64,000 nt of DNA. It comes from Arthrobacter gandavensis. GTDB taxonomy: Bacteria; Actinomycetota; Actinomycetes; Actinomycetales; Micrococcaceae. The notes beneath the pieces were generated by a model. The model had not been told where the DNA came from and made no database searches. It saw nothing but the letters and a program-made list of their open reading frames with translations. Position 1 is the stretch's first letter, and every line of letters begins with the position of its first letter. The DNA lies in the NCBI RefSeq assembly GCF_009192735.1, contig NZ_VTFU01000001.1:1-64000 (forward strand), given 5' to 3'. A program made the position numbers and the translations under genes. Shown piece by piece: positions 1 through 64,000 of this stretch.

Positions 1-493
1 GCCCGTGAGCTTTCCAACCGCCGCCGTCGGGAATCTTGCCGAGCTTTTTCACGTCCATGTGCACCAGTTCGCCGGGCCGTTCACGTTCGTAGCGCACGGC
101 GGTGGCCTTCGAGGAGCGGATCACGTCTCCGGTGATCGGGTCGCAATCGCGCAGGTAGGCAACCCCGTGGCGGCGCAGGATCCGTGAGACCGTGCGGGCG
201 GGCACGCCCATCTTCGGTCCGAGCACATCGGGTCCGGCGCGATGCTCGGCGCGTGCCGCGAGGACCTTCTGCTCAGTGTCGGCGCTGGTGCGCGTTGGCA
301 TCGTGTGCGGCCGGGAGGACCGGGTGGCCAGCCCTGCTTCGCCCTCCGCGGAGTAGCGGTCGATCCATGTCTTGACGCACTTGCGTGAAACGCCCATGGC
401 TGCGGCTATGTGGGCCTGTTTCCAGCCGGCCTGGTGGCGTTGGACGATCAGCAGACGACCGTAAACGGTTAAACGGGCAGTACTGTGGGACAC
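1..493 (-). CDS. IS481-family transposase, N-terminal part (3' end outside window)
   Basis: The minus strand reads from a GTG at 493 as MSHSTARLTVYGRLLIVQRH and stays open to base 1. It shows the N-terminal helix-turn-helix of IS481 transposases (WKQAHIAAAMGVSRKCVKTW), then the start of the DDE core with the family signature LVHMDVKKLGKIPDGGG. DNA-binding transposase for cut-and-paste movement is the family role. The GTG start is supported by a GGAGG five bases upstream, although that site sits inside a hairpin. The catalytic residues after the first aspartate are not in the window, so it cannot be said whether the gene is intact. Confidence 0.85.
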   Translation of the reverse strand, partial: MSHSTARLTVYGRLLIVQRHQAGWKQAHIAAAMGVSRKCVKTWIDRYSAEGEAGLATRSSRPHTMPTRTSADTEQKVLAARAEHRAGPDVLGPKMGVPARTVSRILRRHGVAYLRDCDPITGDVIRSSKATAVRYERERPGELVHMDVKKLGKIPDGGGWKAHG

Positions 494-550
494 GAGAACC
501 TCCGGGTTGGAGTGGGTCTTTGACAAGCCACATCCCACCCGGAGGTTCTC
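494..550 (-). promoter_or_regulatory. Hairpin that sequesters the IS481 transposase ribosome-binding site
   Basis: A perfect 14-bp inverted repeat pairs 494-507 with 537-550, separated by 29 bases. On the minus strand the 3' arm ACCCGGAGGTTCTC contains the GGAGG Shine-Dalgarno and ends directly against the GTG start. In a transcript read from outside the element, the site would be buried in the stem. This fits the known habit of insertion sequences of blocking translation from read-through mRNA. Confidence 0.65.
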
Positions 551-622
551 TTTCGTTCAACCAGCCACGCCGCTACCAACGTCCTGGCCGGGTACATCTA
601 GGCGGGGTCATCGATTGTAAGA

Positions 623-666
623 CCGCCGCTCGTAGCTCCTTCAGTGCACGGGGCTACGAGCGGCGG
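623..666. terminator. 14-bp hairpin between the IS481 end and the next gene
   Basis: A perfect inverted repeat pairs ccgccgctcgtagc (623-636) with its complement (653-666) around a 16-base loop. No clear U-run follows on either strand, so it is a terminator-like hairpin rather than a proven intrinsic terminator. It insulates the gene at 732 from transcription leaving the insertion sequence, or it is the leftover terminator of a gene removed by the insertion. Confidence 0.4.
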
Positions 667-731
667 CCTCAGATTCAGCCAATGAAGTATAACGCTCACA
701 GCAGCAAGATCCACCTAAACTACGGGGCAAG

Positions 732-1616
732 ATGACGTCTTCGATAAACACCAGAACTGGTCTCAAGGAAGGGCATCACGATTTTTATGATGTCCCTCAG
801 GTTTGGCAAAAGGGTATAAACACGATTCGTGTGGACGGTCAAGTCCGAGCAGTCCATACGGTTCCACTGCGAAACGGTCTGACACTTGACTTTTTTGTCC
901 AGTCATCGAGAGCTGAAGAGCTGTTTGTGGCTCTCCACGGTGCTAATCGCCGTGAAAAGAATATATATCCCCGCTTTGAAAGGGTCGCTTCTCTGCGAAA
1001 GACCGCTCCTGCGCTGGTAGCTTTTGCGGACCCCAGTATACGCCTCGATGACAAACGGGAAATGCTTCTGTCGTGGTATTTGGGCGGACCGGATTGGGAT
1101 CCGCTCCATGACATGATGAAGGTGATTCATAAAGTTATGGGCAAATGCGGTGCTAAGCGAGTTATTTTTGTCGGCGGTTCAGGCGGCGGGTTTGCCGCAC
1201 TGCGGGCCTCAGCGATGTTCCCAGGATCAATGGCGTTTGTTCAGGCCCCCCAGACGATTTTGGAGCGGTATATCCCGCATGTTGTGGAACGATATTTCGA
1301 AACAGCTTGGCCCGGGTGGGACATGAAAAAGCTGCTGCAAGGATTCCCTGATCGTTTCGACATGGTTAGGCACTATCAGCAGAAGCTTCCAGATAATTAC
1401 GTTTACTACATGGTCAGCGAGAGTGATCCCTCCCATGTGACAGACCATTATGAGCCATTCAAGGGGATTTATGGGGTTAGCGAAGACTCTGGTTTTGACC
1501 GGTCCGGCCGTAAGCGCTTTGTCAAATACAAGGGGTCCGTTCCCGGACACGGTACGGTCACAGACGCTGAGTTTGATCACCATCTTAAGGAAGCGCTCCA
1601 AATGTTCCGGTCCTAA
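732..1616 (+). CDS. Alpha/beta-hydrolase-fold protein of a surface polymer locus
   Basis: A 294-residue protein with no signal peptide or membrane segment. A nucleophile elbow GGSGGG places the likely catalytic serine at residue 150. An upstream LHGAN segment (69-72) looks like the oxyanion loop, SESDPSH (from 229) supplies a candidate aspartate and GHG (272-274) a candidate histidine, in the usual Ser-Asp-His order. I do not recognise a named family. From the neighbours (glycosyltransferases, TagF-like proteins), an esterase or acyltransferase acting on the polymer or its precursor is an inference only. The ATG at 732 has a weak GGGG nine bases upstream. Base composition is clearly AT-richer than the core genes, which suggests transfer. 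Confidence 0.7.
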   Translation: MTSSINTRTGLKEGHHDFYDVPQVWQKGINTIRVDGQVRAVHTVPLRNGLTLDFFVQSSRAEELFVALHGANRREKNIYPRFERVASLRKTAPALVAFADPSIRLDDKREMLLSWYLGGPDWDPLHDMMKVIHKVMGKCGAKRVIFVGGSGGGFAALRASAMFPGSMAFVQAPQTILERYIPHVVERYFETAWPGWDMKKLLQGFPDRFDMVRHYQQKLPDNYVYYMVSESDPSHVTDHYEPFKGIYGVSEDSGFDRSGRKRFVKYKGSVPGHGTVTDAEFDHHLKEALQMFRS

Positions 1617-1770
1617 CCGGTTCATGCAGTCAATAGAAGGCATGAGTTCGCAACGCTGAAACAACATTGATCAGTACTAGTGAATGGTCTTGGTGGGGGA
1701 TGATTTTAATGTGTTGTAAGATGAGACGATTATCGGCCGTGATCCATTTTGAGTTAGAAGGCTCTGTCGC

Positions 1771-2700
1771 GTGAGTACGTACAGCGAAAAGCTCTATGCC
1801 CCGTTCGTTTTTTATACCCGCTTCGGGATAGGGGTCTTCGACGAAGACTGGCTTGATTTCAGAATTCGTGCTTTTAGTGCGTTCACTCTTCCATCAATTT
1901 CACGCATACTCCGTCCCGGGGATAAATGGTTTATTTTCGTGGACCGTGACATGCCGCGCGCCTGCTTGTCAGATTTCCGAGATTTGATCGCGAAGAATCC
2001 CGCGGCGGAAAATATTGAACTGGTGTTTGTTCGGTATGCCTTCGAGGTCGCAGATGCATTGGAAGACAAGCTCAGGCACTCTCTGCCCGATTGCCCTATG
2101 TATCTTTCGCGCATTGATGATGACGATGCCCTGCGGTACGACACGGTCGCTCTCTTTGTGGATTTGGCGCAGCGGACAGAAGGCGACAAACTTTTCATGT
2201 CCGCGACGAGTGCCATCGAATTTTTCCCGGTAGAACGCCTCGTGCTTCCGGGCGATTTCGATCTTTTGGTCAACGTGGCCTACGGGAGAGCCGAGAGTAT
2301 TCACCACTTCGCCCGTGTCGGACACCGCGGCTTATTGGACTGGGCCCAAAAGTCCGGGAAATCTGTCGCCATGCTTGATCCGCGGCACACTGTGTTTTTA
2401 TACAACAGACATCGCCAGTCCTCTTCGCGCTTTGCGAGTCGCCGCAGTACTGCCCGCGAGCATCCGAACAGTCGCACCTGGGTGTCCGCGGACTTCCGCG
2501 CTTTTAATCTGGATCTGGACCGCCTGCTGGAATTTAGGTTGTTCGCCGCAGCCGCCCCTTATGCCAAGGACGGGTCAGCGTGGACGGCCAGCGACGAACA
2601 AACATCGCAGGCATTTGAGCAGTGGAAGACTCTCGTCGAGCTCAAGGCTCGCATGACAGCTGATCGTGCTGCGTTCCTTAAAGACGCACCTTCGACCTAG
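1771..2700 (+). CDS. Putative rhamnosyltransferase-like glycosyltransferase
   Basis: A 309-residue cytosolic protein that resembles the putative rhamnosyl transferase family (Pfam PF11316 type). The N-terminal part has the R-x-F-x-x-F-TLPSI segment (about 31-45), then DKWFIFVDRDMP (51-62), and an acidic metal/nucleotide-binding motif SRIDDDDAL at 113-121 that fits the family's T/S-R-hydrophobic-D-N/D-D-D signature. Transfer of a sugar during assembly of a surface glycan is inferred from the motif and the neighbours. The substrate is unknown. Translation starts at GTG 1771, with AGAAGG about 11 bases upstream. It lies on the same strand as, and 154 bases after, the hydrolase gene, so the two may share a transcript. 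Confidence 0.7.
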   Translation: MSTYSEKLYAPFVFYTRFGIGVFDEDWLDFRIRAFSAFTLPSISRILRPGDKWFIFVDRDMPRACLSDFRDLIAKNPAAENIELVFVRYAFEVADALEDKLRHSLPDCPMYLSRIDDDDALRYDTVALFVDLAQRTEGDKLFMSATSAIEFFPVERLVLPGDFDLLVNVAYGRAESIHHFARVGHRGLLDWAQKSGKSVAMLDPRHTVFLYNRHRQSSSRFASRRSTAREHPNSRTWVSADFRAFNLDLDRLLEFRLFAAAAPYAKDGSAWTASDEQTSQAFEQWKTLVELKARMTADRAAFLKDAPST

Positions 2701-2950
2701 AGGGCACAGGAAGCCGGGGGGATAGATTATTCCTAACGAAGCAACACCACTGACAGCGGGGTGGAATGCGGACGCTGACGGGAAGGTTAACAGCAATAGC
2801 AAGGACATGCGCAGCTTTTGGAAAAGTCACCAACTTGAAACGCAGAAGCGTTGAAGGGACGGATAGACCAAGGCGCCGTTACTGGGACACTTCCGGGATC
2901 GAGCGGAGGCCAAAGAGGGCCAGTGTCTGGCGACCCGGCTTGGAGCTGCC

Positions 2951-5900
2951 ATGAGTAGGGTTACCAAACGGCTTTCGGAGACCGTGACCCGAAACCTGCA
3001 TCCGGCGTTGCTGGCGGGTATTAGACGCCTCACCAGGCGCAGCGGCTGCACCGACTTCGGGCTGCTCAGCGTGGTGGTGCCGATGTACAACGTGGCGCCT
3101 TATCTTGAACGCTGCCTCACCAGCCTCGTGAACCAGAGCTATGCGAATTTGGAGATCATCGTCGTGGATGATGGCTCCACGGACTCATCCGTCGCCATGG
3201 CTGCCGGGTATGCGCGGTATGACCGGCGGATCCGCCTCATACAACTGCCTCACGGCGGCAATGGGCGAGCACGGAACACGGCTATCTCAGCCGCGAAGGG
3301 GAAATACCTGACGTTTGCTGATGCTGACGATGTTGTGCCAACTGAGGCATATGCACTGATGATGGCGACGCTGGCCCGCACTGGATCCGACTTCTGCGTG
3401 GGTTCGTACGGCAGGATCAGGGGCGGCAAGAGAACTAGGGTCCGCTTGGCGGAGGACGTCCATTCGCGGGAGCGTCTGCGGATTAGGGTGGCAGATCATC
3501 CGGCGGTGATTGATGACGTGTTTCTGTGGAATAAGGTCTTCCGCCGCGAATTCTGGGACCGTCATGTGGGCGCCATACCGGAGAACATCCGGTATGAGGA
3601 CCAAGAAACCACTGCACGGGCATACCTGCGCGCAGCTTCGTTTGACGTCTTGCCCAAGGTTGTCTATTGGTGGCGTATCCGCGAAGATGGTTCTTCAATA
3701 ACCCAGGCAAAGCATCTTCTCGAGGATCTCCGGGACAGGTTGGTGGTGTCCCGGGACGTCACAGCCTTATTCGAGGCGGAAGCGCCGCCGTCAGTTGCGG
3801 TGCATTGGCACCGTCGGCTAATGGAGACTGACTTGATCCCCTACATAGAGCAGGTTCCGGATGCTTCGGAGGAGTTCTGGCAGTTGCTCGGGGAGGGGGT
3901 CGGCAGTATCTACAGTGCCGGACAGCAGCACCTTCGCCACATCGATCCGCAGGCGCGCGTGTTGTTGCACCTGACAGCGGAGGGGCGGCGGGAGGATGTT
4001 CGGCGCGTTCTGGTGGACCGGATCAACAACGGCACGGCGAGCCCGCTCACCTTTGACTGCGGCCGCATTTTCGCCGAGCCGCCTTTGCTCCAGGTGCTCG
4101 CTTTCCCCGTGGACCGCCGGCTCTTGGAAGTGTTTCCCGAGCACCTTGACCTAGTGGCTGCGCTGAAACCAGCGGTTACAGGGCTCGACGGAGGTGCCAC
4201 CGTTCGCGGGTACGCATACCTGCGTAACGTGGATCTGCGCCGCACCGACGTCCACCTCACCGCAGGTGTCCAGGGACTACACGGCTTTAAGCCACTGAAG
4301 ATCCAGCGCGCCACGGACCCAGAGCTGGATGTTTCCTCCGGAGACCGTAACTGCAGCTACGCGGATGCTGCCTTCCACATCCGGCTGGTAGGACCGCTGC
4401 CGGCCGAACTAATTCTCCGCGCGGAGGTGGACGGGCACGTCGTTGAGCGAGCTGTTCCCGTACCTGCCCCAAAGCCCGTGCTGGCGCAGGCGGCGCCACC
4501 CGGCGGTCTGCAAGTCACTGCATTTGCTCCTCGTTCTACCGTGACCGCCCCGGGTAAGACTGACCAAGACGGTAACGCTACCTGTTCCGGAGTCCTGGAA
4601 CTGGTGCTAGCCGATGCCGCACCTGCGGCCGCCTACGCGCTGGTGACGTCCCGTTTCCGAATCACGGCCGGGGCCGTGGTTTCTCTACCAGGTGGCGGCC
4701 TGAGGCTGCGGTTCCCACTGGCAGGCACGCGGTGGGGGAGGGAGATGCCCGCACCGCCGTCGGGATCCTACACTCTGCGATGGAATGTGAGTGGGGAACC
4801 GGTGGGCCCCCATGATCCGGCTGTCCCCGTTACTGCCGAAGTTGCTGGGGCTTTCCGATCAGCACTGCTGCCATCCGCACGTGTATGCGGACTGCGGACG
4901 GCGGCCGGGGCCATGGCCGTCAGCATTTCTGCTCCGCTTATGGCTAATGAGACCGGTACCTTCAACCAGTACCGGTTGAGGCGCGAAGTCTTCGGTGCCA
5001 CGGCAGCCCCCGAACTAACTCCGGGAGTTGTCTTTGAGAGTTTCGGCGGGAAAAGCTGCACCGACAGTCCCAGGGCCATTTCGGATTACGTTGCCGCGTC
5101 CGGTTTTGATGAACCCCTCTATTGGTCCGTAGCTGACCGTTCCGTCTCCGTGCCGGAGTACGCTGTGCCTCTGCTGCAGGGCTCGGAACAGTGGTACCGG
5201 AAACTCGCATCCACCCGAAGGCTAGTCAACAACAACAATTTCCCCTGGTACTTCCGCAAGACCCCGGGCCAGTTCTACCTGCAGACTTGGCACGGAACCC
5301 CGCTGAAGAGAATTGGTCTGGATGCTCCACAGCGGATACTGTCCCTGTCCTACAGGGACCTGATGGCTCGGGAAGCGCAGTGGTGGGACCTGCTCCTGGC
5401 CCAGAATGACTTCGCTGCCACCATGCTTCCGCCTGCCCTGGGCTACACCGGTGAAGTGCTCACAGCAGGCTACCCCCGTAACGACTCCCTTGCCCGGCGG
5501 CTGCCCGGCATCCGTGACCGGGTTCGCAGCCTCCTTGGCATCCCGGCGGAGCAGAAGGTAGTGTTGTACGCCCCGACGTGGAGAGATAACGCCCGGGACG
5601 GAGCGGGACGCGCGGACTGGATCGGTTTCCTTGACGTTGCTGAAGCCAGCGCGCAGCTGGGGCCGGGGTGGACGTTCCTGATTCGCGGCCACCACAACGT
5701 TGCCGGCCAACGCCGCATCGGAGATCATCCCGCAGCAATTGACGTGACCGATTATCCGGAGGTCAATGAATTGTATCTGGCCTCGGATGCGCTGGTCACG
5801 GACTATTCTTCGGCTATCTTCGACTATTCCGTGCTCAAACGGCCGATTCTCTTCCTAGCTCCGGATCTGGCGGAGTACGCGAATTCTCGGGGGTTGTATC

Positions 5901-6136
5901 GGTTTCCTGCAGAGTTCCTGAGCCAGGAGCCCGTAGTTTCAACAACGGAGGAGCTCGCGGGCGCCCTAATGGGCGGGCTGATGACTTTGTGTCCTGGTTC
6001 TGCTGCCATTGCTGATCGGTTTGCCTATGCGGACCACGGCGCCGCTTCAGCTGCCGCTGCGGCCGTTCTTATGGCTGCTCCTGCCCGTTTGGGGAACGTG
6101 ACTGAGGATTGCCCACCGAAAACCAAGGACATTTGA
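2951..6136 (+). CDS. Bifunctional GT2 glycosyltransferase / TagF-like glycerophosphotransferase
   Basis: A 1061-residue protein with two enzyme modules. Residues about 38-260 are a GT-A family 2 glycosyltransferase: LLSVVVPMYNVAPYLERCL, VVDDGSTD (71-78) and the metal motif DADD (124-127). Residues about 720-1045 are a CDP-glycerol glycerophosphotransferase-type domain (PF04464): TWHGTPLKR near 780, LYAPTWRDN, IRGHHN, and ALVTDYSSAIFDY near 950. The roughly 450 residues between look like beta-rich linker domains. In teichoic acid pathways the second activity polymerises polyol-phosphate units from a CDP-polyol, and the fused GT2 would add a sugar to each repeat. No transmembrane helix is visible, so it probably works on the inner membrane face. 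The ATG start follows a weak ribosome site. Confidence 0.85.
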   Translation: MSRVTKRLSETVTRNLHPALLAGIRRLTRRSGCTDFGLLSVVVPMYNVAPYLERCLTSLVNQSYANLEIIVVDDGSTDSSVAMAAGYARYDRRIRLIQLPHGGNGRARNTAISAAKGKYLTFADADDVVPTEAYALMMATLARTGSDFCVGSYGRIRGGKRTRVRLAEDVHSRERLRIRVADHPAVIDDVFLWNKVFRREFWDRHVGAIPENIRYEDQETTARAYLRAASFDVLPKVVYWWRIREDGSSITQAKHLLEDLRDRLVVSRDVTALFEAEAPPSVAVHWHRRLMETDLIPYIEQVPDASEEFWQLLGEGVGSIYSAGQQHLRHIDPQARVLLHLTAEGRREDVRRVLVDRINNGTASPLTFDCGRIFAEPPLLQVLAFPVDRRLLEVFPEHLDLVAALKPAVTGLDGGATVRGYAYLRNVDLRRTDVHLTAGVQGLHGFKPLKIQRATDPELDVSSGDRNCSYADAAFHIRLVGPLPAELILRAEVDGHVVERAVPVPAPKPVLAQAAPPGGLQVTAFAPRSTVTAPGKTDQDGNATCSGVLELVLADAAPAAAYALVTSRFRITAGAVVSLPGGGLRLRFPLAGTRWGREMPAPPSGSYTLRWNVSGEPVGPHDPAVPVTAEVAGAFRSALLPSARVCGLRTAAGAMAVSISAPLMANETGTFNQYRLRREVFGATAAPELTPGVVFESFGGKSCTDSPRAISDYVAASGFDEPLYWSVADRSVSVPEYAVPLLQGSEQWYRKLASTRRLVNNNNFPWYFRKTPGQFYLQTWHGTPLKRIGLDAPQRILSLSYRDLMAREAQWWDLLLAQNDFAATMLPPALGYTGEVLTAGYPRNDSLARRLPGIRDRVRSLLGIPAEQKVVLYAPTWRDNARDGAGRADWIGFLDVAEASAQLGPGWTFLIRGHHNVAGQRRIGDHPAAIDVTDYPEVNELYLASDALVTDYSSAIFDYSVLKRPILFLAPDLAEYANSRGLYRFPAEFLSQEPVVSTTEELAGALMGGLMTLCPGSAAIADRFAYADHGAASAAAAAVLMAAPARLGNVTEDCPPKTKDI

Positions 6137-6419
6137 GGCCCACGAAGAATACAGATCGGTCACGGGGGAAGAATCAAACGGCAACAAGTCGGACGTATAT
6201 CTACGTGAACTACTAATAAACGCATCCCGGCCAATTTTTTTTCGCGGGCCCAAATTTTTCGGCGAATAATCCTGCCCGGGCATTGGAGACACAGCCGTGC
6301 CTGGAAACAGTGGGAAGACACCCGGGCGGCTCTCAGTATGACGTGAGCGTGGAGCGCGAGGTGCCCTAAATTACTGACCTCTAGAGCGGCCTAGACGATA
6401 TGAAGAACCGGGTTTAGGG
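6137..6419. other. Gene-free stretch, left flank of an IS110 element
   Basis: No supported gene. The stretch runs from the stop of the GT2/TagF gene to the hairpin before the IS110 transposase. It has an AT-rich part near 6215-6265 and a GC-rich part with cccgggc words. The left end of the IS110 element, and possibly part of its guide RNA gene, must fall here or just downstream, but no terminal repeat marks it. Confidence 0.4.
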
Positions 6420-6512
6420 GCTGGAACCTCCACTCTTCAAAGCAAGGACGTGGGTTACCTGCCAGACTTGGCCGACCTGCAGAGCCACATTTGAAGTCTG
6501 GGAGGTTCCAGC
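6420..6512 (+). promoter_or_regulatory. Structured leader of the IS110 transposase, hides the ribosome-binding site
   Basis: Twelve perfect base pairs join 6420-6431 (gctggaacctcc) to 6501-6512, and six more join 6435-6440 (cttcaa) to 6491-6496, closing a 50-base loop. The 3' arm carries the GGGAGG Shine-Dalgarno and the ATG follows after one base. In IS110-group elements the noncoding left end encodes the bridge RNA that pairs with target and donor DNA. This folded leader is the best candidate here for part of such an RNA, and it would also shut off translation from read-through mRNA. Confidence 0.5.
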
Positions 6513-6513
6513 T

Positions 6514-7617
6514 ATGTTCGAGCGTACAAGTGTCGGTTTGGATGTCCATGCCCGCTCCGTTGCCGGCTGCGCACTGGATACCGAAACAGGAGAAATCCTG
6601 CACCGAAAACTCACACCGGACCGAACCGAAATCCTGAACTGGATCGGCTCTCTGCCAGGACCCGTCCGGGTGGTTTACGAGGCTGGGCCCACCGGTTTCG
6701 GGCTCGCCCGGGACCTGAACACGGCAGGATTCGAAACCCTTGTCGCAGCTCCGTCCAAACTCCAGCGGCCCGCCGGTGACAGGGTGAAAACTGATACCCG
6801 GGACGCCTTGCACCTGGCCCGGCTGTTGAAGCTGGGAGAGATCACCGGTGTGACGGTTCCCTCCATCGATCAGGAAGCAGCCCGCGATCTGGTCCGGGCG
6901 CGGGAAGATTGCCGGGCGGATCTGATGCGCTCACGCCACCGGATCTCCAAACTCCTGCTGCGCCAGGGCATCGTCTATTCCGGCGGGCAGGCCTGGACCG
7001 GCCGGCACGAAATTTGGTTAAACCAGCAGCGCTTTGCCGAACCTGCCCGGGAGCTGACCTACCGGTCCTGCCTTGCCGGGATGCGGGCCATCGATGAACG
7101 CCGCCACGATCTTGATGCCGCCATCACAAGCATGGCTTTGGACAGCGAATTCACCGCTGTGGTCCAGTGCCTGGGCTGCCTGCGCGGCGTTTCAACGCTG
7201 ACCGCCTTCGGGCTGGCCGTGGAGATCGGTGGCTGGGATCGGTTCACCGGATCCAGCATCGGCGCCTACCTCGGTCTGGTCCCTTCCGAGCATTCCTCCG
7301 GGGCGTCCCGGTCCCGCGGCTCGATCACCAAAACCGGAAACACCCACGCCCGCAGACTGCTGGTGGAAGCGGCATGGCACCACCGCAGGCCCTATCTGAA
7401 CCCGTCCAGACTGATGAGGGCCCGGTGGGAGCTGGCACCCGAGGCAGCCAGGTGCCGCGGCCACGCCGGGAACCGGCGCCTGCATCAACGCTGGCTCACG
7501 TATCTGGAACACCATAAACGTCCTGTGATCGCCACCGTCGCGGTGGCCCGGGAACTGGCCGGCTGGTGCTGGTCGCTGGCCAGGATCGCCGAAGAAGGAA
7601 AAGCTCACATGACCTGA
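6514..7617 (+). CDS. IS110-family transposase (DEDD recombinase)
   Basis: A 367-residue intact protein. The N-terminal DEDD/RuvC-like domain begins with SVGLDVHARSVAGCAL and continues with VYEAGPTGFGLARDL and VKTDTRDALHLARLL, which place the acidic residues typical of the family. The C-terminal Transposase_20 domain contains LGCLRGVSTLTAFGLAVEIG and the serine-bearing region GLVPSEHSSGASRSRGSITKTG. The family performs RNA-guided, scarless recombination through a circular intermediate. Length is normal and no frameshift is seen, so it may be active. The ATG has a GGGAGG eight bases upstream, inside a hairpin. Confidence 0.92.
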   Translation: MFERTSVGLDVHARSVAGCALDTETGEILHRKLTPDRTEILNWIGSLPGPVRVVYEAGPTGFGLARDLNTAGFETLVAAPSKLQRPAGDRVKTDTRDALHLARLLKLGEITGVTVPSIDQEAARDLVRAREDCRADLMRSRHRISKLLLRQGIVYSGGQAWTGRHEIWLNQQRFAEPARELTYRSCLAGMRAIDERRHDLDAAITSMALDSEFTAVVQCLGCLRGVSTLTAFGLAVEIGGWDRFTGSSIGAYLGLVPSEHSSGASRSRGSITKTGNTHARRLLVEAAWHHRRPYLNPSRLMRARWELAPEAARCRGHAGNRRLHQRWLTYLEHHKRPVIATVAVARELAGWCWSLARIAEEGKAHMT

Positions 7618-7946
7618 TCCTCGTACCCCATGCCAGCCGGAAGGGTTCCTGAAACGTTGTCCTTGCAGCGCGTGGAGATAACTCGCGATACACCTATGGG
7701 CAGCCGGAAACGGCCACGCCCGACATTGCTAGACCAGCGATACGCTCCAGCCGAACACTTCGTCCTGCGGTAGCCAACCCGCGCATATCAGTCTGACCGC
7801 GCCGTCGCCCATGACACGCTGACCACGCATCCAGAAACCTCTCCGGCACCCAAAGGAAACGGGTGCCCGACAGCCAGTCAGGGACCCGTTTTCCCATGCC
7901 TATTGACAGGAATGATCTACATATCAGGTGTAACTCTTACGGTGGT
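7618..7946. other. Gene-free stretch, right flank of the IS110 element
   Basis: About 330 bases without a supported gene between the IS110 transposase and the next IS481 end. It contains an inverted pair around 7851-7895 (acccaaaggaaacgggt, then acccgttttccc) and the outward TTGACA at 7903. If this element is of the IS1111 subgroup, its guide RNA would lie here rather than upstream of the gene. Confidence 0.4.
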
Positions 7947-7975
7947 TGTGAACGGCGTGGCAAAAGTTAAATAAG

Positions 7976-8033
7976 CGAGGGTCTCCGGTTCGATATGGGT
8001 TACCAAACTCGTATCGGCCAACGGAGACCCTCG
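7976..8033 (+). promoter_or_regulatory. Ribosome-site-sequestering hairpin of the second IS481 copy
   Basis: A perfect 12-bp pairing joins 7976-7987 (cgagggtctccg) to 8022-8033. Further pairing of cgatatg with cgtatcg lies inside the loop. The GGAG Shine-Dalgarno (8023-8026) lies in the 3' arm, whose last base is the first base of the GTG start. The layout is the same as at 494-550, although the stem sequence differs. Confidence 0.6.
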
Positions 8034-8670
8034 TGACCCACGCTAACGCACCCCTGACCGAAACCGGACGACTTCGCCTGGCAAAACTCATTGTCGATAC
8101 CGGATGGCCGCTTCGCCGGGCCGCCGAACGCTTCAGCTGTTCACCGGCAACAGCAAGAAGTGGGCCGACAGGTACCGCTCCCGCGGTCCGGCAGGCATGC
8201 ACGATCTTTCCTCACGACCCTTGTTCTGTCCGCATCACACACCCCAGCGCACTGAACGGCGGATCATCGGCCTGCGCTTCACCCGCCGCTGGGGACCGCA
8301 CCGCATCGCCCACCACCTGCACCTGGCCCGGTCCACCGTGGAGAAAGTCCTGCGCCGCTACCGCATGCCCCGGCTCTCCCACCTGAACCAGGCCACCGGA
8401 CTGCCGGTCCGCCGGCCCAAACCCGTCCGCTATGAACATAAGAACCCCGGGGACCTGGTCCACGTGGACATCAGAAACTCGGCCGCATCCCGGACGGCGG
8501 CGGCCACAAGATGATCGGCCGTGCCGCCGGCACCCGGAACAAGACACGCACCGAGGCCAACCGAAGGCCGGGCTATGCCTACCTGCATCACGCCGTGGAT
8601 GATCACTCCCGGCTGGCCCACTCCGAGATCCTTATCGACGAGAAGAAAGACATAGCCGCCGGCTTGTGGC
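8033..8670 (+). pseudogene. IS481-family transposase, two frameshifts and truncated
   Basis: Reading starts at GTG 8033 (MTHANAPLTETGRLRLAKL). The frame is lost near 8153, where acagcaagaagtgg lacks one A relative to the expected codons for T-A-K-K-W. The second frame gives WADRYRSRG through LVHVDI and is lost near 8475, where gacatcagaaactcggc again lacks one A of D-I-K-K-L-G. The third frame gives RIPDGGGHKMIGRAAG to HAVDDHSRLAHSEILIDE, with DDE-domain motifs, and ends in a fusion with foreign DNA near 8670. The gene is dead: the C-terminal third is missing. Both losses are single A residues in purine runs, so sequencing error is a minor alternative for them, but not for the truncation. Confidence 0.8.
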
Positions 8671-8671
8671 A

Positions 8672-8791
8672 GGTCGCCTCGGTGACTTGGAGTTCCTTGA
8701 TGACTTCGATGACCGGGTGTCCGTTGTTGAGCATTTTCTGGCCCTGCCGTACTTTGGCGATGACCTGCTCGGGTGTTTGTCTGCGTGCCAT
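8672..8791 (-). pseudogene. IS3-family OrfA, N-terminal fragment
   Basis: From ATG 8791 the minus strand encodes MARRQTPEQVIAKVRQGQKM, then LNNGHPVIEVIKELQVTEAT. This is the N-terminal helix-turn-helix half of an IS3-type OrfA (TPEQ..., E-V-x-x-x-L-x-V-T-E-A-T). After VTEAT the expected aromatic YRW segment is replaced by sequence of the IS481 remnant, so the gene is truncated after about 40 codons. An AGGAGG lies about 13 bases upstream. It is non-functional on its own. Confidence 0.7.
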
Positions 8792-8857
8792 GATGCGTGA
8801 ATTTCCTCCTAAGTCCATCCTCGGACATGAAACTCACATAAACACTGGACTCCTACA
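8672..8857 (-). mobile_element. IS3-family left-end fragment
   Basis: On the minus strand the fragment starts at 8857 with TGTAGGAGTCCAGTGTTTAT, a plausible IS3-type terminal repeat beginning with TG. It continues through a leader with TTAGGAGGAAA into the start of orfA. It stops at the junction with the IS481 remnant near 8670, so only about 186 bases survive. Confidence 0.55.
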
Positions 8858-8992
8858 CGGGGCCAACCAATTCAATAAGACTTTGTGCCACCGCATCGAG
8901 GTTATACCGAGCAGAGGTCGGTATCAAACGAGCGCTCGGAATTGATTTAACTCCACGGATTGAGCTCCTCTCACCTTGAACTCTCTCACTAC

Positions 8993-9028
8993 GGCGCTAT
9001 CACATGCGCTGGTGATTCTGATAGCGCC
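8993..9028. terminator. 10-bp inverted repeat downstream of the minus-strand glycopolymer genes
   Basis: ggcgctatca (8993-9002) pairs perfectly with tgatagcgcc (9019-9028) around 16 bases. It lies about 90 bases beyond the stop codon of the 9120 gene and would form a hairpin in its mRNA. No U-run follows, so the call as a terminator is tentative. The rest of 8858-9119 holds nothing recognisable. Confidence 0.35.
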
Positions 9029-9119
9029 ATAGAATCCCTGACCGTACTGACCTGCCAGGGAGTGGCGACTCCAAAAACTCAGCGACAGTCAGATTTCGCC
9101 ACAGAGAAGCTCCAACTAT

Positions 9120-11861
9120 TTAGATGCTGAGAATAGCTTCAACCACTCTTTTACAGTTATCCGTATCGATAAAAGCGAATGTATGAGTGACTCGTGCTTT
9201 ATAACTAGCCATGGAGTTGAAGTTAGTTTCTGTGCAGGCTTGAAGTACTGCTTCTACTTGAGATAAGTCTTGTGCGACAGGTCCAAAACCATCCTTTTCA
9301 TAATCGAAGTACCCCTTCCGGTAATTGTGCTTCCCATTGAAGATCTCACTTTGGTCGAACTGATAATACAAAACCGAGCTTCCGGTCAGCGCTATATCGA
9401 ACGCAACTGATGAGTAGTCAGTTATCGCCAACTTAGTTTGGGAAAATAAGTCTTGAAGACTGATTTCGGCAGGCCGTATCATTCGCACGTGTGCTGGAAG
9501 ACTGATGTCGTACATAAATGCAGAAAGGGAAGGATGCATGACGAATACGATTTCTAGATCCATCCTGGCTGCTGCTTCCATGAGGACTGGGCTCCGTAGG
9601 AGTTCTAGCCAAGAACGACCATAAAGCGACGACTCGAAAACCGCAAGCCTTTCTTTATAGGTGGAGCAGGCTTCCATCTCAGTTTTCAAACCCTGGCGCC
9701 AGGTCGGCATTACAAGGAGATATGGGCGGACGCCGACAGGGTTGAGTCTGGATTTCCGGAGCAGCTCATCGAACCTGGGGAACCCGGTGAGTTTGGTTTC
9801 TGTGCCGCTATAGCGGTAAGGGCTATCGTCCGAAGCAATTGAATTGTACTCCTGAACGGTTGCCGTTGCGATCATAGATATAGGCTTGGGGTTGAGCCAA
9901 CGAGATAAGTCATCCTTTGTAATTCCATGCTGCAGAAAGACAATTTTACCCCGACCAGTCCCAAATCTGGACGGTGGCACTGGGAACTGCACATCAAACG
10001 TTGCATCAGATGAGATTTTGTAGGCTGCGTTCAGTGAAAGTGCCACGGCTTCTTTGGAATCTAGAGCAACCAGACGAAAGCCTTCTTCTTCAAGCCTTTT
10101 CCAGTCTGGTGACGAACGGTCCAGCAAAAACCAGGCGTTTATGTCGGGTCTTTCATTTGCAATGTAGCGATACAAGTGTTCGCCGTTGTCGTCGGCCGAA
10201 TTGGGCCGATCCATAATTAGCCACGAGTCCTTGAACTTCGCCGTTGCGCCGGCCGAAGTCGCGAACGCGATAATATTGGCGTCAGCTGCGCGTTCATGGG
10301 TTTCTCGTTTCGCGTCAAAGCGCCTGCGGACAACGCGCCGTCCAATGTTTAGAACTGCTTGGGGCGCTGCAGAAGCCGTAAGGAGTTGCTCAATTCGAAT
10401 TCGATTTTCGAGCTTGCGAGCAACCAGTTCCGCTCTTGATAGAGTACGTGGAACCGCAGGAATCTTGGATATAAGAGGGACCCGCTCTTCCAGCTTATTT
10501 CCCAGAGGTAGCTGGCTAGCAACCGGCGCAAGAATTAGCGATGCTGACTGGTTGCGCTTGCGGTCCCACCGAGGGGGACCTGCTGGACTAATCTTTGCTG
10601 GATGTGAATCTAGTCGAACGGAGATGCGGCCATTACGAGGGAGCCAGACCATTCGCTCATAAAAGAATACCACGCCGTAATAGGAGTGTGCTACAGATTT
10701 GGATTTAGTCGGTGTAACACTTGTACCGTTTATCTCGAATTCTTCGATCGGAAGATTTCCAGAGTACCCATATCCTAATTTGACAGTATGGCCAGACTTA
10801 TCGCTCCAGTTTACAACTGGTTGGAGGCGTACTCCTTGGCCTTTGAAATGTATCAGCATGGCCGTTCTAGTGATCCAGGACATCGACGTGATGTTATATT
10901 CCTGAATTGCTTCGCGATCAATGTAGCTAAAGATCTCTAATAGCAAGCTGTGGAATAAATCTAAGCTTTCCTTAGGTATCCAAGCGCTCGAGCTGTTCAT
11001 CTTCTTGTCTTCTGTCAAATACCACTGAAGATCGTATAGAACCATATTCTGAGCCCATCTTGGGACATGGCCCAAATGAGTACTCAGGTCCTTCAGTAAG
11101 CCGAGATAGCCGTATCGCAGAACTTCGTCGTATCTCTCAAGTTGGCCCCAGCTTGACTGGACGAGGGACGATCCATTACCCCGTTTGCGGTATAGGTAGC
11201 GTGCCGACGAGACGAGCCCAACGATCGGCTGTTCGAACTTACCAAGGTATCGTCCGATAAGCTCAGCATCTTCGAATGTCGGCTTGATTCGTTCGTCAAG
11301 TCGCAGGTTATGAGACTTTATGACTGCATTGCGTAGAAAAGTAGAGGCTCCACCGAGTTGCACATAATTCGGCTCTAAATTTAGGTCCACAAGCTTTTCC
11401 CCCAAGAAATATTTGGCAGCTAATGGATGCGTATCGGAGATCTTTGCCGTTTCTTCCTGCCAGATCATCACTCTCGTCGTTAGCATCGAGGCGCGATCTT
11501 CCGTATCTCTTGAAATAAAACTCGCGACACGTTCAAAGTACTCGGCCTGCAGGGCGTCGTCCGGGTCGCAAAACGTCACCCATTCATTGTTCGCCATTTC
11601 AATGCCAATATTTCGGGCAGAGGCCGGGCCGCCGTTGTCTTTTGTTGTGTGCCGTATTACTTTCGGATACTTTTTCGCCCATGTCTTGACGATGTCATAA
11701 GATCCGTCCGTGGACCCGTCATCGACAATGATAACGTCCAAGTCTTCAAAATTGTATGTCTGCCGTTCCAAGGAACGGAAAAAAGTATCAACGTATTCTT
11801 CAACTCCGTAAAGGGCGACGACAATGGAAAATAGACCCTTGGACATAGACTCCCCAGACAT
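9120..11861 (-). CDS. Second bifunctional GT2 glycosyltransferase / TagF-like transferase
   Basis: A 913-residue protein with the same two-module plan as the gene at 2951 but a very different sequence. The GT2 domain at about 10-230 has FSIVVALYGVEEYVDTFFRS, IIVDDGSTDGS (45-54) and DPDD (99-102). The C-terminal glycerophosphotransferase-type domain at about 560-900 has VFLQHGITKDDL near 640, LLVMPTWRQG, FVMHPS and AITDYSSVAFDIAL near 815. Likely role: polymerising a polyol-phosphate wall glycan and decorating it with sugar. The ATG at 11861 lacks a ribosome site. An ATG five codons later (11846) has GGGGAG three bases upstream and may be the true start. It follows the TPR gene by 25 bases, so the two are probably co-transcribed. 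Base composition is AT-rich. Confidence 0.85.
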   Translation of the reverse strand: MSGESMSKGLFSIVVALYGVEEYVDTFFRSLERQTYNFEDLDVIIVDDGSTDGSYDIVKTWAKKYPKVIRHTTKDNGGPASARNIGIEMANNEWVTFCDPDDALQAEYFERVASFISRDTEDRASMLTTRVMIWQEETAKISDTHPLAAKYFLGEKLVDLNLEPNYVQLGGASTFLRNAVIKSHNLRLDERIKPTFEDAELIGRYLGKFEQPIVGLVSSARYLYRKRGNGSSLVQSSWGQLERYDEVLRYGYLGLLKDLSTHLGHVPRWAQNMVLYDLQWYLTEDKKMNSSSAWIPKESLDLFHSLLLEIFSYIDREAIQEYNITSMSWITRTAMLIHFKGQGVRLQPVVNWSDKSGHTVKLGYGYSGNLPIEEFEINGTSVTPTKSKSVAHSYYGVVFFYERMVWLPRNGRISVRLDSHPAKISPAGPPRWDRKRNQSASLILAPVASQLPLGNKLEERVPLISKIPAVPRTLSRAELVARKLENRIRIEQLLTASAAPQAVLNIGRRVVRRRFDAKRETHERAADANIIAFATSAGATAKFKDSWLIMDRPNSADDNGEHLYRYIANERPDINAWFLLDRSSPDWKRLEEEGFRLVALDSKEAVALSLNAAYKISSDATFDVQFPVPPSRFGTGRGKIVFLQHGITKDDLSRWLNPKPISMIATATVQEYNSIASDDSPYRYSGTETKLTGFPRFDELLRKSRLNPVGVRPYLLVMPTWRQGLKTEMEACSTYKERLAVFESSLYGRSWLELLRSPVLMEAAARMDLEIVFVMHPSLSAFMYDISLPAHVRMIRPAEISLQDLFSQTKLAITDYSSVAFDIALTGSSVLYYQFDQSEIFNGKHNYRKGYFDYEKDGFGPVAQDLSQVEAVLQACTETNFNSMASYKARVTHTFAFIDTDNCKRVVEAILSI

Positions 11862-11886
11862 GTATTGATTGTGTTTTGGTCTGCCG

Positions 11887-14136
11887 TTACACGGTCAGCG
11901 ATTGGCAACAGCGGATGCGGTGCTTTAGTTCAGTGATTCGTCTGTCATCGCCCGGGGATGTTTCGGCTTCCATCAGGACGTCGAGCGCCTTCTGGTACAG
12001 CGACGCGGCTGTGTTGGGGCTCTTGCACATTTCATTGTTCCAGGCGGCGGCTTCATAAACTTGACCACGAATATTGACAAGCTCTGGTGCGGCGGTGCCC
12101 TCGTCAAGAAGACGCACTAGGTGTCCGTAATTGTGAGCTGAGCCCCTATGGTTGCCAAGTAGCTCCAGGCATGAGGCATATCCATGGACGGCACGAAGGT
12201 ACTCTGAAGTCTCTTCGAAGCCTGCAGCGCGTAGCTTGGCTGCCGTTTCAGAGAAGAAGGTCATGGCCTGCCTATACTGACCACGCTTTATGAGGCACTC
12301 ATTAATGTCTAGCTGTATCTCCAACTTCCTGTGTTGGGAATGGCCTACGGATACTTCTAGCGATTCAAGGGCATGAGCATAGGATTTATGGGCTTCATCG
12401 TAGTCTCGAAGGTCCCTATGCGAGTCTCCTATTCGTCGAAGGACGCTTATTCTGAAGCTGAGGTTTTGTGGAAGATCAGGTAAGAATCTTTCTATCGAGA
12501 CATACATACTAAGGGCATCACCAACTTTGCCTTGCCGGTACAGACGGCGCCCTAGGCCGTAGCGTGTCTTCAGGCTAAGGAGATGTGTGTCGCCAAAAGC
12601 TTTTACGACGTCTCGGTAAAGGCCCTCAAAATCAGACTCATTGATGCTATTTGGGTCAGCGGGGTCGGTTAATGATGTGAGCGCATAACGAGCGATTATT
12701 GTTTTCTCGTGATGCGGACCGAGTGTGTGTTTCATGCGTGGTACGAGCTCGCGCAGCCGCAGAAGGGCATGATCGTTCTTGTTTTCATATGCATCTACGA
12801 GGCACAGCCCGAGCTCATGAGCTAGATTGTCAGCGGGTGTGGCGCCTAGGGCTTCCTCAAGGAGCTCCATCGCAACCACTCTTAGTGCCCGCGACTCAGC
12901 CGGGCGTGCGCTAGCAAGGAGTAGCTCCGCTTCAGTGTCCATTAGACGAGGAAGCGCGGATGACTCGATACCGAGTGACATTTGGGCAGCTCTACGAGCA
13001 TTTGACACTGTCTCTAAGGCTGACAAGGAGTTAAGCTTCGCGGCCAGCCGCCCATAGGTGTGAGCCGCCATAAGAGTTTGAAACCGCATTCCAGTGGGCT
13101 TTGCTGGGACGGCATCCGAGAGCCGGCGGAGAGCGATGTATGCCGCCTCATAGTCGCCCAACTCCAGCAGCGAGTATGCCTTGCCTTGTAGCGCCAACTC
13201 ACCCTTAGTCCCGTTGAGGTTCGATTGGATTTCCGATCCTTGGGGCAGAGAACTGAAGATTTGCGCAGCGCGTTCCGTCTCATTGTCGAGGTATGCCATC
13301 CACCCTCTGAAGAAAGTCTTTGACCAATCGCTTTCCTCATGGTCGATGCAAAGTGTAGCCTGGGAGCCCTTGACTGCCTCGACGAAACTTGTACCGCTGG
13401 CACCGGCTGAGTTCCATGCTTGCATGTACCAGAGTACATTCTGGCTTGCGTGATGGAACTGCGGAATCTCTTCAATAGTTTTGCTCGACTCGGCGAAGCG
13501 GCCTAGATTCGTTAGGGTCCACGCCTTTTGGATAAGAACATCCGAGGTCTGAAGTGGAGTAAGAGTGAGTGGATTGGCGAGCAGGTTGCTGATTTCCTTC
13601 AAAGCCAAGTGAGAATCGCCTGCAACGTTTAGGAACTTTATCCTTGCTAGGACAACTGAAGTTTCTTCGTAGACATCTTCAGCACAATCCTTTTCCTTGG
13701 CGCTCAGAAACCCTGCTGCAGCATGGCAACCCTCATTATCTGCCACTTTCTCAGCGAGCATGACCAAAGCCGTCCCCCGGCGGCTGCGCAAAGATTGGGC
13801 ATCACATACTAGGCTTTGAAGATCCGCGGTCGCTTGAGAAGAACTTCCCGTTGTCATTTGAATCCGAGCCCTAGCCAGTCGAAGTACATCCGAATCGTCC
13901 CTCGAGAGCGATTGTTTGTGAACGGAGGCAGCATCCAACAGTCCAATACTCCGTTTGAGTTTCCCGTTCCAGGCCAAGGTGTCGGCATAAGCAATGATTG
14001 CGTCAACTGATAGGAGCTCGCCCCGCGCGGCCCCGCGTAATTCCTCAAGTACAGATATTTCTGTCCTCGTATCTGACGCCACGTCTGATGCAGGTAATTG
14101 AGCTGTTTGACTTCTGAGTGCACCCATACATTCCAT
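11887..14136 (-). CDS. Large TPR-repeat protein
   Basis: A 749-residue, apparently all-helical protein with no signal peptide or membrane helix. Degenerate tetratricopeptide-like repeats run through most of it. The clearest are in the C-terminal half, such as GLGRRLYRQGKVGDALSMY, RRIGDSHRDLRDYDEAHKSY and DINECLIKRGQYRQAMTFF, with the kinesin-light-chain-like spacing of about 40 residues. No enzymatic domain was recognised. TPR arrays are protein-binding scaffolds, and the tight coupling with the TagF-like gene downstream (25-base gap) suggests a partner or regulator of the polymerase. That function is inferred only from position. The ATG at 14136 has no good ribosome site, and an ATG three codons later is an equal candidate. 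Confidence 0.75.
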   Translation of the reverse strand: MECMGALRSQTAQLPASDVASDTRTEISVLEELRGAARGELLSVDAIIAYADTLAWNGKLKRSIGLLDAASVHKQSLSRDDSDVLRLARARIQMTTGSSSQATADLQSLVCDAQSLRSRRGTALVMLAEKVADNEGCHAAAGFLSAKEKDCAEDVYEETSVVLARIKFLNVAGDSHLALKEISNLLANPLTLTPLQTSDVLIQKAWTLTNLGRFAESSKTIEEIPQFHHASQNVLWYMQAWNSAGASGTSFVEAVKGSQATLCIDHEESDWSKTFFRGWMAYLDNETERAAQIFSSLPQGSEIQSNLNGTKGELALQGKAYSLLELGDYEAAYIALRRLSDAVPAKPTGMRFQTLMAAHTYGRLAAKLNSLSALETVSNARRAAQMSLGIESSALPRLMDTEAELLLASARPAESRALRVVAMELLEEALGATPADNLAHELGLCLVDAYENKNDHALLRLRELVPRMKHTLGPHHEKTIIARYALTSLTDPADPNSINESDFEGLYRDVVKAFGDTHLLSLKTRYGLGRRLYRQGKVGDALSMYVSIERFLPDLPQNLSFRISVLRRIGDSHRDLRDYDEAHKSYAHALESLEVSVGHSQHRKLEIQLDINECLIKRGQYRQAMTFFSETAAKLRAAGFEETSEYLRAVHGYASCLELLGNHRGSAHNYGHLVRLLDEGTAAPELVNIRGQVYEAAAWNNEMCKSPNTAASLYQKALDVLMEAETSPGDDRRITELKHRIRCCQSLTV

Positions 14137-14277
14137 ACTACAGGCTGAGGCTGCATTGTTGATATCCGTATGACTGGGCAGCCACTATGCATCAGGGGAT
14201 TGCGGCAGTGCCTCGGAGGATTATCGCTTCAACAATTTTTTAGAGTAATGACTATCGACGTCATTTTGGTATCTGTC

Positions 14278-14991
14278 TTAATAGGGATGCTTACGGAGGG
14301 CATTATTAGCTCGGACCAGATCGTCTGGGCTGTCTATTTCTATGGCTAAGTATCTACTCGTATCCACAGGAAAGTATGTAACGTTGTCGAGCATAATCGT
14401 ATTTTCCATGGCGCGTTCAAAGTAGTCGTGCTCGCTGACCCTTTCTAGACGCTTAATCAGCTTCTTCTTATTCTTCTTTGAGACATAGTTAATCCCGACT
14501 GCCTCGCCTTCAGCCACATCAACCGAGACTGTTTTGGAAAGCTTGTCGATGTTGCCCCGTGCATCGGTTGTGTACTTTATCTCTTCATCAGCAACGCGGG
14601 AATCATTTACAGCAACAACGGACTGACCTGCAGCTATGAACGGCTTCATGAGATCAAGTAGCTGTGGATCAAATACGACGTCGCCATTGAGCCAAAGAAC
14701 CCCTCCCTTTGTGGTGTTTTTCAGAGCTTTGAGTAGGCTCTTGGATGTGTTGGTCTGGTCGTAACTTTCGTTGTAAACAAATGCCACGTCTGGGACGTGC
14801 TCCATGATCAAATCGAGTTTATATCCGACAACTATTGTGAGTCGAAGTCTACCTCCAAACGCAATTCTAAGGTTCTGCACCTGTTGCTGAAGGATCGTCC
14901 GTCCGTCGCCTAGGTAAGTAAGGGGCTTGGGGTGAGGGCGAGCTAGTCTGGTTCCAAGCCCAGCGGCAAGGATGACAACCTGAACGGTCAA
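14278..14991 (-). CDS. LicC-like nucleotidyltransferase
   Basis: A 237-residue single-domain NTP transferase. It has the pyrophosphorylase signature VVILAAGLGTRLARPHPKPL (5-24), NESYDQTNTSKSLLKAL (74-90), LNGDVVFD (101-108) with the metal-binding aspartate, and EIDSPDDL (217-224). The T-N-x-x-S-L segment is typical of LicC/phosphocholine-cytidylyltransferase-type enzymes, which make CDP-activated small alcohols. Here it most likely supplies a CDP- or NDP-activated building block for the TagF-like transferases. Whether the substrate is choline phosphate, a polyol phosphate or a sugar phosphate cannot be told. The TTG start overlaps the epimerase stop as TTGA, and an AGGGG lies eight bases upstream, so it is translationally coupled. 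Confidence 0.75.
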   Translation of the reverse strand: MTVQVVILAAGLGTRLARPHPKPLTYLGDGRTILQQQVQNLRIAFGGRLRLTIVVGYKLDLIMEHVPDVAFVYNESYDQTNTSKSLLKALKNTTKGGVLWLNGDVVFDPQLLDLMKPFIAAGQSVVAVNDSRVADEEIKYTTDARGNIDKLSKTVSVDVAEGEAVGINYVSKKNKKKLIKRLERVSEHDYFERAMENTIMLDNVTYFPVDTSRYLAIEIDSPDDLVRANNALRKHPY

Positions 14992-16148
14992 GAGCGATGC
15001 CCCTGGGGGTGTGTAGAGACTGATGTTCTGTTGGCAATGTCAAAAAGATTCCCAACCGCGGCAACGCTCCTGGCCGCAGCAGTCCCGTCCCCGTAGGGAT
15101 TCATCGCCTCAGCCATAGAGTTGAAGTGCTCCTGGTCGTGCAGCAGGCTGGCAACTTCCGCAACAATTCGGTCCTCATCGGTGCCGATCAATTTCACGAC
15201 GCCAGCCTCAACGGCTTCAGGGCGCTCAGTGTTCTCCCGCATCACGAGGACGGGCACGCCGAGGCTGGGCGCCTCTTCCTGGACTCCGCCGGAGTCGGTC
15301 AGGATGATGTGTGCCAATGAAAGCAGGCGGGTGAACTCGCCGTACTCCAGCGGTTCAGTGATCAGGACGTTGGTTAGGCCCTCCAAGTGGGGGAGCACCG
15401 CCTCGCGGACAACGGGGTTGGCGTGAATTGGCAGCACAATGGTCAGGTCGGGCTCGGCCGCAGCAATGCGGGCCAGCGCACGGCCGATGCCCTGCATTCC
15501 TTCACCCTGGTTTTCCCTGCGGTGGGTGGTGACCAGGAGGACCTTCCGCCCGGAAGCCGCGAGATCCTCCAAGACCGGGTCCACAAAAGAAATGTTCTTC
15601 TCCACCGTCGCCAGCAGGGCGTCAATGACCGTGTTGCCCGTCACCACAATGTTCTCGGGATTGATGTTTTCGGCCAGCAGGTTCTGCCGGCTGCCCTCGG
15701 TGGGAGCCAGATGCAGCGATGCGATCTGCGAGGTGATCTTACGGTTGCCTTCCTCAGGGAAAGGGGAGGAAGGATCGCCGCTGCGGAGGCCTGCCTCAAG
15801 GTGCACCACGGGGATCCCGTGATAGAAGGCCGCCATGGCCGCTGCGGTGGACGTGGTGGTGTCGCCTTGGACAATCACCGCGTCCGGGCGGTTGACGCTG
15901 AAGAGCTTTTCGAGACCGTCAATGGTGCGGGCCAGGATGCCGTTCAGGGACTGTCCTGGCTCAAAAATGTTGAGGTCATGGTCCGGCTCAATCCCGAAGA
16001 GATTGTTTACCTGGTCCAGCATGGAACGATGCTGTCCCGTGACCGTGACGAAGCAGTCCAGCGCGTCGGATTTCTTGAGCGCAGCCACAATCGGCGCCAT
16101 CTTGATGGCCTCGGGACGCGTCCCGTAAATAGGCATGACAACCGGCAA
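14988..16148 (-). CDS. wecB: UDP-N-acetylglucosamine 2-epimerase, non-hydrolysing
   Basis: A 386-residue enzyme of the WecB/MnaA family that interconverts UDP-GlcNAc and UDP-ManNAc in the cytosol, the first step towards ManNAc-containing linkage units of teichoic acids. Seen: YGTRPEAIKMAPIV near the N-terminus, VTGQHRSMLDQ, QGDTTTS, HLEAGLRSGD, PEEGNRKITSQIA, VTTHRRENQGEG and TDSGGVQEEAPSLG. TTG 16148 is chosen because GGGGG sits seven bases upstream and the product then starts four residues before VMPIYGTRPEA, as in homologues. A TTG seven codons earlier is possible. The gene heads a two-gene operon with the nucleotidyltransferase. It is GC-rich like the core, which places the island boundary near here. 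Confidence 0.9.
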   Translation of the reverse strand: MPVVMPIYGTRPEAIKMAPIVAALKKSDALDCFVTVTGQHRSMLDQVNNLFGIEPDHDLNIFEPGQSLNGILARTIDGLEKLFSVNRPDAVIVQGDTTTSTAAAMAAFYHGIPVVHLEAGLRSGDPSSPFPEEGNRKITSQIASLHLAPTEGSRQNLLAENINPENIVVTGNTVIDALLATVEKNISFVDPVLEDLAASGRKVLLVTTHRRENQGEGMQGIGRALARIAAAEPDLTIVLPIHANPVVREAVLPHLEGLTNVLITEPLEYGEFTRLLSLAHIILTDSGGVQEEAPSLGVPVLVMRENTERPEAVEAGVVKLIGTDEDRIVAEVASLLHDQEHFNSMAEAMNPYGDGTAAARSVAAVGNLFDIANRTSVSTHPQGHRS

Positions 16149-16275
16149 AATACAACCCCCAACACGCAAACAATGTGCAATCTAATGCCCTAGCATAGCG
16201 GACTACTTGTTTTGGGAGTTTTCAGCCTGTGGCGGAGATTCTTTTACGAGGGTCGCGAGCGCGGAACTGCGCTGA

Positions 16276-16530
16276 TTATCCGTAGACGAAGAGCAGGACT
16301 GCGAGGGTGGGAACCGAGACGACGATGAGGGATATCAAGGTCAACGCAGCCGCCCGCTGACGGCGGTAGCGCTTTGACTGGACAGGCCGGGACGCCGGCG
16401 CGGGAACTGCCGCACGGTCGCTCGAAGGGGTGCCAGGTGCGGGCGTCTCAGGGGAAGTTGGTTCGTCCGTCATCGGTGCGGTGCTCATGTGCCTCGCCGC
16501 GGCAATGTCCGGGTATTGCTTGTGCGCCAT
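16276..16530 (-). CDS. Small single-pass membrane protein, unknown function
   Basis: An 84-residue protein. The first half is rich in Pro, Ala and Thr and probably disordered. Then comes a basic patch (SKRYRRQRAAA) and a C-terminal hydrophobic helix LTLISLIVVSVPTLAVLLF that ends at the stop. This is a tail-anchored layout with the N-terminus probably cytosolic by the positive-inside rule. I do not recognise the family. The ATG at 16530 is preferred because GGAAGG lies eight bases upstream. A reading from 16557 lacks a site. It is transcribed away from the neighbouring DAK2 gene. Confidence 0.55.
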   Translation of the reverse strand: MAHKQYPDIAAARHMSTAPMTDEPTSPETPAPGTPSSDRAAVPAPASRPVQSKRYRRQRAAALTLISLIVVSVPTLAVLLFVYG

Positions 16531-16622
16531 GAACTCAACCTTCCCACATTTGTGCAAATCGTTATCGGCGCCGCCGCGGTGCCTGCGGTAGGCTTCCTAC
16601 TGTCCAAACTGGCAGGCAGGCA

Positions 16623-17681
16623 ATGACGCCGCCTGGCGAACATCAGCGACAGCACGGAAACGGGTTCACTTTGCAGACCAAGATCACCGCGAACGCACAG
16701 GCGCTGAAGCGATGGTTGAGCAAAGCGGAGGTCTCTCTGGGCAACCACAGCGACCGGCTCAATGCAATCAACATCTTCCCGGTGGCCGACGGCGACACCG
16801 GCACTAACCTGTACGTCACCCTCCGCTCCGCCTCCCGGGCCATCGCCGACGTCGAGACCGCTGACCTTGGTGAACTGCTGGGGATAGCCGGCCGGGCCGC
16901 CATGGAGGATGCCAAAGGAAACTCCGGTACTCTGCTCTCCGTCTTCCTGACCGCCATGGCAGAACCCCTGCAGGGAAGCACCCGCCTCTCGGCGCCGCTG
17001 CTGGCCTCCGCCCTGAACCGCGCCCAGCTGCGCTCCTGGTCAGTCCTCAGTGACCCGGTCCCCGGCACCATGCTCTCGGTGCTGGAAGAAGCCGCCCGCG
17101 CTGCGATGGACGAGCCGGCCGCCCAGACCGGAGACGATTCCAACGCCGGGCTGGCCAGCACCCTGCGCGCCGTCATGGAGGCGGGCCTTGCCGCCGTCGT
17201 GCACACCGAACTGCAGCTGGACGCCCTCACCCAGGCCAAGGTGGTCGACGCCGGCGGCGTCGGCTTCCTGCTCGTGCTGGATGCCCTGCGCGCTTCGGCG
17301 CTGGGAGAGGAACTGCAGGAGGAGCTGCTGGACGGCCTGCACGGCTACGACGTGCAAGCGCCCCACATTCACAGCAACATGCCGCGGATGGAGGGGGTGG
17401 AGGTTATGTGCACCATCAACCTCAGCCCGCTGGACGCCGCCACCCTGCGCCTGCAGCTGGACGAGCTGGGCGATTCGGTGATCATGAGCGCCGTCAACGC
17501 GGTGGGGGACGGGTACCGCTGGCGCGTGCACGTCCACACGCCCGACGCCGGTTCCGCCATTGACCTGCTGCGCACCGTGGGGGAGCCCATGAACCTGACG
17601 ATCACAGAGCTTTCCGCCGACGGCCACGAAACGAACGAAATCATCGAGGGCAGCGAAATCCACGAGGCTCATGAAGTCTAA
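16623..17681 (+). CDS. DAK2-domain protein (FakA/DhaL-like kinase)
   Basis: A 352-residue protein. The N-terminal DhaL-type domain contains NAINIFPVADGDTGTNLYVT (about 49-68), the ADP/Mg-binding aspartate motif, and GRAAMEDAKGNSGTLLSVFL, then VVDAGGVGFLLVLDAL. The C-terminal part resembles the shorter FakA-type region. In Firmicutes FakA phosphorylates fatty acids bound to FakB. In actinobacteria the DAK2 gene regularly precedes recG, as here, but its substrate is not settled. It overlaps recG by 11 bases. The ATG at 16623 is adopted. A TTG at 16671 (LQTKITANAQALKRW) is a plausible shorter start because homology begins there. Confidence 0.8.
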   Translation: MTPPGEHQRQHGNGFTLQTKITANAQALKRWLSKAEVSLGNHSDRLNAINIFPVADGDTGTNLYVTLRSASRAIADVETADLGELLGIAGRAAMEDAKGNSGTLLSVFLTAMAEPLQGSTRLSAPLLASALNRAQLRSWSVLSDPVPGTMLSVLEEAARAAMDEPAAQTGDDSNAGLASTLRAVMEAGLAAVVHTELQLDALTQAKVVDAGGVGFLLVLDALRASALGEELQEELLDGLHGYDVQAPHIHSNMPRMEGVEVMCTINLSPLDAATLRLQLDELGDSVIMSAVNAVGDGYRWRVHVHTPDAGSAIDLLRTVGEPMNLTITELSADGHETNEIIEGSEIHEAHEV

Positions 17682-19887
17682 CGTTCCCCCGGAACTCGAT
17701 TTTCCGCTCGACCGGCGCATCGGCAAGCCGTCCGCCACCAAGCTCGACAAGCAGCTGGGCCTGAAAACCGTTGGCGATCTGCTGCACCATTTTCCGCGGC
17801 GTTACATGGAACGCGGCGAGCTGACCCCCATCGCCGATATCCCGTACGACGAGGACGTCACGCTGATCGCCCGGGTGCAGACCGCCAACTCCCGGCGGAT
17901 GCAGACCCGCAAGGGCATGCTGCTGGAAGTGACCGTCACCGACGACGATTCCGGCGCCCTGGGCCAGCTGCACCTGACCTTCTTCAACGGCTGGAAGGCC
18001 CAGCAGGAGCTGACCGTGGGCACCCGCGCCATGTTCTCCGGCAAGGTGAGCGTCTACCGGAACAACCTGACACTGACCAACCCCAACTATGTGGTGCTCA
18101 CCGAGGAGGCCGACGATGAGGAGGAGGCCAAACGGCCCATCCCCATCTACCCGGCAACCACCAAGCTCAACAGCTGGGACATCAAGAAAGCGGTCGACGC
18201 GTTGCTGGTGACGATGCAGACCGAAGAGCTGCACGATCCCATTCCGGAACCCATCCGCAAGCGCGAGCACCTGCTGGGCCTGGTGGAGGCCTACGAAAAG
18301 ATCCACCGGCCGGCGGAGATCGGCGAGGCGTACAAAGCCCGCCACCGGTTCCGCTACCAGGAGGCCCTGGTGCTGCAGACCGCCCTTGCCCGGCGGCGGA
18401 ATGCTGCCGCTCAGGAGGAAGCCACCGCCCGCCCGCCGCGCACCGGCGGGCTCCTGGACCGTTTTGACGCGTCCCTGCCGTTCACCCTGACCAACGGCCA
18501 GTTCGACGTCGGCCGGGAACTGAGCGAAGACCTGGCCCGCCCGCACCCGATGAACCGGCTGCTGCAGGGCGAGGTGGGCTCGGGAAAAACACTGGTTGCC
18601 CTGCGCGCGATGCTGCAGGTCATCGACGCCGGCGGGCAGGCAGCGCTGCTGGCCCCCACCGAGGTTCTGGCTGCCCAGCACTATGAATCCATCACTCGGA
18701 CCCTCGGCCCGCTGGGCCAGGGCGGGCAGCTGGGGAGCGACGACGACGCCACCCGGGTGACGCTGCTGACCGGCTCCATGAACACCGCCCAGCGCCGGGC
18801 AGCCCTGCTGGACGCAGCCAGTGGCGCGGCCGGCATCGTTATCGGCACCCATGCGCTGCTCTCCGACAACGTGCAGTTCGCCGACCTGGGCCTCGTGGTC
18901 GTGGATGAGCAGCACCGCTTCGGGGTGGAACAGCGCGATGTCCTGCGCACCAAGGGCCGCAGCACCCCGCACCTTTTGGTCATGACCGCCACCCCGATTC
19001 CCCGGACCGTGGCCATGACCGTTTTCGGGGACCTGAGCGTGTCCACGCTCACCGAGCTGCCCGCGGGCCGCGCGCCGATCTCCACCTACATGGCACCGCT
19101 GGCGGAAAAGCCGGCCTGGAACCGCCGCATCTGGGAACGCGCCCGCGAAGAGATCGACGCCGGGCGGCAGGTGTACGTGGTCTGCCCCAAGATCGGTGAC
19201 AAGGAGGAGGAACCCGGTTTCGACATGGCGTTCTTCGATGAAGGGCCAGCCGGCAGCAAGGCAGACAAGCTGAATCTGGCGTCCGTGCTGGAAATGCACC
19301 AGCAGCTCTCCGAGGTCCCGGCGCTCGCCGGCGTGCGCATCGGTGTCCTGCACGGACGGATGGACCCGGCGGACAAAACCGAAACCATGGCTGCCTTCAA
19401 CCGCGGCGACATTGACCTGCTGATCTCCACCACGGTCATCGAAGTGGGCGTCGACGTGCACAACGCCTCCCTGATGGTCATCGAGGACGCCGACCGGTTC
19501 GGCATGTCACAGCTCCACCAGCTGCGCGGACGCGTGGGCCGCGGTGGCCTGCCGGGAACGTGCCTGCTGGTGACCCGGCTGGAACCCGGGCATCCAAGCC
19601 GGGAGCGGCTGGAAGCGGTGGCCGCGACCACTGACGGCTTCGAGCTGTCCCGGAAAGACCTGGAACTGCGCCGCGAGGGCGACATTCTCGGCGCATCACA
19701 GTCCGGCGGCCGCTCAACGCTGAAGCTGCTGCGCGCCATCCAGGATGAGCCGCTGATCGAGAAGGCCCGCGCTGACGCCACCGCCCTGGTGGAGGAGGAT
19801 CCGGACCTGACGCAGTATCCGGCCCTGAACGAGGCGATCGAGGACTACCTGAATCCGGAGAAGGAAGCTTTCCTGGACCGCGGCTGA
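17671..19887 (+). CDS. recG: ATP-dependent DNA helicase RecG
   Basis: A 738-residue helicase that remodels stalled replication forks and branch-migrates Holliday junctions. It shows the N-terminal wedge/OB domain (ARVQTANSRRMQTRKG), Walker A GEVGSGKT near 300, the DEQH box VVDEQHRFG near 410, the TATPIPRT motif, and the C-terminal helicase motif VGVDVHNASLMVIEDADRFG followed by QLRGRVGR. Length is normal for the family. The ATG at 17671 lies inside the end of the DAK2 gene, so the two are translationally coupled. Nothing is missing. Confidence 0.97.
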   Translation: MKSNVPPELDFPLDRRIGKPSATKLDKQLGLKTVGDLLHHFPRRYMERGELTPIADIPYDEDVTLIARVQTANSRRMQTRKGMLLEVTVTDDDSGALGQLHLTFFNGWKAQQELTVGTRAMFSGKVSVYRNNLTLTNPNYVVLTEEADDEEEAKRPIPIYPATTKLNSWDIKKAVDALLVTMQTEELHDPIPEPIRKREHLLGLVEAYEKIHRPAEIGEAYKARHRFRYQEALVLQTALARRRNAAAQEEATARPPRTGGLLDRFDASLPFTLTNGQFDVGRELSEDLARPHPMNRLLQGEVGSGKTLVALRAMLQVIDAGGQAALLAPTEVLAAQHYESITRTLGPLGQGGQLGSDDDATRVTLLTGSMNTAQRRAALLDAASGAAGIVIGTHALLSDNVQFADLGLVVVDEQHRFGVEQRDVLRTKGRSTPHLLVMTATPIPRTVAMTVFGDLSVSTLTELPAGRAPISTYMAPLAEKPAWNRRIWERAREEIDAGRQVYVVCPKIGDKEEEPGFDMAFFDEGPAGSKADKLNLASVLEMHQQLSEVPALAGVRIGVLHGRMDPADKTETMAAFNRGDIDLLISTTVIEVGVDVHNASLMVIEDADRFGMSQLHQLRGRVGRGGLPGTCLLVTRLEPGHPSRERLEAVAATTDGFELSRKDLELRREGDILGASQSGGRSTLKLLRAIQDEPLIEKARADATALVEEDPDLTQYPALNEAIEDYLNPEKEAFLDRG

Positions 19888-19956
19888 GTCCCACGCCGCA
19901 ATGGGCACCGGGCTGCGGCGGCCTCGCCCGCGGCCGGGGGACTCATCAAAGCCCGA

Positions 19957-19962
19957 TAAAGT
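19957..19962 (+). promoter_or_regulatory. -10 box for a leaderless rsmD transcript
   Basis: TAAAGT ends seven bases before the rsmD ATG, and no Shine-Dalgarno lies between. This spacing would start the mRNA at or next to the start codon. No good -35 is visible. Confidence 0.45.
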
Positions 19963-19969
19963 AAAACCC

Positions 19970-20569
19970 ATGAGCCGCATCATTGCCGGGACCGCCGGCG
20001 GAACTTCCCTGACCAGTGTTCCCGGAACAGGAACCCGCCCCACCACGGACCGGGTCAAAGAGGCGCTGTTCTCCCGGCTGGAGTCCTACGACATCCTCTC
20101 CGGCGCCCGCGTGCTGGACCTCTTTGCCGGCTCCGGCGCCCTCGGCATCGAAAGCGCCAGCCGCGGCGCGGTCTCGGTGGACCTGGTGGAGCTGGCCGAC
20201 AAGGCCGCCGGCACCTGCAAGCAGAACGCCAAGCTCATCAACGACGCCGCCGGCCGCACCGTGGTGAATGTCCACCGCGCCAAGGCCGACACCTACCTGC
20301 TGCGCGTGCCCGCCGACGTCACCTGGGACCTGGTGTTCCTGGATCCGCCCTACGACCTGGACGAGGAAGACCTTTCGGCCGTGCTCCGTGCGCTCCCGCG
20401 GCACCTGGCCGAGGGCGCCGTCGTCGTGCTGGAACGTTCCACCCGCTCACCGGAACCGGTGTGGCCGGAGGGAATGGAACGCTTCAGCGAACGCAAGTAC
20501 GGCGAAACCACCCTGTGGTTTGCCGAGCCGACGCAAACCGACGACGACGCCGCGGCCGCCGGTTCCTAG
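19970..20569 (+). CDS. rsmD: 16S rRNA (guanine(966)-N2)-methyltransferase
   Basis: A 199-residue SAM-dependent methyltransferase that modifies G966 of 16S rRNA during 30S assembly. It has the start MSRIIAGTAGG, the conserved TRPTTDRVKEALFSRLE, the SAM motif VLDLFAGSGALGIEAS-like segment (LDLFAGSGALGIESASRG), and the catalytic DPPY (about 124-127). The ATG at 19970 is chosen over an upstream reading because homology begins here and a -10 box sits seven bases upstream. The order recG-rsmD is common in actinobacteria, though coaD is displaced here by two minus-strand genes. Confidence 0.93.
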   Translation: MSRIIAGTAGGTSLTSVPGTGTRPTTDRVKEALFSRLESYDILSGARVLDLFAGSGALGIESASRGAVSVDLVELADKAAGTCKQNAKLINDAAGRTVVNVHRAKADTYLLRVPADVTWDLVFLDPPYDLDEEDLSAVLRALPRHLAEGAVVVLERSTRSPEPVWPEGMERFSERKYGETTLWFAEPTQTDDDAAAAGS

Positions 20570-20572
20570 CCG

Positions 20573-21391
20573 CTAACCGGCGTCGGCAAACACGTCCAGG
20601 CGCTCGCCGGTCAGGACATCCGCCGGGTGCGGGCCTGCGGCCAGCAGCTGCTCAGTCCAGTCCTCTGGCCAGGGGAACACCGTGGCGGCCAGGACAATAT
20701 TGCCCGGGAAACGGCCGGTAAACATGTCCTTCGGTCCCAGCGCGGCGAATCCGGCGGACGGAATTCCGGCCAAACCCTCCTGCAGGGCGCGGACCTGCCG
20801 GCGGCAGAAGGCCAGCCCGGGATCGTCACCCACGTTCACCAGCAGGACACCGGTGGGGGAGAGCAGGGCCGCGGCCTCAGCGTAAAACTCCGGGGTGGTC
20901 AGGTGCTCGGGGGCGTCCGAGCCGGCAAAAACGTCCAGCACAATCGCGTCGAAGGACCCTGGCTCGTAGCGTGAAAGGGCATCGCGGGCGTCCCCACTAA
21001 CGGTGTCCAGCACGGTGCCCTCGGGCAGCGGCAGGTGCGCCAGGACAAAGTCCAGCAGCTCGCGCTCCAGCTCCACCGCGTGCTGCTCCGAGCCCGGGCG
21101 GGTGGCCTGCAGATACCGGGTGAGGGTCAGCGCTCCCGCGCCCAGGTGCAGGGCGCGCAGCGGCTGTCCCGCCGGAGCTGCCAGGTCGAGGACGTTGCCG
21201 ATCCGGCGCAGGTACTCGTAAAAGATCTCCTCCGGATGGGCCAGGTTCACGTGCGACTGTTCCGCACCGCCAATGCTCAGCACCCAGGCCCCGGGGCTGA
21301 ACCCGTCTTCGGTAATGGTGGCGTGGGCGCCGATGCCGCGCAGCAGCCGTGACGGGGTGCGTCCGTCGTTCTTGGGCATGCCGGCCGTCAT
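20573..21391 (-). CDS. Spermidine-synthase-like methyltransferase-fold protein
   Basis: A 272-residue protein with the Rossmann fold of spermidine synthases: HVNLAHPEEIFYEYLRRI, LRALHLGAGALTLTRYL (nucleotide/decarboxy-SAM-binding glycine loop), HAVELERELLDF, and SFDAIVLDVFAGSDAPEHLTT. Actinobacterial proteins of this type are usually annotated as spermidine-synthase-like or fused-MFS/spermidine synthase. A real aminopropyltransferase activity is not proven, since the catalytic D-x-S-D-P motif is replaced by DVFAGSD. The start overlaps the stop of the upstream aminotransferase gene at 21391, so they form an operon. It converges with rsmD, leaving only three bases between the stops. Confidence 0.75.
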   Translation of the reverse strand: MTAGMPKNDGRTPSRLLRGIGAHATITEDGFSPGAWVLSIGGAEQSHVNLAHPEEIFYEYLRRIGNVLDLAAPAGQPLRALHLGAGALTLTRYLQATRPGSEQHAVELERELLDFVLAHLPLPEGTVLDTVSGDARDALSRYEPGSFDAIVLDVFAGSDAPEHLTTPEFYAEAAALLSPTGVLLVNVGDDPGLAFCRRQVRALQEGLAGIPSAGFAALGPKDMFTGRFPGNIVLAATVFPWPEDWTEQLLAAGPHPADVLTGERLDVFADAG

Positions 21392-22635
21392 CAGAGCACC
21401 TGTCCCAGTTTGGAGATACGCTCGGCCGCTTCCTGCAGCACTTCGGTTTTTTTGCAGAACGCAAAGCGCAGCAGGGTTTGGGTGCGTTTTGCGCCCTCCT
21501 CGTGGCAGAACACCGCCACCGGGATGGCGCCCACGCCCACCAGTTCCGGCAGCCGGCGGGCCAGGGCTGTGGCATCGGTGATGCCCAGGGGAGCGACGTC
21601 GGCGTTGACGAAGTAGGTGCCCTGCGGCTCGAAGACGGTCAGCCCGGCGGCGCGCAGCCCCTCGCTCAGTACATCGCGCTTGGTCTGCAGGGTCTTGGCG
21701 GCGTCGGTGAAGAACGAGTCCTCCATTCCGAGGCCCAGGGCAATGGCACCCTGGAACGGGGTTCCGGAGCTGTAGCTGAGGAAGGATTTCACGGCCCGCA
21801 CGGCTGCCACCAGTTCCGCCGGTCCGGACAGCCAGCCAATCTTCCAGCCGGTGAAGGAAAAGGTTTTGCCGGCGGAGGAAATGGTCAGGGTGCGCTCCGC
21901 AGCGCCGGGCAGGGTGGCCACGGGAACGTGCCGGGGGCCGAAGGTGAGGTGTTCATACACCTCGTCGGTCACGATGAGCGCGTTGTACTTGGCGGCCAGC
22001 TCCACGATCCGCTGCAGGGTTTCGGCGGGGAAAACGGCGCCCGTCGGGTTGTGCGGGTTGTTGACCAGCACCACGCGGGTTCGCTCCGAGAAGGAGTCCT
22101 CGAGGGTGGCCAGGTCCGGCTGGAAGTCCGGCGCGAGCAGCGGCGCGGTGGTGTGGGTGGCACCGCTGAGGCCGATGATCGCTCCGTAGGAGTCATAAAA
22201 CGGTTCGAAGGTCAGGACCTCGTCGCCCGGCCCGGTCAGTGCCAGCAGGGTGGCGGCGATGGCCTCGGTGGCACCGGTGCTGATGATGACCTGGGTGTCC
22301 GGATCCAGGGACAGCCCGTAGAAGCGTTCCTGATGAGCGGCGACGGCGTTCCGCAGCACCGGCAGGCCCTGTCCGGGCGCGTATTGGTTCCTGCCGTCCA
22401 GGATGGCGGCCCGGGCGGCCTCCATCACCTCGGCCGGACCGTCCTCGTCGGGGAATCCCTGGCCCAGGTTGATGGCGTTGTGCCGGCCGGACAGGACGGT
22501 GATCTCCTCGAAGATGGTCACCCCCAGTGCTCCGTCCGCGCCAAGCAGGTTGGCGCCGGCGGCGGTGCGCTGCCAGGGCGGTGTTCCTCCGGCGGAGTCG
22601 GAGCGTAGCAGTGGTGCGGAGTGTGGAGAGCTCAT
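21391..22635 (-). CDS. PLP-dependent aminotransferase, class I/II
   Basis: A 414-residue fold-type I aminotransferase. Seen: INLGQGFPDEDGP, QYAPGQGLPVLRNAV, STGATEAIAATLLAL, the substrate/PLP motif NNPHNPTGAVF, TDEVYEHLTF, and the Schiff-base lysine in SSAGKTFSFTGWKIGW. The sequence type matches actinobacterial enzymes annotated as succinyldiaminopimelate aminotransferase DapC, or as methionine/kynurenine aminotransferases of the YbdL group. Substrate cannot be decided from sequence. It is divergent from coaD with about 41 bases between the starts, so their promoters overlap. Confidence 0.85.
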   Translation of the reverse strand: MSSPHSAPLLRSDSAGGTPPWQRTAAGANLLGADGALGVTIFEEITVLSGRHNAINLGQGFPDEDGPAEVMEAARAAILDGRNQYAPGQGLPVLRNAVAAHQERFYGLSLDPDTQVIISTGATEAIAATLLALTGPGDEVLTFEPFYDSYGAIIGLSGATHTTAPLLAPDFQPDLATLEDSFSERTRVVLVNNPHNPTGAVFPAETLQRIVELAAKYNALIVTDEVYEHLTFGPRHVPVATLPGAAERTLTISSAGKTFSFTGWKIGWLSGPAELVAAVRAVKSFLSYSSGTPFQGAIALGLGMEDSFFTDAAKTLQTKRDVLSEGLRAAGLTVFEPQGTYFVNADVAPLGITDATALARRLPELVGVGAIPVAVFCHEEGAKRTQTLLRFAFCKKTEVLQEAAERISKLGQVL

Positions 22636-22664
22636 GCCTTCCAGTATTACCCCCTTTGCTCGGG

Positions 22665-22670
22665 TAGATT
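22665..22670 (+). promoter_or_regulatory. -10 box for a leaderless coaD transcript
   Basis: TAGATT lies six bases before the coaD ATG and the interval cgacct holds no Shine-Dalgarno. A start at or beside the ATG is predicted. Confidence 0.45.
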
Positions 22671-22676
22671 CGACCT

Positions 22677-23147
22677 ATGCGACGCGCTGTATGCCCCGGC
22701 TCCTATGACCCCATCCACAACGGGCACGTGGAGGTGATTGCCCGCGCAGCCAGCCTGTTCGATGAAGTGATTGTGGCGGTCTCCACCAACTACGCCAAGA
22801 AGTACCGGTTTTCCGGCCCCGAACGGCTCGCCATGGCCCGGGAAACCCTGGGCGCGCTGCGAGGGGTGTCTGTTGTTCCCATGGGGGACGGCCTCTTGGC
22901 GGACTTCTGCCGGGAGCATGGGGCGAACGCGATTGTGAAGGGCCTGCGCTCGGTCCAGGACTACCAGTACGAACTGCCCATGGCCGTCATGAACCGCCAC
23001 CTCACCGGCGTCGAAACCGTGTTCCTGCCGGCCGAGAGCCGCTACACCCACCTGTCCTCGACACTGATCAAGGAAGTTTCGGCGCTGGGCGGCGACGTCA
23101 AGGAACTGGTGCCGTTGGCCGCGTTCCGGCGGCTGCAGCAAGCCTAG
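22677..23147 (+). CDS. coaD: Phosphopantetheine adenylyltransferase
   Basis: A 156-residue nucleotidyltransferase making dephospho-CoA from 4'-phosphopantetheine and ATP. Motifs: CPGSYDPIHNGHVEVI, with the H-x-G-H nucleotide-binding signature, KKYRFSGPERLAMA, VKGLRSVQDYQYEL, and the C-terminal ESRYTHLSSTLIKE that matches the S-S-T motif. Length is typical. No ribosome site precedes the ATG, but a -10 box is six bases upstream. In relatives coaD is usually followed closely by DUF177-rpmF-rnc; here about 4.3 kb of accessory DNA intervenes. Confidence 0.96.
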   Translation: MRRAVCPGSYDPIHNGHVEVIARAASLFDEVIVAVSTNYAKKYRFSGPERLAMARETLGALRGVSVVPMGDGLLADFCREHGANAIVKGLRSVQDYQYELPMAVMNRHLTGVETVFLPAESRYTHLSSTLIKEVSALGGDVKELVPLAAFRRLQQA

Positions 23148-23504
23148 GCCGGTGGTATATCAACGACTGCTCCCTTTTCTTCCTCCGCGTTAGTCTCCTT
23201 GCAACTATGTCGACGGAATCAGACGCACAATCAGTCAAGATACGGTGCATCCCGAGGCGAAGGCTGCAATTACGCAGATCTTCGCATTGTCGACAGTCCT
23301 ATCACTACGATGCTCAAGTAAGGGGCAAGCGCAGATTTGTTCATCACAGGTTTGGTGCCCTTGACTTCAACCTTAGGGACGGATTTGGGGAACCTTTGAG
23401 TTTACGGTCATTCTCCCAAAAGCCGATGGCTCCGAGCCTTATGGTGGCCATGAATCTGGATGTCTGTGTTCGGTGAGGAAGGACTAGGCAGATGTTGAAT
23501 CGGG
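23148..23504. other. Gene-free AT-rich stretch at the left edge of the second island
   Basis: About 360 bases between coaD and the GT-D gene. A possible 89-codon reading from 23207 has no ribosome site, no recognisable homology and a composition unlike either neighbour, so it is not called. The stretch probably marks the insertion point of foreign DNA. Confidence 0.4.
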
Positions 23505-23510
23505 TATAAT
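23505..23510 (+). promoter_or_regulatory. Perfect TATAAT -10 box, leaderless promoter of the GT-D gene
   Basis: TATAAT at 23505-23510 is followed by tcagaaa and then the ATG at 23518. With initiation about seven bases after the box, the mRNA would begin at the A of the start codon. No Shine-Dalgarno is present. The -35 position is poor. Confidence 0.6.
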
Positions 23511-23517
23511 TCAGAAA

Positions 23518-24567
23518 ATGGACTTCAATACAGTGCTGCAAGAGCTTCCCTCGATCGCCCAAATTCGCACCGGGGCTCAGGATCTCCAGAAGAATCTAGG
23601 GGATGCTCGAGTTCAAGTCGCCGAGGCTAGGGAGCTCCTTGAAGTCTCTCACGAAGTCCTGAAGGAAAGTCGCGACCAGCTACATTCACTCACTAAACTG
23701 ACTGAGGCATCCAACAGACTCCTTGAAGCTCAAAACGCTGCTTTATTGCAGCAGTTGGAGGCCACCAACAAATCTAATGCTCAAATGCAGTCCATACTCA
23801 GTACCCTCGAAGGCGTTAGATTAGCAGCTACAGCGCCACTTCGGGCAGACATGGAAGCATCACTCGGTGGCAAGCAGCTTTCCATGCTTGATACGATCCA
23901 CCATATTGCAGACAAAGGCCTGAGCTTTGCTCGCTATGGTGATGGTGAGATTCGTCTCATGACAAGGGAGGAATACAACTTACGCTTCCAAAAGAACGCC
24001 CCCGGATTGAAATCGGATCTGACTCGGGTTCTCGGCATGAGTAGCGAAAACTTGCTTATTGGAATGCCACACAGATTCGTGAACTCCATGTGGGGGGCCG
24101 TCTTTGCTGAAAACTGGTCATCACTGAAACCTCATGTCGATAAGGCGACAGTATTTGGCGACAGCCACGTTTCACGCCCGATTTTCTTCGATTTTTATCA
24201 GCAGGCTGCTGTCGATGCTTGGCGTAGTGTTTGGAACGGCAGGGACGCCCTTATAGTTGCTGGCCGTGGGTCCAGATTTGAGCTCATAGACGAACTCTTC
24301 GGAAACCTTGGTCAGGCTGAGTTTGTTGAAGGTGCGCCACGCAATGCGTACGTTGAAATAGATTCGATCATGCAGGATATCATCAGTAAACTCCATGGTA
24401 AAGACCTTGTCCTAATTGCGCTCGGTCCTTCCGGAACGATCATTGCGGCACGACTCGCCGAAATGGGTATTCAGGCTATCGACATAGGTCATATTGCGGC
24501 GAGCTACAGAAGTGTATTTTCAGGTGACGCCTTCCCCGAGTTGCAGCCGGTTAGTCAGTTCGACTAA
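23518..24567 (+). CDS. Coiled-coil GT-D fold glycosyltransferase
   Basis: A 349-residue protein in two parts. Residues about 20-105 are a predicted long coiled coil rich in Glu, Gln, Leu and Lys. Residues about 120-345 match the GT-D/DUF1792 family: SFARYGDGEIRLM (136-148), the family's S-x-x-R-x-G-D-G-E motif, then LIGMPHRFVN, VFGDSHVSRP, ALIVAGRGSRFEL, and the C-terminal LVLIALGPSGTIIAARLAEMG with IDIGH. Known members transfer glucose or other sugars in serine-rich-protein and capsule glycosylation. The acceptor here is unknown. It is a lone gene beside an IS110 element with AT-rich composition, so it was probably acquired by transfer. The N-terminal coiled coil is not part of the core family and may mediate oligomerisation. 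Confidence 0.75.
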   Translation: MDFNTVLQELPSIAQIRTGAQDLQKNLGDARVQVAEARELLEVSHEVLKESRDQLHSLTKLTEASNRLLEAQNAALLQQLEATNKSNAQMQSILSTLEGVRLAATAPLRADMEASLGGKQLSMLDTIHHIADKGLSFARYGDGEIRLMTREEYNLRFQKNAPGLKSDLTRVLGMSSENLLIGMPHRFVNSMWGAVFAENWSSLKPHVDKATVFGDSHVSRPIFFDFYQQAAVDAWRSVWNGRDALIVAGRGSRFELIDELFGNLGQAEFVEGAPRNAYVEIDSIMQDIISKLHGKDLVLIALGPSGTIIAARLAEMGIQAIDIGHIAASYRSVFSGDAFPELQPVSQFD

Positions 24568-24994
24568 GCGAATTTGGCATCAATCATGCAGGAACAATCA
24601 TTTGAGTTTTACATTTATAAGTTGAGGTCCTGAGCGCCCGGCAGGTACCGATTCTGTGGGGTGGAGACTTGCGTGATCTAGTCCTAGCCGATATCACGGG
24701 CACCCGTTTCCTTTTTTTGCTAACCCTGGTGCTGTTGCGGGCTGGGGTTTGCCAGTCTGGTATGGCTCTGCCTTGTCCATGCCGGCATGCTCGGCGCGGA
24801 CCGTCTACCTGGGCGAAGAGGCCGGGGTGGAACAAGCGCTCCTCAGTGGATTTGATGCTAACCGGGTGGGTCAGTGCGACGTTCATCTAGATTCAAGGAC
24901 TCGCACCCAAACCATCCTGTGTGGAACCTACGTGCTGCTCGCCCCGCCGTCGCAGGCCTTCTCAATTGGAACCCGACCTTGCCGGATTTGGGGG
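24568..24994. other. Gene-free stretch between the GT-D gene and the second IS110 element
   Basis: Roughly 430 bases with no supported gene. The first 80 are AT-rich and the rest is GC-rich. Overlapping short readings on both strands have no start signals and no recognised homology. The GC-rich part may be the remnant of another mobile element. Confidence 0.35.
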
Positions 24995-26325
24995 GTGCCT
25001 CTATGGTTTTCGTCAAGCGGCTGAGGGCAGGTTCTTTGGTCCCGGGTCTTCGTAGAGGGTTCCGTCGCGGAGCATGGCGAAGAGAACATCGGAACGACGA
25101 CGGGCCAGGGCAATAATTGCCTGGTTATGGCGTTTGCCCTCGGCGCGTTTGCGGTCGTAATACTCCCTCGACGGTGGATGATGCAGTGCGGCGAAGGCCG
25201 AGAGGAACAGGGCTCGTTTAAGCTTCTTGTTGCCTCTCCGGCTCGGATGCTCACCCCGAATGGAGGTTCCGAACCTGTGGGTGACCGGTGCGATCCCGGC
25301 GTATGAGGCCAGATGGGCGGCGGAAGCGAAGTGTTTGCCGGTGACTTCGGTGAGGATTCGTGCGCAGGTCCTGACGCCGATGCCGGGCATCGAGGTCAGG
25401 ACCTCGTAAAGAGGGTGGGCCTCCACGAGTGCTTCGACCTGGGCGGTGATCTCGTCGCGTTGCCGGCGCAGGGCCAGGAGCTGCTCGGCGAGTTTGGGGA
25501 GCACGATCCCGGCCGCACCGGTGCCCACGACCACCACCGTTTGCTGGTCCAGTGCGGTGAACACCGCCTCAGTGAGGCGATCTTCAGCCCTTGGTGCCTG
25601 CTTCTTTAACCGTGTTCTGACGTGTCCGCGGCCGGCGGTTTTCAACGCCTGGGGTGTCGGATAGCGGGTGAGCAGGTCCGCCACCGCCGGATGGTCCAGG
25701 TGCGGGCCCAGCGCCCGCTCCAGGGCGGGATGGATTTGGGTGAGCAGCCCGCGGATCCGGTTGGAGGTGGCGGTGATTTGTCCGGCGAGGTCATCGTCGA
25801 ACCCGCATAGCACCCCGAGCTCGGCCAGGGTTTCATCGTCCAGTTCCACCGAGCGCAGCGTATGGGGCATGGACCGTGCGGCTTCGGCAATGATTGCCGC
25901 GTCCCGGGCATCGGTTTTCGCTTGGCCCGGGTGCAGGTCAGCGATCCTGCGCATCGCCAGGCCCGGCAAGTAGCCCACTGCTGCTCCGGTTGCCTGAGCA
26001 ACCGCGACAGGCAGCGCGCCGATAGTTGCGGGTTGATCCACGACGACCAGGACCTTCCCATGGCCGGCGAGCTTGGCAAGGACGTCGCGGATTTTGGTTT
26101 CGTCCTGCGGCAGGGCCTTGTCGTAGAGCTTTTTCCCGGCCCGGTTCAGTGCCACGGCGTGGTGGCCGGTCTTGCCGACGTCCAGGCCAAGGAAAACGTC
26201 GATGTTCTCTTGCTCCAAGATCATGATTACCCCCGGTAGCTCGTGCTGAGACTGACGGTGTTGGCTGGTCTGGGCGGCAGGAGTCGCATCCACGTTACGA
26301 ATGGCTTCGTTGGTCGTGCCTCTAT
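24995..26325 (-). mobile_element. IS110-family element, bounded by a 10-bp direct repeat
   Basis: GTGCCTCTAT occurs at 24995-25004 and 26316-26325, flanking the transposase gene (read as ATAGAGGCAC on the coding strand). Proposed limits give about 1.33 kb, a normal size for IS110. At the right end the stop codon is embedded in TTGACG (25011-25016), an outward -35-like box. This fits formation of a junction promoter in the circular form. The boundaries are an inference from the repeat. If it is coincidental, the left end could lie further out. Confidence 0.5.
25013..26224 (-). CDS. IS110-family transposase
   Basis: A 403-residue intact DEDD transposase, distinct from the copy at 6514. N-terminal VFLGLDVGKTGHHAVALN, VVVDQPATIGALPVAVAQ and QAKTDARDAAIIAEAAR carry the DEDD acidic residues. 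The C-terminal Transposase_20 domain has LTSMPGIGVRTCARILTEV and YAGIAPVTHRFGTSIRGEHP with its conserved serine, followed by RRGNKKLKRALFLSAFAALH. ATG 26224 is chosen: GGGGG lies seven bases upstream and the product then begins just before the conserved VFLGLDVG. A reading from 26293 would add 23 unlikely residues. No damage is seen. Confidence 0.92.
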   Translation of the reverse strand: MILEQENIDVFLGLDVGKTGHHAVALNRAGKKLYDKALPQDETKIRDVLAKLAGHGKVLVVVDQPATIGALPVAVAQATGAAVGYLPGLAMRRIADLHPGQAKTDARDAAIIAEAARSMPHTLRSVELDDETLAELGVLCGFDDDLAGQITATSNRIRGLLTQIHPALERALGPHLDHPAVADLLTRYPTPQALKTAGRGHVRTRLKKQAPRAEDRLTEAVFTALDQQTVVVVGTGAAGIVLPKLAEQLLALRRQRDEITAQVEALVEAHPLYEVLTSMPGIGVRTCARILTEVTGKHFASAAHLASYAGIAPVTHRFGTSIRGEHPSRRGNKKLKRALFLSAFAALHHPPSREYYDRKRAEGKRHNQAIIALARRRSDVLFAMLRDGTLYEDPGPKNLPSAA

Positions 26326-26647
26326 TAGCGATTCCCCGGCCGCCATGTCGGTTCCGGTGGCAACACCCCCCGGATCATGGGTGACTGGGGGCAAAAACCA
26401 TGCCGGAACCGACCGGCCAACATACCCATATCCTGCAACAGGAACCGGGCTACGAAAACGGTAACGGGGTAGGGTCGCGCCGACGTAACTGTCCAACCCG
26501 CCGCTCGGGCATCCACAGGCGGATTCTCGGTCCCAGTAGCTTGTTCGAAGACCAGACACTCACGAATTCCATCCAACATGGGATGAAGTATGACCTCTGA
26601 CTGTCGCCGAGTCATCCACGCTGCTCAGCACGTCAGCCGGGGCTAAC
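26326..26647 (-). other. Structured gene-free stretch upstream of the second IS110 element
   Basis: No supported gene. An 11-bp perfect inverted repeat pairs gtcggttccgg (26347-26357) with 26403-26413, and further C/G-run pairing (accccccgg with ctgggggc) lies inside. If the element's left end lies beyond 26413 instead of at 26325, this would be the natural place for its bridge RNA. The remaining sequence up to the YdcF gene shows nothing recognisable. Confidence 0.35.
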
Positions 26648-27256
26648 CTAAATCCGGTTCGCGCAGGCGGGCCGCAGCACTGCCGCCGCCAGCCCGCCGG
26701 TCTCCTCGACAAACCTGCCCAGCCACTGCTTGGGGGAGAGGTCGGGATCCGAGGGCACCATGGTGAGCGCCGCCGTCGTGCACTGGCTGATGTTGGTTTC
26801 AGCGCGCAGCAGGTGATAGCTGGAGGTGACCACAATGAGGTTGTCCCAGCCGTTGTCCGCGGCCAGGCGGGCGACGGCGCGTGCCTCGCCGCGGGTGGTC
26901 AGCGGTTCCGGGAAGAAGCAGGTCACCGCAGGGCTGGAAATGTAGTCGCAGTACATGTCGGTGATCCTGTTGCCGGGGGTATCCGTGGTGGAGAGCACCA
27001 GATCGTCGGCGTAGCCCTGATAGGACAGGTCCCGGCCCACCGGCAGGCGTTCAGAGGCAGCCCCGGCGAGCACCACAATGGCGTCCGCCTTGGCCGGTGT
27101 CTGCACCTGCGGATAGTAGAAGAGCATGGTGGCGGCAAACAGCCAGATCAGCGCGGCGGATACAACGGTGCTGACGGCGATATCGACGCTGCGCGGCACT
27201 CCACGCTGAAGCCGGACCACCAGGCGGTGCGGCAGGGCGCGGAGGGAAGCAAGCAT
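26648..27256 (-). CDS. YdcF/SanA-like DUF218 membrane protein
   Basis: A 202-residue protein with one N-terminal membrane helix (about 26-47: IAVSTVVSAALIWLFAATML) and an extracytoplasmic DUF218 domain: DAIVVLAGAASERLPVG, EPLTTRGEARAVARLAADNG and LIVVTSSYHLLRAETNI. Family members (SanA, ElyC, YdcF) affect envelope integrity and peptidoglycan or polysaccharide precursor handling in other bacteria. The precise reaction is unknown. The catalytic-site-like T-R-x-E-A motif is present. The stop is close to the IS110-flanking DNA, so the original downstream context is lost. The ATG has no ribosome site but has a -10 box six bases upstream. Confidence 0.8.
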   Translation of the reverse strand: MLASLRALPHRLVVRLQRGVPRSVDIAVSTVVSAALIWLFAATMLFYYPQVQTPAKADAIVVLAGAASERLPVGRDLSYQGYADDLVLSTTDTPGNRITDMYCDYISSPAVTCFFPEPLTTRGEARAVARLAADNGWDNLIVVTSSYHLLRAETNISQCTTAALTMVPSDPDLSPKQWLGRFVEETGGLAAAVLRPACANRI

Positions 27257-27262
27257 CCCGAC

Positions 27263-27268
27263 AGTTTA
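27263..27268 (-). promoter_or_regulatory. -10 box for a leaderless ydcF-like transcript
   Basis: On the minus strand TAAACT is followed by gtcggg and the ATG at 27256. There is no Shine-Dalgarno, so a leaderless mRNA is predicted. Confidence 0.45.
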
Positions 27269-27387
27269 TGCGAGCGGCGCCTTTCCGCGAGCCAGCAGGG
27301 GCCGGGGTAAACCCTCGGCGCCATGGCCTGTAAACTGGAATGAGCAGCCCGTGCCATGCCTCGACCTGAGGCTGGGTGGGGCGCAGT

Positions 27388-27417
27388 TTGAGAGAATCGG
27401 CCGTATCAGGCTAAGAT
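27388..27417 (+). promoter_or_regulatory. Promoter of the DUF177-rpmF operon
   Basis: TTGAGA (27388-27393) and TAAGAT (27412-27417) are separated by 18 bases, a good sigma-A-type match. The predicted start near 27424 gives a leader of about 26 bases that ends in the AGGAG at 27440-27444. Confidence 0.6.
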
Positions 27418-27449
27418 GATATGTCGGTCTATGTTCTACAGGAGTTCTC

Positions 27450-28055
27450 ATTAGCGTTCAGTCGCGGATTAATCCGGGTTCGTCGCCCTTGACCATTAGT
27501 GTCAAGGATCTCGGGCGCAGCCCGGGAGTCATGCGGACTATGCATGAACATGTTCCGGCACCGAAGGACTTCGGTGTTGCGCTTATCGGCGTGCCGGAAG
27601 GATCAGATCTTGATCTGGACCTGAGGTTCGAAGCCGTGCACGAGGGGATTTTAGTATCCGGAACCGTCATCGCTCCCGTTCAGGGAGAATGCGGACGGTG
27701 CCTGAAGCCCATCGCGTACGACGAAGAAGTCGATGTGCAGGAACTCTTCTACTACGAGGACGCTGAGTCTTTCGGAACAGAAGAGGAAGAAGAGCAACAC
27801 CGGATCGAGCGAGATGTCATCGATCTTGAGCCGGTTTTGCGGGACGCAGTGGTAACCACCCTGCCGTTCCAGCCGGTGTGCCGGGAGGACTGCGAAGGCC
27901 TTTGCTCCGAATGCGGAGCGCGCCTTGAGGAGGATCCGGGTCACCACCACCAAAGCGTGGATCCTCGCTGGGCAGCCCTCTCCGGGCTGGCTGGCAGCGC
28001 TGCAGACAATTCTGCGGCAACAAGTACAGAGTCAGACGAGAGAGAAGAGAGTTAG
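27450..28055 (+). CDS. DUF177 (YceD-like) protein, probable ATT start
   Basis: A 201-residue protein of the YceD/DUF177 family, normally encoded directly before rpmF and linked to 23S rRNA accumulation in other organisms. It contains [18 protein letters not shown]-type strand [20 protein letters not shown] with its conserved Cys pair, the acidic [10 protein letters not shown] region, and the C-terminal [16 protein letters not shown] motif. Two in-frame starts compete: TTG 27489 with no clear ribosome site, and ATT 27450 with AGGAG five bases upstream, just after a good promoter. The reading between them is open, and I prefer ATT. The C-terminus is Ser/Glu rich. It is separated from rpmF by two bases. 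Confidence 0.8.
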
Positions 28056-28057
28056 TC

Positions 28058-28261
28058 GTGGCTGTTCCCAAGCGGAAAATGTCCCGCTCGAATACGCGTG
28101 CACGCCGGTCCCAGTGGAAGGCAACTGCCCCCAACCTGGTGAAAACCGTTGAGAACGGCCGCGTTACCTACAGCCTGCCTCACCAGGCCAAGGTCGTGAC
28201 CGACTCAGCTGGTACCGCGCTGTTCCTTGAATACAAGGGCCGCAAGGTAGCGGACGTCTAA
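28058..28261 (+). CDS. rpmF: 50S ribosomal protein L32
   Basis: A 67-residue basic ribosomal protein that starts with GTG ([20 protein letters not shown]). It has the N-terminal arm and central core of L32. The cysteines of the zinc-binding form are absent ([14 protein letters not shown]), so it is the Cys-minus paralogue type found in many actinobacteria. It is co-transcribed with DUF177. Confidence 0.95.
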
Positions 28262-28263
28262 AA

Positions 28264-28314
28264 CAGTATTCCTTTCCCGGTACGCCAGCCGGACCGGGAT
28301 CTGAATACTGCTTT
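28264..28314 (+). terminator. Stable hairpin between rpmF and rnc
   Basis: cagtattc (28264-28271) pairs with gaatactg (28303-28310), and inside it tcccggt (28275-28281) pairs with accggga (28293-28299). CTTTTC follows. It may be a partial intrinsic terminator. Because the next gene is RNase III, whose own leader hairpin is cut in E. coli, an autoregulatory processing site is an alternative. Confidence 0.5.
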
Positions 28315-28331
28315 TCGGGTCAAACCAAAAA

Positions 28332-29036
28332 GTGAAGAATACTGAAGAGCTTCTGAAGCGTCTCGGTGTCGATATCGACGCCGGGACGCTTCGTCTTGCC
28401 CTCACGCACCGCTCCTACGCTTACGAGCAGGGCGGCATCCCCACGAACGAACGCCTCGAGTTCCTGGGTGACTCCATCCTGGGCTTTTCCGTCACCGATG
28501 CGCTGTACCGGGACAACCCGGAGCTGTCCGAAGGCGAGCTGGCCAAGCGCCGCTCCGCCGTCGTCAGCACCCGCGCGCTGGCCGGAATTGCCCGCGAGCT
28601 TGAACTGGGCCAGTACATCCTGCTCGGCCAGGGAGAGAAACTCACCAACGGCAGGGACAAGGCGTCCATCCTTGCGGACACCACCGAAGCCCTGATCGGC
28701 GCCGTCTACCTGTGCCACGGGATCGAAACCGCGCGCGCCATGGTGATGCGCCTGATCGGTCCGCTGCTGCGCAACGCCGATGCCCTGGGCGCCGGCACCG
28801 ACTGGAAGACCAGCATCCAGGAGATCGCAGCGGCCAAGAAGCTCGGCGACATCGAATACAAGGTCACCGGCTCCGGCCCTGACCATTCCCGCAGCTTTGT
28901 TGCCGTGCTCCACATCGGCGACAAGCCCTACGGCAGCGGCACCGGACACTCCAAGAAGGAAGCGGAGCAGGAAGCTGCCGCCGCCACCTGGAAGATGGTG
29001 CGCCCCGCCGGCAGCTCCGCGGCCGCCGGAGCCTAG
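28332..29036 (+). CDS. rnc: Ribonuclease III
   Basis: A 234-residue endoribonuclease cutting double-stranded RNA in rRNA and mRNA processing. It has the signature [14 protein letters not shown], the catalytic [12 protein letters not shown], and a C-terminal double-stranded-RNA-binding domain ([36 protein letters not shown]). The GTG start has no strong ribosome site and sits 17 bases after the upstream hairpin. mutM begins four bases after its stop, so the two are co-transcribed. Confidence 0.96.
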
Positions 29037-29040
29037 CTCC

Positions 29041-30042
29041 GTGCCCGAACTGCCCGAAGTGGAAGTGGTCCGCCGCGGACTGGCCTCATGGGTCCGCGGC
29101 CGGACCATTACCGGCGTTCAAATCCTTGACCCCCGCTCCGTGCGCCGCCATGCGGCCGGACCCGAGGACCTGCGCGGCAACCTCGAAGGCGCCGTGGTCA
29201 CCGATGTGGCACGCCGTGGCAAGTTCCTGTGGATGCCGCTGGTCGAGGCCGCTGATCCTGGTTCTCCTGATTCCACTCCTCCGTCCTCCTCGGACGACGA
29301 CGGCGTTCCCCGGCTCGCACTGATGGCCCACCTGGGCATGAGCGGGCAGCTGCTGATGGAAGATACGCACCTGCCTGACGAAAAACACCTCAAGGTCCGC
29401 CTCACCCTCAGCCCCGCGGTGTCCGGGGACGGAACCCCGATGCCGGCGGAGCTGCGGTTCGTGGACCAGCGCATTTTCGGCGGCGTCTTCCTCACCGACC
29501 TGCAGCCCACTCCCGACGGCGCCCCGGGCGGTCTGTCCGAGACGGGCCTGCCGCTGATACCTGAGGAAGCCGCGCACATTGCCCGTGATCCGCTGGATCC
29601 GGCATTCTCCTTTGAAGACTTTTACGTCCGGCTGCGCAAGCGGAAGACGGGTATCAAGCGTGCCCTGCTGGATCAGGGGCTGATCTCCGGGGTGGGCAAC
29701 ATCTATGCCGACGAAGCCCTGTGGGCCGCGAAACTGCACTTCGCCCGTCCCACCGACACCATGCGCCGGGCCGACGCCCTGCGGCTGGTGGACTCCGCCC
29801 GCGATGTCATGACCCGTGCCCTGGCCGCCGGCGGCACCAGCTTCGACTCCCTCTACGTCAACGTCAACGGCGCCTCCGGATACTTCTCAAGATCCCTGAA
29901 CGCGTACGGCCGCGAGGGCGAACCGTGTCCCCGGTGTGCCGCGCTCGGACTCTCCACCCTGATCCGGCGCGACTCCTTCATGAACCGTTCCTCGTACAGC
30001 TGCCCGGTGTGCCAGCCCCGGCCGCGGAACGGCCGCTGGTAA
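29041..30042 (+). CDS. mutM: Formamidopyrimidine-DNA glycosylase
   Basis: A 333-residue base-excision repair enzyme removing 8-oxoguanine and formamidopyrimidines. The GTG-initiated start gives [13 protein letters not shown] with the catalytic N-terminal proline after Met removal and the following glutamate. The helix-two-turn-helix segment [25 protein letters not shown] and the C-terminal zinc finger CPRCAALG...YSCPVCQ are intact. A Ser/Asp-rich insert at about residues 75-95 ([12 protein letters not shown]) lengthens it relative to the usual 290 or so residues. A longer upstream reading overlaps rnc and is rejected. Confidence 0.95.
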
Positions 30043-30114
30043 GGCACTGTGCCTTCCGTCGGGCAGGCCCGGCGTCCCCGGCTGGGATTGGCCCGGCTGA
30101 GCTTCCAATCTTTT

Positions 30115-30233
30115 GTGCAGATCACGGGCCTTCCCGGAATCCGTTGTGCAGATCAGGGGCCTAAAACGCGGAATTCGTCGTTCTTGGTCCCGTGATCTGC
30201 ACGAAGGATTTATTTTGGGCCCGCGATCTGCAC
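30115..30233. repeat. Four copies of a 16-bp intergenic repeat, two direct and two inverted
   Basis: GTGCAGATCACGGGCC occurs at 30115-30130, a one-base variant at 30146-30161, and inverted copies end the element at 30186-30202 and 30217-30233 (reading ...GATCTGCAC). Copies 2 and 3, and 1 and 4, can pair to form nested hairpins. It lies between convergent genes, which suggests a bidirectional terminator or a REP-like element. The gap 30043-30280 otherwise has only a small aaggcac/gtgcctt palindrome. Confidence 0.65.
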
Positions 30234-30280
30234 GATAGATCCCCGGGTGAAGGGTCGCTCCTGATGGCCTGAACCGTCCG

Positions 30281-31099
30281 TCAGGAGCGGCCAAGCTCCT
30301 CGAGGACACCGTCGGTGAAGGGAGGCCAGACCTCGGCCGCCCAGGGGCCAAAGTCGCGGTCCGTGAGCGCCACGGCTGCGGCTCCGGCTTCCGGGTCGAC
30401 CCACAGGAAGGTTCCGGACTGGCCGAAGTGGCCGAACGTCCGGGGGGAGCTGTTGGCGCCGGTCCAGTGCGGTGACTTGGAGTTGCGGATTTCGAAGCCC
30501 AGGCCCCAGTCGTTCTCCTTCTGCCGGCCGAAGCCGGGCAGCACACCGGACAGTCCCGGGAACACCACTGTGGTTGCCTCGGCCAGCCGTCCGGGTGCGG
30601 TCAACACCGGCTGCTGCAGCTCGGCGGCAAACCGGCTCAAATCGGCGACCGTGGAGACGGCGCCGGCGGCGGGCGATCCTTCGAGCGCGGTGGAGGTCAT
30701 GCCCAGGGGAGCGAGGACGCCCTCGCGCAGATAATCGGCCATGGAAATGCCGGTGGCCTCTTCCAGCGTTTCCCCGAGCACCTCAAATCCGGCGTTGGAA
30801 TACAGGCGCCGGGTTCCGGGCTCGTACCGCACGGTGCGTTCGGCGAAGTCGTAGCCTGCACTGTGCGCCAGCAGGTGCCGCACCGTGGAGCCTTCCGGCC
30901 CGGCGGGCTGGTCCAGCTCCAGTGCTCCTTCGTCCAGTGCCACCAGCATGCTGTAGGCGGTCAGGAGCTTGGTCACCGATGCCAGCGGATAGCGCCGCTC
31001 AAGATCGCCCGACGTCCCGGCCACACTGCCATCCGCCAGCACGACGGCGGCGGAGGCGTGCTCGACCGGCCAGTTTTCGGTTGCCTTGACGCTGTCCAT
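30281..31099 (-). CDS. Serine hydrolase of the beta-lactamase class C / esterase EstB family
   Basis: A 272-residue protein of the penicillin-binding-protein-like serine hydrolases. It has the S-x-x-K motif SVTK (41-44), YSN (100-102) and a late HFGQSGT that stands in for the K-T-G box. There is no signal peptide, so a cytosolic esterase or amidase is more likely than a true beta-lactamase. The natural substrate is unknown. It lies downstream of the ole operon on the same strand, 107 bases beyond oleD, and may be partly co-transcribed with it. Confidence 0.8.
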   Translation of the reverse strand: MDSVKATENWPVEHASAAVVLADGSVAGTSGDLERRYPLASVTKLLTAYSMLVALDEGALELDQPAGPEGSTVRHLLAHSAGYDFAERTVRYEPGTRRLYSNAGFEVLGETLEEATGISMADYLREGVLAPLGMTSTALEGSPAAGAVSTVADLSRFAAELQQPVLTAPGRLAEATTVVFPGLSGVLPGFGRQKENDWGLGFEIRNSKSPHWTGANSSPRTFGHFGQSGTFLWVDPEAGAAAVALTDRDFGPWAAEVWPPFTDGVLEELGRS

Positions 31100-31151
31100 G
31101 AAGTTCCTCTGCAGTAAATCGAAGGGTAACGAAGAAGGTCCGGCCCGAAAT

Positions 31152-31200
31152 CCCAGGGCCCGAAAGCTCAGGGCCTGAGCCCAGGGCCCGGGACGGGCCC
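31152..31200 (-). terminator. GC-rich repeat/hairpin after oleD
   Basis: Three spaced copies of a cAGGGCC word and the palindrome gctcagggcctgagc (31166-31180) lie directly after the oleD stop. The structure is terminator-like but has no U-run, so the call is weak. Confidence 0.3.
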
Positions 31201-31206
31201 GAGGGG

Positions 31207-32244
31207 CTAGGCCGCGCTGCCGCCGTAGTGCGCTGCGAGCCGGCGCATGCCATCCTCCACCGTAACCTCCGGCGTCCAGTCCAGCACTTCACGGGTGCGG
31301 CGCTGGTCAAACCAGTGCGAGGTGGACAGCTGCTCGGCCAGGAACCGGGTCATCGGCGGCTCGTCGTGCACCAGTCCGCGGGTGCCGGCGGTCAGCCAGG
31401 CGCGTTCAATCACGGATCCGGCGCCGCGGGCCAGCCAGCCCGGAACGCTCCATGCCGGAGCGGAAACCCCGGCGGAGGCGCAAATGCCGGCAAGCAGCTC
31501 GCCCACCGGACGCGGCTGGCCGTTGGTCACCACCAGAGCCTGCCCGTGGGCATGGTCCATCCGCTCCAGGCCGCGGACAATCGCCGCGGCGGCGTTGCTG
31601 ATGTAGGTCGTGTCGATCAGGGCGGTCCCGCCGTCCAGCAGCGGCAGCCGTCCGGAACGGGCGCGGTCGATCACGCGCTCCACCAGCTGGGTGTCACCGG
31701 GACCCCAGACGATGTGCGGACGGATGGCCCCCACCCGGAAAACGGGGGAGTCCTCGGCCAGGGCGAGCAGTTCGGCGGCGGCCTTGGACCGGGCATAGAA
31801 GCCGCGCGCCCGGTCAGGATCGGCGGTGCCGGCGTCAGCCCCGGCGATCGGTTCACCGAAGTGCGCGGCCGACGGCGAGGACACGAACACAAAGTCCCGC
31901 ACACCCGCTGCCTTGGCCGCGTTGATCAGCGTGCGGGTTCCGGTGATGTTGGTGTCAACGAAGTCCTGCCACTGGCCGGTGAAGGAGACCTTCGCGGCCA
32001 GGTGGATGACGGCGTCCATCCCCTCGGCGGCGCGGGCGACGGCCGCGGGGTCGGAGACGGATCCCGCAACCGATTCGAACGCCGAACCGGCGGATGGCTG
32101 GTCGGAGGGCGACGACGGCATGGGGGTGCGCTGCAGGGTGCGCACCTTGTGTCCCTTGTCGGCCAGCAGCTGGGCCACGGCCCCGCCGAGCAGTCCGCTG
32201 GCGCCGGTCACGAGGACGCGGCGGGGAGCTTCGACGGCGTTCAC
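31207..32244 (-). CDS. oleD: OleD, NAD(P)H-dependent 2-alkyl-3-ketoalkanoate reductase
   Basis: A 345-residue short-chain dehydrogenase/reductase of the 3-beta-HSD type. It has the N-terminal Rossmann motif VTGASGLLGGAVAQLL, HLAAKVSFTG, FVSSPSAAHFG and the catalytic FYARSKAAAELL (Y-x-x-x-K). In hydrocarbon biosynthesis it reduces the beta-keto acid released by OleA to a beta-hydroxy acid, the substrate of OleC. Identification rests on the fold plus the adjacent oleA and oleBC. The start overlaps the stop of oleBC by four bases. Confidence 0.88.
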   Translation of the reverse strand: MNAVEAPRRVLVTGASGLLGGAVAQLLADKGHKVRTLQRTPMPSSPSDQPSAGSAFESVAGSVSDPAAVARAAEGMDAVIHLAAKVSFTGQWQDFVDTNITGTRTLINAAKAAGVRDFVFVSSPSAAHFGEPIAGADAGTADPDRARGFYARSKAAAELLALAEDSPVFRVGAIRPHIVWGPGDTQLVERVIDRARSGRLPLLDGGTALIDTTYISNAAAAIVRGLERMDHAHGQALVVTNGQPRPVGELLAGICASAGVSAPAWSVPGWLARGAGSVIERAWLTAGTRGLVHDEPPMTRFLAEQLSTSHWFDQRRTREVLDWTPEVTVEDGMRRLAAHYGGSAA

Positions 32245-34877
32245 TTGCGTCCGCCTGTCCCGGGAACCCGCGCCCGTCCGCCGGCCAGCACCTGCTCGGC
32301 CCAGCCCGCCAGGGCGGTCCTGTCGATCTTGGAGTTGTGCCGGATATCGGTGGGCATCGCGGGCAGGACCAGCACGGCGGCCAGGTCCAGTCCGGCTCCG
32401 GCGGAGACCGCGGCGCGCACGGCGGCGGTCAGCTCCGGCGCTGCGGTGCCGGCACGATGCACCGGCTCCTGGAGTTCGAGCACAGCCACCGGAACCTGGG
32501 TTCCGGCCGGGCCCACGCCAACCACGGCGGCGCGTCCGACTCCGGCCACGGACTCCGCGGCCTGCTCGCCGGCCACCGGGGTGACCACGCCGTCGGGAGT
32601 GGTGAGGATGTGGCCGAGCCGGCCTTCAACCCACAGCCTGCCCTCCTCATCCAGGTGTCCGACGTCGCCGGTGCGGTGCCAGCCGGGCAGGGACGAGCTC
32701 TTGGCTTCGGTGATCCACAGCCGGTCGTAGCGGTCCTTGACGTGCGGGGCGGAGACCAGGATTTCCCCGGTCAGGCCGGGGGTGTCCAGCGCGGTGTCGC
32801 CGACGCTGCCGTCCGGGGACAGCGCGGCAATCGCCACCAGGGCGCCCGATACGGGCGTGCCGACGCAGACGCCGTTTCCGGCACCGGCGGCGCGGATCCC
32901 GTCCAGGCTGATGTCAGTGATGGGCAGGGCCTCGGTCATGCCGTAGGGAGTGTGCAGCTCGGCGTTGGGAGCCAGGGCTGAGACCCGGGCCAGCAGCGGT
33001 TCCGGAATGGGCGCGCCGGCCGAGAGCAGCAGTTCCACCCGGGCCAGCGCCTTGCGCTGGTCGGGCTCGAGACCCGCTGACGTGGCCAGCACATTGACCA
33101 GGGCAGCGGGAGAGGCAAACACCGTGGTGGCGCCGACGGCGGCCGCGGCATCGGCCAGGGCCGAGGCAGTCAGGGTGCGCGGCGATGTGACGTCCATGTC
33201 CGGCGTGACGGAGGTGGCGCCCAATGCCGGTCCGAGCAGCGCAAACGGAGCGAAGCCGGCGACCAGCGAGGTTCCGGCCTGCAGGTTGTACGTGTTCTTG
33301 AGTGCATCGCGCATGGCGGTGAGCTGCCGGTGGGTGTACACAACGCCCTTGGCCGGCCCGGTGGAGCCGGAGGTGAACAGCACGGCGGCGTCGGCGTCGG
33401 GGTCCTCCGGCTGCCACGGCAGCTCGGCGTTTTCGCCGGCCGCGATCAGCTCGGGCACTGAGTGCTTTACGCCCAGCAGCCGCGCCTTCGCGGGCGGAAG
33501 GGTCTGGGCACTGATCCGGATGCCCGGCCAGCCGAAGATCCGCGCACCGGTCAGCGCACGTTCAATGCCGATGATGAACTTGGGGCCGGCGCCCTTGATG
33601 GCACGGCTCATTCCCTTGGTTCCCAGCCCGGCGTCGGCCACCACAATCACGGCGCCAAGCCGCAGGCAGGCGTAAATCAGCGAGGTCAGTTCAATGCCCG
33701 GGGGCACAAGCAGGTTCACGCGGTCCCCGGGGCGCACGCCGGCGGCGGACAGCCCGGCAGCCAGCCGGTTCACGCGGCTGGCCAGTTCGGTCCAGGACAG
33801 AGTGGCGGGAGCAGCGCCCGCCGGTGCGCCCAGCGGTGCCATGTCGACGACGGCGGGGGAGCTGTCGCCGTCGCGCTCGTCCAGTTCAGCCAGCATGGGC
33901 CGGAAGATGGACAGGCCGGCCGCGGCGCGGCCGCGCAGTTCGGTGTTCTCGGTGTGCGGACCGCTGCGCAGCCAGTCAAAGACCGGCGCGGTGATGTCCA
34001 CGTCTTCGGGCAGCAGGTGGCTGGCGCCTTCGAAGCGGTGCACATCAGCATGCGGGAGGCGGTCCATCAGGTCCCGCAGGTAGCGGTCGGAGAACACCGG
34101 ATCCTTGGGTCCCCACAGCATCAGCGCGGGCACATTCAGCCGCCGGATGCCCTCGGCCACCCGGTTCAGGGTGCGCCAGCTCGGATGGGTGGGCTCGGCC
34201 GGGATGTCGGCGACAAAGTTGGCGACGCCCTGCCGGCGGGCGGCGCCGCGGTAGGGAATGGCGAAGGCGGCCCGCACGTCCTTGGCCAGCGCGGGCTGGG
34301 CCAGGGAGTGGGTGACGCGGATAAATGTATCGGTGGTCTTTGTTCCCCACCCGTGGACGGCCGGATGCAGGGCCAGGCGCAGGGCCGGCGGAAGGCTGAA
34401 GCCGGCCGGATGCACCGCGGTGTTGGTCAGGATGACGCCGTCGAGCTGGCTGCGGTGCCGCAGCGCCCAGCCCAGCGAAATGATTCCTCCCCAGTCGTGG
34501 CCCACGGTCACGACCTTGCCGGTCAGGCCCATCGCCTGCGTCAGGTCACCGAGGTCGGTGATGCGGTCTTCGAGGCGGCGAAAGGCGCCGGTGCGGGCGG
34601 AGAAACCCATGTCCAGCTGGTCGACGGCGACAACCCGCCAGGGCTGTTCAGCGGTGGACCCGGCGGCGAGCAGGCTGCGCCACAGATAGGACCAGGTGGG
34701 GTTGCCGTGCACACAAAGCAGGGTGCCGGCCGGTTCCACGCCCCGGGCCTCGAGGTCCGGACCATTGTCGAGCACGTGCCATTTATGCACGGTCCCGGGA
34801 CGGTCAACGGCCGCCGTCGAGGGCGCCTGAACAAAGGAGGACCAGGATTCCGGCACACCGGGCCACAGCTCGGTCAC
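32241..34877 (-). CDS. oleBC: OleBC fusion: beta-lactone decarboxylase plus beta-lactone synthetase
   Basis: An 878-residue natural fusion. Residues about 1-310 are an alpha/beta hydrolase of the haloalkane-dehalogenase type with nucleophile D128 in TVGHDWGG and HGNPTWSYLWR near 57-67. This is OleB, which decarboxylates a beta-lactone to a cis-olefin. Residues about 330-870 are an AMP-forming acyl synthetase-like domain with LFTSGSTGPAKGVVYTHRQL, the A3 motif, and GWHRTGDVGHLDEEGRLW. This is OleC, which closes the beta-hydroxy acid to a beta-lactone using ATP. The fusion is the known arrangement in Micrococcus and related Micrococcaceae. It overlaps oleA by four bases. Confidence 0.9.
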   Translation of the reverse strand: MTELWPGVPESWSSFVQAPSTAAVDRPGTVHKWHVLDNGPDLEARGVEPAGTLLCVHGNPTWSYLWRSLLAAGSTAEQPWRVVAVDQLDMGFSARTGAFRRLEDRITDLGDLTQAMGLTGKVVTVGHDWGGIISLGWALRHRSQLDGVILTNTAVHPAGFSLPPALRLALHPAVHGWGTKTTDTFIRVTHSLAQPALAKDVRAAFAIPYRGAARRQGVANFVADIPAEPTHPSWRTLNRVAEGIRRLNVPALMLWGPKDPVFSDRYLRDLMDRLPHADVHRFEGASHLLPEDVDITAPVFDWLRSGPHTENTELRGRAAAGLSIFRPMLAELDERDGDSSPAVVDMAPLGAPAGAAPATLSWTELASRVNRLAAGLSAAGVRPGDRVNLLVPPGIELTSLIYACLRLGAVIVVADAGLGTKGMSRAIKGAGPKFIIGIERALTGARIFGWPGIRISAQTLPPAKARLLGVKHSVPELIAAGENAELPWQPEDPDADAAVLFTSGSTGPAKGVVYTHRQLTAMRDALKNTYNLQAGTSLVAGFAPFALLGPALGATSVTPDMDVTSPRTLTASALADAAAAVGATTVFASPAALVNVLATSAGLEPDQRKALARVELLLSAGAPIPEPLLARVSALAPNAELHTPYGMTEALPITDISLDGIRAAGAGNGVCVGTPVSGALVAIAALSPDGSVGDTALDTPGLTGEILVSAPHVKDRYDRLWITEAKSSSLPGWHRTGDVGHLDEEGRLWVEGRLGHILTTPDGVVTPVAGEQAAESVAGVGRAAVVGVGPAGTQVPVAVLELQEPVHRAGTAAPELTAAVRAAVSAGAGLDLAAVLVLPAMPTDIRHNSKIDRTALAGWAEQVLAGGRARVPGTGGRK

Positions 34878-35974
34878 CAGGCAATCTCCATCATCATCGT
34901 GTTCAGTCCCGATCCCACGCCCATGCAGAGCACCCGGTCGCCGGGATTCAGTGTGCGCGACTCCTGGGCCAGGGTCATCGGCAGCGACGCCGGCCCCACG
35001 TTGCCCCAGCGCGGGAAGGTGATCGGTACCCGGTCCCGGACCAGGTCCACGGCCTTGATAATGGCGTTGGTGTAGGAATTGGACACCTGGTGAGTGACGT
35101 AGCGGTCCATGGAACGCCAGTCCCAGCCCTTTTCATGTGCCTCGTCCCAGGCATTGACCACCAGCTCCAGGCCGCCGTCGAGCAGTCCCTTGGTGTCCGT
35201 GTACATGCCGTCGACCCCGCCGACACACAGCTCATGGTGTTCGGTGCCCGCCCGGGACACGCCGCCCATGATCCGGTGGGAACCGGGGTTTTCGTCCGCG
35301 CGGCCGATAACGGCTGCCGCGGCGCCGGAGCCCAGGGTCAGGGTGGCGAACTCGCGCAGGTAATCCTCGCGGGTGGAATCGGGGTGGTTCAGGCGCGCGA
35401 ACGTGGCCTCCTGGGTGCCCTGCGCGTCTTCGCCGGCCACGATCAGGGCGTACTTGATCTGGCCGGATTCGATCATGTTCGCTGCCAGGGTCATGCCGTT
35501 AACGAACCCGAGGCACGCATTGGCCAGATCAAAGTTCAGGGCGGATGACGGCAGTCCCAGGGCGTTGTGGATCTTGACGGCAACCGAGGGTTCAAGGTTG
35601 CGCCGGGTCACCGAGGTGTTGATCAGCAGGCCGATCTCGGATGGCTCCACACCGGCCTCGGCAATGGCCTTCGCGCCCGCCTCAATGGCGGCGTCGTCAA
35701 AATCGGTGCCCGGCGACCACCACCTGCGCTCACTCACCCCGGCAACCCGTTCGAGGAGCCGTTTGGAGAGCCGGAGCCGTTTCAGGGACGGCGCAAGCCG
35801 CTCGTCGAATTCAGCTGAGGTCATAACTACCGGTGCTTCAACGCTGGTAACGCTGAGAAGAGCCGTGTTTTTATGCTGGAAGTTGAAGTTCCCGGTCAAA
35901 ATGCCTGCCTTGTCTCCTGCTGAAGTGATCCCGATGGCCGGCTGGGGGCAGCCCGCATCCACGTTCTGATTCAC
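34874..35974 (-). CDS. oleA: OleA, acyl-CoA head-to-head condensing thiolase
   Basis: A 366-residue thiolase-fold enzyme of the FabH/KAS III type that condenses two fatty acyl-CoAs to start long-chain olefin synthesis. The catalytic triad is visible: C154 in NACLGFVNG, H295 in VTHQVSN and N325 in RWGNVGPASLPM. The GTG at 35974 is used because AAGGA lies five bases upstream and a TAGGAT -10-like box precedes it. However, homology begins near residue 28, so a TTG at 35899 is possible. It is the first gene of oleA-oleBC-oleD and divergent from smc. Confidence 0.9.
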   Translation of the reverse strand: MNQNVDAGCPQPAIGITSAGDKAGILTGNFNFQHKNTALLSVTSVEAPVVMTSAEFDERLAPSLKRLRLSKRLLERVAGVSERRWWSPGTDFDDAAIEAGAKAIAEAGVEPSEIGLLINTSVTRRNLEPSVAVKIHNALGLPSSALNFDLANACLGFVNGMTLAANMIESGQIKYALIVAGEDAQGTQEATFARLNHPDSTREDYLREFATLTLGSGAAAAVIGRADENPGSHRIMGGVSRAGTEHHELCVGGVDGMYTDTKGLLDGGLELVVNAWDEAHEKGWDWRSMDRYVTHQVSNSYTNAIIKAVDLVRDRVPITFPRWGNVGPASLPMTLAQESRTLNPGDRVLCMGVGSGLNTMMMEIAW

Positions 35975-36114
35975 TTGTTCCTTAGAGAATCCTACGTTCC
36001 CTCTGGGGCGCGAGGGACGCGGGGGTCGTGATTACGCTCTGCGAGTACTGCAGTTAAGTCTCAGGCACCAAGTAGATTTAAGGAATCACCCGCCCGCAGG
36101 AAAGATTGGCCCCC

Positions 36115-39100
36115 GTGCATTTGAAGACGCTGACGATGCGTGGATTTAAGTCCTTCGCATCAGCCACCACGTTCGAGTTCGAACCCGGTGTCACCGCGGT
36201 GGTGGGCCCCAACGGGTCCGGAAAGTCGAATGTGGTGGACGCCCTGGCCTGGGTTATGGGGGAGCAGGGCGCCAAGACGCTGCGCGGCGGGAAGATGGAA
36301 GACGTCATTTTTGCCGGGACCAGCGGCCGCCCGGCGCTCGGCCGCGCCCAGGTGTCACTGACCATCGACAACGCCGACGGCGCCCTGCCGATCGAATACT
36401 CCGAGGTCACCATTTCCCGGACCCTCTTCCGCGCCGGGGGCTCCGAATACGCCATCAACGGTTCTCCCGCCCGGCTGCTGGACATCCAGGAGCTGCTGTC
36501 CGATTCCGGTCTTGGCCGTGAGATGCATGTCATAGTTGGGCAGGGGCAGCTGGACCGGATCCTGCACGCCGGGGCCGACGAGCGCCGCGGCTTCATTGAA
36601 GAAGCCGCGGGAATCCTCAAACACCGCCGCCGGCGGGAAAAAACCGTGCGCAAGCTCGACGCGATGCAGGCCAACCTGGCCCGGTTGACCGACCTCACCT
36701 CGGAACTGCGCCGCCAGCTCGGCCCCTTGGGCAAGCAGGCCGCCGTCGCGCGCCGTGCCCGCACCGTGCAGCAGGACGCCCGGGACGCCCGGGCCCGGCT
36801 GCTCGCCGATGACCTGGTGACCCTGACCGGAGCCCTGGCCCGGGACGCGGCCGAAGAAACGGCGCTGCTGGCCCGGCGGGAGGCGGCAGCCGCCGCGCTG
36901 GCGGCCGCCCGTGCCCGCCAGGCCGAGCTCGAGGGGCTCGCCGCGCAGGCCACGCCCCGGGTCAACGCCGCCCGTGACACCTGGTACTCCCTGTCCTCGC
37001 AGCGGGAACGCTTCCTGTCCCTGGCTGCCCTCGCTGAGGAACGGCGGCGGCTGCTGGGCTCCTCCGAGCACCGGGAGGAAACCGGCGCCGATCCCGAGCG
37101 GTTGCAGGCGCAGGCTGAGCGGGTCCGGGCCGAGGCGGCCGCACTGCTGGAGTCCATCGGGGAACGGCGCGGAGCGCTGGAGGACGCCGAGGAAATCCGC
37201 GCGGATGCGGAAGCTGCAGCCGCAGCCGAAGAGCAGCGTCTGGCCGCCGTGCTCCGTGCAGCCGCTGATCGGCGCGAGGGCCTGGCACGGCTTTCCGGCG
37301 CGGTCGGTGCCGCCCGGTCCCGGGTGGACGCGGCCGAGGCTGAGCTTGGCCGGCTGCGCGCCTCCATCACCGAAGGCGAGGAACGGCGCCGGGAGGCGCA
37401 GCAGGAGTTCACTGCCCTGGAGAACTCCGCCGCCGGTGCCGAGGAAGGCGAAGAAGGGCTGGACGCCGAGTACGAGGATGCCCTCGCCGAGCTTGAGGCG
37501 GCTTCGGCTGCGTTGGAGGACCTGCGCCGCACCAAGCAGGAAGCCGAACGTGAACGCGAGACCCTGACAGCGCGCCGCGACGCCCTGCGGGTGGGGTTGG
37601 ACCGCCGGGACGGGTCCGCGCTCCTGTTGGATTCCGGGCTCGACGGCGTGCTCGAACCCTTCGCGCAGATGCTCACCGTCCGCCCCGGCTATGAACGCGC
37701 CGTAACCGCGGCCCTGGGATCAGCCGCCGCGGCAGTGGCCGTGGCCGACACAAGCGCCGCCGTGCGTGCCATGACCCATCTGCGGGATGCCGACGGCGGG
37801 CAGATTGACCTGGTGCTGGCCGGCCCTGCCCGGGAAACGCCCGAAGCGCGCAACATCAACGGCGGCCAGGAACCGCGGGATGCCCGCCGCCCAGACCCGG
37901 GAAGCGGCGCCTTCTGGGCCGTTGATGCCGTGCAGGCGCCGGAACAGCTGCAGCGCACGCTCGCCGGGCTGCTGGACGGCGTTGTCATTGTCGAATCCCT
38001 GGCCGCTGCCGCCGATGTGCTTTCCGGCCGGCCCGAGCTGACGGCCGTCACGGTTGAGGGCGAAGTTCTTTCGGCCTACGCCGGCCGCGGCGGGTCGGCC
38101 TCAGCACCGGGCCTGATTGAACTGCAGGCGGCGGTGGAGGAGACCGAGGACCGGATCCGCGCTGCCGCTGCCCGGTCCGAACAGGCGGGCTTTGCCCTCT
38201 CCGGAGCCGTGGCACGCCGTGACGCGGCCCAGTCCCGGACCGATGCCGCGCTGGCTGCCCTGCATGAATCCGATGCCCGCTTGGCCGCCGTGGCCGAGCG
38301 GCTCGGAACGCTGGGGTCCGCCCTGCGCTCGGCAGTGGGGGAATCCGAGCGGCTGCAGCGGCTCGTCAGCGCGGCAGAGGCCAACCTTGCCGCGGAACAG
38401 GAAGCACTGGCCGCGGCTGCTGCCAGGCTCGCGGCCGCGGGTGATGCGCCCGCGGAGGAGGAACCGTCAACGGACCAGCGTGAGGCCCTGGCGCTCGCGG
38501 CCGCCGAAGCCCGCCGCGCCGAAACCGAAGCCCGGCTGGCGCTGCGCAGTGCTGAGGAACAGCACAAAGCCGTGGCCGGCCGGGCCGCCGGACTCGAACG
38601 GGCGGCGGAAAGCGAACGCCGGGCACGGGCCGCGGCCGAGGTCCGCGCCCGGCGTCGTGCCCGGCAGGCTGCCAAGGCAACGGCGGTGGCCGAGGCCGCA
38701 CGCGAGGTGCTGCGCTTCATGGATGTCTCCCTGGAACTGGCCGCCGCCGAGCGGGACCACGCAGAGGCCGTGCGCACCGCCTGGGACGCGGAACTGGCCA
38801 CTGTCCGGACCGCCGCCGCGGATGCCGGCGCCGAGGTAGCCAAGCTCACCGACTCGGTGCACCGTGATGAACTGGCCCGGGCCCAGCAACAGCTGCGCGT
38901 CGAGGCGCTCGAAACCCGGGCCGTGGAGGAACTGGGGCTCACGCCGGATCATCTGGTGGCCGAGTTCGGCCCCGATCAGCCGGTTCCGGTCCCGGTGGAA
39001 AGCGCCGACGGCACAGGCGGCGGCAAATGGGCCGCCCTGCATGCTCCGGTGGACGAGGACGGGAACCCGCTGCTGACCGGAGTGCCCTATGACCGGGCCA

Positions 39101-39747
39101 CCCAGGAAAAGCGGCTGAAGCAGGCCGAGCGCGACCTGGCCGCCCTGGGCCGGGTTAACCCGCTGGCGCTGGAGGAGTTCGCAGCGCTGGAGGAGCGGCA
39201 CACATTCCTGAGCACCCAGCTGGAGGACCTCAAGGCAACCCGCCGTGACCTGCTGGACATTATTAAGGACGTGGACCGACAGGTGGAACAGGTCTTCACC
39301 GCCGCCTACCGCGACACCGCGGAGCAGTTTGAACGCGTCTTCGCCACGCTCTTCCCCGGCGGGGAGGGCCGGCTTGTGCTCACCGATCCCGGGGACATGC
39401 TGACCACCGGCATTGAAATCCAGGCCCGGCCGGCGGGCAAGAAGATCAAGCGGCTGTCCCTTCTCTCGGGCGGGGAGCGGTCACTGACCGCCGTGGCCCT
39501 GCTGGTGGCGATCTTCAAGGCCAGGCCTTCGCCGTTCTACGTGATGGACGAGGTGGAGGCCGCATTGGATGACACCAACCTGGGCCGGCTGCTCACCATC
39601 TTCGAGGAGCTGAAGGAATCCAGCCAGCTGATCGTGATTACCCACCAGAAACGCACCATGGAAATCGCCGATGCGCTGTACGGCGTCACGATGCAGGGCG
39701 ACGGCGTTTCCACGGTCATCAGCCAGCGGCTGGACAAGGCCTCATAA
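36115..39747 (+). CDS. smc: Chromosome segregation protein SMC
   Basis: A 1210-residue condensin ATPase. The N-terminal head has MHLKTLTMRGFKSFASATTF and Walker A GPNGSGKSN. Long coiled-coil arms, very rich in Ala, Glu and Arg, flank a hinge near the middle (about 500-660, GVLEPFAQMLTVRPGYERAV...). The C-terminal head has the signature LSGGERSLTAVALLVAIFKA and Walker B FYVMDEVEAALDD. It compacts and segregates DNA with ScpA/ScpB, which are not in the window. GTG 36115 is chosen because homologues begin with MHLK. A TTG three codons earlier is less likely. Length is normal. Confidence 0.96.
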   Translation: MHLKTLTMRGFKSFASATTFEFEPGVTAVVGPNGSGKSNVVDALAWVMGEQGAKTLRGGKMEDVIFAGTSGRPALGRAQVSLTIDNADGALPIEYSEVTISRTLFRAGGSEYAINGSPARLLDIQELLSDSGLGREMHVIVGQGQLDRILHAGADERRGFIEEAAGILKHRRRREKTVRKLDAMQANLARLTDLTSELRRQLGPLGKQAAVARRARTVQQDARDARARLLADDLVTLTGALARDAAEETALLARREAAAAALAAARARQAELEGLAAQATPRVNAARDTWYSLSSQRERFLSLAALAEERRRLLGSSEHREETGADPERLQAQAERVRAEAAALLESIGERRGALEDAEEIRADAEAAAAAEEQRLAAVLRAAADRREGLARLSGAVGAARSRVDAAEAELGRLRASITEGEERRREAQQEFTALENSAAGAEEGEEGLDAEYEDALAELEAASAALEDLRRTKQEAERERETLTARRDALRVGLDRRDGSALLLDSGLDGVLEPFAQMLTVRPGYERAVTAALGSAAAAVAVADTSAAVRAMTHLRDADGGQIDLVLAGPARETPEARNINGGQEPRDARRPDPGSGAFWAVDAVQAPEQLQRTLAGLLDGVVIVESLAAAADVLSGRPELTAVTVEGEVLSAYAGRGGSASAPGLIELQAAVEETEDRIRAAAARSEQAGFALSGAVARRDAAQSRTDAALAALHESDARLAAVAERLGTLGSALRSAVGESERLQRLVSAAEANLAAEQEALAAAAARLAAAGDAPAEEEPSTDQREALALAAAEARRAETEARLALRSAEEQHKAVAGRAAGLERAAESERRARAAAEVRARRRARQAAKATAVAEAAREVLRFMDVSLELAAAERDHAEAVRTAWDAELATVRTAAADAGAEVAKLTDSVHRDELARAQQQLRVEALETRAVEELGLTPDHLVAEFGPDQPVPVPVESADGTGGGKWAALHAPVDEDGNPLLTGVPYDRATQEKRLKQAERDLAALGRVNPLALEEFAALEERHTFLSTQLEDLKATRRDLLDIIKDVDRQVEQVFTAAYRDTAEQFERVFATLFPGGEGRLVLTDPGDMLTTGIEIQARPAGKKIKRLSLLSGGERSLTAVALLVAIFKARPSPFYVMDEVEAALDDTNLGRLLTIFEELKESSQLIVITHQKRTMEIADALYGVTMQGDGVSTVISQRLDKAS

Positions 39748-39783
39748 GCGGCACCGCCGGAATCCGTCCGCCGGAGGGTTGGC

Positions 39784-40515
39784 CTAGCGGGCGTAGCGGA
39801 GCACAAAATTGCGCAGGATCAGCGGTGGCACGCTGACGTCGGCGCCGCGCACCGAGTCGCGGACGGCGTCGGCTTCCTCGGGCGGAAAGTAGCCGGCGTG
39901 CCGGTAGACAGTGATCCGGGTCAGCAGCCCCGGAACGTCCAGCTCGGGATGGAACTGCGTGGCGTAGAGGTTCTCCTTGACCCGGAACATCTGCACCGGG
40001 CAGGTGGAGGAGCCGGCCAGGTTCACGGCGTTGGGCGGCAGCACGGAAATGGCCTCCCGGTGGCCCACAAACGCACTGAAGGAATCCGGAACTCCCGCCA
40101 GCATCGGATCGAGCCGTCCGTCTTCGGTGAGCTTGATGTCCACGGCGCCGATGGCTTCGCCGAACTGACGGTCCACCGTGCCGCCCTGATGCCGGCCCAG
40201 CGTTCCCACCCCGTAGCAGGCGCCCAGGAACGGGAAGTCCCGTTCCACGACCTCGTCCAGGAGCAGGCCCAGTTCGCTTTCCACCCGCAGCTGCAGTTCC
40301 GACTTGGTGCTGTCCGGATCGCTGGCGTTGAACGGGCTGCCGCTGACAAAGATGCCGCTGTACCGGTCCAGATCGATGCGGGGCAGCGGGCCGGCCTCAA
40401 GCCGGATGCGGTGCAGCTGCTCCGGCAGGAGGTTTCCGAAGCGCAGGAACGCTTCGTATTCTTCATCGGCGGCAGTGTCTTCGGCGCGCGAGGCCAACAG
40501 CAGGAAGGGCTTCAT
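39784..40515 (-). CDS. Class I glutamine amidotransferase (GuaA N-domain-like)
   Basis: A 243-residue stand-alone glutamine amidotransferase. The nucleophile region FLGACYGVG carries the catalytic Cys, and QFHPELD carries the catalytic His-x-Glu. The protein matches the GMP-synthase-like family but lacks the ATP-pyrophosphatase domain. Such proteins often act on small amino compounds, and the acceptor here is unknown. ATG 40515 is chosen because homology begins there. A longer reading to 40716 overlaps the neighbouring transporter. The start overlaps the stop of the MFS gene (ATGA), so the two form an operon. Confidence 0.83.
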   Translation of the reverse strand: MKPFLLLASRAEDTAADEEYEAFLRFGNLLPEQLHRIRLEAGPLPRIDLDRYSGIFVSGSPFNASDPDSTKSELQLRVESELGLLLDEVVERDFPFLGACYGVGTLGRHQGGTVDRQFGEAIGAVDIKLTEDGRLDPMLAGVPDSFSAFVGHREAISVLPPNAVNLAGSSTCPVQMFRVKENLYATQFHPELDVPGLLTRITVYRHAGYFPPEEADAVRDSVRGADVSVPPLILRNFVLRYAR

Positions 40516-41861
40516 TCTTCGATCGTAGTGCGGGACGGCCCGGCTGTTGAGTCCGGGGCGGGGGAGGGTTTCCCCTGCGCTTCGGGGGTGGCCCGCTTGC
40601 CGTCCGCGGAAGCGGTTCCAGCCGCGGGTCCGGGCACCTCGTCGTCGGGAACCGACGGAGCCGGAGCGCTCGCCTCGGGCTCCAGCGTTTCCCGCGCGCC
40701 GATCCAGGCGAAGCACGCCATGATGACAATGGCTCCGGTGACGCCAAAGGCCCAGCTGAAGCCCAGGTAGTCGGCCAGCAGCCCGGCCAGGATGGGGCCC
40801 ACAATGGCGCCGCTGTCGCTGGCCATCTGGAAGGTGGCCAGCACCTTCCCACCGCTGCGGTCGTTACCCACCACATCGCCGACGGCTGCCTGCTGCGCCG
40901 GGTTCAGCAGCCCGGTGCCCATGCCCGCAATAACGGAAACCACCAGGAACATCGGCACGTTGGTGCTGAAACCAATCGCCGCGGTGGCCAGGGCATTGAC
41001 CGCGAGGCCGGTCAGCACCAGGGGACGCCGGCCCCAACTGTCGGCCAGCCGCCCGGAGAAGGTCAGGACGACGGCGGTGCCGACGGCAAAGGCGGTCAGC
41101 GAAATGCCGGCAATCTCCGGTCCGGCGCTCAGGGCCGCGGCCGCAAACAGCGGCAGCAGGGAGTTCCGCACCCCGAAGGAGGACCATCCGTTGGCGAAGC
41201 TTGAGGCCAGTGCCGCCCGGTATGCGGAGTCGCCCAGCGCCTCGCGGACCGTCAGCACCGGACGGGCCGCGGGCTTGGTTTCGCCCTCGGCCAGCCGTGC
41301 GTCCTTCAAATGGACGGCGACGACTGTGGCTGCCACCACCAGCGCCGCGGCATAGACCAGGAACGGAACCCGCAGGCCAAAGCCGGCCAGCAGGCCGCCG
41401 GCCAGCGGGCCGGCGATGTTGCCCAGGAGGAAGGATGATGCGTATGCGCTGGACACCCGGCCCCGCACCGACGGCTTGGCCAGCCGGATGATCAGCGCCA
41501 TGGCCGAAATGGTGAACATGGTGGAACCGATGCCGCCGAGGCCGCGGAAAATCAGCAGCTGCCAGTAACTGCCGGCAAAGGCACAGGCAGCGGTGGACAC
41601 GGCAACGATCAGCAGCCCGGCAATGTACACCGGGCGCTCGCCGAACTTCTCCAGCAGGGCGCCTCCGGCCGGAGCGAAGACCAGCCGGGTAAAGGCGAAG
41701 GCACTGACAATGACTGAGGAAGCGGCAACTCCGACGTTGAAGCTTTGGGCGAACTGCGGCAGCACCGGCGCCACGAGGCCGAAGCCCAGGGCGATCACGA
41801 AAGCGGCGGCAATGAGGACTTTGATTTCCCGCGGTATCGCGAGACGGGGAGCACGAACCAT
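40512..41861 (-). CDS. MFS transporter
   Basis: A 449-residue major facilitator with about twelve hydrophobic helices. The first is IKVLIAAAFVIALGFGLVAPVLPQF, and a loop 2-3 motif GGALLEKFGERPVYIAG (G-x-x-x-D-R/K type) and a second-half GRLADSWGRRPLVL are present. The charged, Pro-rich C-terminal tail of about 50 residues is cytosolic. The sequence resembles drug/sugar efflux carriers, but the substrate is unknown. It is co-transcribed with the amidotransferase and divergent from ftsY. Confidence 0.88.
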   Translation of the reverse strand: MVRAPRLAIPREIKVLIAAAFVIALGFGLVAPVLPQFAQSFNVGVAASSVIVSAFAFTRLVFAPAGGALLEKFGERPVYIAGLLIVAVSTAACAFAGSYWQLLIFRGLGGIGSTMFTISAMALIIRLAKPSVRGRVSSAYASSFLLGNIAGPLAGGLLAGFGLRVPFLVYAAALVVAATVVAVHLKDARLAEGETKPAARPVLTVREALGDSAYRAALASSFANGWSSFGVRNSLLPLFAAAALSAGPEIAGISLTAFAVGTAVVLTFSGRLADSWGRRPLVLTGLAVNALATAAIGFSTNVPMFLVVSVIAGMGTGLLNPAQQAAVGDVVGNDRSGGKVLATFQMASDSGAIVGPILAGLLADYLGFSWAFGVTGAIVIMACFAWIGARETLEPEASAPAPSVPDDEVPGPAAGTASADGKRATPEAQGKPSPAPDSTAGPSRTTIEE

Positions 41862-41969
41862 GATGCCTAGATTCTCTCAGACCAACACCCATTCCGGGGA
41901 TCCGTGCCCCGTCCACCGGCGCCGCCTCCGCGGCCGGCCCGCGGGTGCCCGGAAACACACCGGTGTGAC

Positions 41970-43199
41970 ATGCTGGAGAGCGTGAATGAGACTCTTTCGA
42001 TTGTGATCTATGTGGTCCTCGCCCTTGCGGTGGTCGGATCCGTGGCAGCCCTGCTGGTGCGGACCCGCCGAACACCCAAGGGCATGTATCCCACCACCCG
42101 TGACGCCAATGATCCGGTGACCGGTGCGGGAGCGCATGCCGCGGGCACCGACGTCCTGGACGCGCCGCCCGCGGGCACCGCGCCCCCGGCGGAGACCGGC
42201 GTCGTCGTCCCCGATGACCTGCGCGACCTCGAGGAAGCGGCGCCCGCTCCCGAAGCTCCCACGGTTGAGACGCCGGAACCGGTGCAGGGCCGGCTGGCCC
42301 GGCTGCGCGCCCGGCTCGCCAAATCCAACAATGCGCTGGGCAAGGCGCTGTTGGCGCTGCTGTCCAGCGACAAGATCGACGAAGACGTATGGGACGAGAT
42401 CGAGGAAACGCTGCTGCTGGCGGACCTCGGCACCGAACCGACCATGGAACTCGTGGACGCCCTGCGCGAGCGGGTCAAGATCTCCGGCAGCCGGGATCCG
42501 CAGGAAGTGCACCAGATGCTCCGCGAGGAGCTGATCAAGATCGTTGATCCGACCATGGACCGTTCCCTGGCCGTCACCCGCCACCCGGACAAGCCCGCCG
42601 TCGTCATGGTGGTGGGTGTGAACGGCGTCGGCAAGACGACCACCGTGGGCAAGCTCGCCCGCGTCCTGGTGGCCGAGGACAAGGACGTCCTGCTGGGCGC
42701 CGCTGACACCTTCCGCGCCGCCGCCGCCGAGCAGCTGGCCACCTGGGGACAGCGCGTGGGCGTTCCCACCGTGAAGTCCGACGTCGACGGCGCCGATCCT
42801 GCCTCCGTGGCCTTCGAGGCCGTCAAGGCAGGAATCGACGGCGAAGTGGACGTGGTCCTGATCGACACCGCCGGGCGCCTGCAGAACAAGGTGGGCCTGA
42901 TGGACGAGCTGGGCAAGGTCAAGCGCGTCATTGAAAAGCAGGCCGAGGTGGACGAAGTCCTGCTGGTCCTGGACGCCACCACCGGGCAGAACGGCCTGAT
43001 GCAGGCAAAGGTCTTCTCCGAGGTCGTCAACATCACCGGCATCGTGCTGACCAAGCTGGACGGAACCGCCAAGGGCGGCATCGTCGTCGCGATCCAGCGC
43101 ACCCTGGGTGTGCCGGTGAAGCTCGTCGGCCTGGGCGAGGGCGCCGATGACCTGGCGCCGTTCGAAGCCGAGAGCTTCGTGGACGCACTGCTGGGCTAA
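41970..43199 (+). CDS. ftsY: Signal recognition particle receptor FtsY
   Basis: A 409-residue SRP receptor that docks ribosome-SRP complexes at the membrane. It begins with a transmembrane segment (SIVIYVVLALAVVGSVAALL), the actinobacterial form, followed by an Ala/Pro/Glu-rich A domain (about 30-110). The NG GTPase domain has VVGVNGVGKTTTVGKLA, AADTFRAAAAEQL, VLIDTAGRLQNK and LTKLDGTAKGG. Start choice is between ATG 41970 and GTG 41982 (GGAGAG just upstream but very close). The former is used. A longer reading to 41904 has no support. Confidence 0.95.
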   Translation: MLESVNETLSIVIYVVLALAVVGSVAALLVRTRRTPKGMYPTTRDANDPVTGAGAHAAGTDVLDAPPAGTAPPAETGVVVPDDLRDLEEAAPAPEAPTVETPEPVQGRLARLRARLAKSNNALGKALLALLSSDKIDEDVWDEIEETLLLADLGTEPTMELVDALRERVKISGSRDPQEVHQMLREELIKIVDPTMDRSLAVTRHPDKPAVVMVVGVNGVGKTTTVGKLARVLVAEDKDVLLGAADTFRAAAAEQLATWGQRVGVPTVKSDVDGADPASVAFEAVKAGIDGEVDVVLIDTAGRLQNKVGLMDELGKVKRVIEKQAEVDEVLLVLDATTGQNGLMQAKVFSEVVNITGIVLTKLDGTAKGGIVVAIQRTLGVPVKLVGLGEGADDLAPFEAESFVDALLG

Positions 43200-43238
43200 C
43201 AACACCGGCAGACAGCCTCAGCAGCACCGCTGATACGC

Positions 43239-43285
43239 AAAGGGCTCCGCACTTCCTTGGGGAAGTGCGGAGCCCTTTGTTTGTC
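43239..43285. terminator. Strong bidirectional intrinsic terminator
   Basis: aaagggctccgcacttcc (43239-43256) pairs perfectly with 43261-43278 around a TTGG loop. The stem starts with A-runs and ends with T-runs, so it can stop both ftsY (+) and the glycosidase gene (-). A short direct repeat, gtttgtcctgcag, follows. Confidence 0.85.
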
Positions 43286-43341
43286 CTGCAGCTGTTTGTC
43301 CTGCAGCAGGGCCTTTCTGCCCGGCTGCCCGGCTGCCCCGG

Positions 43342-45051
43342 TTAGAACGTGAAGTTCAGGACCGTCACTGTTCCTGCGGTCAGCGGGAAGGACTGCGTGG
43401 TGGAACCGTACTCGAAGCCCGGCACCGTGAGCCGCTCGGCGGCCGGGGTGCCTTCGCCGGCCACGCCGTCGATCAGCGTGCCGTCCTGGGCGCCGTAGGA
43501 AGGCCCGGTCATCTGCGACATTGTTCCGGTCAGTGCTTTGCCGGGCAGCTCAAGGCTGACCTGGGTCTGGGCCGCGGTCTCGGGGTTGTTGTTGTTCACA
43601 ACCACCACGCTGATGCTGCCGTCCCCATGGCGCACCGCGTAGGGGTAGGCGAGTCCGGTGCTGCCGGCCGTGTCGAGTTTCAGGAACTCGCCGGGCTCCA
43701 ATTCGCCAACCATGGACAGGCCGTAGTAATTGGCCCGCTCGTCCACCTGGCCGTTGGGCTGGAGGTAGGCGCCGCCGGTGCAGATGGCGGACATGGGCGG
43801 GCCGCCCTGGCAGGTGATCAGTGAGCTGTGGAAGCTGACCCGGGAAATGCCCATCTGAGCGGCGCTCAGGGCGTAGTCGGCGCTCCAGAGGGCGGAGGCA
43901 TGGGTTTTGGTGGTCTCGTTGGAACCCGGGCAGGCGGAGACGCCGGTCTCGGGGATCCAGGTTTCCAGGCCCGCCAGCCGTGCCGGTTCCATGGCTGCGC
44001 CGCGGAAGTTGTTGGCGTGGTCGTGGATGTGCCGGGTGACGAGTGCGCTCATGACAGGCTCGCCCAACGGGTCGGCGCCTTCGCAGGAAGAGAGCGGGTA
44101 GTGGTGAAAGGACAGGATCTTGCGCTGCGGCAGTTCCACCTCGGCGAAGGGACCCCACCACGACTGCTCGTACGTGCCCGGGCCGACAATCGGAACCGTC
44201 GGTGCGACGGCGTGCATCGCGGCCGCGTAGGCCTGCAGCTCCGTCAGATAGTCCTGGACGCCGTAGCCGCCGGGCCGCAGCCCGGTCTTGGCGAAACCGT
44301 TGGGCTCGTTGCCCACAGTGATGCCAACCAGCCGCTCGCCGAAGGCTGCAGCGGCAAACTTGGTCATGTCGGCGGCCCGGGCCGGGTCATAGTTGCCCAG
44401 ATCCACGGTCAGGGCGATCTGCCCGTCCACCGCTTCCAGCAGGGTGTTGACCCGTTCCAGGTCCGCCGGGGTGACGGCGCGCACGGGATGCGCCTTGTCT
44501 CCCGAGAGGTTTCCGGGGATCGCCTCACCGGCGGAGGTCCAGAAGAACCGGCGGTCCACGGCGTTGCCGCCGAAGCGCAGCAGCGGACGGCCCAGCCCGG
44601 AGAGCGATTGCACCATTTCCGGGTTGTCGCCGCTCAGCGAAGGATCGGCCAGGTCTGTGGCCTCCAGGGACAAGCCGATCAAGCCGGTGGGCAGGGACGT
44701 GCCGGTGGTTTCCGGAATCACTGTGACGGACAGCGGCTCAACCGGGGTCAACGGTGAACCAGCCGGAGGGCCGGCCTGATCGTAGTAGGTGACCGCGGGA
44801 GCCGGAGGAAGCGTGGGCTCGGGCTGCGGCGTCACAGTGAAGGGGGTGCCGGTGGGCGACGGAGCGGCTGCGGGGGCAGCCTCATTGTCCAGCACCATGG
44901 GGGCAACGACGGCTCCGGCAGCCAGCACCACGGCCAGCGCGGCTCCGGAGATGATCCATGGTTTCTTCCTGCTTTTGCCTGGTCTGTGGGTGTTGCCGTC
45001 TTCGGCGTCCAGGGAATCCGGACCGTCGGAGAAGGGGGACTGCTCGGGCAT
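43342..45051 (-). CDS. Surface-anchored GH79-like glycoside hydrolase
   Basis: A 569-residue protein with a cytosolic N-terminus, one membrane helix (about 32-52, PWIISGAALAVVLAAGAVVA), a Pro/Thr-rich linker (58-110) and an extracellular catalytic domain. The fold and motifs resemble GH79/heparanase-like enzymes: GLIGLSLEATDL, LLRFGGNAVDRRFFW, the acid/base ITVGNEPNGF (E249) and the nucleophile WIPETGVS (E368). A C-terminal beta domain ends at VTVLNFTF. It probably trims glucuronic-acid-type or related sugars from a glycan outside the cell. The specificity is not known. The ATG has GGAGG ten bases upstream and a TAGGAT -10-like box further up. Confidence 0.75.
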   Translation of the reverse strand: MPEQSPFSDGPDSLDAEDGNTHRPGKSRKKPWIISGAALAVVLAAGAVVAPMVLDNEAAPAAAPSPTGTPFTVTPQPEPTLPPAPAVTYYDQAGPPAGSPLTPVEPLSVTVIPETTGTSLPTGLIGLSLEATDLADPSLSGDNPEMVQSLSGLGRPLLRFGGNAVDRRFFWTSAGEAIPGNLSGDKAHPVRAVTPADLERVNTLLEAVDGQIALTVDLGNYDPARAADMTKFAAAAFGERLVGITVGNEPNGFAKTGLRPGGYGVQDYLTELQAYAAAMHAVAPTVPIVGPGTYEQSWWGPFAEVELPQRKILSFHHYPLSSCEGADPLGEPVMSALVTRHIHDHANNFRGAAMEPARLAGLETWIPETGVSACPGSNETTKTHASALWSADYALSAAQMGISRVSFHSSLITCQGGPPMSAICTGGAYLQPNGQVDERANYYGLSMVGELEPGEFLKLDTAGSTGLAYPYAVRHGDGSISVVVVNNNNPETAAQTQVSLELPGKALTGTMSQMTGPSYGAQDGTLIDGVAGEGTPAAERLTVPGFEYGSTTQSFPLTAGTVTVLNFTF

Positions 45052-45305
45052 AAAGGATGTACCTCCGGTTGTGAGACTTAGGGACCATCCTAACGGCGGG
45101 AACCGAAGGCAGATGCAGCAGCGGAGGTCCGCCGGAGGCCATCGCCGGAACCGTGGAAACGCTGCTGAAACATCACCGACACGGAGTTTTTACACCAGCG
45201 GCGGGTTTGTAATGTTCCGGCAATCCGCATGCGCGATTCCCGAAATCTGGCCCCGGCAGAGTACATGGTGCGGGAAGGGCCCGCAGCAGGTGAAGGGACG
45301 TGGAG

Positions 45306-46936
<1,631 letters not shown>

Positions 46937-46997
46937 TCCTCGAACCTCCAAACCCGCTCGGTGGCAACCAAGCCGCCTGTTGGCACACGGGAAGAGA

Positions 46998-47048
46998 CGA
47001 AGACCCCTTGAACCTGCGGTCCGTTTCCGCAAATTCAAGGGGTCTTCG
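46998..47048 (+). terminator. Intrinsic terminator of amt-glnK
   Basis: Fifteen perfect base pairs join 46998-47012 (cgaagaccccttgaa) to 47034-47048, with an inner tgcgg/ccgca pairing. The arms carry no long U-run, but the stem is very stable and is placed 60 bases after glnK. Confidence 0.7.
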
Positions 47049-47065
47049 CTGTGTTCCTGCACGCG

Positions 47066-47135
47066 TTCCCACTCTTTGGGGCTGTTGAAGCCTCACGGGG
47101 TCACTTTTGCCCCAAGAGGCTACAAAGGGTGGGAA
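47066..47135. repeat. 70-base nested hairpin between glnK and zwf
   Basis: ttcccactctttg (47066-47078) pairs with 47123-47135 with one mismatch. Inside it, agcctc (47089-47094) pairs with gaggct (47116-47121) and gggg (47097-47100) with cccc (47110-47113). It lies between convergent genes. It may terminate the minus-strand zwf transcript or be a mobile palindromic unit. Confidence 0.5.
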
Positions 47136-47199
47136 GCCGTGCAGCCATTCCGGTGATGCACCTGTCCTCGGGGGGGGGAGGCCGGCAGGCCCTTTCCCG

Positions 47200-48609
47200 T
47201 CACAGCTCGGAGCGGCTGCTCTCCCACTCGGCCGGGCCCAGGGTTCCGGCCGGATAGGTTTCCAGCGGCACCTCGCCCTTGGCCCAGGCTTCCAGTACGG
47301 GATCCACAATCCGCCAGCATTCCTCCGCGATGTCCGCGCGCACCGAGACGAGCGGATCACCGGAGAGGATCCCGTCCAGAACCTCGCCGTACGGAGTCAT
47401 TGCCGACTTGTGCATGGGAGCGGTGAGCCCGGTCCGCTCCAGGGTGAAGACGTTCTTGGGTCCGTTAACATTCAGCTCCAGTTCCAGCCGGGCCGGCGCG
47501 AAGGAGATCCGCAGCCGGGAGGCGTCCCCCGCGGTCCCGGTAAAACCGTTGGGCAGGTGGCTCACCGGTTTGAAGGTGATCACGGCCTCCTGCCGGTTCT
47601 CGCCCAGGGCCTTGCCCGAGCGCAGGATGAACGGCACTCCGGCCCAGCGGTCATTCTCGATCCGGATTTCCACTTCGGCCAGCGTCTCAGTCTCCCGGTC
47701 CGGATCCACTCCGGGGGAGTCGGCATAGGCCTGCACGCGGTCGCCGTTGATCTCCCCATCGGTCCACCGGGCCCGGCGGGTGCTGTTCCGGTAATCGGAC
47801 GGCACGGACGATGCCCGCAGCGTGGCGGCGATCAGGTCCCGCACGTCGCGCTCGCCGAGCGTTGCCGGAGCGCCCATCGCTATGACGGCCATGGTGTGCA
47901 GCAAATGGCTCTGGATCATGTCGCGCAGGGCGCCGGCGCCGTCGTAGTACTTGGCCCGGTCCTCGAGCCCGAGTTCCTCGTCGAAAAGGATCTCCACACG
48001 CTCAATATGCAGGTTGTTCCACACCGGCTCCAGGATGCGGTTGGTGAACCGCAGCCCGAGGACGTTCATCACCGTGGCCATGCCCAGGAAATGATCCACC
48101 CGATACACGTGGCTTTCGGGCAGCAGCTCCGCCAGCATGCGGTTCAGCTCATGGGCCGAGGCCTCGTCGCTGGCAAACGGCTTTTCGAGCACCAGCCGCG
48201 TATCCTCGGGCAGGTCTCCCGGCTTCAGCGCTGCCACGGTGGACTGGGTGACTTCCGGCGGCAGCGCGAAATAAACGGCCAGCGGCGTCTCCAGGCTGCG
48301 GATGTCCTGAACCAGCCGCTCCGGATCCTTCAGGTCCACCTGCAGATAGCTGCCGTTTCGGATCGTGGCGTCAAGCGCCTGCCGCCCGTCGTCGTCGGCC
48401 TCGTCGCGCGCGGATGCGAAGGATTCCTCCAACCGTTCCTGCCAGGCGCCGTCATCCCAATCACGGGATCCGGACCCGACAACCAACAGGTCGCCGGAGG
48501 CCCGGCCGCTGCCGATCAGCTGGCCGAGACCGGGCAGCAGCAGCCGCTGCGCGAGGTCGCCGGTGCCGCCGAGAATCAGGAGTGTGCGAAGAGGGGAAGT
48601 ATCAGTCAT
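47200..48609 (-). CDS. zwf: Glucose-6-phosphate dehydrogenase family protein, divergent
   Basis: A 469-residue member of the G6PDH family (NADP-binding plus C-terminal catalytic domain). The nucleotide-binding GGTGDLAQRLLLPGL, EKPF (142-145), RVDHFLGM (170-177) with the Asp-His pair, and QSHLLHTMAVIA are visible. Two positions that are lysine in the canonical enzymes (GDLAKRKL, HYLGKE) are Gln and Met here. It could therefore be a paralogue with changed cofactor or substrate preference. It is monocistronic and divergent from ffh. The family call is secure but the G6P activity is less so. Confidence 0.85.
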   Translation of the reverse strand: MTDTSPLRTLLILGGTGDLAQRLLLPGLGQLIGSGRASGDLLVVGSGSRDWDDGAWQERLEESFASARDEADDDGRQALDATIRNGSYLQVDLKDPERLVQDIRSLETPLAVYFALPPEVTQSTVAALKPGDLPEDTRLVLEKPFASDEASAHELNRMLAELLPESHVYRVDHFLGMATVMNVLGLRFTNRILEPVWNNLHIERVEILFDEELGLEDRAKYYDGAGALRDMIQSHLLHTMAVIAMGAPATLGERDVRDLIAATLRASSVPSDYRNSTRRARWTDGEINGDRVQAYADSPGVDPDRETETLAEVEIRIENDRWAGVPFILRSGKALGENRQEAVITFKPVSHLPNGFTGTAGDASRLRISFAPARLELELNVNGPKNVFTLERTGLTAPMHKSAMTPYGEVLDGILSGDPLVSVRADIAEECWRIVDPVLEAWAKGEVPLETYPAGTLGPAEWESSRSEL

Positions 48610-48738
48610 GGTTACACCCTGCCATCGGCCGCGCTGGACTGGTAAGAGTTTTGCGGCAATTACTCAACCTGCCTTGGTACCCTTAACAGCTGGGCCTGCC
48701 AAACATGGCGAAGAACTGACGAAAGAAGTGCGCGGCAC

Positions 48739-50322
48739 GTGTTCAATTCACTGTCTGACCGGTTGACTACAACCTTCAAGAACCTTCGCGGCAAGGGCAA
48801 ACTCACCGAGGCCGACGTCGACGCCACAGTCCGCGAGATCCGCCGCGCCCTGCTTGATGCAGACGTTGCGGTGCCGGTGGTCCGCGCCTTTACCGCATCC
48901 GTCAAGGAACGCGCGCTCGGCCTCGAGGTCTCCCAGGCCCTGAACCCGGGCCAGCAGGTCGTCAAGATCGTGAACGAAGAGCTCGTCGGCATCCTCGGCG
49001 GCGAGACCCGCCGGCTGCGCCTGGCGAAGAACCCGCCCACGGTCATCATGCTCGCCGGCCTGCAGGGTGCCGGTAAGACCACCCTCGCCGGCAAGCTCTC
49101 CAAGCACCTCAAGAGCCAGGGCCACAGCCCGCTGCTGGTCGCAGCGGACCTTCAGCGCCCGAATGCCGTCAAGCAGCTGCAGGTCAACGGTGAACGCGCC
49201 GGCGTGCCGGTTTATGCTCCGCACCCCGGCGTCAGCTCTGAGTTCGAGTCGGCCACCGGAGATCCGGTTGCCGTTGCCCGCCAGGGCATCGAGGAAGCGC
49301 GCGCCAAGCTGCACGACGTCGTCATTGTGGACACCGCCGGACGCCTGGGCGTGGACGCGGAACTGATGCAGCAGGCCGCGGACATCCGCGCCGCCATCAA
49401 CCCGGACGAAGTCCTCTTTGTCATTGACGCCATGATCGGCCAGGACGCCGTCAACACGGCCCAGGCCTTCAACGAGGGCGTCAACTTCACCGGCGTCGTG
49501 CTGACAAAGCTCGACGGCGATGCCCGCGGCGGTGCCGCGCTGTCGGTGGCATCGGTGACGGGCAAGCCCATCATGTTCGCTTCCACCGGTGAGGCCCTGA
49601 CGGACTTCGAGGTCTTCCACCCGGACCGCATGGCCAGCCGCATCCTGGACCTCGGCGACGTCCTGACGCTCATCGAGCAGGCCGAGCAGAACTGGGACAA
49701 GGACGAAGCATCCCGGATGGCGAAGAAGTTCGCCGACCAGGAAGACTTCACCCTGGATGACTTCCTGATGCAGATGCAGCAGCTGCGCAAGATGGGCTCC
49801 ATGAAGAAGATGCTCATGATGATGCCCGGCGCCGCCGGCATGCGTGAGCAGCTGGAGAACTTCGACGAGCGTGAGATTGACCGCGTTGAGGCCATTGTCC
49901 GGTCGATGACCCCGCACGAGCGGGTGGCGCCCAAGATCATCAACGGTTCCCGCCGCGCCCGCATCGCCCGCGGTTCCGGTGTGCACGTGTCCGAGGTCAA
50001 CGGCCTGCTGGAGCGCTTTGTGCAGGCCCAGAAGATGATGAAGAAGATGGCCGCCGGCGGCGGCATGCCCGGAATGCCGGGCATGGCCGGGCCGGGCGGT
50101 TTTGGTGGCTCGCGCAAGAAGCAGCAGGCTGCCAAGGGCAAGAAGAAGGCCCGTTCCGGCAACCCGGCCAAGGCCGCGCAGCAGCTGGCCGAGGCTGAGG
50201 CACGCCGTGCCGGTGCCCGCAAGGCCCTGCCCACCGGCAGCGCCTTCGGAACCCAGGACGCCGACTTCGATCCGTCGTCGCTGAACCTTCCCAAGGGCTT
50301 CGAGAAGTTCCTGGGCAAGTAA
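48739..50322 (+). CDS. ffh: Signal recognition particle protein Ffh
   Basis: A 527-residue SRP GTPase. The N domain (MFNSLSDRLTTTFKNLRGKG) is followed by the G domain with LAGLQGAGKTTLAGKL, AADLQRPNAVKQL, VDTAGRLGVD and LTKLDGDARGG, then the Met-rich M domain (MGSMKKMLMMMPGAAGM, then MMKKMAAGGGMPGMPGM) that binds 4.5S RNA and signal peptides. The C-terminus is a Lys/Ala-rich extension. The GTG start at 48739 matches the family start. It works with FtsY, encoded 5.5 kb upstream. Confidence 0.96.
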   Translation: MFNSLSDRLTTTFKNLRGKGKLTEADVDATVREIRRALLDADVAVPVVRAFTASVKERALGLEVSQALNPGQQVVKIVNEELVGILGGETRRLRLAKNPPTVIMLAGLQGAGKTTLAGKLSKHLKSQGHSPLLVAADLQRPNAVKQLQVNGERAGVPVYAPHPGVSSEFESATGDPVAVARQGIEEARAKLHDVVIVDTAGRLGVDAELMQQAADIRAAINPDEVLFVIDAMIGQDAVNTAQAFNEGVNFTGVVLTKLDGDARGGAALSVASVTGKPIMFASTGEALTDFEVFHPDRMASRILDLGDVLTLIEQAEQNWDKDEASRMAKKFADQEDFTLDDFLMQMQQLRKMGSMKKMLMMMPGAAGMREQLENFDEREIDRVEAIVRSMTPHERVAPKIINGSRRARIARGSGVHVSEVNGLLERFVQAQKMMKKMAAGGGMPGMPGMAGPGGFGGSRKKQQAAKGKKKARSGNPAKAAQQLAEAEARRAGARKALPTGSAFGTQDADFDPSSLNLPKGFEKFLGK

Positions 50323-50336
50323 CGGACTACGCTGGG

Positions 50337-50370
50337 CACCGCCGGACCATTCGTCCGGCGGTGTCTGTTT
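50337..50370 (+). terminator. Intrinsic terminator of ffh
   Basis: caccgccggac (50337-50347) pairs perfectly with gtccggcggtg (50353-50363) around a five-base loop, followed by tctgttt. Confidence 0.8.
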
Positions 50371-50420
50371 AACCGCCGGGTTGGTTCACCGGCCCGGGCA
50401 ACCCAGGGGAAGAGGCTTCC

Positions 50421-50984
50421 GTGGCAGCACAGGGACTGAGCGGGTTCTACGGGTCCGTGTTCAAGCGCAGCACCGCTGCTTTCGCACTGATCCGCACCGT
50501 GGACGGGCGGATCTTGATGATGCGCTCCGGAACCGGCGGCTGGGAGCTGCCCGGAGGGGTGGTGAAGGGCGGGGAGGACCCCCGGTCGGCTGCCCGACGC
50601 GGGGCGGGCGAGGCGCTGGGAGCCGGGGTCGACGTCGGCCGCGTCCTGGTGCTGGACTATGTTCAGGGCAGGGCCCGGCAAGGCAGCGGACAGGGGGACT
50701 CCATTGCTATGGTCTTCGACGGCGGCACCCTGGCCACGTCGGTGACGGGATTCACCGGGGCCGGGGGAGAACGCGAAGCCCGCTTTATTGCCTTGGGGGA
50801 TGGAACGCAGGTCCTCGGCGCTGCAACGGCCGGCCTGCTGGCCGCAGCCGTGGAAGCCCAAGAATTGGGGACCGTGACGGAACTGGTAGACGGCAGACTG
50901 GCCCGGGGCGAACAGGTCTTGGCGCCGCCGCCCCGCCGGATGATGCCGCCGGTGGACGGTTTCTCCGGAATCCTTGGACGTTAG
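50421..50984 (+). CDS. Degenerate Nudix-domain protein
   Basis: A 187-residue protein with a Nudix fold: AFALIRTVDGRILMMRSGTGGWELPGG, then a Nudix box of GVVKGGEDPRSAARRGAGEALGA form. The consensus R-E-x-x-E-E is changed to R-G-x-x-E-A, so two of the metal-binding glutamates are missing. Pyrophosphohydrolase activity is therefore doubtful, and a binding role or altered metal site is possible. The extra C-terminal region (about 130-187) is unassigned. The GTG start at 50421 follows AGGGGAAGAGG. An AGGAG for the next gene overlaps its stop, so the two are coupled. Confidence 0.7.
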   Translation: MAAQGLSGFYGSVFKRSTAAFALIRTVDGRILMMRSGTGGWELPGGVVKGGEDPRSAARRGAGEALGAGVDVGRVLVLDYVQGRARQGSGQGDSIAMVFDGGTLATSVTGFTGAGGEREARFIALGDGTQVLGAATAGLLAAAVEAQELGTVTELVDGRLARGEQVLAPPPRRMMPPVDGFSGILGR

Positions 50985-50994
50985 GAGTCCTGTT

Positions 50995-51741
50995 TTGCCC
51001 GCTGAACGAGTGGTGTTTGTGCATGGCGCCGGAAGCTTTGGCGCGGCGGCCTGGCCGCGGCAGCACGGACTGGCGCTGGACTACGACTGCCTGTTTATCA
51101 AGCGGCATGGATTCGACGCCGTCGCGGAGCCGCAGGCACCGGATCTGGACGCCGACATTGCCATCATCCGTGAGGCGCTCGGCGACGGCGGCCACCTGGT
51201 GGCGCACTCTGCAGGCGCCATTCCAACCATGTTGGCAGCACTGCGCGATCCGAGCCGGGTGTACTCGATGATCCTGTGCGAACCGGCGGTGTTCTCGCTG
51301 ACCCGGGATCTCCCGGCGACGGCCGCCCACCGGGAACTGCTGCAGCCGCTCTTCGATGCTGCACCGGATATGAGCGACGAAGACTTTGAGCGTGAATTCG
51401 TCCGCCGTGTCTTCGCCGTTGATGCAGCCGCCGCAGGCCGTGCCGCCCGGCCCGGCCACACCGCTCCCGCCGATGAAGCCGCCAGAAGGTCCGCTGCCCG
51501 GCTTCGGCTGCAGTCCCCGCCGTGGGATGCGCCGCTGGACATTGTTCCGGGCGTTCCCACCCTGGTGCTGACCGGAGGTTGGGAACCGCTGTACGAAGAG
51601 GTTGCCGATTTCCTGGTCTCCACCGGCGCGGAGCACCAGCAGGTCGGTGGAAATCACCGCCCGCAGGACACCGGGGCTGGCCGGAAGGCGATTCGCGAGT
51701 TCCTGGCCCGTGCGCGCCGGCTGGACAGCGGTCGGCGTTGA
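50995..51741 (+). CDS. Alpha/beta hydrolase
   Basis: A 248-residue hydrolase with FVHGAG (oxyanion loop), the nucleophile elbow LVAHSAGAIPTM, PTLVLTGGWEPLY (acid region) and VGGNHRPQDT with the candidate catalytic His. The substrate is unknown. TTG 50995 is chosen because AGGAG sits seven bases upstream and homology starts at VVFVHGAG. A reading from 50974 lies inside the previous gene's end. Its stop overlaps the start of the GNAT gene (TTGA). Confidence 0.78.
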   Translation: MPAERVVFVHGAGSFGAAAWPRQHGLALDYDCLFIKRHGFDAVAEPQAPDLDADIAIIREALGDGGHLVAHSAGAIPTMLAALRDPSRVYSMILCEPAVFSLTRDLPATAAHRELLQPLFDAAPDMSDEDFEREFVRRVFAVDAAAAGRAARPGHTAPADEAARRSAARLRLQSPPWDAPLDIVPGVPTLVLTGGWEPLYEEVADFLVSTGAEHQQVGGNHRPQDTGAGRKAIREFLARARRLDSGRR

Positions 51742-52331
51742 GGAACCCGCCGGTCCATGCCATCCGCGCTGCGGAAGCAGGGGATCTGGAGCTGCTGCCG
51801 CCATTGGAAGCAGCATCAGACACCCTGCTCACGGGAGTGCCCGGGCTCCTGGATTCCGGGATGGCGGACGTCTCCGGGCCCCGGGGTTCCGGAGCGGAAG
51901 CGCCGGCTGCCGGAGCCGACCCGCTGACACTGCCTCCTCCTGCCACCGCGGCTGAACTGGCTTCCGCCCTGCACCTTCTGGTGGCGGGAACTCCGCCGGT
52001 GGGGTTTGCGCGGCTCGAGGAAGTGGATGGCCAGGCTCACCTGGAGCAGCTTTCAGTGCATCCCGACGCGGCCGGCGCCGGGGTTGGACGGGCACTCGTG
52101 GAAGCAGCCCTGGCATGGGCTCGCACCCGGGGATACACCTCGATGACGCTGTGCACCTTTGCCGGGGTTCCCTTCAACGCTCCGTTCTATGCCACCTGCG
52201 GCTTCGTCGTGGTCCGGAGCCCCGGCGGTGAGCTGGCCGGACTGCGCGGGCACGAGAAGCAGCTGGGGCTGGATGCGTTGGGGGAGCGGATCGCCATGAG
52301 AGCCGATCTCGATTCGTCGTCCCGAGCCTGA
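51738..52331 (+). CDS. GNAT-family N-acetyltransferase
   Basis: A 197-residue acetyltransferase fold. The acetyl-CoA-binding motif A is visible as LEQLSVHPDAAGAGVGRALVEAALAWA (Q/R-x-x-G-x-G/A form), followed by MTLCTFAGVPFNAPFYATCGFVVV. The substrate is unknown. The TTG at 51738 is used because it overlaps the preceding stop and precedes the conserved start AIRAAEAGDLELL. It is the third gene of a three-gene set with the Nudix-like protein and the hydrolase. Confidence 0.72.
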   Translation: MRNPPVHAIRAAEAGDLELLPPLEAASDTLLTGVPGLLDSGMADVSGPRGSGAEAPAAGADPLTLPPPATAAELASALHLLVAGTPPVGFARLEEVDGQAHLEQLSVHPDAAGAGVGRALVEAALAWARTRGYTSMTLCTFAGVPFNAPFYATCGFVVVRSPGGELAGLRGHEKQLGLDALGERIAMRADLDSSSRA

Positions 52332-52431
52332 ACTGCACGACATCGTTGTGGGGGAAGGGCCCAGTGCGGAGATGGCTCGCGGGGCAGTCCCGGGATGCCA
52401 GGCAGATGAGATGCGTCCAATTCTCTCCGGC

Positions 52432-52460
52432 TTGGTTTTACGTGAAGCTTCAACTAAACT
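52432..52460 (+). promoter_or_regulatory. Leaderless promoter of the VOC gene
   Basis: TTGGTT (52432-52437) and TAAACT (52455-52460) are separated by 17 bases, and the ATG follows after six. No Shine-Dalgarno is present. This is the best complete example of the leaderless pattern in the window. Confidence 0.6.
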
Positions 52461-52466
52461 AATTAC

Positions 52467-53354
52467 ATGAACCTTCAAGTAAATCCATCCGACCTGTTGC
52501 CCTCCGAGCTCACCATGGGAACCGTGATGCTCAAGGTTGGCGACATGGCCGGTGTTTCCGCCTACTACCGGGGCGCCCTGGGCCTGGAGGTGGTGGCGGA
52601 AGCCGACGGCGGGCAGTACCTGGGCCGCGGAAGCGTGCCGCTGGTTCACCTGGCTCCGGCTCCCGGGCTGCAGGTGGCGTCACGGGGTGAGGCGGGCCTG
52701 TTCCACACGGCCATCCTCTTTGACTCGCAGGCTGACCTGGCCGCAACCGTTGCGACCGCTGCCCAGTACGACCCGTCAGCCTTTGTCGGCTCGGCCGACC
52801 ACCTGGTCAGCGAGGCGTTCTACTTCACCGACCCTGAGGGCAACGGCATTGAGCTCTACTACGACAAGCCCCGGGACCTCTGGGACTGGGATGAAACGGC
52901 CACGGGCCGGGAGGTGCGGATGGCATCGCTCGCCCTCTCTCCCCAGGAGTATTTCCGGAATCACCTCACCGAGGGTGCGCTGGCCGGGCTGCGCTCAACC
53001 GAGGCCGGCGTCGGGCATGTCCATCTCCAGGTGGGCAACACGGACACCGCGGCCGCTTTCTATGTGGACACGCTGGGCTTTGAACGCACCGCCGGCTTCC
53101 ATGGCCAGGCCCTGTTCGTTTCCGCCGGCGGCTACCACCACCACATGGCCATGAATGTCTGGAACAGCCGCGGTGCCGGCCCCCGCCGTGACACCCTTGG
53201 CCTGGGAGAGGTGCTGATCACCGTTCCCGCAGCCGACGACGTCGCCGGGCTGGCGGACCGGCTGAAGGCCGCCGGCATCTCCAGCCACCACACCGGCGCC
53301 GAGCTCCGGTTCGAGGATCCCTGGCGGAACCGCCTGCGGGTTGCCGTCGGATAG
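52467..53354 (+). CDS. VOC-family ring-cleavage dioxygenase-like protein
   Basis: A 295-residue protein with two vicinal-oxygen-chelate domains (about 15-135 and 170-290), like catechol 2,3-dioxygenase CatE. Metal-ligand candidates are seen in [33 protein letters not shown] and [12 protein letters not shown]. Family members are Fe(II) or Mn(II) enzymes or binding proteins. The substrate here is unknown. It is monocistronic with its own promoter. Confidence 0.8.
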
Positions 53355-53532
53355 GCCCCCGCAGTCAAGTCGCCAAACATGGAGTCATCTGGCACAATGG
53401 TCAGGTACTCGATCTGCGTGGCCCCTCTCTCCGCGCATGTATCTTGTCCTTTTTGAACCCCAACGTTATGGCCCGCCCCACGGGAGCAGAAGTACGGGTT
53501 CGCCCCTTTTCAGATCAGGAGTGACCACTAAA

Positions 53533-53940
53533 GTGGCCGTAAAGATTCGCCTTAAGCGCCTTGGCAAGAAGTTCTCAGCACACTACCGCGTCGTTGTCAT
53601 GGATTCCCGTGCCAAGCGCGATGGCCGTGCCATCGAGGAAATCGGACTGTACCGTCCGACCGAGAACCCGTCGTACATCGACATCAAGTCGGACCGCGCC
53701 CAGTACTGGCTCGGCGTCGGCGCCCAGCCCACCGAGCAGGTCGCAGTTCTGCTGAAGATCACCGGTGACTGGCAGAAGTTCAAGAACATCGAAGGCCAGG
53801 AGGGCACCCTCCAGGTCAAGGCTCCGAAGGAAGCTTTCGTGGCTCCCGAGAAGAAGTCCGTGATCGTTCCCGAGGCCATCACCCCGAAGGCCAAGAAGGA
53901 CGAAGCTCCCGAGGCTTCCGCAGAGGCTGAGGCTGAGTAA
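53533..53940 (+). CDS. rpsP: 30S ribosomal protein S16
   Basis: A 135-residue ribosomal protein starting at GTG ([19 protein letters not shown]). The conserved [25 protein letters not shown] and [23 protein letters not shown] are present, and the C-terminal extension ([17 protein letters not shown]) is acidic, as is usual in actinobacteria. The 178-base upstream gap probably holds the operon promoter near 53385-53400. An AGGAG lies 11 bases before this GTG, while a GTG at 53521 is too close to it. First gene of the rpsP-khpA operon. Confidence 0.96.
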
Positions 53941-53941
53941 C

Positions 53942-54184
53942 TTGCTGGCCGAAGCGCTGGAGCATCTCGTCCGCGGAATCGTTGACAGTCCTGAGGACGT
54001 CAAGGTTTCCGCCAAGAGCAACCGCCGCGGGGAAACCCTCGAGGTGCGCGTTCATCAGGATGATCTGGGCCGCGTCATCGGGCGCCAGGGACGGACCGCA
54101 CGCGCACTGCGCACTGTGATCGCAGCCCTGGCCGACGGTGAGCCGGTTCGCGTCGATGTAGTGGATACCGACCGCCGCCGCTGA
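53942..54184 (+). CDS. khpA: KH-domain RNA-binding protein KhpA
   Basis: An 80-residue single KH-domain protein. The G-x-x-G loop VIGRQGRTARALRTVI is intact. It starts with TTG one base after the rpsP stop. KhpA with KhpB binds RNA and influences cell elongation in Gram-positive bacteria. Its place between rpsP and rimM is conserved. Confidence 0.93.
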   Translation: MLAEALEHLVRGIVDSPEDVKVSAKSNRRGETLEVRVHQDDLGRVIGRQGRTARALRTVIAALADGEPVRVDVVDTDRRR

Positions 54185-54230
54185 TTATCCGCGGCACGGC
54201 CGGACTGCAACGGCAGTTCTCAGCACTTAC

Positions 54231-54285
54231 CAAGCAGTACCAGTTGGACCAAGCAGTACCAGTTGAACAGCAGTACCAGTTGAAC
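54231..54285. repeat. 19-bp tandem repeat, three copies
   Basis: CAAGCAGTACCAGTTGGAC (54231-54249), a one-base variant (54250-54268) and a 17-base third copy (54269-54285) lie in the gap after khpA. No coding role is seen. Confidence 0.85.
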
Positions 54286-54297
54286 GCAGTTCACGGC

Positions 54298-54342
54298 ATC
54301 CGGCCCCTGCACCAGATAATGGTGAAGGGGCCGGATGTGTTT
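54298..54342 (+). terminator. Intrinsic terminator after khpA
   Basis: atccggcccct (54298-54308) pairs perfectly with 54326-54336, with inner gcacca/tggtg pairing, followed by gtgtttt. It separates rpsP-khpA from rimM-trmD. Confidence 0.75.
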
Positions 54343-54430
54343 TCCGGCCAGTACCCCGCACGCGCCGCGCTCAGTTCGCGCCGCTGCACCCGTCGCACCA
54401 TTTATGCCGCACCACAACAAGGAGACCCCC

Positions 54431-55057
54431 ATGCAGTTACAGGTGGCACGCATCGGCAAGCCGCACGGCATCCGCGGTGAAGTGACCGTCCAGGTCATGA
54501 CCGACGCCCCCGAAGACCGCTTTGTGCCCGGAACCGAGCTCACCGTCGAGCCCGCGTCCAAGGGCCCGCTCACGGTCATCAGCGCACGGTGGAACAAGGA
54601 CATCCTGCTCCTGGGTTTCGAAGAGATCGCGGACCGCAACGGCGCCGAGGAGCTGCGCGGCGCCATCCTCTCGGTTGACACCGACGAGCTGGACGGCGAG
54701 GACGACGACGAAGGCTGGTACGAGCACGAGCTGGTGGGCCTGCAGGCGAAGGTGGGCGACGACGTCGTTGGCACCGTCAGCGGCCTGCGCACCCTGACGG
54801 TCCAGGATCTCCTGGTGGTGGATGACGCCCAGGGGCGCGAGGTCTTGGTGCCGTTCGTGGAAGCCATCGTTCCCGAGGTTAATGTCGAGGGCGGATTCGT
54901 CCTGATCACCCCGCCGCCGGGCTTGTTTGAACTGAACCTGCCCGAGGACAAGCCGGCCAAGCAGGACAAGCCGGCCAAGCAGGACAAGCCGGCCAAGCAG
55001 GACAAGGCGGAGAAGACGTCGGACACCGACAGTGCCCGGGACGGGGCCGGCAGCTAA
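54431..55057 (+). CDS. rimM: 16S rRNA processing protein RimM
   Basis: A 208-residue 30S maturation factor that binds S19. The N-terminal RimM domain ([21 protein letters not shown]) and the PRC-barrel domain ([13 protein letters not shown]...[15 protein letters not shown]) are followed by TPPPGL. The C-terminal tail contains three exact DKPAKQ repeats, which lengthen the protein. The ATG has AAGGAG six bases upstream. trmD starts one base after its stop. Confidence 0.95.
54947..55000 (+). repeat. 18-bp in-frame tandem repeat in rimM, three copies
   Basis: gacaagccggccaagcag is repeated exactly at 54947-54964, 54965-54982 and 54983-55000, giving three DKPAKQ units in the RimM tail. The length is a multiple of three, so copy number can vary without breaking the frame. 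Confidence 0.95.
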
Positions 55058-55058
55058 C

Positions 55059-55841
55059 GTGCGCATTGATGTAGTCAGCATTTTTCCGGAGTACCTGGCC
55101 GCGCTTGACCTGTCACTGATCGGCAAGGCGCGGCAGGATGGTCTGCTGGACCTGAACGTCCACGACCTCCGCGACTTCACCACCGACCGGCACCGCACCG
55201 TGGACGATACGCCCTATGGCGGCGGAGCGGGCATGGTCATGAAGGCGGAGCCGTGGGCGCAGGCGCTGTCCTCAATCGCAGGTCCCGAGGAAGCGGCGCG
55301 CCCCGTGCTGATTGTTCCTTCGCCCGCCGGCGCGGTGTTTACGCAGGCCATGGCGTATGAGCTCGCCGAGGAAAAGCACCTGGTCTTCGCCTGCGGACGG
55401 TACGAAGGCATCGACGAACGGGTTCTTGAATGGGCCGGCGAACGCTTTGACGTCCGCCCGGTCAGCCTCGGCGACTACGTGCTCAACGGGGGAGAGGTGG
55501 CGGTGCTGGCCATGGTGGAGGCCATTGGCCGCCTGGTGCCCGGCGTCGTCGGAAACCCCGAATCCCTGGTGGAGGAATCGCACTCGGACGGGCTGCTCGA
55601 GTACCCCGTGTACACCAAGCCCTCCGCATGGCGGGACCGGGATGTCCCGGAGATCCTGCTCAGCGGCAACCACGGCAAGATTGCCCAGTGGCGCCGCGGC
55701 CAGCAGCTGCAGCGCACCGCCGCACGCCGTCCGGACCTGCTCGGAAAACTCGATCCCGCCCAGCTGACCAAGGCGGACAAAGCCACGCTGGAAGCCCTGG
55801 GATACGAAGTGACCAAAGACAGGGTGCAGCCGCGCCCGTAA
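55059..55841 (+). CDS. trmD: tRNA (guanine(37)-N1)-methyltransferase
   Basis: A 260-residue SPOUT-class methyltransferase that makes m1G37 in tRNA and prevents frameshifting. GTG start [13 protein letters not shown], then [13 protein letters not shown], the trefoil-knot motif [16 protein letters not shown], and [20 protein letters not shown], all as in TrmD. One base separates it from the rimM stop, so translational coupling is likely. No frameshift or loss. Confidence 0.96.
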
Positions 55842-55851
55842 TTGGTGGCGT

Positions 55852-55880
55852 TTGTCCGGGTGTGGCAGAATGGATAACTG
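55852..55880 (+). promoter_or_regulatory. Possible promoter and leader of rplS
   Basis: TTGTCC (55852-55857), 17 bases, then TAACTG (55875-55880) gives a plausible promoter in the 217-base gap before rplS. The following leader has an 8-bp inverted repeat tgtggcag (55861-55868) / ctgccaca (55899-55906) and a small tgcgg/ccgca hairpin near 55983-56000. Ribosomal protein leaders are often autoregulatory. That is only a possibility here. Confidence 0.4.
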
Positions 55881-56058
55881 TGTCATCTGGGTCCGCACCT
55901 GCCACAGGGGGAGCGCGGCCAACAGACTGCACGCCGGCAGCCAATCCTCGGCTCGGCCGGTCTCTAGCTTCGGCAGCATCTGTGCGGCGTCAAAACCGCA
56001 TCCTTGCGTGCCGTTACCAAAGTGGGTGACCTGTGGCGTCCACCAGGAGTGATAAAAA

Positions 56059-56418
56059 ATGCACATCCTAGATTCTGTTGATGCAGCTTCGCTGCGTTCA
56101 GACATCCCCGAGTTCCGCGCCGGTGACACGGTCAAGGTTCACGTAAACATCATCGAAGGCAAGAACACCCGTGTTCAGGTCTTCCAGGGCTTCGTCATGA
56201 AGCGCCAGGGCGACGGCCTGCGCGAGACCTTCACGGTCCGCAAGGTCAGCTTCGGTGTCGGCGTTGAGCGTACCTTCCCGGTGCACTCCCCGGTCATCGA
56301 CAAGATCGAACTGGTCTCCAAGGGCGATGTCCGCCGTGCAAAGCTGTACTACATGCGCGATCTGCGCGGCAAGGCAGCCAAGATCAAGGAAAAGCGCGAC
56401 GCACGTCCCGCCAAGTAA
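56059..56418 (+). CDS. rplS: 50S ribosomal protein L19
   Basis: A 119-residue ribosomal protein: [34 protein letters not shown] and [21 protein letters not shown]. It starts at ATG 56059 with AGGAG upstream. Usual position after trmD. Confidence 0.97.
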
Positions 56419-56446
56419 ATTTCTTGATCCACGCATCATCCGCTTC

Positions 56447-56468
56447 GGGGGAGTCTCCGGACTCCCCC
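56447..56468 (+). promoter_or_regulatory. Hairpin directly before the first lepB start
   Basis: gggggagtc (56447-56455) pairs with gactccccc (56460-56468) around TCCG, a stable tetraloop. GTG 56469 follows at once. It may be a processing or attenuator hairpin after rplS, or control lepB translation. Confidence 0.5.
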
Positions 56469-57146
56469 GTGAAGCACACGAAACGCCGGTCCAGGTTTGT
56501 GGGCTGGCGTTTCGTGTTATGCGCCCTGGCCGCCGCCGTCGTGCTGTCGGCGGTTGTCCGGGCGTTCGTCGTCGACGTCTATTACATTCCCTCCACATCC
56601 ATGCAGCCGCTGCTGGAACCCGGTGACCGGGTGGTGGTGTCCCGCACCGACTACCGGTCCGGCGACATCCGGCGGGGCGACGTCGTGGTCTTCGACGGAC
56701 GGGGATCCCTGGCGCCGCTGCACAACAGCGACCCCATGCCCGTGACCGCGGTGAAGTCCGTGGCCCGCTGGATGGGACTGGCCGGAAGTGACACCGTCTA
56801 CGTGAAACGGGTCATGGGAATACCGGGCGACCGCATCAGCTGCTGCACCGCCGAGGAACCGCGGATTACCGTCAATGGAACTCCGGTGGACGAGTCATAC
56901 GTTTATCCGGGAGACGCTCCGAGCGAGGAGTCCTTCGATGTCATTGTCCCCGAGGGCCGGTTGTGGCTGATGGGGGACCACCGGTCCGAATCCGCCGATT
57001 CACGCTCCCTGCTGGGAGCGCCCGGCGGCGGCCTCGTATCGGAGGAACGCGTCATTGGCAGGGCCACGTCCATCCTGTGGCCGCTGGAGCGTAGTTCGGA
57101 TATTGAGCGGCTAGAGTTAGGAGCCGAGTGGAACACGGCGAAGTAA
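56469..57146 (+). CDS. lepB: Signal peptidase I (first of two)
   Basis: A 225-residue type I signal peptidase. One N-terminal membrane helix (WRFVLCALAAAVVLSAVVRAFV) anchors it. The catalytic Ser is in IPSTSMQPLLEPGDRV, the Lys in VKRVMGIPGDRI, and box E is GDHRSESADSR. It removes Sec and Tat signal peptides outside the membrane. Start is uncertain: GTG 56469 right after a hairpin fits homology, while a TTG at 56424 would add 15 residues. Neither has a clean ribosome site. Confidence 0.88.
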   Translation: MKHTKRRSRFVGWRFVLCALAAAVVLSAVVRAFVVDVYYIPSTSMQPLLEPGDRVVVSRTDYRSGDIRRGDVVVFDGRGSLAPLHNSDPMPVTAVKSVARWMGLAGSDTVYVKRVMGIPGDRISCCTAEEPRITVNGTPVDESYVYPGDAPSEESFDVIVPEGRLWLMGDHRSESADSRSLLGAPGGGLVSEERVIGRATSILWPLERSSDIERLELGAEWNTAK

Positions 57147-57157
57147 GAGGAAATCAC

Positions 57158-58000
57158 ATGGCTCAGAATGTCCCGGACGAGCCCAACCAGAGCGCCGGAA
57201 CCGGTGCCCACGGCGCGCATTCCGTGAACCCCCGGGCGGCGTCCTCCGGCAAGGGGAACGCGTTCGGACTCCGGCGCAAAGCAGACAAAAAGCACAGCGA
57301 AAAGCCCCGCGGGTTCGGCGGCTGGCTGCGCGAGGTGGCCACCATCATCGTGATTGCGCTGCTGCTTTCCTTCCTCATCAAGACCTTCCTGTTCCGGGCG
57401 TTCTACATTCCTTCGGGTTCCATGGAGGAAACGCTGGAAATCAACGACCGCATCTTCGTGAACCTCCTGGTCCCGGAACCCTTCGACCTGAACCGCGGCG
57501 ACGTGGTGGTCTTCAAGGACACCAAGGGCTGGCTCCCCGAGCTTCCGGCGGCCACCGAAGGACCGGGAACCTGGATCCGGGATGCATTGACCTTCGTGGG
57601 CCTCGTTCCCGACACCTCGGAGCAGCACCTCGTCAAGCGCGTCATCGGCACCGAGGGAGACCGGGTGGTGTGCTGCGACGCCGACGGCAAGATCACAGTC
57701 AACGGCGAGCCCCTGAACGAGCCCTACATCTACCCCGGCGCATCGCCGTCGGACGTGGCGTTCGACGTCGTCGTGCCCGAGGGCAAGGTCTGGGTCATGG
57801 GCGACCACCGCAACGCCTCCGCGGATTCCCGCGAACACCTTCAGGATCCCAGCGGCGGGTTCATCGACGTTGAGGACATCGAGGGTAAGGCCGCAGTGAC
57901 CGCCTGGCCGCTGAACCGGGCAGGATTCGTGGGAAGCTACCCCGAAGTCTTCGAGAACGTTCCGGAGCCCTCGACCTCCCTTCCGGCCGAATCGAAATGA
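57158..58000 (+). CDS. lepB: Signal peptidase I (second of two)
   Basis: A 280-residue paralogue of the preceding gene. A long hydrophilic N-terminus (about 60 residues) precedes the membrane helix [20 protein letters not shown]. It has the catalytic Ser in [16 protein letters not shown], the Lys in [13 protein letters not shown] and [13 protein letters not shown]. The ATG at 57158 has AAGAGGAAA seven bases upstream and is preferred over GTG 57128, which overlaps lepB1. It overlaps rnhB by four bases. Tandem signal peptidases at this locus are common in actinobacteria, with the two copies possibly differing in substrate range. Confidence 0.92.
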
Positions 58001-58752
58001 CGGCATCCCCGGCCCGCACCCGCCCCAAGACAGGAACCGGCAGCAAAGCCCCGACGCTTCGGTTTGAACGGTCCTTTGCCGCCGTTGGACACAAGGTCCT
58101 CGCGGGCTGCGACGAGGTGGGCCGCGGCGCCCTGGCCGGCCCGGTCAGCGTGGGCCTCGTCGCTGTGGACTTGGCGACCGTCCGTTCACTCAAGGGCGTG
58201 CGGGACAGCAAGCTGCTCTCCGTCAGCGACCGGGAAACCCTGGTTCCGCTGATCAAGAAGTGGGCACTCGGATGGGGTGTTGGCCACGCCAGCGCAGCCG
58301 AAATCGACCTCCACGGCATCATGGCCGCGCTGCGCCTGGCCGGCACCCGCGCCTGGGAGCAGGTCTGCGCGGACCTGACCCCCGACGTCGTTCTCTTGGA
58401 CGGCAATTACAACTGGCTTTCGCCGGCTTCCCAGGCGAGTCTTTTCGACATCCCCAACGACGACGGCGCCGGCTGCCGTGCGCCCGTCCACACCAAGATC
58501 AAGGCCGATATGCAGTGCCTGAGCGTGGCGGCAGCCAGCGTGCTGGCAAAAGTGGAGCGGGATGCGCTGATGGTGGACTACGCTGTGACACATCCTCAGT
58601 ACGGCTGGGAAGTGAACAAGGGATACGCTACGGCGTCCCATCGGTTGGCGATTGACGAGCACGGGCCCACGCCCCTGCACCGGATGTCCTGGCGGTTGGG
58701 AACGCGTCAGGAACCGTATGCCGGGGACCAAGAGAGCGTCGTTGGGGGATGA
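57997..58752 (+). CDS. rnhB: Ribonuclease HII
   Basis: A 251-residue RNase H type 2 that removes ribonucleotides from DNA. Catalytic acids sit in [14 protein letters not shown] (D, E) and [10 protein letters not shown] (D), with [27 protein letters not shown] overlap with the second lepB. The C-terminal tail of about 20 residues is extra. Confidence 0.95.
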
Positions 58753-58759
58753 TGGAATC

Positions 58760-59083
58760 ATGAGTGCGGAAGACCTTGAGAACTATGAAACGGACATGGA
58801 GCTGCAGCTCTACCGTGAGTACCGCGACGTGGTGGGGCTCTTCAGCTACGTAGTCGAAACGGAGCGCCGGTTCTACCTGGCCAACCACGTGGACCTGCAG
58901 GCACGCTCGGCCGACGGCGAGATCTACTTTGACCTCACGCTCCAGGATGCCTGGGTGTGGGACGTTTACAGATCGGCCCGCTTCGTCAAGAGCGTCCGGG
59001 TGATCACGTTCAAGGACGTCAATGTGGAGGAACTGACCCGCAACGACGACCTCACTATTCCGAAGGCTGACGAACTGGGCTGA
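58760..59083 (+). CDS. DUF2469 family protein
   Basis: A 107-residue, acidic, actinobacteria-specific protein of the DUF2469 family (Rv2901c type): MSAEDLENYETDMELQLYRE, then YRDVVGLFSYVVETERRFYLAN and DAWVWDVYRSARFVKSVRV. It is nearly always next to rnhB. The function is unknown. ATG 58760 with GGGGGA upstream. Its end overlaps the convergent GNAT gene by 29 bases. Confidence 0.9.
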   Translation: MSAEDLENYETDMELQLYREYRDVVGLFSYVVETERRFYLANHVDLQARSADGEIYFDLTLQDAWVWDVYRSARFVKSVRVITFKDVNVEELTRNDDLTIPKADELG

Positions 59084-59663
59084 CGCGGGGGAGCCGGCCG
59101 GCGACGTCGGCCCACTCAGCCCACGGTTCCGCGGGCTTCCGCGGATCCTGCGCGGTCAGGCTGGAAATCCAGCCCTCCACCATCTTTCCCCGGTGGGGCA
59201 GGAAATGGGGGATGGCTATCGGCGGCGGAAACCCGTTGCGCCAGACCGTCTTGTAGCTGCCGGTGTTGCCCGCGTTTGCCGTCCACGTGACCACGTCCCA
59301 GCCGAGGTCGTCAAAGGCATGGGCAACGGCCAGCGCCACGGCCCTGGACATCAAACCCCTGCCCCGGTGCTCCGGCGCGGTCACAAAACCCAGGTTTCCC
59401 GAGTTAGCGCCTTGGAAGCGCAGATCGAGCGAGCCCGCGTAGGCGCCGTCGGCCTCCAGCGCCCAGGAGACGGCGTCCTCCTGATCCCTGGCAATGGCCG
59501 CCACGTATTCCGCGGCCATGGATTCGGTGTACTCCAGCGGAATGGTGGTCCACTGCCGCGTCAGCGGATCAGTGGAGCGCGAATAGACCGGACCGATGTC
59601 GGAGGCACAGTGCGGGCGAAGCGTGAGGGCGCCGTCGGACAGCAGCGGGATCTGGAAGGGCAT
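59055..59663 (-). CDS. GNAT-family N-acetyltransferase (RimJ-like)
   Basis: A 202-residue acetyltransferase of the RimJ/RimL-type Acetyltransf_3 group: LTLRPHCASDIGPVYS, GSLDLRFQ, LGFVTAPEHRGRGLMSRAVALAVAHAFDDLG (acetyl-CoA site) and WTANAGNTGSYKTVWRNGF. Substrate unknown. The ATG at 59663 lacks a ribosome site but has a -10 box six bases upstream. Its 3' end overlaps DUF2469 on the other strand. Confidence 0.85.
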   Translation of the reverse strand: MPFQIPLLSDGALTLRPHCASDIGPVYSRSTDPLTRQWTTIPLEYTESMAAEYVAAIARDQEDAVSWALEADGAYAGSLDLRFQGANSGNLGFVTAPEHRGRGLMSRAVALAVAHAFDDLGWDVVTWTANAGNTGSYKTVWRNGFPPPIAIPHFLPHRGKMVEGWISSLTAQDPRKPAEPWAEWADVAGRLPRVSPVRQPSE

Positions 59664-59669
59664 GGATCC

Positions 59670-59675
59670 ACCCTA
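59670..59675 (-). promoter_or_regulatory. -10 box for a leaderless GNAT transcript
   Basis: On the minus strand TAGGGT is followed by ggatcc and the ATG at 59663. No Shine-Dalgarno. Confidence 0.45.
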
Positions 59676-59709
59676 GCCGCAGGGGTGACGGGCACCGCTG
59701 TCCATCTCC

Positions 59710-59715
59710 TAGACT
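59710..59715 (+). promoter_or_regulatory. -10 box for a leaderless 2H-phosphoesterase transcript
   Basis: TAGACT is followed by gctcca and the ATG at 59722, with no Shine-Dalgarno. With the box at 59670 it forms a divergent pair of predicted leaderless promoters only 35 bases apart. Confidence 0.45.
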
Positions 59716-59721
59716 GCTCCA

Positions 59722-60363
59722 ATGGGACTCCCTGATTCTCCGCTGGCCGGATATCTGGCCGGGAACCGGCGCCTTTACGCGCAGCTTCGGCCCGATGAGG
59801 AGTCGCTGGCGCACCTGACGCAGCTTCAGCGGGACCTGGCCGAGATGACCGAGATTAACGACGGCGGCAGGCCGCGCTGGGTTTCCAAGCACGGGATGCA
59901 CCTCACCCTGATCCATTTCGGCAAGGTCCGCGACGTCTATGCGGTAGTTTCCGTGGCCACCGGCATCGCCTGGGAAGCTTACGAGGAGCTCCTGGGCGGC
60001 TACGTCGCCGAAACCGAGGCTGCCATGCCGCGCCAACCCGTTGTCCTCGAACCCGCAGTCCTGTCCCGCTTCGGCCGGCACGGAAGGACGCTGGTGCTGG
60101 AGTATTTTCCCTCCGCCGTCCTGATGCACTCGCACGCGGCCGCCGTCGCGGCCCTGGAAACGTTTCTCCGCGGCTGCGGCATCGAAGACGTGGACGCCTT
60201 CACCGCAGCCGACCCCAACTTCATGTTTGCGTCCCGGCTCCGTCCGCACATCACGCTGAGCCGGGGCTTTGAGGGCACGTTGCCGGCACCGTCCCGCGGT
60301 TCCGGGGCCGAGGGCTTTCATGCAGCGAGCGTGCGGCTCGAATCCATGCCCGTGGTGTACTAG
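59722..60363 (+). CDS. 2H phosphoesterase-like (2'-5' RNA ligase family) protein
   Basis: A 213-residue cytosolic protein with the two H-x-T motifs of the 2H phosphoesterase superfamily: HLTLIHFG (H60, T62) and RPHITLSRG (H176, T178). Members include 2'-5' RNA ligases and cyclic phosphodiesterases. The substrate here is not known. Length and motif spacing fit the family. Confidence 0.75.
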   Translation: MGLPDSPLAGYLAGNRRLYAQLRPDEESLAHLTQLQRDLAEMTEINDGGRPRWVSKHGMHLTLIHFGKVRDVYAVVSVATGIAWEAYEELLGGYVAETEAAMPRQPVVLEPAVLSRFGRHGRTLVLEYFPSAVLMHSHAAAVAALETFLRGCGIEDVDAFTAADPNFMFASRLRPHITLSRGFEGTLPAPSRGSGAEGFHAASVRLESMPVVY

Positions 60364-60370
60364 TACTTTT

Positions 60371-60394
60371 GGCGGCTTGGCGGCTTGGCGGCTT
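60371..60394. repeat. 8-bp tandem repeat, three copies
   Basis: ggcggctt is repeated exactly at 60371-60378, 60379-60386 and 60387-60394, just after the 2H gene stop. Confidence 0.9.
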
Positions 60395-60455
60395 TCACAC
60401 AGGCCGGCACCACGTGACTTCATGCACGCCAAGACGTGTTGTACGCCGTGACTTA

Positions 60456-61166
60456 ATGGGGGAGAAGTTGGGGAACTGGGCGGATAGGAACCGACAGCCG
60501 GCGGGGCGGTCCGTGGCGCCTTTGACGTTTCGGGTTTCCTGGGTCCGCCTGCTCGGGATGGGACTCCTCGCTGCTCTTTTTGCCGCCGCCGGAGTGTATC
60601 TCTGGGTCACCAGTCCCGGGTGGGGTTTCAAAATTCTGGGTCTGGTGTGCGTACTGTTCTTTGGCGGTGGTTACGGCGCCGTTGTGGTGAAGCAGCTGCT
60701 GGATCCGATCGTCCTGGAGCTGTCCGTGGACGGGATTAGGCCCCAATCCGGCGGTTTAATCCCCTGGGAGGATTTCGAAGCGGTCGGTCTGGGTCGGATT
60801 GACGCGGCTCCCGGCGGAACACCGGTGATCGGAATCCGCCTGAAATCCTATGAGGGGTACATTGCATCGCTCACTGCGAACGAGAAGCGGCTGGCCCGGA
60901 CCGCGGCGGTGACGGCAAAGCTCACCGGCTCGCTCCTGCGCCGGTCGGTTCCCGGCACGGCGCTGAGGCGGAGGCGCAGTGGCCTGCGGGCGCTTGCCGG
61001 GCTCCCGCAGCGGGACATCCCCGGCATGCTGCAGTGGAGCCGTGCCATGTCGGATGGGTGGGACCTGACCTTTTCCCCGCACCTGTTCCGAGGCCCGGCC
61101 CACAGGGTGGTCCAGAAAATCGAAGCCTATTATTTGTCCGCCCTGATCGCCCGCTCCGACCGGTAG
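60456..61166 (+). CDS. Membrane protein with PH-like domain (STM3941-like), unknown function
   Basis: A 236-residue protein. Two closely spaced hydrophobic helices (LGMGLLAALFAAAGVYLWV and ILGLVCVLFFGGGYGAVVV) are followed by a soluble region with DPIVLELSVDGIRPQSGGLIPWEDFEAVGLG. This resembles STM3941-type membrane proteins with a PH-like fold. The role is unknown. The ATG at 60456 has no ribosome site, and a TTG at 60468 with GGGGGAG close by is an alternative. The last codons run into an 18-bp tandem repeat. Confidence 0.6.
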   Translation: MGEKLGNWADRNRQPAGRSVAPLTFRVSWVRLLGMGLLAALFAAAGVYLWVTSPGWGFKILGLVCVLFFGGGYGAVVVKQLLDPIVLELSVDGIRPQSGGLIPWEDFEAVGLGRIDAAPGGTPVIGIRLKSYEGYIASLTANEKRLARTAAVTAKLTGSLLRRSVPGTALRRRRSGLRALAGLPQRDIPGMLQWSRAMSDGWDLTFSPHLFRGPAHRVVQKIEAYYLSALIARSDR

Positions 61167-61206
61167 GCCTGCTCCGACCGGTAGGCCTGCTCCGGCTGGT
61201 AGGTCC
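61153..61206. repeat. 18-bp tandem repeat over a gene end, three copies
   Basis: gctccgaccggtaggcct is repeated at 61153-61170 and 61171-61188, with a degenerate third copy at 61189-61206. The stop codon of the membrane-protein gene (61164-61166) lies in the first copy. Confidence 0.85.
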
Positions 61207-61339
61207 GCTCCGGCAGCCCGGCACCGGGAACTCTCTCATTTCCTCCCCAGCGCGGGCGTGGTGAAGGGTCAGGGCACTTTCATCCACATCCCGCAAAGCC
61301 GACACGTTACTGTCCGCTCCTGAGGCTCAAGGTGGAGCC

Positions 61340-61699
61340 ATGAGAGCTAAAGACACCCTGGGGCGCCGCGGAGAGGACCTCGCCGCGAGCTATCTGGCTT
61401 CGACCGGCATGGAGGTCATTGACCGCAACTGGCGCTGTCCCGACGGGGAAATCGATCTGGTGGGGCTTGAGAACGGAACCCTCGTCATTGTGGAGGTCAA
61501 GACCCGCTCCTCGCTGAACTACGGCCACCCGCTGGAGGCCATCACACCCGCAAAACTTGCCCGGCTCTACCTCCTGGCCAGCAGGTGGAGGAATGCCCAG
61601 GACCGGCGGTTCACTGCCTTCCGGGTGGATGCGGTGTCAGTGGTCGACGACGGCGCATCGACCCCTGTCATCGAGCATCTGCGGGAGGTGGCGCCGTGA
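61340..61699 (+). CDS. YraN/UPF0102 endonuclease-like protein
   Basis: A 119-residue protein of the UPF0102 family: GRRGEDLAASYLASTGMEVIDRNWRC, then the nuclease-like core EIDLVGLENGTLVIVEVKTR (D, E-x-K). It has a restriction-endonuclease-type fold; the cellular role is unproven. The order yraN-yifB-dprA is conserved. Its stop overlaps the yifB start. Confidence 0.93.
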   Translation: MRAKDTLGRRGEDLAASYLASTGMEVIDRNWRCPDGEIDLVGLENGTLVIVEVKTRSSLNYGHPLEAITPAKLARLYLLASRWRNAQDRRFTAFRVDAVSVVDDGASTPVIEHLREVAP

Positions 61700-63243
61700 C
61701 CCTGGGACGCACCTATGGCGTGGGACTCGTCGGCCTGGATGGGCGGATGGTGGAGGTAGAGGCGGACATTGGCCAGAGTCTTCCCTCATTCGTCCTGCTG
61801 GGGCTGCCCGATGCATCCCTGAACGAGGCCAAAGACCGGGTTCGGTCCGCGGCTAAGAACGCGGGACTGCCGCTGAGCCGCAGAAGAATCACGGTCAACC
61901 TCATGCCGGCGGACGTGCACAAACGGGGCTCGGGATTCGATCTTGCCATCGTCATGGCCGCCCTTGCGGCCGCCGGAGATGTCCGCTGCAGCGGACGCCG
62001 CGTGTTCATTGCAGAACTCGGTCTGGACGGGCGGCTGCGCCCGGTGCGGGGCATCCTGCCGGCGGTCATGGCGTCCGTGGAAGCCGGGTATCCGCAAATT
62101 ACGGTCGCAGCTGCCAACGCCGCTGAAGCCGCACTCGTACCGGGAGCGGACGTTTCAGGGTTCGAGTCCCTCGCCGAAGTGGCAGCCTTCCTGGGCGCTG
62201 ACCCCGCCAGTCTGTCCTTCCCACCGCCGATGACGGAAGAAACACCCGCAACGGACGACGGCGGGCACGAGAAGACGGTCGCTCTCCGCGACATGTCGGA
62301 CATCGCCGGTCAGTCGGAGGCCAGATTCGCGGTGGAGGTAGCGGCTGCCGGTGCCCATCATCTCTTGATGACCGGACCGCCCGGCGCCGGTAAGACCATG
62401 CTGGCCGAACGGTTGCCCGGACTGCTGCCGGATCTTCCGGATGCCCACGCCATGGAAGTCACGGCCATTCACTCCCTGGTCTGGGGCGGCCGTCCCTGCT
62501 CCGAGCTGCTGCGCCGGCCTCCTTTTGAGAGCCCGCACCACACAGCATCCTCAGCGGCCATCATTGGTGGAGGATCCGGCATCGCCCGTCCGGGTGCCGC
62601 GTCCCGGGCCCACCGCGGTGTCCTCTTCCTGGATGAAGCTCCGGAGTATGACCGGCGTGTGCTGGACGCACTGCGGCAGCCGCTGGAAAGCGGCAAGCTG
62701 GAACTGCACCGCGCTGCGGGCACCGCCAGCTACCCGGCCCGCTTCCAGTTGGTCCTGGCCGCCAACCCCTGCCCCTGCGGGCTGGCCTCCGGAAAGGGAC
62801 TGGACTGCACCTGCACGCCGCAGCAGCGCCGGCGGTACTTCAGCCGGCTCTCCGGCCCGCTGCTGGACCGCGTGGATTTGCAGCTGACGGTCCAGCGGGT
62901 GTCGCTGCGGGAACTGTCGAGTGGCGGCAGCGCCGAAGGGAGCGCGGTACTCGCCGCCCGGGTCGCTGCCGCACGGCATGTGCAGCACGAGCGGCTGAGG
63001 GACTGGGGATACGAAACGAACGCAGAGGTGTCCGGTAACGTGCTCCGCGGCGCTCTGCGGCCGGCGCCGCGCGCCACGTCGGCACTTGACCGGGCGATGG
63101 ACCGGCAGACTCTCACGGCGCGCGGTTATGACCGGGTGCTGCGGGTCGCATGGAGCGTCGCGGATTTGGCGGGACATCTTTCACCGGACGCCGACGACGT
63201 CGGCCAGGCACTGGGGTTTCGGCAACAGGGCGTGGCGGCATGA
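61696..63243 (+). CDS. YifB/ComM-like Mg-chelatase-related AAA ATPase
   Basis: A 515-residue AAA+ protein. The N-terminal Lon-like ChlI domain (GLVGLDGRMVEVEADIGQSLPS, GLPDASLNEAKDRV) is followed by Walker A TGPPGAGKTMLAERL and Walker B GVLFLDEAPEYDRRVLDALRQPLE. The C-terminal Mg_chelatase_C part includes a Cys-rich segment NPCPCG...CTCTP. ComM, a close relative, promotes branch migration in natural transformation, which fits the next gene dprA. The GTG at 61696 overlaps the yraN stop. A longer reading inside yraN is rejected. Confidence 0.93.
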   Translation: MTLGRTYGVGLVGLDGRMVEVEADIGQSLPSFVLLGLPDASLNEAKDRVRSAAKNAGLPLSRRRITVNLMPADVHKRGSGFDLAIVMAALAAAGDVRCSGRRVFIAELGLDGRLRPVRGILPAVMASVEAGYPQITVAAANAAEAALVPGADVSGFESLAEVAAFLGADPASLSFPPPMTEETPATDDGGHEKTVALRDMSDIAGQSEARFAVEVAAAGAHHLLMTGPPGAGKTMLAERLPGLLPDLPDAHAMEVTAIHSLVWGGRPCSELLRRPPFESPHHTASSAAIIGGGSGIARPGAASRAHRGVLFLDEAPEYDRRVLDALRQPLESGKLELHRAAGTASYPARFQLVLAANPCPCGLASGKGLDCTCTPQQRRRYFSRLSGPLLDRVDLQLTVQRVSLRELSSGGSAEGSAVLAARVAAARHVQHERLRDWGYETNAEVSGNVLRGALRPAPRATSALDRAMDRQTLTARGYDRVLRVAWSVADLAGHLSPDADDVGQALGFRQQGVAA

Positions 63244-64000
63244 GCGGCGCGTCGCCGGAACTGCTGAGGAGCCGTGCTGTCCTGTCCCGGTTGTTTGAAC
63301 CGTCCGACAACGTGGGACTTGCTCTTGTGGCCGTCGCCGGGCCGGTGGACGCGGTGCGGGTGGCGACGGGGAACCTGCAGGCAGGGAAGGCGCTGGCCGG
63401 CGAACTCATGGCGGAGCTGGAGTCGGCGGGGATCTCCGGCAATGGGAGCATCCTCACCGATGCTCTGAACCGCTGGGCCCCGAGAGTTCCTGATTTAGCT
63501 CCGGACCGTGACCTGGCAACGATCGGCCGGGCAGGAGGTGAACTGCTCATTCCGGAGGACCCCCGCTGGCCGGAGGGCCTGCGGGATCTGGGGTTGGGGA
63601 TGCCGCTGTGCCTGTGGGTGCGCGGCAACCTGGACGAAGGCATACCGCCGCTTTCCAGGACAGCGGCGGTCGTGGGCTCACGGGACAGCACGGGGTACGG
63701 AATGTCTGTGGCAGGTGACCTTGCCGCAGGACTGGTAACGCGGGGCTGGACTGTCGTGTCCGGAGGAGCATATGGCATCGACGCACAGGCGCATCGTGCG
63801 GCCTTGGCAACCGGGGGCACCGCAAAAGCACCCACCATTGCCGTCATGGCGTGCGGCGCGGACCGTTATTACCCCTCCGGGAATGAGGAACTCCTGCGCG
63901 AAGTTGTTCGGCGCGGAGTCCTCCTGTCGGAAGTGCCGCCGGGATCCTCTCCCACGCGCTGGAGATTTTTGCAGCGGAACAGGATCATCGCAGCTCTCAG
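63240..64000 (+). CDS. dprA: DNA-processing protein DprA (3' end outside window)
   Basis: The first 253 codons of DprA, which loads RecA onto incoming single-stranded DNA. Seen: LLIPEDPRWPEGLRDLG, LCLWVRGNLDE, AAVVGSRDSTGYGMSVAGDLAAGL, VVSGGAYGIDAQAHRAAL, VMACGADRYYPSGNEELL and the beginning of RNRIIAALS. This is the Rossmann-fold DNA-binding core. It is cut by the window edge. The start overlaps the yifB stop (ATGA). Confidence 0.95.
   Translation, partial: MSGASPELLRSRAVLSRLFEPSDNVGLALVAVAGPVDAVRVATGNLQAGKALAGELMAELESAGISGNGSILTDALNRWAPRVPDLAPDRDLATIGRAGGELLIPEDPRWPEGLRDLGLGMPLCLWVRGNLDEGIPPLSRTAAVVGSRDSTGYGMSVAGDLAAGLVTRGWTVVSGGAYGIDAQAHRAALATGGTAKAPTIAVMACGADRYYPSGNEELLREVVRRGVLLSEVPPGSSPTRWRFLQRNRIIAAL

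Follow-up and report, generated by a model that had tools for sequence, protein, structure and literature searches.

Organization of the locus

The window analysed in this study, a stretch of 64,000 nucleotides from Arthrobacter gandavensis, harbors on its minus strand, in this order, wecB, a nucleotidyltransferase gene, a gene for a stand-alone TPR protein and a gene for a GT2–TagF protein, here called TagFa (Table 1). It was observed, as an earlier note on this DNA had stated, that the TPR gene lies 25 bases upstream of the GT2–TagF gene, that TagFa is one of two TagF proteins, the genome search having disclosed two PF04464 proteins (TagFa and TagF2), and that the nucleotidyltransferase is coupled to wecB, the two ORFs overlapping by 4 bases. 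The wecB product reached 461.6 bits with the curated family model (cut-off 210.15). The label "LicC-like" given earlier to the nucleotidyltransferase is only loosely right: Pfam recognizes an NTP transferase (MobA-like), and the three solved relatives listed at 1e-3, with values from 4.8e-6 to 9.6e-4, were two inositol-phosphate cytidylyltransferases and a PntC fusion. No solved LicC was among them, although LicC may be distantly related. A relative of this nucleotidyltransferase was detected in all 12 genus loci examined, and also near the TPR–TagFa pair of genome G303. The convergent order of TagF2 and TagFa is kept in loci L007 and L008, where the two genes directly adjoin with no insert. 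A promoter and terminator scan recorded a number of sites not above that in shuffled sequence.

Table 1. Genes and other features of the TPR–TagFa locus in the window
Feature	Position	Strand	Description
TagF2, second GT2–TagF protein	2951..6136	+	1061 aa; WHG type; convergent with TagFa
Mobile-element insert	6137..9119		between the convergent TagF2 and TagFa genes
IS110 transposase	6514-7617		part of the insert between TagF2 and TagFa
IS481-type fragmentary stretch	about 8033-8945		part of the insert between TagF2 and TagFa
GT2–TagF protein TagFa	11861..9120	-	913 aa; GT2 (GT-A)–TagF-like bifunctional transferase, QHG type
TPR–TagFa gap	11862–11886		25 bases
Stand-alone TPR protein	14136..11887	-	749 aa; acidic, without membrane segment
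MobA-like/PntC-like nucleotidyltransferase	14991..14278	-	237 aa
wecB, UDP-GlcNAc 2-epimerase	16169..14988	-	393 aa; one end of the variable locus

Genes for a TagGH-like ABC permease and ATPase, an LCP ligase and nucleotide-sugar enzymes were noticed on another contig of the same genome (C11), whose link to the window, the start of contig C4, was drawn from gene order in relatives. The exporter ATPase is nearest to the TagH/Wzt models. The genome holds two WhiB genes, and among 14 control genomes WhiB matched only Corynebacterium, which identifies the host as an actinobacterium. A group 2 capsule locus of Gram-negative type was ruled out by the WhiB genes, the TagH/Wzt-nearest exporter ATPase and the LCP gene.

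Domains and enzyme class of TagFa

In TagFa, Pfam placed a GT2 domain at residues 12–122, with the GT-A DxD-type motif DPDD at 99-102, and PF04464 at 545–911 (4.8e-25). The QHG motif lies in VFLQHGITKD (residues 641-650), and His645 and His776 are invariant in all eight aligned TagFs, being equated with H444 and H584 of TagF by motif and position only. QHG is reported, in excerpts of the literature, for hexose-phosphate transferases, and it is this motif that TagFa carries; WHG is described in part of PMC11666461 as the motif of glycerol-phosphate polymerases such as TagF. The curated TarF model scored 30 bits on TagFa against a cut-off of 550, and an assignment as wall teichoic acid TarF/TagF was ruled out by this score and by QHG in place of WHG. 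The earlier description of the partner as a TagF polymerase is therefore unlikely to hold in the strict glycerol-phosphate sense, judging from the QHG type. In a motif survey of 117 ORFs, which include fragments and the same gene counted from overlapping loci, QHG was found in 57 of 60 TagFa-like ORFs and WHG in 43 of 45 TagF2-like ORFs; the 12 ORFs best matching the fused domain described below comprised ten with WHG and one with QHG.

Character of the TPR protein

The 749-aa protein exceeded the Pfam cut-offs for TPR_12, TPR_2, TPR_8 and TPR_19, and up to E = 1 only families of helical-repeat type were matched. Its highest 19-residue hydropathy is 1.09; it therefore lacks a membrane segment, in agreement with the cytosolic location proposed earlier. 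A match to the MalT model at 0.045 is confined to a short segment from residue 196 to 246 (196-246), and the single-sequence structure model was poor (pLDDT 44). Neither the plasmid search nor the genome-contig scan returned a relative of the TPR protein; the same contig scan with TagFa gave two matches, in the GT2 part only.

We considered whether the protein could be a cytosolic regulator or sensor (e.g. FxSxx/NB-ARC-like) governing how strongly the locus is expressed or how active it is. Its best NCBIfam match is FxSxx_TPR (NF040586), and matches in the 396 phylum genomes were low-scoring and mostly over the C-terminal repeats, both of which could speak for such a role; however, the NCBIfam score of 38.5 bits is far below the cut-off of 300 and denotes generic TPR similarity, so membership of an FxSxx-COOH system was rejected. 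No DNA-binding, kinase or NB-ARC domain was matched in Pfam or NCBIfam, and no full-length relative was found away from TagFa in 395 family and 396 phylum genomes, which are samples of larger groups with one genome per species. A regulatory role is thus improbable, and membership of an unrelated regulatory family, which the earlier note had named as a case that would refute its reading, is not indicated by these data.

Conservation of the TPR–TagFa pair

The search for conserved actinobacterial TPR–TagF pairs, which the earlier note had suggested, revealed that the pair is conserved but rare: the full-length TPR family is present in four of the 395 family genomes, each time directly upstream of TagFa, although copies may be missed, as the genome search scored two first-look candidates in most genomes. 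TPR profile A3, whose four rows are the four pair TPR proteins themselves, recorded 1089–1213 bits in these four, with no score above 29.7 bits in the other genomes, and the window TPR protein alone as query already recovers G009 and G001. The TagFa subtype (>1000 bits; next score 802) is restricted to the same four genomes out of 395. In the other three genomes the corresponding gap, measured from longest-ORF starts, is 21, 68 or 83 bases, compared with 25 in the window. Because the pair recurs in three other genomes, and is not unique to this one, the adjacency is more than chance.

The four pair TagFs form a single clade (100/100, one change) in a 41-row tree. Since they share one origin and two of them are close relatives, with a TagF identity of 93%, the pairs do not represent four independent events. 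Between the three lineages TagFa is 52–55% identical, the TPR protein only 22–26%. The window, G001/G009 and G303 each have different genes around the pair, which therefore moves as one block. Comparison of G001 with G009 disclosed purifying selection on both genes, with omega values of 0.226 (TPR) and 0.051 (TagFa) at a dS of about 0.75–0.78.

These observations bear on the possibility that the two genes are chance neighbours, the TPR gene being a passenger with no functional tie. The rarity and single origin of the pair, as well as the insertion-sequence DNA in the window locus, would be in keeping with it, but adjacency has been kept in three different neighbourhoods despite the low identities above, and both genes are under constraint. 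This explanation is already disfavoured and we regard it as highly improbable.

It may also be that the TPR protein serves the locus and not TagFa directly, docking other enzymes, such as the nucleotidyltransferase or those that modify the polymer, or else the ABC exporter, with the adjacency arising from a common serotype-like cassette. The pair does move as a cassette within a variable locus, the dN of the TPR gene is about four times that of TagFa (G001 vs G009), as expected with changing partners, and ABC transporters and polymer-modifying and activating enzymes are named in part of PMC5974469 as possible TPR partners. Nevertheless, genus genomes without this TPR gene still have the nucleotidyltransferase and the exporter, and TagFa tracks the TPR protein in four of four cases, which makes such a role rather unlikely.

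TagF proteins without this partner and with fused TPR domains

The TPR gene was the nearest upstream ORF in four of 35 GT2–TagF ORFs longer than 700 aa (34 from the sampled loci plus the window's own), leaving 31 without it, and TPR was absent from three of the four plasmid TagF proteins scanned. TPR is therefore not generally needed by this kind of enzyme, and the idea that it accompanies all TagFs was discarded on the 31 ORFs. A Pfam scan of 37 locus ORFs, including the L040 TPR control, disclosed no second carrier of the control's eight families, with 25 of 51 families listed and part of the neighbours included, so that a single-member TPR family could be hidden. None of the neighbours scanned at some of the order-level loci carried TPR, and a TPR extension at the N-terminus of the order-level ORFs of 1404 and 1451 aa was likewise rejected, no TPR being found there.

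Fused TPR–TagF–GT-B proteins were found in eight of the 12 proteins scanned, equal to eight of 29 genus genomes; these eight distinct proteins measure 1248-1277 aa and carry WHG. Genome G009 holds both the split pair and a fused protein. The window TPR protein aligned with the fused TPR domains at an hhalign probability of 15%, which reflects generic TPR similarity only, and a relationship between them was not accepted. A Citrobacter freundii plasmid encodes a GT2–TagF(QHG)–TPR fusion of 1394 aa whose TagF domain is 40% identical to TagFa; profile A3 did not match this protein, and its TPR part is C-terminal, whereas in the window the TPR gene comes first.

Proposed function of the pair

Taking together the adjacency, the co-occurrence, the single clade, the constraint on both genes and the fusion of TPR with TagF both within the genus and in a Gram-negative relative of TagFa, we consider it probable, from sequence comparison, that the TPR protein and TagFa work as the subunits of a single polymerase, in which the architecture of TPR-bearing TagF-like polymerases is split over two genes. 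TagFa probably makes a surface polymer with phosphate links. To this lipid-linked wall polymer its GT-A domain would add a sugar, in alternation with the QHG TagF-like domain, which would add a sugar-1-phosphate. The TPR protein would bind TagFa from the cytosol and catalyse nothing; it may set oligomerisation, acceptor hand-over and processivity, and hence chain length, as fused TPR domains do, or may dock TagFa to neighbours. The TagGH-like ABC exporter would then carry the polymer out, and its attachment would fall to the LCP protein whose gene is on contig C11. More tentatively, the pair might represent a Gram-positive wall-polymer polymerase with a free, fast-evolving TPR subunit as its processivity or acceptor module, diverging alone while the catalytic subunit stays conserved, beside fused TPR–TagF–GT-B proteins in sister species.

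In part of PMC11666461 the type II–IV wall teichoic acid-like pathways are called uncharacterized, and the question in such pathways on which the pair bears is the control of polymer length and the hand-over from enzyme to enzyme. A natural split would permit the TPR part to be removed, swapped or titrated with the catalytic domains untouched, and the link between Gram-negative capsule and Gram-positive wall polymer would be extended to actinobacteria.

Comparison with known systems

The N-terminal domain of Staphylococcus epidermidis TagF (PDB 3l7i) aligns with TagFa at 2.8e-14, and a TagF-like C-terminal part is common to both; we know of no TPR partner for the staphylococcal enzyme. Separate TPR proteins occur in synthase-dependent exopolysaccharide systems, exemplified by the AlgK/Pel type, which belong to the Gram-negative envelope and use synthases other than TagFa. 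Excerpts of PMC11666461 mention that synthase-dependent systems in some cases produce the TPR part as a protein distinct from the catalytic one.

Closest in composition are the group 2 TagF-like GT-A/TagF polymerases (Cps1B, CslB, Cps12B and Ccs2), which, in the portions of PMC5974469 that describe them, combine GT-A with a TagF-like domain in an ORF of more than 2,500 bp, like TagFa, and also sit in an ABC-exporter locus. The product of this GT-A/TagF type is a phosphate-bridged polymer, made from activated sugars or CDP-polyol. TagFa has the sequence features of the type, namely PF04464 with the two histidines and an N-terminal GT-A domain with a DxD-type motif. In contrast to these enzymes, the window TPR protein is encoded by a separate upstream gene in an actinobacterial host and showed no demonstrable sequence relation to their TPR parts; the majority of GT-A/TagF members, but not all, hold TPR in the same polypeptide, and TagFa is without it. 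The order TPR then TagF, seen in the window pair and in the genus fusions, is that of Cps3D, Cps7D and HS1.09 (parts of PMC11666461 and PMC11924219), from which the pair differs by GT-A instead of GT-B, QHG instead of WHG, and two genes.

According to excerpts of these sources, Gram-negative capsule polymerases carry TPR as a domain fused with a TagF-like enzyme (PMC5974469, PMC11666461), and all CpsD homologs analysed so far unite TPR and catalytic modules in one enzyme (PMC11666461). The TPR domain of Cps1B mediates oligomerisation, and Cps1B without it, truncated after residue 858 of 1246, retained in vitro activity with an unchanged product (PMC5974469), whereas the TPR of Cps3D/Cps7D was required for processivity and poly(Gro3P) elongation (PMC11666461); some TPR truncations of fused enzymes were inactive, aggregated or not purifiable (PMC5974469, PMC11666461). 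Among the matches listed from the open-licence literature, no report described TagF accompanied by a TPR protein from a gene of its own. The earlier remark that such coupling is not part of textbook teichoic acid pathways is fair for Gram-positive pathways but has to be narrowed, as the fused TPR–TagF coupling is known in Gram-negative capsules and is present in the genus. The joining of a TPR module to a TagF-like enzyme is thus already known, and the window is best read as its separate two-gene form.

Organization of the locus

Open reading frames and Pfam domains agree with the gene description in the earlier note, which placed a TPR protein 25 bases upstream of a second GT2–TagF protein (TagFa), beside a nucleotidyltransferase coupled to wecB, and the minus-strand order is wecB, nucleotidyltransferase, TPR, TagFa. 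A genome search recovered two proteins with the TagF-like domain PF04464. The term LicC-like, which that note gave to the nucleotidyltransferase, holds only loosely, as Pfam assigns it to the MobA-like NTP transferases but its matches among solved structures are PntC and inositol-phosphate cytidylyltransferases, not LicC. The single-sequence structure model of the TPR protein was poor. The GC content is 50–53% across the TPR–TagFa pair as against 59–72% from position 16,000 onward. The host genome carries two WhiB genes; in a panel of 14 control genomes this family was matched in Corynebacterium alone, which marks the host as an actinobacterium.

TagF2 and TagFa touch in two other genomes of the genus (G001 and G009), whereas in the window they are parted by insertion-sequence DNA; the IS110 element has its best plasmid match in Arthrobacter (72.5%), suggesting that the host is Arthrobacter-like. 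The contig (C4) itself begins, at the first base of the window, with a transposase fragment. In the typical genus order, an ABC exporter, a 635-aa glycosyltransferase, UDP-ManNAc dehydrogenase, TagF2 and TagFb are followed by a third WHG TagF, a nucleotidyltransferase, often a fused protein, and wecB; one end of the locus is marked by wecB, beyond which lies a DAK2-type gene, both in the window and in several loci of the genus. The first half of contig C11 of the same genome holds an exporter permease (90% identical), an ATPase, glycosyltransferases, a nucleotide-sugar dehydrogenase and an LCP gene, and we infer that this end and the start of C4 belong together.

Coordinates of the genes and elements discussed (unprefixed positions refer to the window; L numbers denote fetched loci)
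Feature	Position	Strand	Remarks
wecB	16169..14988	-	ORF; Pfam Epimerase_2
Nucleotidyltransferase, 237 aa	14991..14278	-	ORF; Pfam MobA-like NTP transferase; 4-base overlap with wecB
TPR protein, 749 aa	14136..11887	-	ORF; Pfam TPR families above cut-off
TagFa, 913 aa	11861..9120	-	ORF; Pfam GT2 and PF04464
TagF2, 1061 aa	2951..6136	+	Other PF04464 protein of the genome
IS110 transposase gene and IS481-type transposase fragments	6137-9119		Between TagF2 and TagFa
IS481-type transposase fragment	2-538		Start of contig C4
Fused TPR–TagF(WHG)–GT-B, genus	L150:3045-6848, L151:5227-8973, L152:5495-9241, L153:5520-9266, L154:5254-9084, L155:4911-8672, L156:2915-6703, L157:4675-8508
Citrobacter freundii GT2–TagF(QHG)–TPR, 1394 aa	L166:6878-11062		Plasmid, capsule-type locus
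811-aa proteins	L007:6471-8906, L008:6278-8713		Divergent from the TPR–TagFa pair

Distribution and evolution of the TPR–TagFa pair

With the TPR protein as query, matches were found in 3 of 147 other genomes (set of 148 relatives): one weak, from another family, and two from genomes of the window's genus (26–27% identity), in both of which the next gene encodes a 916-aa GT2–TagF protein 54% identical to that of the window. TagFa matched 63 of 395 family genomes at 1e-30, exceeding 1000 bits in only four (the window's own, G001, G009 and G303 of another genus; next best 802). A profile built from these four genomes' TPR proteins scored 1089–1213 bits in those same four and at most 29.7 bits elsewhere; among 396 phylum genomes only the window's own reached that level, the rest staying at or below 47 bits, with two first-look candidates alone being scored in most genomes. 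Within this sampling, the two genes therefore have the same distribution. The earlier note had proposed a search for conserved TPR–TagF pairs, and the window's pair is indeed kept in 4 of the 395 sampled family genomes, its own included.

Loci were fetched around selected TagFa matches (36 stretches, plus the first three), and their GT2–TagF ORFs above 700 aa (34), together with the window's, were inspected. The TPR gene was the nearest upstream ORF in 4 of these 35, with gaps of 25, 21, 68 and 83 bases, including a 752-aa gene in G303, and no relative of it occupied that position at the 31 others. The neighbours beyond changed among lineages while the pair stayed together: upstream, the window has wecB and the nucleotidyltransferase, G001 and G009 have a divergent DUF6270/Asp2-like gene, and G303 has a 598-aa ORF without Pfam match. 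Since TagFa is the one gene seen tracking the TPR gene, a role of the TPR protein with other enzymes or with the exporter, or as a regulator, is less likely. The 811-aa protein of L008 combines an Asp2-like (accessory Sec) part with DUF6270, its L007 copy is 79% identical, and relatives occur in other loci.

When 41 GT2–TagF proteins were placed in a tree, those paired with TPR, four in all, grouped as one clade (100/100), and pairing required a single state change, a value that none of 500 shuffles matched. As far as sampled, the pairing therefore arose once, and it has outlasted a divergence of TagFa exceeding one change per column. Across the three lineages, identities are 22–26% for the TPR proteins and 52–55% for TagFa. 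A comparison of G001 with G009 gives omega values of 0.226 (TPR) and 0.051 (TagFa) at comparable dS, so both genes are maintained; TPR dN is about four times that of TagFa, and the neighbouring TagF2 has an omega of 0.213. A Cys-Cys near the C-terminus (C743 C744) is invariant in all four TPR proteins.

TagF type and likely chemistry

TagFa displays the motif VFLQHG and TagF2 LQTWHG; in the fetched loci, QHG was found in 57 of 60 TagFa-like and WHG in 43 of 45 TagF2-like domains, counts that include duplicates and fragments. According to an Extended Data legend of PMC11666461, WHG marks the glycerol-3-phosphate polymerases (TagF and TagF-like) and QHG the hexose-phosphate transferases; PMC5974469 describes GT-A domains solely in connection with beta-linked polymers. 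Owing to its QHG motif and GT-A (GT2) domain, our best guess is that TagFa is a beta-glycosyltransferase and sugar-1-phosphate transferase, with TagF2 fitting the role of a polyol-phosphate transferase better. No TagD-type cytidylyltransferase in the genome exceeds its cut-off (highest score 60.9 against 165.4 bits), and the CDP-linked donor may therefore come from the PntC/inositol-phosphate-like nucleotidyltransferase encoded in the locus.

Comparison with fused TPR–TagF proteins

In the genus sample (29 genomes, 16 with PF04464), 8 of the 12 proteins scanned, from 8 genomes, were fused TPR–TagF(WHG)–GT-B proteins of 1248–1277 aa, encoded in loci of the same type, next to wecB and the nucleotidyltransferase. 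G009 holds both this fusion and the split pair. In the remaining four genus genomes with PF04464, the PF04464 proteins are GT2–TagF, with no TPR upstream except at the window's TagFa. The Citrobacter fusion shares 40% identity with TagFa in the TagF domain and 32% in the GT2 part, and scans detected no TPR in a second Citrobacter TagF protein (1067 aa), a Klebsiella oxytoca one (1173 aa; GT2 match also absent) or a Limimaricola one (887 aa). Hence, judging from domain content, relatives of TagFa occur without a TPR module, with it fused, or with it apart. The Citrobacter plasmid was typed as conjugative, IncFIC, with capsule-type export genes, and the fusion gene adjoins a Stealth protein gene.

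The data demonstrate the pairing of the two genes and their common distribution, the one clade, selection on both genes, their domain composition and the fusions. Beyond these, we propose that a cytosolic TPR subunit would bind TagFa and, like fused TPR domains, might give it its oligomeric state, acceptor hand-over and processivity; the ABC transporter would export the lipid-linked polymer, which the LCP enzyme would then fix onto the wall. The scaffold idea of the earlier note is a reasonable hypothesis.

As described in previous studies, most TagF-like capsule polymerases carry TPR domains, and Cps1B without TPR keeps its activity and product but loses dimer-to-trimer assembly (PMC5974469); TPR truncation makes Cps3D/Cps7D more distributive, without poly(Gro3P) elongation, and all CpsD homologs analysed so far unite TPR and catalytic parts in one enzyme (PMC11666461). 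Campylobacter HS1.09 has the same TPR–TagF plan (PMC11924219). The fused genus proteins follow this Gram-negative Cps3D/Cps7D plan, but in a Gram-positive wall-polymer locus. Since TPR–TagF coupling is already known in fused form, the novelty lies in the split two-gene form: in an actinobacterium, a QHG-type GT-A/TagF enzyme whose neighbouring gene, separate and fast-evolving, encodes the TPR module.
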